Below, in pieces: positions 1 to 36,298 of a DNA stretch of 36,298 bases (positions within the stretch are counted from its first letter, which is position 1; each line of letters opens with the position of its first letter). Origin of the DNA: Henriciella sp. (GTDB taxonomy: Bacteria > Pseudomonadota > Alphaproteobacteria > Caulobacterales > Hyphomonadaceae). Position numbers and translations under genes: made by a program. The notes under the pieces are model-generated. The model was not told the origin of the DNA. It saw nothing but the letters and a program-made list of their open reading frames with translations, and did no database searches. Location: the NCBI GenBank assembly GCA_013213825.1, contig JABSQA010000017.1, positions 1,670 to 37,967 on the forward strand. The letters are read 5' to 3'.

Positions 1-707
1 GCGCGCACCGCTGGCGCAGGCGCCAGCATCACCGTAAGCGCTGGATTTTCTGACTTCATCAACCAGGCGGCCTCGACCAAGTCTGGGGCAACCCGTTTGA
101 TCTCGCTCGGGCGGCTGCCAGGTAGCACCAGCAAAAGCTGATCGTCATCTGTAAGCCCCAATCGCGTCCGAATGACCGCCCGATCACCCTTTTCCGTTCG
201 GCTCAGCGCTGGGTTCCCCATAACTGTTACGGGCAATCCAAAAGGTTCGTAGTAGGGCACTTCCATATGATGGATGCAGATGAGGTGATCGACCGCTTGC
301 GCCAACGTCTTGGCTCGCCCCGCCCGGGTTGCCCAGACTTGAGGTCCGACCAATTTGATCAGTTTTATCTCTGGATTGCGGACCCTCACGCGCTGGGCGA
401 CCCGCAGCATGAACCCCCATGAATCGACCAGAACCACGGCGTCTGGCTTGTCGGCGATAATCGCATCCGCAGCAGCGTCGGCAAGTTTCACCACGGTGCC
501 ATACGCTTTCAGCCCTTCGAAAAGGCCGAGGATCGAGAGTGGAGCAATATCGATCGGTGAGACAATCCCAATCTTCGCGAGCTCGCCACCCCCAATACCA
601 CTTAAGTGAATCTCGGGAGACAAGGCCTGCAAGGCCTCCGCGGTTTCTCGCGCCAATAAGTCGCCAGACGGCTCAGCAGCGACAAGAAACACGCGCTGTG
701 CCGTCAT
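1..707 (-). CDS. lpxB: Lipid-A-disaccharide synthase LpxB (N-terminal 235 residues; runs off the left edge)
   Basis: LpxB is a GT19 glycosyltransferase at the inner membrane. It joins UDP-2,3-diacylglucosamine and lipid X to make the lipid A disaccharide. The reading frame is open from an ATG at 707 to the window edge and begins MTAQRVFLVAAEPSGD, the expected start of the first Rossmann domain (family: 'GExSGD'). Further in are SGIGGG, a PLSILGLFEGL stretch matching the family's 'MGxxEVL' region, and GPQVWATRAGR, matching the family 'VWAWxxxR' motif. The start ATG overlaps the lpxI TGA (ATGA), so the two genes are translationally coupled. The C-terminal nucleotide-binding half lies outside the window. 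The call is secure; only completeness is unknown. Confidence 0.95.
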   Translation of the reverse strand, partial: MTAQRVFLVAAEPSGDLLARETAEALQALSPEIHLSGIGGGELAKIGIVSPIDIAPLSILGLFEGLKAYGTVVKLADAAADAIIADKPDAVVLVDSWGFMLRVAQRVRVRNPEIKLIKLVGPQVWATRAGRAKTLAQAVDHLICIHHMEVPYYEPFGLPVTVMGNPALSRTEKGDRAVIRTRLGLTDDDQLLLVLPGSRPSEIKRVAPDLVEAAWLMKSENPALTVMLAPAPAVR

Positions 708-1546
708 ACTGGCCCGTCTTTCTCGAACCCGTATAAGAACAGCCCGAGCGCCTCTGCGCGATCTTTTATTTGCGTAGCATTCAAGATGAGGGCACCGCCG
801 GCTTCGAAGCCGATCCCGGCTAGTCCTGCGGCGGCCGCGAGTTCGATCGTGTTCAGACCTATGGTTGGCAAGTCAATCCGACGTTCCTGGCCCGGCTTCG
901 GCCGCTTTACGAGAACGCCGATGCGAGAGTCTGCTGTGCCGCGGATTTCCAAGGGCAAGTCTGCGCAACGTTGCAGCATCTTGTCAGTCCCCTCTTGCGC
1001 TTCGACGCAGAGCACCAAACCATTGGCGACAATCGCCCCTTGCCCGATATCAAGCTGTCCCATTTGGAGAGCCACGTCAGCGGCTTTTCTAAGGTCCTGC
1101 ATTTGCGTCTCTGAAGGCATCTCACCTGCCAGTAGACCTGCCTGACCGGTTAAAGCCTTCGCCGCCTCCTCGGCGCCGATGACTTTGAATCCCTCCCGTT
1201 CGAACACATCGATCATAAACCTCAATAGAGCATCATCTCCTTGGCGGGCTGCAGCGATCGCTTTCGGAAGGAGCGTCATGCCTTTCATATCGGGTTTTAG
1301 GGCATTGAAATCAGGACGTTTGACGATACCGGCAAAGCAAATCTCTTCGGTACCCGCCTTTTTCAGTGCTTTGAACGCCTTACCGAGCTCAGCAATACCG
1401 ACCACCTCGCCAGGGAAATCCGCCAAGGCCGGCTCATCAAAACCCTTCATACGCAGAATATAGACACCTTGCCCGCGCTCAATTGCTGCCGAGGCAATTT
1501 GAACCGGCAATTCGCCAAGACCCGCTATAATCCCTAAGGGCGCCAA
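704..1546 (-). CDS. lpxI: UDP-2,3-diacylglucosamine pyrophosphatase LpxI
   Basis: LpxI hydrolyses UDP-2,3-diacylglucosamine to lipid X and UMP, the step before LpxB. It is the unrelated replacement for LpxH that is usual in Alphaproteobacteria (formerly DUF1009). The 280-residue length fits. The N-terminus MAPLGIIAGLGELPVQIA is the family's nucleotide-fold start, and the C-terminal half holds the conserved region ending in GGALILN. The start codon is TTG at 1546, with AGGAG six bases upstream; no ATG lies nearby in frame, so the TTG start is well supported. It sits 9 bases after lpxA and overlaps lpxB by four bases, so lpxA-lpxI-lpxB form a single unit. Confidence 0.95.
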   Translation of the reverse strand: MAPLGIIAGLGELPVQIASAAIERGQGVYILRMKGFDEPALADFPGEVVGIAELGKAFKALKKAGTEEICFAGIVKRPDFNALKPDMKGMTLLPKAIAAARQGDDALLRFMIDVFEREGFKVIGAEEAAKALTGQAGLLAGEMPSETQMQDLRKAADVALQMGQLDIGQGAIVANGLVLCVEAQEGTDKMLQRCADLPLEIRGTADSRIGVLVKRPKPGQERRIDLPTIGLNTIELAAAAGLAGIGFEAGGALILNATQIKDRAEALGLFLYGFEKDGPV

Positions 1547-1555
1547 ATGCGTCTC

Positions 1556-2347
1556 CTAACGCGGCAAGCACAAAGCGCGATTTTTATTCTCGCGGATGAA
1601 ATTTACAATCTCCATGACTTCCGGTGTTTCGGAGAAGGTTGCCGCGGTATCTTCTAGGCGTTCGGAGAATGTACCTTCTTTGGCGTAAAGCATGCGATAA
1701 GCCGATCTTAGGCTGCGAATGGTTTCACGCGAGAATCCACGCCGTTTCAAACCGACAACGTTTAGACCTGCCAAATGCGCATGATTGCCCACGACGGAGC
1801 CATATGGGATGACATCCGCCACCAAAATTGCCCCGCCTCCGACAAAAGCATGATCGCCAATCCGGCACCATTGATGCACCGCGACCGCGCCGCCAAACCA
1901 AACTTGCTCGCCAACCGTCACATGCCCGCCAATGTGCGTGTTGTTGGCGATCACGCATTTATTCCCAAGCACACAATCATGCGCGGCGTGGGTATGCGCC
2001 ATGAATAAACAGTCTTCACCGACTTTGGTCATTCCGCCATGTTCTGGCGATCCCGTGTGCAACGTTGTGTGCTCACGCATGACGGTCCGGGCGCCGACTT
2101 CGAGACGAGAGTCATCGCTTTGCTTATAGCCAAGCACTTGTGGCGGACCACCCAGCACTGACCCTGGATAGACCTCGACCGCCTCATTCAACAGCGTATG
2201 TCCAATCACAGTCGCCTTTGCATGCAGTGTGACATCGTCCTTAAGTACCGCGTAAGGGCCGACATAGGACATCGCCCCAATCGTCACGCCTGTGCCAAGC
2301 TCGGCGCCAGGTTCGACCACCGCTGTCGGATGAATATCGACGCTCAT
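1556..2347 (-). CDS. lpxA: UDP-N-acetylglucosamine O-acyltransferase LpxA
   Basis: LpxA transfers the 3-hydroxyacyl chain from acyl-carrier protein to UDP-GlcNAc, the first step of lipid A synthesis in the cytoplasm. The 263 residues show hexapeptide repeats forming a left-handed beta helix (for example [18 protein letters not shown]). The catalytic histidine lies in [14 protein letters not shown], equivalent to E. coli His125. [20 protein letters not shown] leads into the C-terminal helical bundle. The ATG at 2347 overlaps the lpxD stop as ATGA. In most Proteobacteria fabZ lies between lpxD and lpxA; here there is no room for it. Confidence 0.97.
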
Positions 2348-3351
2348 GCTGGCTTCTTTTTGGTTGCTGCGACTTGTTTTTCAACCCAAGTCACTTCCCG
2401 GAAATACTGGCGTAAAGGCTTCGCGGGAATACCGCCCCAAGTCTCGCCGGGTGGCACATCTTTCATGATCCCAGCTGAGGCAGCGATTTTCGCGCCCGCG
2501 CCAATATTGATATGGTCAGCAATACCGACCCGGCCACCCATGGCGACGCCATCGCCGATCGTGCTGGTGCCGGAGATCCCAGTGAAGCTCGCAATCGCGG
2601 CGTTTCGTCCAATGATCACATTGTGCGCGATTTGGACAAGATTATCGATCTTGGTGCGTTCGCCAATAATCGTGTCATCGAACGCCCCGCGATCAATGCA
2701 CGCATTGGCCCCGATGGTCACAAAGTCCTGAACGATGACCCGCCCCCATTGCGGCACATCTTCCGCACCTTCAGGCCCTAACGTTACCCCAAACCCAGCC
2801 TCTCCGATTACCGTGTTGGCGTAGATTTTTACGTGGTTTCCGATGAGGGCACAGCGGATCACGGCGTTTGGCCCAATGACTGTCCGCGCCCCTATTTGGA
2901 CCCCAGGCCCGATAACTGCGCCAGGACCCATGCGAGCTTCCGCACCGATCGCCGCACCACTACCAATCCGGGCCGATGTTGAGACGTTCGCCGTTGCGTC
3001 AATCGATGGCGCGGGGCCGTCCGCATCCCAATCCTTGAGCTTGTATAAGGCCTCACCAGCAAGCTTATGGGCATAGCGCGGTTGATCGACGACAATCGCT
3101 GTGACCCCATCCGGAAGCCCTGACACGGCGCCCTCTTTGACAAAGCAAGCGCTCGCGTCAGGGCTGGTGCCCCCGGCCTGACGTGGCCCGCCTTCAACAA
3201 AGCATAGATCACCAGCCTTTGCCGCGCCTGCAGCAGAAATTGATGATATTTCAGGGTCTTGGTCCACTTCTGCGCCAATATTGCAAAGACGCAGAAGGGT
3301 TCGCAGAGACTGCGAACCCTGATGTGTGTAGAAGCGCTGATCGATCGGCAT
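2344..3351 (-). CDS. lpxD: UDP-3-O-(3-hydroxyacyl)glucosamine N-acyltransferase LpxD
   Basis: LpxD adds the N-linked 3-hydroxyacyl chain to UDP-3-O-acylglucosamine, the third step of lipid A synthesis. The 335-residue protein (E. coli 341) has the N-terminal uridine-binding domain (about 1-105). It is followed by a long hexapeptide-repeat beta helix (about 110-290) containing [14 protein letters not shown], which holds the catalytic histidine of the family. The C-terminal tail is lysine-rich. The gene follows skp by 16 bases and overlaps lpxA by four. The neighbourhood (bamA-skp-lpxD-lpxA) is the classic outer-membrane biogenesis cluster, apart from the missing fabZ. Confidence 0.97.
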
Positions 3352-3367
3352 TCGCCCCCCGATAAAG

Positions 3368-3961
3368 CTATTGTTGTGGTTGTTGCGTCGGCATCTTCTG
3401 ACGTACCACGTTAATGGTAGGCGTCGCAGCGTTCAACTTGGAAATAACGGACGCCGAAACATCCGTCGCATCATCCACAAACACGACCTGAGATTTGTCG
3501 AGAATGATATTGGCGCCAGTCTCCGCTACGACTTCACGCAGCACCGGAATAAGCGCTTGGTTGAACTCTGCCAGAGCGGCACGTTCGGTCAGCGCCAATT
3601 CGTTTGCAGCGATTTGACGACGTTGCTGGAACACTTGAGCATCGCGCGCCAATTGCTCGACCTCGGCGGTCAGCGCAGCATCCGCCAAAATCGTTTCGCG
3701 GGTCATGCCTTCCGTCTTGGCATCCAAAGCGGTGCCATCCGCCTGCAACTTCGTGGCGGTTGGCTGTAACTCGCCTTGCATCGTGGTTTCGATCGAGGCC
3801 ACTTTATTACGCAAATCTTGGCCAGCTGCGCTTTCGGCGTAGATCTTTACACGGTCAATCACGACCACGGTCGTGCCCTGGGCCATGGCGACCGAGCTTA
3901 GCGCGATGGGCGCAGTGAAGAGCAGCGCAAATGCCGCCATAATTGATTTGAGGGGGAACAT
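3368..3961 (-). CDS. skp: OmpH/Skp family periplasmic chaperone
   Basis: Skp-type chaperones are periplasmic trimers that hold unfolded outer-membrane proteins on their way to BamA. The 197-residue product starts with a clear signal peptide (lysine at 5, hydrophobic stretch to about 25, likely cut near SVAMA-QG). A beta strand ([15 protein letters not shown]) follows, then a long alpha-helical region (about 50-150) typical of the tentacle helices, and a final strand containing [14 protein letters not shown]. The tail is glutamine-rich (QQPQQ). The position 27 bases after bamA and 16 before lpxD is the conserved one. Sequence conservation in this family is low, so the call rests on architecture plus context. 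Confidence 0.92.
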
Positions 3962-3987
3962 AAGTGTCTCTCCTGTTGAGAACTCTA

Positions 3988-6555
3988 TTAGAAACGAGTG
4001 GATGTGCTGAAACGGAAGGTTTCCGTTCGATCATATTCTTCTCTGCGAAGAATATGCGAGAAGTCGAACTGAATTGGTCCGAACGGCGAATCCCAGCCCA
4101 CAGAAAGACCGGCTGCAGCCCGAAGGCCTAAACCGTCTTTAACTTGGCGCACGGCAGGCGTCCCTGCTGGGACGTTGTTGTATTGCCCGGAGGAGGTCAA
4201 GAAGAAGACGGGATCTGTAATGTCCACGTCGTCCAGAATACCAACAGACCCTGCTTCAATGAATAGCTTCGTGCGAATACCATATTCTTCTGGCAAATAG
4301 TTTGGCACCGTGAGCTCACCTGTGCCTTGATAGTAAACTTTACCACCGAGTGAATTCAGGGCTTTGACGTCTGTGACATTGCCTTCGGAATCTGCCAGCG
4401 TATCGATCACTCGCGGTCCGAGGCCAGCAACATCAAACCCGCGGAAAGATGAGCCGCCCCGGAAGAAGCGGTTATTAATGCGAACGCCTTCATCATCGCC
4501 CAATGGCTCAATGACACCACCTGAAAGCCGAACGCTGGCCCGCACGCCGGGGAAAATCCCGCGATAGGTCGCGCCGGTCACTTCTGTGCGCAAATACTGT
4601 ACATCGCCGCCAATACCAGCAAAGTCTTGGCTCAGTGAGAAGTCAAAGCCGCCTGTCGGAGCGATCGGATCATTCCGCCGGTCCCAATTAAACGAATAGC
4701 CAATTAGAGATGTGATATCCGCCCGTTCGCTTCGACAGATTGAAGATCTAGACAAGAAAAGCGGCGAACATTGATCAACCAAGCTCGTTCCAGCCGGGAA
4801 TGGCGGCATGGTCGCATCGATCGGCAAATTTCTCGTGAAATCATCGGTTGGGTCGTCAGGCGTACCGTTATCAAAGGTCTGCTCAGCTAACGCTAAGAGT
4901 CCTGTATCATCCTCAATGACCACATCGCGGTTTTCGACGTTGATCTCATCAGACTGGAGCCGATACCGCAGCTGCAAACCGGTATTCTCAGAAACTGGAA
5001 ATCCGAAATTGAACCCGGCACCCACCGTTTCTGATTCAAAATCCGAAACATCCAAAAAGTCTGATCGGCTTGAGAAGATTTCGATCCCAGCCGACAGGTT
5101 GCGATCCAAGAAGCGCGGCTCTTGAAAGCGAACATCGACAAATTGCTGGCGATCAGATGCAGAAATGCGACCAATAAAGGTTTGTCCACGCCCGCGCAAA
5201 TTGCGCTGGCTGACGCTCAAATCGAGCAAGAAGGAATCGACGGATGAGAAACCGGCCGCGAATGAAAGTTCACCGGTGGCCGTCTCTTTCACATCAAGAT
5301 CCACAACGGTACGGTCGGGCCGCGATCCGGCGCGTTCGGTGATTTCGACCTCTTCAAAATAGCCAAGCGCGCGCACGCGATTGCGCGACCGGTCGAGCAG
5401 AACGCGGTTAAATGCATCGCCTTCAGCGACGCGCAATTCGCGCCGAATGACCCGGTCGAGTGTTTGCGTGTTACCGTTAATGTTGATCCGCTCAATATAG
5501 ACACGCGGTCCCTCATCAATGGCGAACGTCACATTCACTTTGCGCGTTTCAGGATCGGCTTCGAGCCGGGGCGTAATGTCGACGAAGGCATAACCTGCAA
5601 TACCGGCAGCATAGGTAAGCGTGTCGATCGTATTCTCGATCAGGTCACCGCGGAACTGATCGCCATCGCGGAACGGAACGGCGCGTTTCAAGCCTTCACT
5701 GCTCAATTTATCAAGCGCGGTTTCGACCTCGACCTCGCCGAAGGAATATTGTTCACCTTCATCAATCGTATAGGTGATGTAAAAGTCTTCTCGATCCGGC
5801 GTTAGGTCGGCCTCCGCCGAAATCACCCGAAAATCATAATAGCCTTTGTTTTGATAGAATTCGCGCAACAGTTCGCGATCATATTCTAGACGTCCAGGGT
5901 CGTAATTGTCGTTCGAGCTGAAGAACCGCCACCAGCGCGATTGTGTGGAGACAATCTCACTGCGCAAACGACGATCAGAATAAGCGTCATTGCCGATAAA
6001 GTTGATCGCGCGAACACCCGTGACTGGGCCCTCGGTCATCACGAACACCAAATCAACTCGGTTCTGATCTAGCGGCTTATATTGAGGTTCAACGGTCGCC
6101 GAGAAACGACCGGATTGCCGATAGAGCTCGAGGATGCGCTGAACGTCTGCCTGCACCCGCGCTGCGGTAAAAATGCCGCGTGGTGCGGCTTGGATTTCTT
6201 CGCGCAGCTTATCATCATCCAGCGCGCGATTGCCCTCAAACAGCACACGGTTGATGATTGGGTTTTCAACCACGCGAACCACCAGGTCCGTCCCAGATTT
6301 TTCAAATGAGGCGTCGGCAAACAAGCCGGTCGCAAATAGCGTTTTCAGAGATAAGTCGATGCGGGAAGGATCAAACGGATCACCGGGAGAAACCAATAGG
6401 TAAGACTGAACCGTACGGTCTTCGATCCGCTGATTGCCTTCAATCCGGATTTGGCGGATCGTCTCGACCGCCTGAGCATTGGCTTCAAACACCGGTACAT
6501 CGGCGACGGTCATCGCGCTGGACGCCATTAAAGCTGCTGCAAGAACTTTACGCAT
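3988..6555 (-). CDS. bamA: Outer-membrane protein assembly factor BamA
   Basis: BamA is the Omp85 barrel that inserts beta-barrel proteins into the outer membrane. The 855-residue product has a signal peptide, five POTRA repeats (about residues 30-425, for example IRIEGNQRIEDRTVQSYLLV) and a 16-strand barrel. Barrel loop 6 carries FRGGSSFRGFDVAG, the (V/F)RGF motif that closes the pore. The protein ends FRFSTSTRF, with the terminal aromatic residue expected of an outer-membrane barrel. A TTG one codon upstream (6558) is an alternative start and sits at a better distance from AAGGAGG; I keep the ATG. rseP ends 30 bases upstream of the start. The gene is essential in all known Gram-negative bacteria. 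Confidence 0.97.
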   Translation of the reverse strand: MRKVLAAALMASSAMTVADVPVFEANAQAVETIRQIRIEGNQRIEDRTVQSYLLVSPGDPFDPSRIDLSLKTLFATGLFADASFEKSGTDLVVRVVENPIINRVLFEGNRALDDDKLREEIQAAPRGIFTAARVQADVQRILELYRQSGRFSATVEPQYKPLDQNRVDLVFVMTEGPVTGVRAINFIGNDAYSDRRLRSEIVSTQSRWWRFFSSNDNYDPGRLEYDRELLREFYQNKGYYDFRVISAEADLTPDREDFYITYTIDEGEQYSFGEVEVETALDKLSSEGLKRAVPFRDGDQFRGDLIENTIDTLTYAAGIAGYAFVDITPRLEADPETRKVNVTFAIDEGPRVYIERININGNTQTLDRVIRRELRVAEGDAFNRVLLDRSRNRVRALGYFEEVEITERAGSRPDRTVVDLDVKETATGELSFAAGFSSVDSFLLDLSVSQRNLRGRGQTFIGRISASDRQQFVDVRFQEPRFLDRNLSAGIEIFSSRSDFLDVSDFESETVGAGFNFGFPVSENTGLQLRYRLQSDEINVENRDVVIEDDTGLLALAEQTFDNGTPDDPTDDFTRNLPIDATMPPFPAGTSLVDQCSPLFLSRSSICRSERADITSLIGYSFNWDRRNDPIAPTGGFDFSLSQDFAGIGGDVQYLRTEVTGATYRGIFPGVRASVRLSGGVIEPLGDDEGVRINNRFFRGGSSFRGFDVAGLGPRVIDTLADSEGNVTDVKALNSLGGKVYYQGTGELTVPNYLPEEYGIRTKLFIEAGSVGILDDVDITDPVFFLTSSGQYNNVPAGTPAVRQVKDGLGLRAAAGLSVGWDSPFGPIQFDFSHILRREEYDRTETFRFSTSTRF

Positions 6556-6584
6556 CAATCCCTTGATCCTCCTTGGTAGGCGCC

Positions 6585-7760
6585 CTACTCGCCCGCGGGG
6601 CTATTGAAAAGCCCCGTTTCCAGTACATCGCCCCAGGTAATAAAGACGAACATGGTCAATAGCAGACCAAGCCCAGCCATCAATGCCGCTTCCTGCACCT
6701 TTTCAGGCAGGACTTTTCCGGTCACTGCCTCATAGGCATTAAAGACCAAATGCCCGCCATCCAGAACAGGCAATGGTAACAGGTTGAAGAAGCCGATTCC
6801 GATCGAAATCAGAGCGCAAAGCTGCAAGGTCGACCACCCCAAAGAACTGAGACGCACGGACAATGGAACTTGCTCTGCGCCCATCGTCTGATTGACGATA
6901 CGGCGGCCAGCATCGCCGATTGCGACCGGGCCACTCATCAAAGCCAATGGCTCTCGTCCGGTGACAATACGCCCAAGCATATAGACCGTATGTTCGACCG
7001 TATCGCGGGTTTCGAGCACGCCCTTGCCGATCGCCGTGATTGGCCCATAACGCTGAAACTCAACCGATTCCATTACGGGTGCGGGACGAATACCGATTGT
7101 CCCTTGCGGCACGATTTGGCCTAGTTGGTTCTCTCGAACGACCCGTCGAGGCGTAATCGTCATGGAAATGGGTGCACCGTTTCGTTCGACTTCAAATTCC
7201 AACGGACGGTTTGAAGACATGCTGGTGATGACAATCATATCAGAGATTTGGCGAACAGCCGTACCGTCTACGGAACGGATCACGTCGCCAGGCTGCATAC
7301 CCGCCTCTGCAGCGGGATAGTCGGCCTCTACTTCAAAAGCATAGACATCGTACTGCTCAACACCGCGAAAGGCGAAGAAACAGGCAAACAGCAGGACGGC
7401 GAGAACGAAATTGGCCAACGGTCCCGCTAAAGCCACGATCGACCGTGCGCCGACACCGAGCTCTGGATAAGCGCGCCCAACCGGGCCTTGCTCAACTTTG
7501 CCGACATCACTCGGCATTTGGCTTTCACCTACGAATTTCACGAAACCGCCCAGTGGAATCCAATTCACGCGCCAACGGGTGCCGTTCTTGTCTTTGCGCT
7601 CATAAATTGAATGTCCAAAGCCGATGGAGAAGGATTCGACGGCGGCCCCGAACCAGCGCCCTGCCCAATAGTGGCCGAGCTCGTGAATGATCACGACCAC
7701 GCCAAGCAGGAATGCCAGACAGACCAGGAATATCGGGCCTTGCGCCAGAATTTCCGTCAC
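6585..7760 (-). CDS. rseP: RseP-type intramembrane site-2 zinc metalloprotease
   Basis: RseP cleaves transmembrane segments such as anti-sigma factors within the inner membrane and clears remnant signal peptides. The 391-residue protein has HELGH in the first membrane helix (zinc ligands and catalytic Glu) and a PDZ region (about 140-220, containing GMQPGDVIRSVDG). The third-helix motif FFNLLPLPVLDGGH supplies the Asp ligand, and a final membrane helix follows. The length suggests one main PDZ region; E. coli RseP has two in 450 residues. The ATG at 7760 overlaps the dxr stop as ATGA. The position between dxr and bamA is conserved across Proteobacteria. Its substrate here cannot be told from the window. 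Confidence 0.95.
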   Translation of the reverse strand: MTEILAQGPIFLVCLAFLLGVVVIIHELGHYWAGRWFGAAVESFSIGFGHSIYERKDKNGTRWRVNWIPLGGFVKFVGESQMPSDVGKVEQGPVGRAYPELGVGARSIVALAGPLANFVLAVLLFACFFAFRGVEQYDVYAFEVEADYPAAEAGMQPGDVIRSVDGTAVRQISDMIVITSMSSNRPLEFEVERNGAPISMTITPRRVVRENQLGQIVPQGTIGIRPAPVMESVEFQRYGPITAIGKGVLETRDTVEHTVYMLGRIVTGREPLALMSGPVAIGDAGRRIVNQTMGAEQVPLSVRLSSLGWSTLQLCALISIGIGFFNLLPLPVLDGGHLVFNAYEAVTGKVLPEKVQEAALMAGLGLLLTMFVFITWGDVLETGLFNSPAGE

Positions 7761-8971
7761 GCTCTCCGCTCCTCATTCTGGCACGCAACTTCTTCAAGCA
7801 ATGCGCCGGTTAATCTCTTCGCCTCGGCTTCAACGGCCAGGATCGATTCTAAATTATCGCAATCCTGACAAGCCATTGGACCATTTAAGAACCGTTCTAA
7901 AGCGGTTTCTACAGCCCAGCTTATGTCGAGGAAACCGCATTGGCCCGCAAGAAAAGCAGCTACAGCGCCTTCATTAGCGCAATTTAATACAGTCGGCGCG
8001 CCACGCCCGGCTCGAACGGCCTGACGAGAGAGCTCTACCGATCGAAATTTTGAAGAATCAAGCGGTTCAAAATCCAACTGGCTGAGCGCGATCAGATCGA
8101 GCGGCTCCACGGGGGTTGGCTGACGTCGCTCAGGCCAGGTCAAAGCATGCGCGATGGGCGTTCGCATGTCTGGAACCCCCATTTGCGCCAATACAGATCC
8201 ATCTCGATAAGCGATCGCCGAATGAATGATGGATTGTGGATGGATCACCACTTCGATTTGATCTTCTAGGACATCAAACAAGTAACAGGCTTCGATCAGC
8301 TCTAGGCCTTTATTGAACAAGGTCGCGCTATCGATGGAGATTTTTTGCCCCATATCCCAACGTGGGTGCGCCAAGGCGCGTTGGGGCGTGACGGTTTTCA
8401 ATTCGTCAGCAGGAGTTGTGCGGAATGGGCCACCTGAAGCCGTGAGAATGATGCGTTCCAAATCTTCGCGCCGGTCCATCACCTGAAACATCGCATTATG
8501 CTCTGAATCAGTTGGCACAATCGCCACGGACGCCTGCGCAGCCAGACGTTTGAGCAAAGGGCCGGCACAGACCATGCTCTCTTTATTGGCGAGGGCGACC
8601 GAATTGCCCGCCTCTATTGCGGCCAGTGTGGAGGCTAGGCCTTCAATACCGACAATCGCCGCAAGCACTCTGTCGACCGGGCGCTGCGCCGCCGCCGTGA
8701 TTTCATCTTTGCCGGCAGCGACCGCGATATCCAGGCCTGACAAGGCTTCGTTCAAGCGCTCACGCTTGGTTTCATCTGCGATTACCACACGTTTCGGGCG
8801 CACCTGTTTCGCTTGTTCTATCAAGCGCTCAACATTTGCGCCTGCGGCCAAGGTATCGATCACGAAAACGGGTTCTTCAGCCTCAGCATTCGCGTGCTCA
8901 ATCACCGAAAGGGCTGAGGTGCCAATCGAACCCGTTGATCCCATTATCGATATGGTACTGGCGCCGCTCAT
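7757..8971 (-). CDS. dxr: 1-deoxy-D-xylulose 5-phosphate reductoisomerase
   Basis: Dxr (IspC) converts DXP to 2-C-methyl-D-erythritol 4-phosphate with NADPH, the committed step of the MEP isoprenoid pathway. The 404-residue protein shows the NADPH-binding GSTGSIGTSAL near the N-terminus. It also shows ALANKESMVCAG and the metal/substrate region PTDSEHNAMFQ, with ILTASGGPFR following. I chose the ATG at 8971 because it overlaps the cdsA stop as ATGA and starts just before the nucleotide fold. An upstream start at 9037 in the open frame would add 22 unrelated residues. It lies in the uppS-cdsA-dxr-rseP run, so undecaprenol and phospholipid precursor supply are transcribed together. Confidence 0.96.
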   Translation of the reverse strand: MSGASTISIMGSTGSIGTSALSVIEHANAEAEEPVFVIDTLAAGANVERLIEQAKQVRPKRVVIADETKRERLNEALSGLDIAVAAGKDEITAAAQRPVDRVLAAIVGIEGLASTLAAIEAGNSVALANKESMVCAGPLLKRLAAQASVAIVPTDSEHNAMFQVMDRREDLERIILTASGGPFRTTPADELKTVTPQRALAHPRWDMGQKISIDSATLFNKGLELIEACYLFDVLEDQIEVVIHPQSIIHSAIAYRDGSVLAQMGVPDMRTPIAHALTWPERRQPTPVEPLDLIALSQLDFEPLDSSKFRSVELSRQAVRAGRGAPTVLNCANEGAVAAFLAGQCGFLDISWAVETALERFLNGPMACQDCDNLESILAVEAEAKRLTGALLEEVACQNEERRA

Positions 8972-9786
8972 CCGGCTAGCCCTAATACGTCGATAAGCCC
9001 GGGAGCAAACAGAAAAACCAGAACCACGACGATACAAACCATGCCTAATCCGTCTACCCGATCGAGCAATCCACCATGCCCCGGCACCAGACCGCTGGAA
9101 TCCTTGATCCCATAATATCGCTTCAAGGAACTTTCGAATAGGTCACCGAGTTGGGCGAAAATCGACACAGCGCCCCCGCCGAAAAGCCAGACGAGCGTCT
9201 CCCCTCCCGTAATTCTCGCGGCCAGCACCCCACAAAGAGCGCTAAAAACGACGGCGCCTATCGCGCCGCTCCAAGTCTTGGAAGGTGAATCTGGATGCAG
9301 CAGTGGCCCACCGAAACCGCGTCCGGAAAAATATGCTGCAGAATCAGACCCCCAAACGATTCCCATAAAGATCAGCGCCACGGCGACACCATCCCATGGC
9401 CCTTCCCGCATCAGGAACAAGCCGAGCGCCAATCCGGTCACATAGAGCATGCCAAAAGCTTCTGCGCCGCGCTTTTCGCGCAGCGGGTGCGTAAAGCTGG
9501 CAAGCAAGACGGAGAGACTCAGCAACCAAACGGCAAGGAGGATCTGCCCAAACGCTGCCGCAATGAAGGGGGGCAGCGTGAGCGTCACGAATGATTTCAT
9601 ACTCGGCGACGCCGTCATGCGGACCCACTCATACGCCATCAGAGCTGCGAACAGACCGCAAGCCAAGGCGAGCCAAGCGCCACCTTTCCAGACGACGAAG
9701 AGACCGAACGGAATAAGGGCAGCCGCGGAGAGCAGGCGCAAGCCAAGGTCGCCCTTTTGGCCATCATGCTGACGCTGCACCGCCAC
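8968..9786 (-). CDS. cdsA: Phosphatidate cytidylyltransferase CdsA
   Basis: CdsA makes CDP-diacylglycerol from phosphatidic acid and CTP at the inner membrane, the branch point for phospholipid synthesis. The 272-residue product is strongly hydrophobic with about eight membrane segments. Near its C-terminus it carries the CDS signature as DSSGLVPGHGGLLDRVDGLG (family pattern S-x-[LIVMF]-K-R...D-x-[GSA]-x-[LIF]-P-G-H-G-G). I chose the GTG at 9786: it follows the uppS stop directly, and AGGAG lies nine bases upstream inside the end of uppS. The open frame extends further back to 9912, but that extension overlaps uppS and lacks family resemblance. Confidence 0.94.
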   Translation of the reverse strand: MAVQRQHDGQKGDLGLRLLSAAALIPFGLFVVWKGGAWLALACGLFAALMAYEWVRMTASPSMKSFVTLTLPPFIAAAFGQILLAVWLLSLSVLLASFTHPLREKRGAEAFGMLYVTGLALGLFLMREGPWDGVAVALIFMGIVWGSDSAAYFSGRGFGGPLLHPDSPSKTWSGAIGAVVFSALCGVLAARITGGETLVWLFGGGAVSIFAQLGDLFESSLKRYYGIKDSSGLVPGHGGLLDRVDGLGMVCIVVVLVFLFAPGLIDVLGLAG

Positions 9787-9787
9787 C

Positions 9788-10552
9788 TTAAGCAGCTCCT
9801 GAGGCCAGACCCCCAAATCGACGCTCGCGCGAGCGATAAATCTCAATCGCCTCAAGCAGGTGGGATTTGCCGAAATCGGGCCATAAGACGTCCATGAAAA
9901 CCAGCTCAGCATAAGCGGCTTGCCAATTCAGAAAATTGCTCAACCGAAACTCACCGCTGGTGCGGATCATAATATCTGGATCGGGTATTCCATCCGTGTC
10001 CAAAGCTGCAGTGAAGCGGTCTTCCGTGATTTCTGATGCCTCTATGCGCCCGTCCGCCACGTCGCTGGCTAATTTTTGTGCCGCGCGAACGATTTCTTCC
10101 CGGCCGCCATAATTGAAAGCGATGCATAAATTGAACGCGGAATTTTTTGCGGTACGCGCTTCGGCGCGATCCACCAGCTCTAAAATATCTTCAGGCAGCC
10201 CTTCTCGCGTTCCTAAAATGCGGATGCGAACGCCTTCGGAAGCCAAGCGATTCAGATCGCGCTTCACATAGGCTTTCAACAGTCCAAACAACGCATTCAC
10301 TTCAGCCACAGGTCGGCGCCAATTCTCGGTAGAGAATGAGTAGACAGTGAGATTGCGCAAACCAATGTCTTGCGCCGCTTCAACGGTTCTTCGCAAAGCT
10401 TCTACGCCGCGCTCATGTCCCACGGCGCGCGGAAATCCTCGCGCCTTCGCCCAGCGTCCATTGCCATCCATGATGATGGCGATGTGATCGGGAAAATCGC
10501 TGCCGTCCGGCCCACCTTCCCCGGTCTGGGAGGCTGTTGGAACCGAGGTCAA
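9788..10552 (-). CDS. uppS: Isoprenyl transferase (undecaprenyl diphosphate synthase)
   Basis: UppS condenses isopentenyl units onto farnesyl diphosphate to make the C55 lipid carrier for peptidoglycan and O-antigen. The 254-residue protein has [14 protein letters not shown] (catalytic Asp and P-loop-like diphosphate site) and the helix [17 protein letters not shown]. Later come [10 protein letters not shown] and [18 protein letters not shown], all diagnostic of cis-prenyltransferases. The only usable start ahead of the catalytic motif is a TTG at 10552, which overlaps the frr stop (TTGA). The next ATG would delete the active-site Asp region. Confidence 0.96.
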
Positions 10553-11103
10553 ACCTGCATAATCTCCGCTTCTTTGGTCTTCAACGCGTCGTCGACTTTG
10601 CCAACATAGCTATCGGTCAGTTTTTGCACGTCATCCGACAAAGAACGATGTTCGTCCTCGCTAATGTCGCCGTCTTTTTCCATCTTTTTGAGTGAATCCA
10701 TTCCATCCCGACGAACATTGCGGACAGCGACTCGCGCCGCTTCGGCATATTTACCGGCGACTTTGGTCAGTTCGATCCGACGCTCTTCGTTTAGTGGCGG
10801 GATCGGAATCCGCAGCGTTTGCCCATCGACAACCGGATTCAATCCCAGGCCAGCCTCACGAATAGCTTTATCGGTTGCGCCGACCAGACCTTTGTCCCAG
10901 ACATTCACGGCAATCATCCGGGCATCCATAACGGACACTGAGCCCACTTGGTTCAATGGCATATTCGAGCCATAGGCCGGAACTTGAACCGTATCGAGTA
11001 AGTTCACCGATGCCCGTCCCGTTCGCAGACCCTGCAATTCAGTCTGAAGTGATGAAATGGCACCGTCCATGCGGCGTTCGAGGTCTTTTTTGTCGTAACT
11101 CAT
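10549..11103 (-). CDS. frr: Ribosome recycling factor
   Basis: RRF splits post-termination ribosomes together with EF-G. The 184-residue length is standard. The long coiled-coil helices of domain I are visible at both ends ([20 protein letters not shown] and the final 70 residues). The hinge and domain II carry [20 protein letters not shown] and [16 protein letters not shown], which are hallmark RRF sequences. It starts with ATG 10 bases after pyrH ends and overlaps uppS at its own stop. Its place after rpsB-tsf-pyrH is among the most conserved gene orders in bacteria. Confidence 0.98.
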
Positions 11104-11113
11104 TTTATCTTCC

Positions 11114-11854
11114 TCACGATCCGGAGATGACTGTGCTGGGGCCTTTACCGGTCAACACGTCCTGTAATGCTCCTTTATTATGTAAGGAGAAAACCACAAT
11201 TGGTATGTTGGTGTCACGCATTAGACTGACGGCGGATGCATCCATAACTTTGAGATTGCGCGCCAGAACGTCCTGATACGTCAGCGTATCATAGCGTTCG
11301 GCATTCGGGTCTGTCTTCGGGTCAGCGGAATAGACACCATCGACCTGAGTGCCCTTCATCATCGCTTCGCAATGCATTTCAGCCGCCCGCAGCGCCGCGC
11401 CCGTATCTGTCGTGAAGTAGGGATTGCCGGTTCCCGCCGCAAAAATCACCACGCGGCCTTTTTCCATATGGCGAATGGCACGACGGCGGATGAAGGGTTC
11501 ACACACTTCATCCATGCGAATACCGGACTGGACCCGGGTTTGAACCCCAATGGATTCCAATGCGCTTTGCATCGCGAGCGCGTTCATAATCGTCGCTAAC
11601 ATGCCCATGGAGTCGGCTTGCGAGCGCTCCATGCCTTGGGCGGCGCCTTTCATACCACGGAAAATATTGCCGCCACCGATGACGAGACAAATTTCGGCGC
11701 CGAGATCACGTGCGGCGGAGATTTCTTCAGCGAAACCCAGACAGGTCGGCATGTGAATACCGTATTCGGTTGGCCCCATTAGGGCCTCCCCAGAGATTTT
11801 CAGCAGCACGCGCTTATATTTTAAGCCACTGCTTGTCTCATCATCACCTGCCAT
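11114..11854 (-). CDS. pyrH: UMP kinase
   Basis: PyrH phosphorylates UMP to UDP in pyrimidine nucleotide synthesis and is a hexameric amino-acid-kinase-fold enzyme unlike eukaryotic UMP kinases. The 246 residues include [14 protein letters not shown] (phosphate-binding), [12 protein letters not shown], the UMP-binding [16 protein letters not shown] and the C-terminal [20 protein letters not shown] lies eight bases before the ATG. A 92-base gap separates it from tsf and contains a strong hairpin, so its transcription may be partly separated from rpsB-tsf. Confidence 0.98.
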
Positions 11855-11891
11855 ACTCGCGTCTCCAGTAACTCATCAGCACATAAAAGAT

Positions 11892-11920
11892 TCCCGGCGA
11901 CCTGTCATCGGTCGCCGGGA
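11892..11920 (-). terminator. GC-rich hairpin between tsf and pyrH (partial terminator or attenuator)
   Basis: An 11-bp perfect inverted repeat with CCCGGCGACC as its core pairs around a seven-base loop. On the minus strand it lies between the tsf stop and the pyrH start and is followed by a weak T-rich run (ATCTTTTATG). The stem is strong but the T-tract is interrupted. It probably reduces read-through from the highly expressed rpsB-tsf pair into pyrH, or protects the 3' end of the rpsB-tsf mRNA, rather than ending transcription fully. Confidence 0.6.
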
Positions 11921-11946
11921 CTCAAAAGCATTTATTTTTAAAGGCC

Positions 11947-12846
11947 TTAAGCCTTCGTCATCGAAGCCACTTCTTCAGCAAAATTGTCTTCTGCCTTTTC
12001 GATGCCATCTCCGAGCTTAAACATCACGAAGCCCGCGAGTTCTGCACCACTATCAGAAATGAATTGAGCCACTGTCTGATCAGGGTTCATGACGAATTGC
12101 TGCTCAACCAGAACAACTTCTTTATAGAACTTTTTGATCCGGCCTTCGATCATCTTCTCGATCACGTTGGCAGGCTTGCCGCTTTGTTCTGCTTGTTCTG
12201 TCAAAACCTGCTTCTCGCGAGCAACCAATTCCTGGTCGAGATCAGCGACAGTTGCTGAAGCTGGCGAGGTCGCGGCAACGTGCATCGCAACTTTCTTACC
12301 GGCATCCGCCAAGTCACCAGAACCATTGAGGCCAACCAGAACACCGATCTTGCCCATGCCGGGCGCTTCAGCGCTGTGAATGTAAGCCGCGACTGAGTCT
12401 GCTTTGATTTGAGCCGCACGACGCAAAGTCATGTTCTCGCCAATCGTACCGACCAAGCGTTTGATATAGTCTTCAACCGTGCCGTCACCGTCTGGAGCAG
12501 CTGCACCAGCAACGGCTTCCGTCGTGCCATCCGTACCCAAAGCCAATTTCGCAATGTCAGACAAAGCGCCTTGGAACGTCTCGTTTCGGGCAACAAAGTC
12601 TGTTTCAGCATTCAGCTCAACCACAGAACCGGTCTTGCCATCATCCGAAACGACGGCAGCAACCAGTCCGTCAGCCGCGGTGCGGCCGGACTTCTTAGCG
12701 GCTTTTGACAAGCCCTTGGCGCGCAGCCAATCAACAGCGGCTTCGACGTCGCCATCATTTTCTACCAACGCTTTCTTTGCGTCCATCATACCTGCGCCAG
12801 TCTTGTCACGCAGATCCTTGACGAGGGCAGCGGTAATCTGAGCCAT
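11947..12846 (-). CDS. tsf: Translation elongation factor Ts
   Basis: EF-Ts recycles EF-Tu by exchanging GDP for GTP. The 299-residue protein begins with the UBA-like domain carrying [20 protein letters not shown]. The core follows with [14 protein letters not shown], the EF-Tu-contacting motif of the family, then two dimer subdomains. [18 protein letters not shown]-type sequence sits near residues 220-240. It starts 32 bases after the rpsB stop and is part of the rpsB-tsf translation operon. Confidence 0.98.
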
Positions 12847-12878
12847 CCTAGTCTTCCTTCTGTTCGAACCGAGGGTGT

Positions 12879-13706
12879 TTAAGCTTCTGTCTTGTCTTCT
12901 GAGACGTCAGCGGTTTCTTCAGCTTCAGCTTCAGCAGCGTCAGCGGCGGCCACATCGGCCTCTACCAGCGCTTCAATGTCTTCTGCCTCACCTAAATCGA
13001 TGCCGAGCCCTGCCGATGATTCGGCGAGACCGTCCATAACCGCATCCGCAACCAAGTTGCAGTAAAGCGAAATCGCGCGGGCCGCATCATCATTGCCTGG
13101 GAATGCGAAATCAGCATCTTCTGGATCGCAATTTGTGTCGACCACAGCGACGACCGGGATACCGAGTTTACGGGCTTCTTTGATCGCAATCGCTTCTTTG
13201 TTCGTGTCGATCACAAAGATCAGATCGGGCAGACCGCCCATATTTGCGATCCCGCCAAGCGCTTTATCAAGCTTTTCGCGATCACGCTCCAGGTTCAGCA
13301 ATTCTTTCTTGGTGAAACCAGATTGCTCTTTACCACCGAGGGTTTCTTCCAGCTCACGCAGGCGTTTAATGGAATTCGAAACGGTAGACCAATTGGTCAG
13401 CGTTCCGCCGAGCCAACGATGGTTCATATAGTATTGTGCACAACGCTGCGCCGCTTCAGCAATCGGCTGTGACGCTTGGCGCTTGGTGCCGACGAACAGG
13501 ACGCGTCCGCCTTTTGAAACCGTGTCACGCACTTTTACCAAGGCTTGGTGCAGTAGTGGAACGGTCTTGGACAAGTCCATAATGTGAATGCCAGAACGCG
13601 CACCATAGATGTACGACTTCATCTTGGGGTTCCAGCGATGTGTTTGGTGACCAAAGTGAACGCCAGCTTCAAGCAGTTCACGCATAGTGAAATCAGGCAA
13701 TGCCAT
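12879..13706 (-). CDS. rpsB: 30S ribosomal protein S2
   Basis: S2 is a small-subunit protein bridging the head and body of the 30S particle and helping to recruit S1. The 275-residue product begins [20 protein letters not shown] and carries [26 protein letters not shown] and [19 protein letters not shown], all signature S2 stretches. The last 45 residues form an acidic Ala/Glu-rich tail ([16 protein letters not shown]), an extension common in Alphaproteobacteria. I prefer the ATG at 13706 over one at 13736, because the extra ten residues match no S2 start and the chosen ATG has AGGA upstream. Confidence 0.97.
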
Positions 13707-13803
13707 CTTAATTTTCCTCATCCGGTTGACCGGCATGATCCTTATCGGGCCTCACTTGAGGGCCGACACCGGAATAGACCACGCATCGGGGTTAATGCGC
13801 GCG

Positions 13804-13831
13804 TCTATACATGAAATGACCGCATGCGCAA
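13804..13831 (-). promoter_or_regulatory. Candidate sigma-70-type promoter of the rpsB-tsf operon
   Basis: Between the dnaE stop and the rpsB start, the minus strand reads TTGCGC (13831-13826), a 16-base spacer, then TATAGA (13809-13804). That leaves a leader of about 90 bases before the rpsB ATG. Ribosomal S2 leaders are often sites of autoregulation, but I could not fold a convincing S2-binding structure by eye. Confidence 0.5.
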
Positions 13832-13856
13832 CCGCTATAGATGCGATTGCAACCGT

Positions 13857-16800
13857 CTAAGCCGCCTCGTGGTCAACCCGGGCGACACCAGGTGCCGTTT
13901 TTAACGCACGCAGCGCTTCAATGCCTGTCGGATACGTGTCGGGCAGACGCAAGGTCACGACACGACCGTCTTCAATCGGTAAGCGGACAAAAATCTCGCC
14001 TCGATCTTGCCCAGACGCGCCTTTCAATCGGGCCGCGATGGCTGCCAGACCTGAGAGATCCGCGCCTTTTTCAAGCTTAACCGATAAAGCTGGGGCTTTT
14101 TTGGCAATCCGGGCCTGTTCAATCGGCTGCACCCGCCGCGCGGAGAGGCGAATTTCGTCATCTCGCCGCCGCACTTCCGTGAGGATGACAACCGCAGACC
14201 CTGGCTCCAATTGTTCACGCATGTCTGCCAAGAGCTCTGGCATCACCATCAATTCCACCTCACCTGTTGGGTCTGACAAAGTCAAAAACGCAAACTTGCC
14301 GCCATTGCGGGCCGGTTTCTCAACCCGGCGTCGAACCACACCGATCAATTCGATGGGTCTGCCATCGACCGCTGACTCTTCGATATTCATGGCGAATGTG
14401 ATGCGCCCGTCTTCGAGACTATCGAGAATATCGTCCAAGGGATGACCAGAAAAATAGAAGCCGATCGCCGCGAATTCCTGATCGAGTTTTTCCTGCATGT
14501 TCCAGGCGGCGGCTTTAGGCAGGTCTGCGCGCATGGCCGGTTCCGCTTCGCCGAACAGGCCGCCCTGCCCGCCTGCGCGATCTTCCGCTGAAGACGCACA
14601 CGTCGCGGCTAAGATGGGTGCCGATTTCAGCGCCCGGGCGCGATTGGGTTCCAAAGCATCAAAACCACCCGCTTTGGAGAGTTGTTCAAAACACTTCTTA
14701 TTGATGTCTTTCGGGTCGACCCGTTCGGCCATGTCGTGCAGACATTCGAAACGACCATTGGCCTCACGTTCTCTGACCAGGTTTTGCATCGCTTCGAGAC
14801 CAACCCCCTTAAGCGCGCCCAGGGCATAGATGATCTTTTCACCATCGACATCAAAGTCTGCCGTCGAGACATTCACATCGGGCGCCACGACCGGAATTTT
14901 CAGACGTTTGGCTTCTTGGAAAAAGGCCGCCAATTTGTCGGTATTGTGCAAATCTAAACTCATCGATGCGGCCAGGAAAGCCACAGGGAAATGGCGTTTC
15001 AAGTAGGCCGTATGATAGCCAATTAGCGCATAAGCCGCAGCGTGGGATTTGTTGAAGCCATACCCAGCAAATTTCTCCATCGTATCGAAGATGTCATTGG
15101 CCAATGGGGCTTCGATGTCTTTCAATTCCTTGGCGCCTTTCAAGAAACGCTCGCGTTGGGCGACCATTTCCTCGATCTTCTTTTTACCCATAGCGCGGCG
15201 AAGCAAGTCGGCTTCACCGAGCGAATATCCGGCAATCTCCTGCGCCATCCGCATCACCTGTTCCTGGTAAACAGGAACGCCATAAGTCGCCTGTAGGATG
15301 GGTTCGAGATCCGGGTGTTGATATTTGATCGTGTTCGGATCTTCCTTCCCGGCGACATAGACCGGGATATTGTCCATCGGACCCGGACGGTAGAGCGAAA
15401 TGATCGCAATCACGTCTTCGAGACTGCCTGGACGCACCTTGCGCAGCGTATCGCGCATGCCCTGGCCTTCCAATTGGAACACCCCAAGGGTTTCACCAGA
15501 CGCCATCAATTTATAGGTCTCAGGGTCATCAAGACTGAACCAATCCGGTCCAACATCTTGGCCATCCCGACGAATAAATTTGAGCGCCCTATCAATCACT
15601 GTGAGCGTTTTCAGACCGAGAAAGTCAAACTTTACCAGACCCGCGGATTCCGCCCATTTCATATTGAACTGCGTGGCCGGCAAATCGGCCCGCGGGTCAT
15701 TATAGAGCGGCACCAATTCGGTCAGGGGCCGGTCGCCAATCACCACACCCGCAGCGTGCGTTCCCGCATTTCGGTACATGCCTTCTAGCGCCAGGGCCGT
15801 GTCGAGCAGCTCGCCGACGCGTGGATCGCGGCTAATCTCCTCATCAAACTTTGGCTCATCATCGATGGCTTCAGAGAGTTTTGGTGGTTTGGCCGGGTTG
15901 AACGGGATCAGTTTGGCCAGCCGGTCGACTTGGCCATAAGGCATTTGCATCACCCGCCCAACATCGCGGACCACAGCCTTGGCTTGCAGCGTACCAAACG
16001 TGATAATCATTGCCACAGATTCCGCGCCATATTTGTCGCGGACATAGCGGATCACTTCGCCACGTCGTTCCTGGCAGAAATCGATATCGAAGTCGGGCAT
16101 CGAAACCCGTTCCGGATTGAGGAAGCGCTCGAACAAAAGGTCGAAGCGCAGCGGATCAAGATCGGTAATGGTGAGCACCCAAGCGACAAGAGATCCCGCA
16201 CCGGACCCCCGCCCGGGTCCTACCGGAATGTCCTGCTCTTTTGCCCATTTGATAAAGTCGGCAACGATCAAGAAATAGCCTGGGAAGCCCATATTCTCGA
16301 TAATGCCGAGCTCATAGTCCAAACGCTCGAAATAGGTCTCACGACTGGCATAGAGTTGAGGTGCCGCCGCCAAACGCGCTTCCAAACCTTCCTTGGCTTG
16401 AAGTTTAAGCTCATCGATCTCCGACCGCGACCCATCACCAAAATTAGGCAAAATCGGTTTGTGTTTGGTCGATCGAATGCCACAACGCTTGGCGATTTCC
16501 GCTGTGGTATCGATCGCTTCCGGCAAGTCCGCGAACAGTTCGCGCATTTCTGCTTCTGTTTTGAGGTATTGCTGACCCTCGACCTGCGGGCGATCTTCTT
16601 GGCCGAGATAAGCCCCATTGGCGATACACATCATCGCATCATGCGCTTCAGCGTCATCGGCTTTCATGAAGCGGACATCATGGGTCGCGACGATGGGCAG
16701 ATCTAGCTCATAGGCCAGCGACAAGAGCCCCGGTTCACATTGCATTTCTTCGGCCGAACCATGTCTGGTAATCTCAACATAGCATCGACCCGGAAACTTC

Positions 16801-17276
16801 TCAGCAAGCGCCTGTAACGCCGCTTTCGCATCCTCGGTTTTGCCCCGCAGCAAAAGTCGAGCGACCTCGCCTTGGGCACCGCCGGTCAGTACGATCAGCC
16901 CGTCGGTCTTCTCGTCCAAATAGCGTTGGTGGATCCGCGGCGCGCCATCTTCTGCGTCGAGATAGGCAAAAGACGATAGAGCCATGAGCCGTTCATATCC
17001 GGTCTTATCCTGCGCATAGAGCGATAGTCGCGTGATCGTTTCTTGATGCGCACCATCGGTGACATCAAAACACACCGCCATAATAGGCTGCACACCAGCG
17101 CCCGAAAGGCTCTCAGCCAGTTCCAGCGCACCGAACAGGTTATTGCGATCCGTCACCGCCACGGCGGGCATGGCTTGGTCGACACACCATTTGGTCAAGC
17201 CTTTCGTGGTGATCATGCTCTCCAGCAGAGAGAAAGATGTCCGTACCGCAAGATGGATAAATGGCGACTGACCCAA
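13857..17276 (-). CDS. dnaE: DNA polymerase III alpha subunit
   Basis: DnaE is the replicative polymerase of the holoenzyme. The 1139-residue protein has an N-terminal PHP domain (HLAVRTSFSLLES, AVTDRNNLFG) and then the C-family polymerase palm. The palm shows GPGRGSGAGSLVAW and the catalytic Asp pair in MPDFDIDFCQERR, with helix-hairpin-helix and OB-fold (about 990-1070) regions after it. The start is TTG at 17276 with AGGAG six bases upstream. The next ATG would cut into the conserved PHP start, so TTG is favoured. It lies downstream of proS-lolC-lolD, as in many alphaproteobacteria. Confidence 0.97.
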   Translation of the reverse strand: MGQSPFIHLAVRTSFSLLESMITTKGLTKWCVDQAMPAVAVTDRNNLFGALELAESLSGAGVQPIMAVCFDVTDGAHQETITRLSLYAQDKTGYERLMALSSFAYLDAEDGAPRIHQRYLDEKTDGLIVLTGGAQGEVARLLLRGKTEDAKAALQALAEKFPGRCYVEITRHGSAEEMQCEPGLLSLAYELDLPIVATHDVRFMKADDAEAHDAMMCIANGAYLGQEDRPQVEGQQYLKTEAEMRELFADLPEAIDTTAEIAKRCGIRSTKHKPILPNFGDGSRSEIDELKLQAKEGLEARLAAAPQLYASRETYFERLDYELGIIENMGFPGYFLIVADFIKWAKEQDIPVGPGRGSGAGSLVAWVLTITDLDPLRFDLLFERFLNPERVSMPDFDIDFCQERRGEVIRYVRDKYGAESVAMIITFGTLQAKAVVRDVGRVMQMPYGQVDRLAKLIPFNPAKPPKLSEAIDDEPKFDEEISRDPRVGELLDTALALEGMYRNAGTHAAGVVIGDRPLTELVPLYNDPRADLPATQFNMKWAESAGLVKFDFLGLKTLTVIDRALKFIRRDGQDVGPDWFSLDDPETYKLMASGETLGVFQLEGQGMRDTLRKVRPGSLEDVIAIISLYRPGPMDNIPVYVAGKEDPNTIKYQHPDLEPILQATYGVPVYQEQVMRMAQEIAGYSLGEADLLRRAMGKKKIEEMVAQRERFLKGAKELKDIEAPLANDIFDTMEKFAGYGFNKSHAAAYALIGYHTAYLKRHFPVAFLAASMSLDLHNTDKLAAFFQEAKRLKIPVVAPDVNVSTADFDVDGEKIIYALGALKGVGLEAMQNLVREREANGRFECLHDMAERVDPKDINKKCFEQLSKAGGFDALEPNRARALKSAPILAATCASSAEDRAGGQGGLFGEAEPAMRADLPKAAAWNMQEKLDQEFAAIGFYFSGHPLDDILDSLEDGRITFAMNIEESAVDGRPIELIGVVRRRVEKPARNGGKFAFLTLSDPTGEVELMVMPELLADMREQLEPGSAVVILTEVRRRDDEIRLSARRVQPIEQARIAKKAPALSVKLEKGADLSGLAAIAARLKGASGQDRGEIFVRLPIEDGRVVTLRLPDTYPTGIEALRALKTAPGVARVDHEAA

Positions 17277-17418
17277 AGCGCACTCCTAACCCGATTTCCG
17301 CCCGTGAGTTCTGACTGCGCCGATTCTTACAAAGGAGAATGGCGCACCACACATGCGGACCAATCAACGGCCAAAGTCTTATCAGAAAAAATCATGGAAC
17401 AAAAGACGAACTTTTGTG

Positions 17419-18102
17419 CTAGCTCTGGAAATCTGTGAGTTTCCCGTTTTGGAGCGTCAGAACCCGGTCCATGTGTTGGGTGAGCGCCATATTGTGCGTC
17501 GCGACCAGCACAGCGGCACCCTCGCCGCGCGCCATACGGATCAGGCTTTCAAACACGCGCTCCGTGGTTGCGGGATCGAGATTGCCGGTCGGCTCATCGG
17601 CGATCACAAGGCGCGGATCATTGACCAGCGCACGGGCAATGGCGACACGCTGCTGTTCACCGCCAGACATCTGTCCCGGTTGGTGCTTGAGACGCTCTGA
17701 AAGTCCCATCTCCGCCAAGAGCGCATCCGCTTTTTCGCGCGCTTTGCGACGCGGCAAACCGCCGACCATAAGCGGCATCGCGACATTGTCCCGAGCGTTG
17801 AATTCGGGCAGTAGATGATGAAACTGATAGACGAATCCCAGTTTCTCCCGCCGCAAACGTGTGCGTCCGGAATCGTTCAAAGCCATACAATCTTCGCCTT
17901 CGAGGAAGACTTGACCGCCTTCCGGCTTTTCGAGCAGCCCTGCCGTGTGAAGAAGTGTCGACTTGCCAGAGCCCGAAGGGCCGACCAGACCGACCAATTC
18001 GCCTGGATTAAGGACCAAATTAGCGCCTTCCAGCACTTTCAAAACCCCCGCCTCGGATTTGTATTCCCGAACAATGTTTTGAAGCTCAAGCACTGCGGTC
18101 AT
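17419..18102 (-). CDS. lolD: Lipoprotein-releasing system ATPase LolD
   Basis: LolD powers the inner-membrane complex that extracts outer-membrane lipoproteins and passes them to LolA. The 227-residue ABC ATPase shows Walker A GPSGSGKSTLLH, the Q-loop YQFHHLLPEFNARDNVAMP typical of the LolD/MacB group, the signature MSGGEQQRVAIARAL and Walker B LVIADEPTGNLD. The H-loop reads VATHN. Its ATG overlaps the lolC stop (TAATG), so the subunits are co-translated. Confidence 0.96.
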   Translation of the reverse strand: MTAVLELQNIVREYKSEAGVLKVLEGANLVLNPGELVGLVGPSGSGKSTLLHTAGLLEKPEGGQVFLEGEDCMALNDSGRTRLRREKLGFVYQFHHLLPEFNARDNVAMPLMVGGLPRRKAREKADALLAEMGLSERLKHQPGQMSGGEQQRVAIARALVNDPRLVIADEPTGNLDPATTERVFESLIRMARGEGAAVLVATHNMALTQHMDRVLTLQNGKLTDFQS

Positions 18103-19376
18103 TATTCAAACCTCAGCGCTTCAACAGGGTCCAGACGCGCCGCCGCCCAAGCGGGCCAAATCGTCACCACCATAGACATGGCCATCGCCCACAGCGTGAC
18201 GAAGGACACCTCGGCCCAATTCAATTCGGCGGGAAGCCCATCCAAGCCGTAAACGGTCGGTGGGAAAAGCTCGCGTTGGATCACAAAACTGATCGCGGCT
18301 TCGACGGCGTCGATATTCAAGACGATGACCACACCGAGTGCCGCGCCAATCAGCGCACCGGTTAGTCCCAGCAATGCACCGATCATTAGAAAGACGCGCA
18401 TGACCGATCCGCGAGAGGTTCCGACGGTGCGAAGAATAGCGATGTCGCGGGTCTTATTCTTCACCAGCATCACAACGCCGGTAATAATGTTCAGAGAGGT
18501 AATCATGATCAAAATCAACATGATGATCATCATCATTGAGCGCTCTGTGTTGAGTGCTCCGAAATAGGCCTCCCGTTGGACCTTCCAACTTTGGGTCGGC
18601 AATTTGTACTCGATGGTGGCCTGTACCGCACGTTCTGCCGGATCTGTGTTCATCGGTTCCGGAACGCGCAGATCGATCTTGTCATAGACGCCGCGGCGAT
18701 TGAAGAATAATTGCGCCTGCTCGATCGGCATAAGTATATAGAGCTGATCCAGCTCGACACTGCCAGTCTGGAAAAATTGCCCGACCGTGTACGTTTTCTT
18801 TCGGGCGGTCGTATTCCCGAACGGGCTGTTAAACCCGTTCGGCGTAATCAAAGTGAGTTTGTCGCCCGGGAAAAGGCCAAGTTCCGCGGCCAAGAAGCGG
18901 CCAACCATAATCACATCGCCGCCATTCTTACCTTCGCCAAAGCCAAAGGCGCGCGCCGCATCCTCGCCGCCTTCCAGGAATGGGAGATTGTTCAAATCCT
19001 GAGTACGAACGCCGCGCACAATCGCGCCGCTTTGGCGGCGATCCGTGCTGGCAAGAACTTGTTGCTCGATGATCGGCATCGCCTGATCGACTTCCGGCAG
19101 GGCTTCGATTTGCAGCGCCAGCTCGTCAATCGATTCCGCCGGCTCATCTTGCGTGTAAACGAAGACATGCCCCTGCCCGCCCAACATGGCATCGAGCAAT
19201 GTCGCGCGAAACCCGCTCATTACCGACATAATCACGATCAACGCCATAACCGCGAGTAGTATGCCAATGAATGAAACAATGGAGACAACTGATACGCCGC
19301 CATTGGCCCGCGTCGCGCGCAAATAGCGCCAGGCCAAGGTGCGTTCGACTTGTCCGAAAGGGGTCGCGCGGCTCAT
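18102..19376 (-). CDS. lolC: Lipoprotein-releasing system permease, LolC/LolE type
   Basis: This is the membrane subunit of the Lol exporter. The 424 residues give one N-terminal membrane helix (about 30-55, FIGILLAVMALIVIMSVMSG), a periplasmic domain (about 60-270), and three C-terminal helices of the FtsX fold. Between the helices lies VMLVKNKTRDIAILRTVGTS, a well-known LolC/E motif contacting LolD. Only one permease gene is present next to lolD, as is common in Alphaproteobacteria, where a homodimer probably replaces the LolC-LolE pair. The name lolE would be equally defensible. Confidence 0.94.
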   Translation of the reverse strand: MSRATPFGQVERTLAWRYLRATRANGGVSVVSIVSFIGILLAVMALIVIMSVMSGFRATLLDAMLGGQGHVFVYTQDEPAESIDELALQIEALPEVDQAMPIIEQQVLASTDRRQSGAIVRGVRTQDLNNLPFLEGGEDAARAFGFGEGKNGGDVIMVGRFLAAELGLFPGDKLTLITPNGFNSPFGNTTARKKTYTVGQFFQTGSVELDQLYILMPIEQAQLFFNRRGVYDKIDLRVPEPMNTDPAERAVQATIEYKLPTQSWKVQREAYFGALNTERSMMMIIMLILIMITSLNIITGVVMLVKNKTRDIAILRTVGTSRGSVMRVFLMIGALLGLTGALIGAALGVVIVLNIDAVEAAISFVIQRELFPPTVYGLDGLPAELNWAEVSFVTLWAMAMSMVVTIWPAWAAARLDPVEALRFE

Positions 19377-19424
19377 AAATCGACGCCTATTTCGAAATTA
19401 TGGACAAATCGTGATGACAACGCA

Positions 19425-20750
19425 TCATGTCCCCATCACTTTGTTGATTGCGGACTCAAGAGAAAGATCTTCCCTCTCTCCCGTGGCCCGACGCTTCAAC
19501 TCAACCGTACCAGATTTCACCCCGCGCGGCCCGACGGTGATTTGCCAGGGCAGACCAATCAGCTCCATGCGCGCAAATTTCGGCCCCGCACGATCAGATG
19601 TTTCATCATAAAGTGGATCTTTTCCAGCGGCCAGCAGCTTCGCATACGCCTCGTCCGCCACGGCTGCCACATCGTTCGCGTCTGGTTTCATAGAGATGAT
19701 GCCGGCACCAAAGGGCGCGACTTCATCTGGCCAGATAATGCCGTTTTCATCATGGCTCGCTTCGATAATCGCACCGACACAGCGTGACACTCCAACGCCA
19801 TAAGACCCCCCATGAATGGTGACCAGATCGCCCTCTTTCGTTTGCACTTCAGCTTTCATTGGATCGGAATATTTTGTTCCGAAATAGAAAATGTGACCGA
19901 CTTCAATCCCACGGGCTTTGACCTGGCGATCCGCAGGGATCGCGTTAAAGGCGGCTTCGTCATGCTTTTCTTCGGTGGCCGCATAATATTGCGTCCGCTT
20001 CGACATTTCCGCTTCCAAAGCGTTGAGATCATCAAAGTCAAAGTCCGCGCCTGGTGCGGGCACATCCAGCACAGCTTTATCACAATAGACTTCGCTTTCT
20101 CCGCTGTCTGCGAGGATCAGGAATTCATGGCTTAAGTCGCCGCCAATCGGACCAGGATCGGCCTGCATTGGAATGGCTGTGATCCCCATGCGATCAAATG
20201 TATTGAGATAAGCCGCAAACATTTTTTGATACGAGACCCGAGCTGCGTCTTCAGAAAGAGCAAAGCTATAGGCATCTTTCATCAAGAATTCGCGGCCCCG
20301 CATAATCCCGAAACGGGGGCGAATTTCATCGCGGAACTTCCATTGCTGATGGTAGAGATTGACCGGCAACGCTTTGTAGCTCTTCACAAAAGACCGGAAG
20401 ATATCGGTGATCATCTCTTCATTGGTTGGGCCATAGAGCATATCGCGATCATGCCGGTCCGTGATGCGCAGCATTTCTTCGCCATAATCATCATAGCGCC
20501 CGGATTCCCGCCATAGATCCGCCTGTTGCAAGGTAGGCATCAGCATCTCAATCGCGCCCGCACGATCCATCTCTTCGCGTACGATTTGCTCAATTTTTTT
20601 CAGAACGCGAAAGCCGAGCGGCAACCAAGAGTAAATCCCTGCCCCATTTTGACGAACCATGCCGGTCCGGAGCATCAATTTATGGCTCGCAATTGTTGCG
20701 TCCGAGGGCACGTCTTTAGAGACTGGAATGAAATAGCGAGAGAGGCGCAT
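19425..20750 (-). CDS. proS: Prolyl-tRNA synthetase, short form without insertion domain
   Basis: ProRS charges tRNA-Pro. The 441-residue protein is a class II synthetase with motif 1 around [19 protein letters not shown]. Motif 2 is [20 protein letters not shown] and motif 3 is [11 protein letters not shown], followed by the anticodon-binding domain. Between motifs 2 and 3 there is no roughly 180-residue INS editing domain. This is the normal alphaproteobacterial short form, not a truncation; such organisms often have a free-standing editing protein elsewhere. The gene heads the proS-lolC-lolD-dnaE run and is divergent from the AraC-type gene. Confidence 0.96.
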
Positions 20751-20867
20751 TTTCGTATCTTTTTGAACAGGTTGGAATTTTTCTCCCTGTTATGCACAAC
20801 CGCCCGGCTTGGCTAGGGGCAAGTGCTGCGCTTGACGTTCCGGCGAATGCGGGCAGGACTAAGGGTC

Positions 20868-21938
20868 ATGCTTTTACTCGATGCTGCGTTTCGATTTTCA
20901 GGGATCACGATCCTGCTACTCGTCGCCTTGATTGTCTTGCGCGACGCACGGCATTTACTGCAAGGGCGGCTAGCAGCGGCCATGTGCATTTGTCTATCGG
21001 GCATGCTGCTTAACACGATGCCGGAATGGTATGGCGCCCCGTTTGCCGTGGTGGCCATCGCCTGGATTATACACATCCCGAATATTATTCTGCTTTGGTT
21101 ATTTGCGCTGTCGCTTTTCCAAGATGATTTTGAGATGCGACGCATTCATTGGGCGGCGCTTGCGGCAACGACCGTATTTGTATTGACCATCCAATCATCG
21201 ATCTATTGGGACATTACACCACTCACCTATGCCTCCATCGCAGCCAATCGAATTCTCGGCTTTTCGGTCCTTGCCCACTTGTTCTGGACCGCCTGGAGCG
21301 GGCGCAATGATGACTTGATCGAAGCGCGACGCCGCACACGGCTCTGGTTTATTCTCGGCTTAGGTGTGACGGCATTCGTAATCATGGCCGGAGAAGCCCT
21401 GCATTACGGCCTGACCTTTGATAATGACGACCCGACTTGGTTTACCACGGCGCGATCCATCATCGCCTTTCCGATGATTATCATCGGGGCGCTTTGGTTT
21501 CTCAAACTTTTGCCCGAAACACTGCTTTTTGAACGCACCACGGCGCAACCCATCTCTCAAGCCAAAGTCGACCCCAAGGACCAGGCCACTCATGCCCGCC
21601 TGGTCTCGATTATGGAGACGGACAAACTTTATCGGGAACAAGGTCTAGGCATTGGCGATCTTGCATCCAAGCTCGGCGTACCCGAACATCAGCTTCGCGC
21701 GCTGATTAATAAGGGGCTCGGCTATCGCAACTTTGCCGCTTTTCTGAATCAGTACCGATTGGCCGAAGCCAAAGCGGTCTTGGCTGACCCTGAACAAGCC
21801 CGGACACCGATTCTCACCATTGCCATGGATGTGGGTTATGCCTCCCTCGCAACGTTCAATCGCGCGTTTAAGTCCGAAGAAGACACGACGCCGAGCGCGT
21901 TTCGCGCCGCCGCCCTGGAATCCGCCGCGCAATCTTGA
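20868..21938 (+). CDS. Membrane-anchored AraC-family transcription regulator
   Basis: The 356-residue product has an N-terminal half of about six to seven hydrophobic helices (about 5-225; for example GITILLLVALIVL and IIHIPNIILLWLFALSLF) and a cytoplasmic C-terminal AraC/XylS-type DNA-binding domain. Two helix-turn-helix units are visible: GIGDLASKLGVPEHQLRALI, and TPILTIAMDVGYASLATFNR followed by TTPSAFR. I chose the ATG at 20868 because AGGA lies nine bases upstream; GTG 20823 and ATG 20847 are alternatives with poorer sites. Signal perception by the membrane part is an inference from the architecture. The next gene is a fatty acid hydroxylase, and direct repeats lie between them, suggesting local control. 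Confidence 0.85.
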   Translation: MLLLDAAFRFSGITILLLVALIVLRDARHLLQGRLAAAMCICLSGMLLNTMPEWYGAPFAVVAIAWIIHIPNIILLWLFALSLFQDDFEMRRIHWAALAATTVFVLTIQSSIYWDITPLTYASIAANRILGFSVLAHLFWTAWSGRNDDLIEARRRTRLWFILGLGVTAFVIMAGEALHYGLTFDNDDPTWFTTARSIIAFPMIIIGALWFLKLLPETLLFERTTAQPISQAKVDPKDQATHARLVSIMETDKLYREQGLGIGDLASKLGVPEHQLRALINKGLGYRNFAAFLNQYRLAEAKAVLADPEQARTPILTIAMDVGYASLATFNRAFKSEEDTTPSAFRAAALESAAQS

Positions 21939-21970
21939 AAATCTGTCCTCATTTTTGAAATTGTGCCGTC
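21935..21970. promoter_or_regulatory. Two direct repeats 20 bp apart; candidate AraC-type operator
   Basis: TTGAAAATCTGTCCTC (21935-21950) and TTGAAATTGTGCCGTC (21955-21970) match at 12 of 16 positions and start 20 bp apart, about two helical turns. They begin at the stop of the AraC-type gene and lie upstream of the hydroxylase gene. A weaker third copy (GCGAAATCTGATTGTC, 21998-22013) follows. Direct repeats on one face of the helix are typical of AraC-family sites; assignment to this particular regulator is inference. Confidence 0.4.
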
Positions 21971-22044
21971 AATTTCGCGAATGCGGAGAGCCGAGTTGCG
22001 AAATCTGATTGTCTAGCCTCATCGACAGACGAGGAGACAAAAAA

Positions 22045-22884
22045 ATGGAAATATTACCGTTCTTTACCGAATATCTAGGGCCGCGCATTCTGGGTGGTAT
22101 TCAGTTTGAATCGACCCGATACGCGATGGGCACGCTGGTCACGTTTTTTGTCCTTTGGATTGTCCTGCATCGTTTCATTGAAACCCGCAAAATTCGCAAA
22201 CCCACCCCTCGCGCGAAGCAAATTCAGATGGAGCTGAAACACTCGTTCAAGACCGTATGCGTCTTCGTCGCGATGGACATTTTCATCTTCGAAGCCGCTG
22301 ATCTTGGCATTTTCCAGAAGTACGATGATTTCGCAGACTATGGCATGCTTTGGTTCTGGGTCTCGATCCCATTGCTGATCATTCTGCACGATGCGTATTT
22401 CTATTGGACGCACCGGGCGATGCACACCGCCAAGCTCTATAAGCGCACCCATATGCAGCATCACCGGTCACACAATCCAACCCCGTTCACAGCGTACAAT
22501 TTCGCCGCCGCTGAAGCCGTTATCGAATATATGTATGTGCCCATCGCACTGATGTTGATCCCGACCCATAATCTCGCGCTGTATATCGTTCTGTCGATTA
22601 TGATCTTCAAAAATGCTCTGGCACATAGCGGCTATGAAGTGTTCCCCCGTACTTGGGCGCGGCTGCCCGTGCTGGGTTGGCTTACCACGGTGACGCATCA
22701 TGACATGCACCATGAGCGTGGAACCGGTAATTTCGGCTTCTATTTCACCTGGTGGGATCGCTGGATGGGCACCGAGCACCCAAACTATCTTCAACGCCTC
22801 GACGAGCAAGAAGCCCGCGCTAAAGCGATCAAAGCCGCCCGCCGCGCGGCAAAGAAACGGCCACAGATGGTGCCGGCCGAATAG
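22045..22884 (+). CDS. Fatty acid hydroxylase / sterol desaturase superfamily membrane di-iron enzyme
   Basis: This is a membrane enzyme of the fatty acid hydroxylase superfamily, which uses a histidine-bound di-iron centre and O2 to oxidise lipid chains or sterol-like rings. The 279-residue protein has four or more hydrophobic segments and the diagnostic histidine boxes: HDAYFYWTHRAMH (about 115-127), HMQHHRSHN (about 136-144) and THHDMHHE near residue 225. The C-terminus is Lys/Arg/Ala-rich. I chose the ATG at 22045, preceded by GAGGAG, over the open-frame start at 22009. Its lipid substrate cannot be read from sequence; carotenoid, sterol, ornithine-lipid or fatty-acid substrates are all possible. 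Confidence 0.88.
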   Translation: MEILPFFTEYLGPRILGGIQFESTRYAMGTLVTFFVLWIVLHRFIETRKIRKPTPRAKQIQMELKHSFKTVCVFVAMDIFIFEAADLGIFQKYDDFADYGMLWFWVSIPLLIILHDAYFYWTHRAMHTAKLYKRTHMQHHRSHNPTPFTAYNFAAAEAVIEYMYVPIALMLIPTHNLALYIVLSIMIFKNALAHSGYEVFPRTWARLPVLGWLTTVTHHDMHHERGTGNFGFYFTWWDRWMGTEHPNYLQRLDEQEARAKAIKAARRAAKKRPQMVPAE

Positions 22885-22912
22885 GCAAAACCGTCTCTCG
22901 ATACCCTCACAC

Positions 22913-22948
22913 GGCCGGCGCCCCTCTCTCGCGTCGGCCCCTTTTTTT
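22913..22948 (+). terminator. Rho-independent terminator after the hydroxylase gene
   Basis: A nine-base-pair stem (GGCCGGCGC with GCGTCGGCC, one G-U pair) closes a nine-base loop and is followed by CC and seven T residues. It lies 29 bases after the hydroxylase stop and ahead of modA, so the AraC/hydroxylase unit and the mod operon are separate transcripts. Confidence 0.85.
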
Positions 22949-23007
22949 GATGGGGAATCGACACAAAGACCTTGGAGTAATAGGACTTTCCGTTCGAGAT
23001 ATGGCGT

Positions 23008-23022
23008 AGAGGATTTCCGATT
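23008..23022 (+). promoter_or_regulatory. Ribosome-binding site and ATT start proposed for modA
   Basis: AGAGGA (23008-23013) is followed by a six-base spacer and ATT (23020-23022), which opens the only frame that gives ModA a signal peptide. No ATG, GTG or TTG occurs in this frame between the upstream TAG at 22981 and the GTG at 23116. ATT starts are rare but known (for example infC). A mutated or miscalled ATG is the alternative. Confidence 0.5.
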
Positions 23023-23799
23023 AAGCGGTTCTTTTTCATTTGCTTTTTAGCGGCAGCCTTCGGCGCGCTCGCAGACTGCTCAGGGCAGCAATCGCGCGAG
23101 TCAGCGACGATTGCCGTGGCGACCAATTTCAAAACCACGCTAGAGAAGCTCGAATTCGATTTTGAAGCCCGCAGCGGATATGCCCTCAACATCGTCTCTG
23201 GCTCCACCGGCAAACTCTATGCACAAATCATCCATGGTGCCCCATACGATGTCTTTCTCGCTGCTGATCAAGTTCGCCCTGAGCGATTGGTGCAAAATGG
23301 CGCGGCCGATTCAGAGTCGCGCTTCACTTATGCGCATGGCGGACTAGCGCTTTGGGGGCCATCACGTTCCGAAGTCACGCCTGATACGCTTTGGGAGATC
23401 GACATTGCACGTTTCGCGCTCGCCAATCCGGATCTCGCCCCATACGGCGCAGCCAGTCTGCAATTGCTGGAACGTTATGAACGCGTCGAGCTGCTCGAAC
23501 CAAAATTCGTCTATGGCGAAAGTGTCGGACAGACCTTCGCCTTCATTCGCACAGGCAATGCTGAGCTTGGTTTTGTTGCCGCATCTCAAATTCTTGCTCT
23601 GCCTGAAGCTCATCGCGGCGGCTATTGGTTGGTGCCGCGTCAGCTCCATGACCCAATCGCACAAGACGCCGTCTTATTAAATCGCGGCGTTGACAATCCA
23701 GTCGCATCCGCCTTCCTGACCTATCTCCGTTCCGACGACGCGAAAGAGATCATTCGCGAGAGCGGTTATTGGAATGCATATGGAGACTGGGTCGAATGA
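23020..23799 (+). CDS. modA: Molybdate ABC transporter substrate-binding protein ModA
   Basis: ModA captures molybdate (or tungstate) in the periplasm for the ModBC channel. The mature part starts TIAVATNFKTTLEKL and includes SGSTGKLYAQIIHGAPYDVF and FLAADQVRPE. These are the ModA oxyanion-site regions, of the ATNF subtype. Upstream in frame is KRFFFICFLAAAFGALADCS, a good export signal. It could be cut after ALA by signal peptidase I, or at the Cys as a lipoprotein, although Asp before Cys is unusual. The usual start codons fall only after this signal (GTG 23116), so I use ATT 23020 with AGAGGA upstream (259 residues). It overlaps modB as ATGA. Confidence 0.85.
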   Translation: MKRFFFICFLAAAFGALADCSGQQSRESATIAVATNFKTTLEKLEFDFEARSGYALNIVSGSTGKLYAQIIHGAPYDVFLAADQVRPERLVQNGAADSESRFTYAHGGLALWGPSRSEVTPDTLWEIDIARFALANPDLAPYGAASLQLLERYERVELLEPKFVYGESVGQTFAFIRTGNAELGFVAASQILALPEAHRGGYWLVPRQLHDPIAQDAVLLNRGVDNPVASAFLTYLRSDDAKEIIRESGYWNAYGDWVE

Positions 23800-24476
23800 G
23801 CTTGCCAGATCTCACAGCCCTATGGCTCACGGCGCGTCTGGCTTTTGTCACGACTCTCGTCCTGCTCGTGTTCGGCACGCCGCTAGCCTGGTGGCTGGCG
23901 CAGACGAGGTCGCGGTTCAAACCCGCCATTGAAGCGATTATCGCCCTGCCCCTCGTGCTTCCTCCGACTGTGCTTGGCTTCTATCTTCTGATTGCGATGA
24001 GCCCGAATGCGCCCTTCGGTGAGTTTTGGATGGCGGCAACGGGCGACACGCTCAGTTTCTCATTCACCGGCCTCGTTATCGGCTCCGTCATCTATTCCTT
24101 CCCGTTCATGATTCAGCCGCTGCAAAGCGCTTTTGAAGGCCCCGTTCAGCAAGCGATGCGAACCGCTGCCAGCCTTCGCGCCTCTCGGCTGGACGCGTTC
24201 TTTTCGGTCGCACTCCCCATGTCCGTCCGCGGATTTGTCACGGCGACGGTCCTTTCTTTCGCCCACACGCTCGGGGAGTTCGGTGTCGTTCTTATGGTCG
24301 GCGGGAATATCCCTGACCGCACGCGTGTCGCTTCAATTGAAATTTATGAGAATGTTGAGACGCTAAATTATGGCGACGCCCATGCGCTTTCACTGATCCT
24401 GCTGATCATCTCATTCATCACGCTGTTCTGCGTCTTCCTATTCAACAAACGGTTCCCAGCGCATGTCCGGCTCTGA
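23796..24476 (+). CDS. modB: Molybdate ABC transporter permease ModB
   Basis: ModB forms the membrane channel for molybdate import. The 226-residue protein has about five to six membrane helices and ALPLVLPPTVLGFYLL, a hallmark of ModB. The EAA loop that docks ModC reads around AMRTAASLRASRLDAFFSVA, and SFAHTLGEFGVVLMVGGNI follows near the C-terminus. The ATG at 23796 overlaps the modA stop (ATGA); the longer open frame from 23769 would only add modA-overlapping residues. It overlaps modC by 14 bases. Confidence 0.96.
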   Translation: MSLPDLTALWLTARLAFVTTLVLLVFGTPLAWWLAQTRSRFKPAIEAIIALPLVLPPTVLGFYLLIAMSPNAPFGEFWMAATGDTLSFSFTGLVIGSVIYSFPFMIQPLQSAFEGPVQQAMRTAASLRASRLDAFFSVALPMSVRGFVTATVLSFAHTLGEFGVVLMVGGNIPDRTRVASIEIYENVETLNYGDAHALSLILLIISFITLFCVFLFNKRFPAHVRL

Positions 24477-25554
24477 GCTCACCCTCTCTGCTGAGATCGC
24501 ATTGGACGATTTCACCCTGACCGTTGACGAGCACGTGTCGCTGAACGGTGTGACGGCCGTGTTCGGCCCGAGCGGGAGCGGTAAGACCAGCCTGCTCAAT
24601 CTTGTCGCTGGCTTTCTTCGCCCCGACCGCGGTGAGATTTCTTTTGGTGATGAGATCTGGGCGAAAACCGAACCAAAAGCCTGGGTGCCGCCGCACCGAC
24701 GGCCGGTTGGGACTGTCTTTCAAGACGCGCAGCTTTTTCCGCACCTCTCAGTCCGTGGTAATCTCGACTATGCTGATAAGCGTGCGGACAAAACTGCGCC
24801 CGGGCATGCGCGAACGAAAATCATCGACGCCATGGCGCTCTCGCCATTGCTCAACCGCACGGTGCAAACGCTTTCGGGTGGCGAGCGCCAACGCGTCGCC
24901 ATAGCGCGGACCCTGCTCACACGCCCGCGACTTTTGCTGCTCGATGAGCCGCTTTCTGCCCTCGACGGTGCGCGTAAAGCAGAACTCCTGCCCTTCCTCG
25001 AGACACTGAAGACCGAATTTGCACTGCCCACGCTCTATGTGTCTCACGATGTTGATGAAGTCAGCCGGATCGCGGACCGGGTCATGATGCTAGAAGCTGG
25101 CCGCGTCATCGCCACCGGGCGAACAGATGACGTGCTGAGCCGCTTTGGTCTGGAAGCTGGACGAAACCCCTATGAGCAGGCCGCCTTTCTCAGCGGTGTG
25201 ATTGATCAAGAGGCTGCGCGCGACGGATTGATCGCGGTGCGCATTGGCGAGGCAACGATATGGCCCGCCGCCAATGTGGATCTAGCGAGTGGCGCGCGCG
25301 TATCCTTAAAAATTCCCGCACGCGATGTTTCAATCGCTCTGGAGGAACCGACCGGGATCAGCATTCAAAACATGTTGTCGGCATCGGTGGTCGCGATCGA
25401 GCCAACAAAGCGGCCCGCCTTTCAAACCGTCACGCTTTCTGTGGGCGACCAGACCATACTCGCAACCGTGACCCGCAAAGCGGTCACGGACCTTGCACTC
25501 GCGCCCGGGCGGGCGGTCTTTGCTTTAATCAAAAGCGCGACCTTCCACCACTAG
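24463..25554 (+). CDS. modC: Molybdate ABC transporter ATP-binding protein ModC
   Basis: ModC drives molybdate uptake. The 363-residue protein has an ABC domain with Walker A GPSGSGKTSLL, Q-loop VFQDAQLFPHLSV, signature LSGGERQRVAIARTLL, Walker B LLLLDEPLSALD and H-loop YVSHDVDEV. It is followed by a C-terminal molybdate-binding (TOBE/Mop-like) domain (about 290-360, with ISIQNMLSASVVAIEP). That regulatory domain allows inhibition by bound oxyanion in characterised ModC proteins. No modE regulator or molybdopterin gene is seen in the window. It converges on the DUF1622 gene with an eight-base gap and no obvious terminator. Confidence 0.96.
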   Translation: MSGSELTLSAEIALDDFTLTVDEHVSLNGVTAVFGPSGSGKTSLLNLVAGFLRPDRGEISFGDEIWAKTEPKAWVPPHRRPVGTVFQDAQLFPHLSVRGNLDYADKRADKTAPGHARTKIIDAMALSPLLNRTVQTLSGGERQRVAIARTLLTRPRLLLLDEPLSALDGARKAELLPFLETLKTEFALPTLYVSHDVDEVSRIADRVMMLEAGRVIATGRTDDVLSRFGLEAGRNPYEQAAFLSGVIDQEAARDGLIAVRIGEATIWPAANVDLASGARVSLKIPARDVSIALEEPTGISIQNMLSASVVAIEPTKRPAFQTVTLSVGDQTILATVTRKAVTDLALAPGRAVFALIKSATFHH

Positions 25555-25562
25555 GCCGGCGC

Positions 25563-26000
25563 TCAAGCGTGCTGCTTGTCCTGCGCGTGTTGAATCTCCA
25601 ATATCTCGCGGCCAAGAAAGAAGGAAATCGCAGTCCGGATGAGCACTAAGAGACCGACAAAGATCAGGTCTGTCAGCTCTCGCGTAATCACCGTATGGAT
25701 GATGTCTGACGCGATCATGAATTCGAGCCCGGTCAGGATGTAGGTCCCGAGAATGGTGCGTGCAGCGCTGAGGTTTGAGAGATTTTTGGTCAACCCAATC
25801 CCGTGCCGAAGTCCGGCCAGCAATCGAAACAAAGCCACGAAGAACCCAAACAAGATCAAAGCCACGCCAATCAGATCAATACAGATCGCCAGCCCTTCGA
25901 GCGCATGCGCAACGGGTTCATCAAGGCCAAAGGGCAAATGTTCAAGCGATGTGCCACCGGTCATCCCGTCCATGATGTGACTTTGTTCCTCGGCGCTCAT
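25563..26000 (-). CDS. DUF1622 family small membrane protein
   Basis: The 145-residue protein has three hydrophobic helices (about 32-60, 80-102 and 108-128). The spacing, the central RLLAGLRHGIGLTKN and the end LVLIRTAISFFLGREILEI resemble the DUF1622 family of uncharacterised inner-membrane proteins. The first 30 residues are polar and contain several Met and His residues. The ATG at 26000 shares one base with the stop of the Rieske-ThDP gene (TGATG), so it is the second gene of that unit. GTG 26003 is an alternative. A membrane anchor or partner for the upstream enzyme is a reasonable inference, not something the sequence proves. Confidence 0.8.
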   Translation of the reverse strand: MSAEEQSHIMDGMTGGTSLEHLPFGLDEPVAHALEGLAICIDLIGVALILFGFFVALFRLLAGLRHGIGLTKNLSNLSAARTILGTYILTGLEFMIASDIIHTVITRELTDLIFVGLLVLIRTAISFFLGREILEIQHAQDKQHA

Positions 26001-27994
26001 CACAAGAGCTCCGCATCCGTGACCACTTCAACCAAGCTCGGCCCATCATGCGCGATCGCTTTAGCCAAGGCTTCGTCGAGTTGCTCACGTGTTTTGACAA
26101 GCTCGCCCATGCCACCGCATGAGCGGGCAAAGCCAGCAAAGCTCGGATTGACCAGACTTGTTTGCCAGACTTCAAACTCTGCCGCTTTTTGTTCTTTCGA
26201 GATTTTTCCGAGCTCAGAATTGTTCATCAAGACATGCGTGATGTTCATCCCGTATTTGACCGCCGTGGTGAATTCCATCGCATATTGGCCAAAGCCACCA
26301 TCGCCAGAAACCGAAATGACTTTGCGGCCTTTATAAGGACCGTCTTCCTGTGTCGCAGCCCACGCGCCCATCGCGGCCGGGAAGGAGAAGCCGATCGACC
26401 CAAGATAGCCCGACATCAAGACACGTTGCTGCCCAGTCGGCTCAAAGTAACGGCCAAAGGAGTAAGTATTATTGCCGACATCCACCGGCAGGATGGCATC
26501 TGCTGGCGTTGCGCGCGTCAGCGCTTCGAACAAGGCGGCAGCAGAGACGCCTTTGCCGCGATCCTCCGCGACACGGCTTGCCTTTTCCGCGCGCCAAAGT
26601 TTCCAACGCTCGGCGACTTCACCGCGCGCATCTATGGCCGAAGCGCCGCTATCCTTCAGCGCCGCGTGGAACAGATCCGCCGTCACGCCGACATCGCCCA
26701 TGACTGGCACCGTCACCGGATGGCGTTTTGCCAATCGCATCGGATCTGTGTCGACCTGGATGGTCGGCGCGCCCTCATAGATGCCGGTATGGTCAGAGAA
26801 ACTTGATCCAAATACAAGCAGCAAATCGGCTTCATTCATAAACCAGCTGGCAATCGGCGTCCCGGACCGCCCCATCACACCCGCAGCGAGTGGGTGATCA
26901 TCGCCGATCTGACCTTTGGCTTTAAACGTTGTCGCAACCGGCGCCCCGAGTTGCTCAGCCAAAGCTGTGACTTGAGCCATTCCGTCTTGTGCGCCATAGC
27001 CGACAATGATCATGGGCCGTTTGGCGCTTTTCAGGAGCGTCATCGCCTCACCCACCGCGGATGGCGGTGGGGCGACAGTAAGGTCCGCCATTCGACCAGT
27101 TGGGTTGTAAGCTTTCGCGCCGTCGGCCGCTGGTTTTGGCTGCACATTGTCAGGGAAGACCAAGTGCCCGACGCCGCGCTTCAAGATCGATGTCTTGATC
27201 GCTTGCGTCATGAGGAGCGCATGATCAGACGTCAGATGCACCGTTTCAGAGAACTCGGCGACAGCTTCAAAGGCCGCTTCGAGATCTATGTCTTGGAACG
27301 CGTGTACGCCGACGACTTGGTCTTGCACCTGCCCGGTCAGCGCCAAAGCCGGAGCGCCATCGACTTTGGCGTCCCATAGGCCGGTCAGCAAATTGGTTGC
27401 ACCGGGACCTGCGATTGTCAGAGCCGCCGCAGGCTTTCCTGTCAGCTTGCCATAGCCCGAAATCGCGAAGGCCGCGCCGCCTTCGTGTCGAATGCCATAA
27501 TATTTGAGTTTGCCCTCTGCTTCTTGCATTCGCAGCGCGTCGGCCAAGCCGAGATTTGAGTGACCGACCATGCCAAAGACGCTGGTCACGCCCCAATTGG
27601 TCATGGTCTCAGCCATAACGTCAGCAATCGTTCGCTCGCGTGGTGGCAAGGCCGGAACACCGACATAGACCCCGTCATCGCGGATATCGACGTCGAACAT
27701 CTCCTGGCCCGTATCTTCATGTCCGCCCGGTGGCTTACCGGTCAGCGGATCAAAGTCCCAGCCATGCCAAGGACAGCGCAACCAGCATTGGCCTTCTATG
27801 CCTTCTTCGATCGATCCTTCGCCTAAAGGCCCACCTTGGTGGGGGCATTTATTGTCCATGGCCGCATACTGGCCTTTAAAATGTACCAGCGCGACCGACT
27901 GTGTTCCCGCCGTGGCCGATTTCACGCGGCCTTCAGCCACTTCTCCCGGTTCAGCGACCTTGTGCCATATCAAAGTGGTTGTGTTCTTAGACAT
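26000..27994 (-). CDS. Fusion of a Rieske [2Fe-2S] domain to a ThDP-dependent pyruvate oxidase/acetolactate synthase-like enzyme
   Basis: The 664-residue protein has two parts. Residues 1-115 are a Rieske-type ferredoxin with Cys50-x-His52 (CPHQGGPLGEG) and Cys74-x2-His77 (CPWHGWDF). Residues 120-664 form a complete ThDP enzyme. It has the activating Glu171 in GIRHEGGAAFAISGYG, GPGATNLLTGLWDA, a central domain, and the C-terminal GDGGFGQYAMEF (564-575) with NN at 591-592, the Mg/ThDP motif. It looks most like the pyruvate oxidase (PoxB)/acetolactate synthase group. Ordinary members carry no iron-sulfur domain. I infer that electrons from 2-oxo acid decarboxylation leave (or arrive) through the Rieske centre. 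The substrate is unknown. The start ATG is preceded by GAGGGG. It is divergent from the second Rieske operon. Confidence 0.9.
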   Translation of the reverse strand: MSKNTTTLIWHKVAEPGEVAEGRVKSATAGTQSVALVHFKGQYAAMDNKCPHQGGPLGEGSIEEGIEGQCWLRCPWHGWDFDPLTGKPPGGHEDTGQEMFDVDIRDDGVYVGVPALPPRERTIADVMAETMTNWGVTSVFGMVGHSNLGLADALRMQEAEGKLKYYGIRHEGGAAFAISGYGKLTGKPAAALTIAGPGATNLLTGLWDAKVDGAPALALTGQVQDQVVGVHAFQDIDLEAAFEAVAEFSETVHLTSDHALLMTQAIKTSILKRGVGHLVFPDNVQPKPAADGAKAYNPTGRMADLTVAPPPSAVGEAMTLLKSAKRPMIIVGYGAQDGMAQVTALAEQLGAPVATTFKAKGQIGDDHPLAAGVMGRSGTPIASWFMNEADLLLVFGSSFSDHTGIYEGAPTIQVDTDPMRLAKRHPVTVPVMGDVGVTADLFHAALKDSGASAIDARGEVAERWKLWRAEKASRVAEDRGKGVSAAALFEALTRATPADAILPVDVGNNTYSFGRYFEPTGQQRVLMSGYLGSIGFSFPAAMGAWAATQEDGPYKGRKVISVSGDGGFGQYAMEFTTAVKYGMNITHVLMNNSELGKISKEQKAAEFEVWQTSLVNPSFAGFARSCGGMGELVKTREQLDEALAKAIAHDGPSLVEVVTDAELL

Positions 27995-28033
27995 TTGTTT
28001 ACCCCTCGCTTGCTTTTCGCTGACCTATCGGAA

Positions 28034-28056
28034 TTATCTATGTTAGGCATATAAAA
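28034..28056. promoter_or_regulatory. Inverted repeat in the divergent Rieske promoter region; candidate operator
   Basis: TTATCTATG (28034-28042), five spacer bases and CATATAAAA (28048-28056) form an imperfect palindrome with seven of nine half-site positions matching. It sits within the 154-base gap between the divergent Rieske-ThDP and Rieske-GltB-like genes, in its most AT-rich part, close to where promoters of both units would be. No regulator gene lies next to it, so the binding protein is unknown. Confidence 0.3.
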
Positions 28057-28148
28057 CGTCGATCACATTTTTTTGGGCGGACGTGATTGGCGTGTCATGG
28101 GCTCACTCGATAGAGGCCAGGCAAACATTTAAGAGGGGTAGCAATCAA

Positions 28149-29765
28149 ATGAACAAAACGGCTATTGCCAAATGGGACGATCTTCAAGACCGCCAACCTG
28201 AATACGCCATTATTGACGAAGTCGACTTGGTCGTCGTCCGTTTCGACGACACTGTGTCCGTCTTCTCTGGTCGCTGCCTCCACCGTGGCGCGCTAATGTC
28301 TGACGGCCATGTTGACGCCAATGACAATCTGATCTGCGGTGTCCACAATTGGGATTATCGGCTCGATAGTGGCGTTTCCGAGTATGAGAATTCTGAAGCG
28401 CTGCCAAAATTCCGGGCTTGGATCGAAAATGGCGAAGTGCTCGTCGATGCTGATGAAATCAATGCCTGGGGGCATGCCAATCCGCAGCCCTATCAGCGCG
28501 ATGACTATCTCGGTCTGTATCAAGACCCGAGCCATGCGCCTCACCCGGAACCCACCAATAGTCTCATTCAACAATATGCACGCGATGGCCTGAGCAAAGT
28601 TGGCCATCATGGTATTACCGACTCGATGGGCGTACCGCGCGCGGATCTGCCGAAATGGGATGATATTCAAATGATCACGGCGCAGCTGCACAAAATGCCG
28701 CTGCTGGATGACGAGCCGGTCGATACGAAAACCGTGATCGGCCCAAATGCGCAAAAACCACTCGAGCTCGACATTCCGCTTTTCGTCTCGGACATGAGTT
28801 TCGGGGCGCTATCAGAACCGGCCAAAGTCTCCCTGGCCCGCGGTGCGGAGCTCGCGGGCACAGGCATCTGCTCCGGCGAAGGTGGGATGTTGCCCGAAGA
28901 ACAAGAAGCCTGCTCACGTTATTTCTACGAACTCGCCTCAGGCCGTTTTGGGTTTTCCTGGGACAAGCTCGACAAAGTCCAGGCCTTCCACTTCAAAGGC
29001 GGCCAAGGCGCCAAGACCGGCACAGGCGGGCACCTCCCCGGCAATAAAGTGAAGGGCAAAATCGCTGAAGTCCGCGGCTTGAAAGAGGGCGAAGCGGCGA
29101 TCTCGCCCCCACGTTTTCCTGACTGGACTGATTGTCTGCAAGTGAAAGACTTTGCCGACGAAGTTCGCGACCGCACCGGCGGAATCCCCATCGGTTACAA
29201 ACTGTCCGCACAACACATTGAGAAGGATATCGAAGCTGCGCTACTGGTCGGGGTCGATTACATTATCCTCGACGGTCGCGGTGGTGGCACAGGCGCAGCG
29301 CCTATCATTTTCCGAGACAATATTTCGGTCCCGACCATCCCAGCTTTGGCGCGCGCCCGGAAATTCCTGGATGAGTCAGGTCGTGGCGATGGCGCTCTCC
29401 TCAGCACAGGTGGGCTGCGAAAACCGGGAGATTTCGTGAAGGCTTTGGCGCTCGGCGCGGATGCCGTCACGGTCTCCAACGCGGCGATGCAGGCCATTGG
29501 CTGTATCGCCATGCGCGCGTGCCACACCAATAATTGTCCGGTGGGTATCGCGACGCAGAAACCGCATCTGGTCTCGCGCCTCGTGATCGAAAAGTCCGCG
29601 CATCGCTTGAAGAATTTCTTCGAAGCCTCAACCGATCTGATGAAAGTCATGGCGCGCGCGTGCGGGCACTCAAAACTCAGCGATTTCAATATGGATGATC
29701 TTACCACGTTTAGCCGCGAGATGTCGGACCTCTCTGGTGTTGCCTATGCGGGAGTTGGGCGATGA
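28149..29765 (+). CDS. Fusion of a Rieske [2Fe-2S] domain to a glutamate synthase-type FMN/3Fe-4S domain
   Basis: The 538-residue protein starts with a Rieske domain (about 1-102; Cys43-x-His45 and Cys63-x2-His66, 17 residues apart). Residues 140-520 form the FMN-binding synthase barrel of GltB: DMSFGALSEPAKVSLARGAE, TGTGGHLPGNKVKGKI, EAAISPPRFPDW, ILDGRGGGTGAAP. The 3Fe-4S cluster loop is GCIAMRACHTNNCPVG with Cys452, Cys458 and Cys463. The glutaminase and C-terminal beta-helix domains of full GltB are absent, and no GltD is nearby. It may therefore not be an ordinary glutamate synthase. I infer that the Rieske centre feeds electrons to or from the FMN. The ATG at 28149 is preceded by GAGGGG. 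The stop overlaps the next gene (ATGA). Confidence 0.9.
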   Translation: MNKTAIAKWDDLQDRQPEYAIIDEVDLVVVRFDDTVSVFSGRCLHRGALMSDGHVDANDNLICGVHNWDYRLDSGVSEYENSEALPKFRAWIENGEVLVDADEINAWGHANPQPYQRDDYLGLYQDPSHAPHPEPTNSLIQQYARDGLSKVGHHGITDSMGVPRADLPKWDDIQMITAQLHKMPLLDDEPVDTKTVIGPNAQKPLELDIPLFVSDMSFGALSEPAKVSLARGAELAGTGICSGEGGMLPEEQEACSRYFYELASGRFGFSWDKLDKVQAFHFKGGQGAKTGTGGHLPGNKVKGKIAEVRGLKEGEAAISPPRFPDWTDCLQVKDFADEVRDRTGGIPIGYKLSAQHIEKDIEAALLVGVDYIILDGRGGGTGAAPIIFRDNISVPTIPALARARKFLDESGRGDGALLSTGGLRKPGDFVKALALGADAVTVSNAAMQAIGCIAMRACHTNNCPVGIATQKPHLVSRLVIEKSAHRLKNFFEASTDLMKVMARACGHSKLSDFNMDDLTTFSREMSDLSGVAYAGVGR

Positions 29766-29992
29766 GCGAATCGACGACCAATCTCTTCGTGACCGCGATC
29801 GGGATCTATTTCCTGATCGGCTTTTTCGTGGGTCTGATCTACATGTTCGGCGGCGCCGGGCGGATTGATCCAGCCGCGAAAGGCAAAGGTCTGCCATTGC
29901 GTGTTCGCTTGCTCATCCTGCCCGGCACGATTGGGCTTTGGCCGATCATGCTGATGAAACTGTTCGTGCAGAAGGAGCCACCGGTCTCATGA
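29762..29992 (+). CDS. Small two-helix membrane protein of the Rieske operon
   Basis: The 76-residue product is not one I recognise. It has two hydrophobic helices (about 8-30, FVTAIGIYFLIGFFVGLIYMF; and about 50-67) joined by a basic loop (GRIDPAAKGKGLPLRVR). By the positive-inside rule the loop would be cytoplasmic. The start and stop overlap both neighbours as ATGA, so it is clearly translated as part of the operon. It could be an assembly factor or small subunit for the cytochrome b protein encoded two genes on; this is inference from position. Confidence 0.75.
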   Translation: MSESTTNLFVTAIGIYFLIGFFVGLIYMFGGAGRIDPAAKGKGLPLRVRLLILPGTIGLWPIMLMKLFVQKEPPVS

Positions 29993-30138
29993 AACGCGCG
30001 CACCGAAAATCTCATCTTCTACTTTGGCTGGTCCTTGGGCCTGTGATGTTTGCGACCATCATCCTCGCCGTGCTCAACCGCCCGGCCGCGCCCGTAAATG
30101 ACGCGCTGCCGGACGCCCTGATTGAGGAGGCAAACTGA
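29989..30138 (+). CDS. 49-residue single-helix membrane peptide of the Rieske operon
   Basis: The product is a basic N-terminus (MKRAHRKSH), one hydrophobic helix (about 10-29, LLLWLVLGPVMFATIILAVL) and a short acidic tail ending PDALIEEAN. The ATG at 29989 overlaps the stop of the 76-residue gene (ATGA), and its own TGA overlaps the next ATG (TGATG). GGAGG lies just before that next ATG. The tight coupling on both sides is the main support for a real gene at this size. No family is recognised; small single-helix subunits are common in respiratory cytochrome complexes. Confidence 0.7.
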   Translation: MKRAHRKSHLLLWLVLGPVMFATIILAVLNRPAAPVNDALPDALIEEAN

Positions 30139-31184
30139 TGTCTCACGATTACAAAGCGGTTCAGTGGACGCCGTTTAAGAAACGCTTCGATCTTTGGATG
30201 CTGGCCGGCATCATCCTGTATCTTATAGGATTTATTGTGGTCGGCGAGGTCACCCAACCCCCAGGCGAGAGCATTCATCCCGTCCAAGCGGTGATGCGGG
30301 CAACGGGCACGCTCGCCTTTCTGCTGCTGACTTTCATCCTTTGTATTGGTCCGCTCGCGCGGATGACGGATCGGTTCAAACCCTTCCTCTATAATCGCCG
30401 TCATCTTGGCGTGACGACCTTCCTGATCGGCCTGATCCATGCCGCTTTGGTGATGATGTGGTATCATGGCTTCTCAGAGACCAACCCATTCGTCTCGCTC
30501 TTCATTTCCAATCCCCGTTATGAAAGCCTGTCTGGATTCCCCTTCGAAGTCCTCGGATTTGGCGCGTTGTTGATCATGTTCCTAATGGCCGCCACCAGCC
30601 ATGATTTCTGGAATGCCAATCTCGGCCCTGGCGTTTGGAAAGCCCTGCATATGGGTGTGTATGTGGCCTATGCGCTGCTGATCGCTCATGTCGCGCTCGG
30701 CGCGATCCAGTTTGAGAAGAGCCCAGCCTATGTGGGTCTGCTGGTGGCCGGCGCGACGAGTGTATTCGCGCTACATGTTGGTACCGGCATGATGACGCTG
30801 CGGGGACGTGATCGACCAGAAACAGATGGCTGGCTCAAAGTCGCTAATGTGACGGATATGGAAGACGCACGCGCCAAGATTGTGCGCCCGGCAAAGGGTG
30901 AAGCGATCGCGATCTTCCGAGATGGAGATAAAGTCTCAGCCGTTTCGAATGTCTGTCGCCACCAAGGCGGGCCATTGGGCGAAGGAAGAATCGTCGATGG
31001 CTGCATCACGTGTCCGTGGCATGGCTTCCAATACCGTATGGAAGATGGCCAATCGCCACCGCCCTTTACCGAGAAAATCGCCACATATGCGACACGGATT
31101 ATAGACGGTGTGGTCTATGTAAACCCTGAGCCCAACGTACCGGGGACCCCGCAAACGCCCAGCCAGATTGGAGCCACCTCATGA
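30138..31184 (+). CDS. Ferric-reductase-like transmembrane cytochrome b fused to a C-terminal Rieske domain
   Basis: The 348-residue protein has six membrane helices (about 19-218) resembling the ferric reductase/MsrQ-type heme domain. Histidines are placed as two heme-ligand pairs, His89/His101 and His171/His184, on two helices. A cytoplasmic Rieske domain follows (about 232-330; Cys273-x-His275, Cys292-x2-His295, CPWHGFQY). FAD and NAD modules of classic ferric reductases are absent; the Rieske domain replaces them as the electron-entry module. The positive-inside pattern puts the Rieske domain in the cytoplasm. Its HQGGPLGEG/CPWHG core closely resembles that of the Rieske-ThDP protein. I infer electron transfer across the membrane; direction and partner are unknown. 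The gene overlaps both neighbours. Confidence 0.87.
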   Translation: MSHDYKAVQWTPFKKRFDLWMLAGIILYLIGFIVVGEVTQPPGESIHPVQAVMRATGTLAFLLLTFILCIGPLARMTDRFKPFLYNRRHLGVTTFLIGLIHAALVMMWYHGFSETNPFVSLFISNPRYESLSGFPFEVLGFGALLIMFLMAATSHDFWNANLGPGVWKALHMGVYVAYALLIAHVALGAIQFEKSPAYVGLLVAGATSVFALHVGTGMMTLRGRDRPETDGWLKVANVTDMEDARAKIVRPAKGEAIAIFRDGDKVSAVSNVCRHQGGPLGEGRIVDGCITCPWHGFQYRMEDGQSPPPFTEKIATYATRIIDGVVYVNPEPNVPGTPQTPSQIGATS

Positions 31185-31930
31185 GCAAAGATGACTTTTT
31201 CATCGGCTGGGCTGAACCCCCAAAAGTCGATCGACGTTTCTTTCTCGGCACGGGTCTGGGCCTCATGGCAGGCACCGCCGCGACAGCGGCTGGTGTCGCG
31301 GCGCTGCAACGACCCGTTGGCCCGGGCGATTGGAATATGGGCGAGATCCGCGAATGGCGCGGCATCGCGACCGCAGAGCCTTATGGCATGCTCCGCACGC
31401 TCGACTTAGACGGTACGCCGCGCACCGCTCTGCTTGGCTGCCAGGGCAAATGCGGCGTGAGCGCTAAGATTGGTGCACTCGCGGGTAAGCCCGTCATCGT
31501 AAAAGGTTCTCTGATCCAACGGGGTCCGCACACGATGATTGCGGTTGTCGACGGCCTCGATTGGATCCGCGAAGACACAGGTGGGACGATAGGCGACCTT
31601 GCCTTCCCCTCCCCGGAACCGCTTTTCGAAGCCACTCTGAATGGTGAGATACTCGACAGTAAATGCTGGTTCGGCGCGATGCGGCCTTCAGAGGGCAAAG
31701 TCCATAAGTCTTGCGCCAGCCTCTGTATTCGCGGCGGCATTCCGCCCGCCTTCTATGTCAAAGACCGCAAAGACCAAAAAGCGCTGATAATTATGACGCC
31801 AGGCGGATATGGGCATAACAAAGATCTCCTCCCCTTCGTGGCTGACCCGGTTGCCATTACCGGACAGATCCAAAGGTTTGGAGATCTCTTTCTGCTTGAT
31901 GCGCCCGTGAGCGCGATCAATCGGATCTAA
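31181..31930 (+). CDS. Tat-type cysteine-rich periplasmic or membrane-anchored protein, last gene of the Rieske operon
   Basis: The 249-residue protein has a twin-arginine-like signal (DRRFFLG at about 17-23 followed by an Ala/Gly-rich hydrophobic stretch to about 41) after an unusually long, polar 16-residue n-region. The exported part has five cysteines in two groups: Cys87-x3-Cys91 (GCQGKCG) and Cys162...Cys178-x3-Cys182 (KCWFG, HKSCASLCIRGGIPP). Such paired Cys-x3-Cys and the nearby His175 could bind a metal or cofactor, and Tat export fits a protein folded with cofactor in the cytoplasm. It is not a recognisable MsrP, although its place after an MsrQ-like cytochrome gene is similar. Its start overlaps the cytochrome gene (ATGA). 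Confidence 0.75.
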   Translation: MSKDDFFIGWAEPPKVDRRFFLGTGLGLMAGTAATAAGVAALQRPVGPGDWNMGEIREWRGIATAEPYGMLRTLDLDGTPRTALLGCQGKCGVSAKIGALAGKPVIVKGSLIQRGPHTMIAVVDGLDWIREDTGGTIGDLAFPSPEPLFEATLNGEILDSKCWFGAMRPSEGKVHKSCASLCIRGGIPPAFYVKDRKDQKALIIMTPGGYGHNKDLLPFVADPVAITGQIQRFGDLFLLDAPVSAINRI

Positions 31931-32700
31931 TTGGTCGATCCGAACGTCGCACCCGTCTTATCGAAATAGCTGCGCCAAAACGCTTTCAGTTCGCTGATCG
32001 GCAGGTCATATTCTTGTCGCGGGACAATCCGGGCGACCACTTCGACGCCATCAAAGCGCGGCGTCTGGCTCGAAATCGAGGTCTCACCATAGGCAGCTAA
32101 GTCCGCCCCATTGCGGTAGAAAGAAAAGCCTTCCGAGTGCTGCATCAGGTCCGAGACGATTACCAAACGTCGCTTCTTCCGATTGGTCTGGAAATCGGCG
32201 CGATCACCCACAGCATAAAGCGCCTCAAATAGTGGCGAGCTGGGCTGGCTGGTGGTTTTCAGCGTATCGCCAAGCTTAGCCGAGAGCGGCTTATAGAAAT
32301 GCTCGCGCCAAGTATCGTCGATCATTCGCGGGTTTTGCAGAATTGGATTGGCATCATCAACGCTACCCGGCGAACAATGCGCATAAAGCGTAGATGGATC
32401 AAATGGCTGCTCGCTATTGGGCAGGATCACCGTCAATCGTCCAAATCGCGGCAAGGCCCGCGCTTCGGCATCGATCAACTCATCCACCCAAGCCAGATCG
32501 TTAGCAGAGAACGGATCAGATTGGTCAATCAGAAGCACCGTATGGGCTGGATCATTTCGATCCATCCGACATTCGGTTTCCGGGTCGAGCGCCGGAGCCG
32601 CATTGAAAGCAGCAACAGAAAACAAACCAACCACGCTTAGCAACATGACGCCAATGGCGCTGCGCCAGAACCATGGCCCTTTTTCTCTAGGACGGGGCAT
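31927..32700 (-). CDS. Membrane-anchored VWA-like protein of unknown function
   Basis: The 257-residue protein has one N-terminal membrane helix (about 12-34, FWRSAIGVMLLSVVGLFSVA). The soluble domain after it resembles a von Willebrand A fold: strand-plus-acidic loop TVLLIDQSDPFS, then a helix, RFGRLTVILP, CSPG, SPLFEAL and RRLVIVSDLMQHSEGFSFY. The MIDAS is degenerate (DQSDP rather than DxSxS). I recall many uncharacterised bacterial proteins with this pattern, but no function. It is the second gene of a pair, 25 bases after a membrane coiled-coil protein. Its stop overlaps the stop of the convergent Tat-protein gene. Confidence 0.75.
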   Translation of the reverse strand: MPRPREKGPWFWRSAIGVMLLSVVGLFSVAAFNAAPALDPETECRMDRNDPAHTVLLIDQSDPFSANDLAWVDELIDAEARALPRFGRLTVILPNSEQPFDPSTLYAHCSPGSVDDANPILQNPRMIDDTWREHFYKPLSAKLGDTLKTTSQPSSPLFEALYAVGDRADFQTNRKKRRLVIVSDLMQHSEGFSFYRNGADLAAYGETSISSQTPRFDGVEVVARIVPRQEYDLPISELKAFWRSYFDKTGATFGSTN

Positions 32701-32725
32701 CTAACAGATCCTCCTCATCTTCTTT

Positions 32726-34309
32726 TCAGGCCGAGCGAGCGTCGCTTTGTTGCTCACGTGCGACCCGCGCTTCTCGAGCTTTTGAAACTTCTTTATTGAC
32801 CTGTTTCTGGATCGAAGAGAGCCCTTTCTGGACGCTCTGGATATGGGTTTCGAGCCATTCGCGGGTCAAGTTTAGCGCCGTTAGGTTTTGCTCAATCCGC
32901 TTGATCGCTTCATTCGCCTGTTCCCGCTCTTTGCTGAGATCAAAACCCGGCAGGTTTGGAGTAACAATCTCATCAAAATAGGCTGGGATGTCTGCTTGTT
33001 CGCCAAGCTTATCCCGGAACTTATTGCGGGCGCGCCGGTGCGCTTGGCGATAGGCAATTTTCAACGATCGTTCTTGATCGGCGGCCTTGGCCGCTATCCC
33101 AACCGCTCGATCTCGATGCGCCTCGAGCTCATTGAGGGACTTTTCAATCTCTCGCTTGGCAGCGGTGTGGCGTTTGTGTTGGGTTTCGAACCAGAAGCGA
33201 CAGCGCGTAAAATAGTCAGACAAGTCATCGCGCACGCCATTCCGAACCGCTTGGCGCTGCTCATAGGCTAAACGCTCCTTTCGCCACACCCGGCCATAGC
33301 CTGGATAGCGGTCGGAGATGCGGTCATAGCCTTCATAAATAGCGACCCCAAATATGGTCAGCCCGATCAGCAGTAGCGCGATTGCGACCAGTGAATTGAG
33401 CGCGAAAATGTTCGGGAACATGCTCGCAATCACCGCGCCAGGCGCAATGTCGAACATTGAGAATCCAGCCAGTGAGCCAGACTCCTGCGCGGCATGTAGC
33501 GCCACTTCGACCGCATCTCGGAAATGCGCGATGAAGAAATTGAGCATGATTCCAAATACAATAAGCAGTCCAGCGATCACCCCGCCAGCAATCCGGAATC
33601 CACGCTCTGGATGATTGAGATAACGGAGCCCAAAGAATCCCGCGAGGACGCCTGTCATCACGTTCACCGCAGAAATACCAAACGCGACCATCATGCCGCC
33701 GAGCAGGCCCGAAGATTGCGCATCTTTGAACAGAAGCGCGTTGAAACAGCCCTCTACGATCATGATCAACATCAAGATGGCCAGCGTCTGTTCAACATTT
33801 TTCTTAATGTCCGGCGTACGCTTACCGATCCGGTCACCGTGTTCTTGCTTAAAATGCTGCAGCTCAATCACGGTGGCATCATGGTGATCCCGTGCGGTTT
33901 CGGCATCATCGACTTCATAGTGCCGAAACTCATTCTCTTCGGCTTTAATAACTTCGCGTAAATGCTCGGGATGGATATCGGCCGGAGTGCAATCTTGGAT
34001 AAAATTACGAACGCTGGCCATGGTACCACTCATCCATGTTTCCAGTCCTCGACGCACCCCGCGCGCGCGCTCAGCGATTTCTTGTTCGCGTTCGCTCCAT
34101 TGATCTTCATTGATCGCGTCTGATGCAGGAACCGCATCCGCTGCGTCTTCTTGAGCAATCTTGCGGGTCCGCCCGCGGCTAAAGCCAAGGTCGCCTTCGG
34201 CCAGCTTGCCCTTCAGGCCATGCTTGCGCAGCGACTCCTTACCTTTGAAGATTTTGATGGATGACTGATAGCCAATGTCTGCGCCCCAGCGCACCGATTT
34301 CCTGCTCAT
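32726..34309 (-). CDS. Four-helix membrane protein with a long C-terminal coiled coil, unknown function
   Basis: The 527-residue product has a charged cytoplasmic N-terminal part (1-170, rich in Arg, Glu and His). Four membrane helices follow at about 172-194, 203-229, 238-262 and 303-325. A region of about 180 residues predicted by eye as helical coiled coil follows (about 345-520; many Glu, Lys, Arg and Gln, few Pro or Gly). The segment between helices 3 and 4 (about 265-300) would be periplasmic or a re-entrant loop. It is paired with the VWA-like gene and has a CRP-type palindrome about 183 bases upstream. No family is recognised. A large membrane scaffold signalling to the VWA partner is one possibility. 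Confidence 0.8.
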   Translation of the reverse strand: MSRKSVRWGADIGYQSSIKIFKGKESLRKHGLKGKLAEGDLGFSRGRTRKIAQEDAADAVPASDAINEDQWSEREQEIAERARGVRRGLETWMSGTMASVRNFIQDCTPADIHPEHLREVIKAEENEFRHYEVDDAETARDHHDATVIELQHFKQEHGDRIGKRTPDIKKNVEQTLAILMLIMIVEGCFNALLFKDAQSSGLLGGMMVAFGISAVNVMTGVLAGFFGLRYLNHPERGFRIAGGVIAGLLIVFGIMLNFFIAHFRDAVEVALHAAQESGSLAGFSMFDIAPGAVIASMFPNIFALNSLVAIALLLIGLTIFGVAIYEGYDRISDRYPGYGRVWRKERLAYEQRQAVRNGVRDDLSDYFTRCRFWFETQHKRHTAAKREIEKSLNELEAHRDRAVGIAAKAADQERSLKIAYRQAHRRARNKFRDKLGEQADIPAYFDEIVTPNLPGFDLSKEREQANEAIKRIEQNLTALNLTREWLETHIQSVQKGLSSIQKQVNKEVSKAREARVAREQQSDARSA

Positions 34310-34441
34310 TTGCCCAATCCCATTAACAAACTCGGCCCTAAAATTAACTCTACTGAAAATCGGTGCAGGGCCTTAACATCCTCCTAAGACGATACTCAGA
34401 TCGCCCACGGGCGGGCCTTAAATTTGTGTCATCAAGGATTG

Positions 34442-34477
34442 AGGCTTGAAATAATTGGCTAAATTGATCGTCAGCAA
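34442..34477 (-). promoter_or_regulatory. Candidate promoter of the membrane coiled-coil / VWA gene pair
   Basis: On the minus strand TTGCTG (34477-34472), a 17-base spacer and TTATTT (34454-34449) lie upstream of the 527-residue gene, which would give a start point near 34442 and a leader of about 130 bases. The hexamers match consensus only moderately. The CRP-type palindrome would then be centred about 57 bases upstream of the start point, near the usual class I activator position. Confidence 0.3.
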
Positions 34478-34491
34478 TGCAGTTTTTCCGA

Positions 34492-34507
34492 TGTGAGGTG
34501 ATTCACA
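34492..34507. promoter_or_regulatory. CRP/FNR-family palindrome TGTGA-N6-TCACA
   Basis: TGTGAGGTGATTCACA is a perfect match to the E. coli CRP consensus half-sites with the canonical six-base spacer. It lies in the 287-base region between the 527-residue gene and the small secreted-protein gene, just beyond the terminator of the latter, so its most likely target is the 527-residue gene. Whether the host has a Crp/FNR-type protein with this specificity cannot be seen here. Confidence 0.4.
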
Positions 34508-34536
34508 CTCGCTGGATCACCCCATTGATCGGGCAT

Positions 34537-34563
34537 AAAAAAAGCGCCCGGAGTCCGAGCGCT
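34537..34563 (-). terminator. Rho-independent terminator of the small secreted-protein gene
   Basis: On the minus strand AGCGCTCGG and CCGGGCGCT form a nine-base-pair stem (one G-U pair) with a three-base loop, followed by seven T residues. It lies 33 bases beyond the stop of the 110-residue gene, in the right orientation, which supports that gene as a real minus-strand transcript. Confidence 0.88.
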
Positions 34564-34596
34564 ATTTTCATTTATAGGTCATCATGAGACGCAGAC

Positions 34597-34929
34597 TTAA
34601 TAAGTCGGTGGCTTCTCATTGTCGCCATCGTCACAATCTTTGTTGTGGCCGTGTGACCAATATTTTGACTTCTTCTTACCGCCTGACATCCATTTCTTGC
34701 TGCCATACGCTTCGCACTCGTCGCGCTTCTTGCGTTTCTTCTTTTTCTTGTTCTGCTTTTTATACTTCGAGCTGTACTTATACTTCGATTTGTAATTGTA
34801 CTTAGATGAACTGGAAACCGTCGAAACGACTGTTCCTAGACTCGATGCCGCCGTTGTATCGGCGCTTTGTGCGGACGCTCCCCCAAACATAGAGAGCGCG
34901 AAAATTATTGCGATGAAATACTTTACCAT
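34597..34929 (-). CDS. Small secreted Lys/Tyr/Ser-rich basic protein, unknown function
   Basis: The 110-residue product starts with a classic signal peptide (MVKYFIAIIFALSMFGGASA, likely cut before QS). The mature part of about 90 residues is low-complexity. It has a Ser/Thr/Val/Ala-rich segment, then alternating Lys and Tyr (KYNYKSKYKYSSKYKK), a run of Lys/Arg (KKKKKRKKR), and a C-terminal segment with two Cys (DECEAYG and KDCDDGD), His and Gly. A GGGACG ribosome site precedes the ATG and a strong terminator follows. No family is recognised. Such a cationic, tyrosine-rich exported protein could bind polysaccharide, LPS or DNA, but this is speculation. The opposite-strand open frames here are shadows. 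Confidence 0.7.
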   Translation of the reverse strand: MVKYFIAIIFALSMFGGASAQSADTTAASSLGTVVSTVSSSSKYNYKSKYKYSSKYKKQNKKKKKRKKRDECEAYGSKKWMSGGKKKSKYWSHGHNKDCDDGDNEKPPTY

Positions 34930-35049
34930 TTTTCGTCCCGTCCGTTCTGGACTCCACTGACTTAAATTACTGATAAAGTATTGTTTCGAAAAGGCAATAA
35001 CCTGGGTTGAAAAAATCTAAAATTCTCGTAATCCGCGAAATTGACTCAC

Positions 35050-36288
35050 CTAGATCAATAAACCTTTTGGTGTCTCTTCTTCACGACTTTTGCTTCGACG
35101 CGAAGAAACATAGGGTACTATGATCAAGGCGATGCACAAACTTGCCAATGCCATGGTTGCGGGTGTGCGCAACGGATACTCAATAAAACTATGCATGATT
35201 GGCACCAAGACAGCCGCAGCTGCAGCTCGGCGAATACGTGTCGTTGAATCCCCTGCAGATCGCCAAACCCGCAATACCTGCCTCAACACCCAGGCCAAGC
35301 AAGCAACCAGTAAACCCAATCCAATGACACCGGTCTCTATGGCCCACTGCAAGTAATCATTATGAACGTGATTGGCATATAATAGCGTGACTGTATCAGG
35401 ATCTTCATACGCTTTGAACACAGTTTCAAATGTGCCTAGACCCGTGCCGAGTAAGAAGTGATCCCAGAACACTGCGAGACCGACTTCGGCCAATCCCAAT
35501 CGGGACATGGGGCCATCATTGATCACCGTTGTTTGCCCAAGACCAGATAATAATGGGCTGTACCCCACCACCAAAGCAATCGGAATAAGGACCAAGCCCG
35601 CCACCAATATCGTCTGCAAATCAATCGATTGCCGCCCATCTTGCGCAATCAGAAAACAGAACACCAATGTTGGGACCAATAGAAGATAACCGGCAACCGA
35701 CCCTGCCGCCAAACCTCCCAATAACTGCATCGCACCAAGCACGGCTGCGACGAGCAGTAATCCGGTTTCGCGGTCGGATTTCCGTTTCCGTTTGGACAAA
35801 AACCCGGCAAGCAAGACAGATGTGAACATCATGGTCATTAATAGGAAAATTGCGTGATTGTTGACGTTCGCAAAAAAGCCAACTGGCGCGCCTCTATTGG
35901 TATACACGTAGAGATACAATTCCGGCATACCGGGACGAACGACTTGTAGTATCCCGAGCAGTGCGCTGGCAGCGCCAATGCCCGCAATCGTCCAAGGCAA
36001 AGAGGACACAACGTTACGCCACCCCAATCGATGCACGACCAATAAAAAGGCGGTTGGAATCAGAACGTAAAGTAGCGCCGTGAGCGAACGTCCGGGCGCG
36101 TAACTTATTTGGTCAAATCCTGGCTTTAACTGAAAGAGGCTCCACCCCTCTTCGATCAGTGTGCGATCTCCAAACAAGCGCCACAAGCCGAGAGGCATGA
36201 GGACCAATTGGAATAAAACCAAGATCAAAAGCGCCCCTAAGAAACGCATGGGCCATTTCAGTGATCCTGGCAGCGCATTTAACGGCAT
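35050..36288 (-). CDS. O-antigen ligase / Wzy polymerase family membrane protein
   Basis: This is a multi-pass inner-membrane protein of the O-antigen ligase (WaaL) / polymerase (Wzy) superfamily, which handles undecaprenyl-linked glycans at the periplasmic face. From the ATG at 36288 it has 412 residues and about ten to twelve hydrophobic helices. A periplasmic motif GFFANVNNHAIF lies near 139-150. The large-loop motif YANHVHNDYLQWAIETG (about 306-322) is the H-x-H-N...L-Q...E-x-G pattern of the PF04932 domain. The C-terminus is basic (SSRRSKSREE). The frame remains open to the window edge with a TTG at 36294, so the true start may lie outside. Ligase versus polymerase cannot be settled by sequence. 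Confidence 0.82.
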   Translation of the reverse strand: MPLNALPGSLKWPMRFLGALLILVLFQLVLMPLGLWRLFGDRTLIEEGWSLFQLKPGFDQISYAPGRSLTALLYVLIPTAFLLVVHRLGWRNVVSSLPWTIAGIGAASALLGILQVVRPGMPELYLYVYTNRGAPVGFFANVNNHAIFLLMTMMFTSVLLAGFLSKRKRKSDRETGLLLVAAVLGAMQLLGGLAAGSVAGYLLLVPTLVFCFLIAQDGRQSIDLQTILVAGLVLIPIALVVGYSPLLSGLGQTTVINDGPMSRLGLAEVGLAVFWDHFLLGTGLGTFETVFKAYEDPDTVTLLYANHVHNDYLQWAIETGVIGLGLLVACLAWVLRQVLRVWRSAGDSTTRIRRAAAAAVLVPIMHSFIEYPLRTPATMALASLCIALIIVPYVSSRRSKSREEETPKGLLI

Positions 36289-36298
36289 GCTCAAAAGA

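Follow-up and report, generated by a model that had tools for sequence, protein, structure and literature searches.

A possible modular one-electron redox network encoded by two divergent Rieske-fusion operons of Henriciella

Analysis of a 36,298-nucleotide stretch of Henriciella DNA (the window), supported by comparisons with related loci and genomes, identified two divergent operons that encode three different Rieske fusion proteins and a Cys-rich protein predicted to be periplasmic. Our combined results suggest, at somewhat under an even chance, that these operons encode a modular one-electron [2Fe-2S] redox network comprising a ThDP enzyme, a glutamate synthase-type (GltS-type) flavoenzyme, a transmembrane cytochrome, and a periplasmic OB-fold protein. 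It is a more tentative proposal that this is an undescribed trans-envelope pathway that draws on the oxidation of 2-oxo acids, needs neither NAD(P)H nor quinones, and uses exchangeable His-ligated heads, Rieske or CDGSH, as standard plugs between the ThDP enzyme, the GltS-type flavoenzyme, and the cytochrome with its new periplasmic Cys3His OB-fold redox protein. The association itself is well supported: the ThDP and GltS enzymes and the cytochrome travel together in several bacterial phyla, and the enzymes are also found in haloarchaea.

Results

The minus-strand operon encodes the Rieske-ThDP fusion (positions 26000 to 27994; 664 amino acids; Pfam Rieske and TPP_enzyme_N/M/C), whose Rieske domain (PF00355) occupies residues 10 to 87 (27734 to 27967, minus strand), and a small DUF1622 membrane protein (25563 to 26003; PF07784, E = 7.6e-18). 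Across an intergenic region of 154 bases (27995 to 28148, assigned to neither strand), the plus-strand operon encodes the Rieske-GltS fusion (28149 to 29765; 538 amino acids; Pfam Rieske and Glu_synthase), a 76-amino-acid membrane (TM) protein (29762 to 29992), a 49-amino-acid single-pass membrane protein (29989 to 30138), the cytochrome b with a ferric reductase domain and a Rieske domain (FRD-Rieske; 30138 to 31184; Pfam Ferric_reduct and Rieske), and the Cys-rich protein (31181 to 31930). The Rieske domain of the cytochrome (PF00355) lies at residues 232 to 306 (30831 to 31055, plus strand). The listed open reading frame of Rieske-GltS begins at a GTG at 28083; its start is probably the ATG at 28149, which is preceded by a purine-rich stretch. 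A previous reading made from the sequence alone had proposed two divergent operons with every junction overlapping, and the open reading frame coordinates bear this out (overlaps of 4, 4, 4, 1, and 4 bases). Its three Rieske fusions, to a ThDP enzyme, a GltS-type FMN/3Fe-4S barrel, and a YedZ/MsrQ-like cytochrome b, were confirmed by the open reading frames and by Pfam (Rieske E values of 4.8e-16, 5.7e-12, and 8.2e-16 for the three proteins), as was the completeness of the motif: C-x-H...C-x2-H is present in 33/33, 24/24, and 91/91 full-length members of the respective families, window included. The three fusions therefore recur outside the Henriciella assembly. Full-length here means a match through the whole window protein, head included, and CDGSH-headed relatives are absent from these sets because of that requirement.

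The ThDP fusion looks like a pyruvate oxidase-like 2-oxo-acid enzyme with an N-terminal Rieske head. It has three TPP_enzyme domains, the central one, a candidate for FAD binding, matching PF00205 (Pfam), and searches of NCBIfam and of PDB sequences place it closest, among ThDP enzymes, to the pyruvate oxidases and pyruvate:quinone oxidoreductases PoxB, SpxB, and YdaP, a likeness that extends to the HEG motif with the catalytic Glu, found in 33/33 members. The closest solved structure is E. coli PoxB (3eya; E = 6.5e-58). Curated models nevertheless score far below their cut-offs, with 383.6 bits for the best match, pyruvate oxidase PRK08611 (cut-off of 742), and 283.5 bits for PRK09124 (cut-off of 792). 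The window-type enzymes also differ from pyruvate oxidases in the Rieske head, in a conserved LGK that takes the place of the PoxB LGF (alignments), and in the absence of the C-terminal membrane tail of PoxB. The tail was judged absent because none of 20 ThDP open reading frames carries a C-terminal extension of more than 15 residues and because the alignment to PoxB chain 3ey9 (572 residues) stops at its residue 530, two residues short of the end of the query.

The Rieske-GltS fusion (Glu_synthase, PF01645, E = 3.2e-88) has in common with GltB and Fd-GOGAT, the NADPH- and ferredoxin-dependent glutamate synthases, an FMN barrel and the C-x5-C-x4-C [3Fe-4S] motif, which was found in 24/24 full-length members. 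Unlike these enzymes it consists of a lone barrel that bears a [2Fe-2S] head of its own: Pfam recognized no glutamine amidotransferase domain in the window protein, and only the Rieske domain precedes the barrel. The same barrel family occurs in type 5 CISD proteins, described as tandem CDGSH fused to the glutamate synthase FMN domain (PMC3174974, excerpts), and the window barrel, which bears a Rieske head and no tandem CDGSH, is 66 to 68% identical to four CDGSH-headed relatives from the same class. The excerpts of PMC3174974 state no association of type 5 CISD with a ThDP enzyme or a cytochrome. In one locus (L103), an aminotransferase gene directly follows a Rieske-GltS gene.

In the cytochrome, Ferric_reduct (PF01794) scores above its cut-off (E = 4.8e-15), and the curated MsrQ model matches the FRD domain below its own (E = 5.7e-11; 42.3 bits against 130). 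MsrPQ (YedYZ) joins, within a single operon, a YedZ-type heme membrane protein to a partner exported to the periplasm, and the window genes resemble it in both respects. They differ from it in that the cytochrome falls below the MsrQ cut-off and has a cytosolic Rieske head, and in the partner, which in place of the molybdoenzyme MsrP is a Cys3His protein of two OB folds that matches no family; no molybdopterin partner MsrP was recognized in the operon. Six hydrophobic segments, with the positively charged loops on the same side as the two termini, predict a cytosolic location for the C-terminal Rieske domain. H89, H101, H155, H171, and H184 are kept in 16/16 FRD-Rieske cytochromes, and R87 lies where the first canonical His is expected. 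R87 together with H101, H171, and H184 (16/16) corresponds to the YedZ pattern, in which Arg replaces the first canonical His of TM3 and three other His are retained (PMC3591440, excerpts). FRD-Rieske is listed in the same source as an architecture (model M4) with no function given; its domains are those of the window protein, but the excerpts name no Cys-rich, ThDP, or GltS partner, and the window has all three.

The Cys-rich protein is predicted, from its sequence and an AlphaFold2 model (pLDDT of 91.3), to be an N-anchored periplasmic protein of two OB folds whose Cys3His set would bind a metal or an Fe-S cluster. The genome collection holds at least 581 relatives. C162, H175, C178, and C182 are invariant in 17/17 and 56/56 of those compared; C162 lies within the scan pattern by which relatives were found, and H175, C178, and C182 lie outside it. 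The proposed Tat-type motif stood in part, with RR present within the first 40 residues of 36/56 relatives and thus not universal. Pfam assigned no family to the Cys-rich protein or to the two tiny membrane proteins, and NCBIfam gave no match to the former; a PDB sequence search returned four chance-level matches (best E = 0.46), Foldseek found nothing under 1e-3 for the model, and the best VIA score (Z = 7.3) lies inside the background described for that tool. OB domain 1 aligns with SilF at a Z of 5.7, tied with many other OB folds. Among the 80 loci most similar to the window Cys-rich protein of the 581, selected by a pattern that itself includes C162, the FRD-Rieske cytochrome accompanies the Cys-rich gene in 77 (tblastn), a relative of the 76-amino-acid protein was found in 65, and one of the 49-amino-acid protein, which has a single hydrophobic segment with a positive N side, in 27. 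The cytochrome is also present in 15/15 other class genomes holding a full-length Cys-rich protein, and in 16 of the 371 others in a sample of 372 genomes. Smaller Cys-rich homologues share a gene row with an SCO1/SenC gene (Pfam on L034), YHS-domain genes neighbor 10 of 118 clustered loci, and in other lineages the envelope-lipid genes patatin, OpgC, and hydrolase-VTT adjoin the pair. Clustering of neighboring genes revealed no substrate common to the loci. A copper-related idea, raised by a "CopD family protein" in L042, was dropped on finding that the gene is UPF0093/HemJ-like by Pfam and NCBIfam.

Co-occurrence across genomes proved far above chance, and the genes also occur together where they are unlinked. 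Among 50 Cys-rich-bearing genomes, picked from the 80 loci after the locus contents had been seen, 19 carry the ThDP fusion, and the 15 that carry the GltS-type enzyme are without exception among these 19 (p = 1.7e-9); both enzymes are missing in 31. The 30 loci left out include several near-duplicates and four loci with both enzymes. Partial ThDP matches (L191 and L193), a GltS gene cut before its head (L140), and one in two pieces (L198) are included in the locus counts; fragments in L142 (GltS) and L204 (ThDP) fell below the cut-offs, and in two genomes of the 50, those of L193 and L203, tblastn detected no FRD next to the Cys-rich gene. The genome samples comprised 385 genomes for the enzymes and the Cys-rich protein, 372 for the cytochrome, and, in one other scan, 289. 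Of the 384 other genomes in the class sample, 8 have full-length Rieske-GltS, 15 have full-length Cys-rich protein, and 14 have Rieske-ThDP, whose head is truncated at a contig end in one of them (G346). Rieske-GltS overlaps with full-length Cys-rich protein in 7/8 genomes (hypergeometric p = 2e-10 by genome and 4e-7 by genus) and with Rieske-ThDP in 6/8 (p = 2e-8 and 3e-5); the two without Rieske-ThDP at E = 1e-120 are G289 and G074, the latter 67% complete. Two genomes (G123 and G227) carry the genes on three contigs each. Haloarchaeal plasmids carry the enzymes: a full Rieske-ThDP match was found in five records and a full Rieske-GltS match in three, each of which is also one of the five, and a search of these five plasmid sequences detected no FRD domain. 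The window-like divergent order recurs in four alphaproteobacterial loci (L132, L144, L151, and L154), and in L165 (Planctomycetota) and L182 (Acidobacteriota) the two enzyme genes are adjacent and divergent from the membrane genes; loci of three phyla hold all parts in a cluster. The idea of one fixed gene set was not supported, given the 31/50 genomes above and the 8/14 class genomes with Rieske-ThDP that lack a full-length Cys-rich match; DUF1622, counted as a member by the sequence-only reading, turned up in a single one of the 80 related loci (L198) and is not core.

The proposal of exchangeable heads gained direct support from CDGSH-headed GltS and CDGSH-extended ThDP relatives. Tandem CDGSH heads occur on GltS in L112 to L115 and L205, and the four of these that come from the class sample nest among Rieske-GltS in the tree (support of 96/91). 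The ThDP enzyme of L106 is headed by CDGSHx2-Rieske, and those of L107 (Pfam) and of L108, L109, and L124 (motif) by CDGSH-Fer4_19-CDGSH-Rieske. The CDGSH-Fer4_19-CDGSH cassette is that of type 7 (CDC-type) CISD, given as CDGSH-DUF1271-CDGSH (PMC3174974, excerpts), but is fused here to Rieske-ThDP, a fusion unmentioned in the parts of the literature consulted. By sequence comparison, then, the iron-sulfur head is exchangeable, which is new here. In one genome (G426), both Rieske-ThDP and the cytochrome/Cys-rich pair coexist with a CDGSH-headed GltS; head type therefore does not strictly follow partner, and a rule that CDGSH-GltS never meets the Rieske set (class sample, 0/4 versus 7/8; p = 0.01) was dropped on this counterexample. 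An extra CDGSH on ThDP was seen in 5/7 class genomes in which the Cys-rich protein has no full-length match versus 0/6 in which it has one (p = 0.02, G346 excluded for its cut head), a link that is suggestive only. A sister relationship of the ThDP and FRD Rieske heads was not shown: another Rieske protein of the same genome fell on the same side of the tree, and the bootstrap was unsettled.

Discussion

We propose that the cytosolic ThDP enzyme would oxidize a 2-oxo acid, possibly pyruvate-like, and pass the electrons singly to its own Rieske head. Rieske-GltS might exchange electrons among its Rieske head, 3Fe-4S cluster, and FMN, and would most likely reduce a 2-imino or 2-oxo acid. The cytosolic Rieske head of the cytochrome appears to occupy the place of the flavin dehydrogenase domain of NOX and FRE enzymes. 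We infer that electrons would pass from head to head and outward from the cytosol, with the YedZ-type cytochrome b moving them across the membrane to its two-OB-fold Cys3His partner, with its putative cofactor, and to a presumed periplasmic acceptor.

The cytochrome/Cys-rich pair might instead work on its own as a redox device of the envelope, served by other donors, the Rieske enzymes being unconnected cytosolic devices that the same genomes tend to gain. The many genomes with the Cys-rich gene and neither enzyme, the class genomes with Rieske-ThDP and no full-length Cys-rich match, the haloarchaeal plasmids with enzymes but no FRD, and the envelope-lipid neighbors of the pair would all fit, but Rieske-ThDP in every GltS genome of the 50, unlinked co-occurrence in G123 and G227, and clustering of all parts in three phyla make such independence rather unlikely. 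It is improbable that the pair reduces or handles copper or iron in the periplasm like FRE and STEAP, with the enzymes only as electron source. The FRD superfamily does include ferric and cupric reductases (PMC3591440, excerpts), and the SilF resemblance, the SCO1/SenC row, and the YHS neighbors point the same way; SilF, however, scores no better than other OB folds, Foldseek is silent, the L042 gene is HemJ-like, and no metal transporter appeared among the neighbor clusters examined, which amount to a partial survey.

Electrons could also flow inward, the cytochrome taking them from quinol or a periplasmic donor to feed the cytosolic Rieske heads, with GltS-type enzymes reducing 2-imino acids and the ThDP enzyme running reductively. 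Rieske proteins of respiratory complexes do accept electrons from quinols, and the aminotransferase gene of L103 would suit such a role. Inward flow is nonetheless quite improbable in view of the predicted location of the Cys-rich partner on the far side of the membrane, the pyruvate oxidases as closest ThDP relatives, and the description of FRE and NOX enzymes as carrying electrons outward from cytosolic NADPH (PMC3591440, excerpts). It is very improbable that the Rieske heads only tune the enzymes, as sensors of redox state or as structural domains, and carry no catalytic electrons: swappable heads would suit sensing too, but the ligand motif is kept in every full-length member, and every domain observed in addition to or in place of a head is an Fe-S carrier, a point in favor of electron transfer.

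The PubMed Central literature searched yielded no description of the set of Rieske-ThDP, Rieske-GltS, FRD-Rieske, and Cys-rich proteins, and no papers on Rieske with DUF1622 or on a Rieske-ThDP fusion. The earlier statement that none of these modules normally carries a Rieske domain was too strong, as both FRD-Rieske and CDGSH-GltS have been published as architectures (PMC3591440 and PMC3174974, excerpts). If the parts of the proposed network work together, they would give cells a general means of delivering electrons one at a time from carbon metabolism to the periplasm that needs no NADPH dehydrogenase domain, and would provide a physiological setting for FRD-Rieske cytochromes and CDGSH- or Rieske-headed glutamate synthase-like enzymes, two groups without assigned function in the parts of the literature consulted. 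The natural Rieske/CDGSH swap on one enzyme offers a direct test of what bacterial CDGSH domains carry. In line with the proposed network, a Rieske-FMN_red fusion gene follows an FRD-Rieske gene in one genome (G216).

Organization of the Rieske fusion operons

The window segment at 25563-31930 holds, as the sequence-only reading had it, two divergent operons encoding three Rieske fusions, and ORF and Pfam analyses agree with this anatomy. The leftward operon comprises the ORF for the DUF1622 protein (25563-26003) and Rieske-ThDP, a fusion to a pyruvate oxidase-like enzyme (26000-27994; Pfam Rieske and TPP_enzyme N, M, and C). An intergenic region of 154 bases, common to both operons, separates it from the rightward one, which begins with Rieske-GltS, a fusion to a glutamate synthase-type barrel (probable start at 28149, end at 29765; Pfam Rieske and Glu_synthase). 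This is followed by ORFs for two tiny membrane proteins of 76 aa (29762-29992) and 49 aa (29989-30138), the FRD-Rieske cytochrome (30138-31184; Pfam Ferric_reduct and Rieske), and the ORF for the Cys-rich protein with its N-terminal anchor (31181-31930). Every junction within the operons overlaps, as claimed; the overlaps measure 1 or 4 bases. A genome search returned eight Rieske matches in the source genome, three of them in this segment. Directly beside the DUF1622 gene ends a putative molybdate-type ABC transporter (23116-25554; solute-binding protein, permease, and ATPase with a TOBE domain); at lower coordinates, a fatty acid hydroxylase gene (PF04116; 22009-22884) adjoins one for an AraC-type regulator (20823-21938).

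Distribution and co-occurrence of the components

A genome-collection scan with the Cys-rich alignment confirmed at least 581 relatives of the Cys-rich protein, and the loci of the best 80 of these were studied; judged by their record titles, they come mainly from metagenome-assembled genomes of Alphaproteobacteria, Gammaproteobacteria, Planctomycetota, Acidobacteriota, Bacteroidota, Rhodothermia, Calditrichia, and a few other groups. FRD-Rieske was found by tblastn in the same locus in 77 of these best 80. As for the other three, a contig end cuts the locus in L150; L203 lacks a tblastn match, yet gene clustering labels one of its genes FRDR; and in L193 neither tblastn nor gene clustering found FRD-Rieske. 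Relatives of the 76-aa and 49-aa membrane proteins were recognized in 65/80 and 27/80 loci, respectively. DUF1622, counted as a member of the set in the sequence-only reading, occurs in 1/80 loci and drops out.

The association of these parts is real, conserved, and spread over several phyla. Rieske-ThDP lies near the Cys-rich gene in 16 of the 80 loci (2 partial) and the GltS enzyme in 15 (1 cut before its head, 1 split), with both present in 9. The window gene order is repeated in L132, L144, L151, and L154; L165 (Planctomycetota) and L182 (Acidobacteriota) have the enzymes next to each other and divergent from the membrane genes. Whole genomes were counted for 50 of the 80 loci: Rieske-ThDP occurs in 19 of them, and the 15 with the GltS enzyme all fall within these 19 (p 1.7e-9); the GltS enzyme of G426 has a tandem CDGSH head, and the other 14 match through the Rieske head. 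Among the 384 class-sample genomes besides that of the window, 15 have a full-length Cys-rich match, 8 a full-length Rieske-GltS, and 14 a Rieske-ThDP (including G346, where the head is cut). The overlaps were 7 for GltS/Cys-rich (p 2e-10 by genome, 4e-7 by genus), 6 for GltS/ThDP (2e-8 and 3e-5), and 6 for ThDP/Cys-rich (3e-6 and 9e-4), all co-occurrence p values allowing for kinship up to genus level only. In each of G123 and G227 the three loci lie on three separate contigs, so linkage alone does not account for the association. Among the matches listed from 72,556 plasmid records, Rieske-ThDP was matched through the head in 5 and Rieske-GltS in full in 3, all haloarchaeal and all within those 5; the FRD domain was not found on these five plasmids.

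The expected co-occurrence stands for genes that associate across phyla, also when unlinked, but not for one fixed set. Neither enzyme is present in 31/50 genomes with the Cys-rich gene, and a full-length Cys-rich match is absent from 8 of the 14 class genomes that carry Rieske-ThDP, which counts against a single fixed pathway. So does the neighborhood, since clustering of 118 loci showed that neighboring genes vary with lineage: those for YHS, TANGO2, DinB, hydrolase-VTT, and acyltransferase proteins occur chiefly in Planctomycetota and Acidobacteriota, and those for patatins chiefly in Hyphomonadaceae. A Na/H exchanger family is present in 14/118 clustered loci and adjoins Rieske-ThDP in the haloarchaeon Halorarius too. 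Together, the neighbors suggest an envelope role and point to no particular substrate.

Several further arrangements were observed. The Na/H exchanger recurs near the system in L132, L140, L144, L148, L151, L094, and L039 (PF00999 in 3/3 tested). Two records that seem to derive from cultured organisms each carry half of the set: Asticcacaulis L155 has the cytochrome and Cys-rich pair, and Halorarius L039 has the two enzymes. A group comprising an alpha/beta-hydrolase-VTT fusion, TANGO2, and a DinB-like protein stands, whole or partial, beside the cytochrome and Cys-rich pair in L152, L162, L165, L171, L172, L179, L180, L186, L191, and L204, records of Planctomycetota, Acidobacteriota, Rhodothermia, and Bacteroidota. 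At L206:1705-3882 (G216), FRD-Rieske precedes not the Cys-rich gene but one for a fusion of a fourth type, which joins Rieske to an NADPH-dependent FMN reductase (PF03358); among 289 genomes, only G114 also has it (E 1e-40).

Exchangeable heads on the two enzymes

The Rieske heads had been called exchangeable, and as architecture this holds, according to tree and motifs: the same GltS barrel carries either Rieske or CDGSH. Two CDGSH motifs replace Rieske in G022, G202, G211, and G287 of the class sample and in G426, on barrels of 64-68% identity. The four class CDGSH-GltS proteins form one clade (100/99) within the Rieske-headed rows of a 34-barrel tree; a mixed group of seven (4 CDGSH, 3 Rieske) has support of 96/91, and two label changes are enough for all three labels. 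In the Rieske-head tree, the GltS heads are a single clade (99/86); the ThDP and FRD heads fall opposite them, in company with an unrelated Rieske protein from the source genome, and the bootstrap of this tree had not converged. Extra heads occur on ThDP relatives in five cases: CDGSHx2 in L106 (motif) and CDGSH-Fer4_19-CDGSH in L107 (Pfam) and L108, L109, and L124 (motif). The latter four loci encode CDGSH, Fer4_19-like, CDGSH, Rieske, and a complete ThDP enzyme within one chain.

PMC3174974 already classifies the CDGSH-GltS fusion as type 5 CISD and the CDGSH-DUF1271-CDGSH cassette as type 7 CDC, and PMC5859297 mentions CDGSH alongside Glu_synthase, Fer4_19, and Rieske domains. In the literature searched, we found no description of a Rieske/CDGSH swap on one barrel, of a link to a ThDP enzyme and a cytochrome, or of the assembly of these components. 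Each component by itself is a variant of a kind already known, and the head exchange is a new architectural result.

The ThDP part has pyruvate oxidases as its nearest relatives, keeps the HEG motif in 33/33 members, aligns a conserved LGK with the LGF of PoxB, and ends close to where the PoxB core does. For these reasons, its Rieske head would be a likely electron exit, replacing the quinone tail. Rieske-GltS keeps the 3Fe-4S motif in 24/24 members, and Pfam found no amidotransferase domain in it. Electron-sharing between Rieske heads is the best account of the system, with flow, substrates, and acceptor as proposals.

The cytochrome and the Cys-rich protein

FRD-Rieske has six hydrophobic segments, and its positively charged loops lie on the same side as both termini, so that the Rieske head should be cytosolic. 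In likening R87 to YedZ, we assume the position of the first canonical histidine. R87/H101/H171/H184 correspond to the YedZ pattern given in PMC3591440.

Four residues of the Cys-rich protein, C162, H175, C178, and C182, are fully conserved in 17/17 rows found without a pattern and again in 56/56 rows for which the scan pattern partly ensures C162. The predicted model (pLDDT 91.3) has an N-terminal helix and two barrels, best aligned with OB folds, and places the four residues in helices inserted into the second barrel. The soluble domain spans about residues 45-249. A Tat-like RR motif, present in 36/56 relatives, would be in keeping with cytosolic folding around a cofactor.

In L025-L035, around position 1400-1900, members of a small family (about 138-158 aa) have a C..H..C..C stretch resembling that of the Cys-rich protein. 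Several of these loci place the homologue next to another Cys-bearing protein and to a gene resembling SCO1/SenC (Pfam on L034); neither small Cys-bearing protein has a Pfam family. Since the smaller homologues share a row with SCO1/SenC genes, the Cys-rich protein may have a copper or other metal role.
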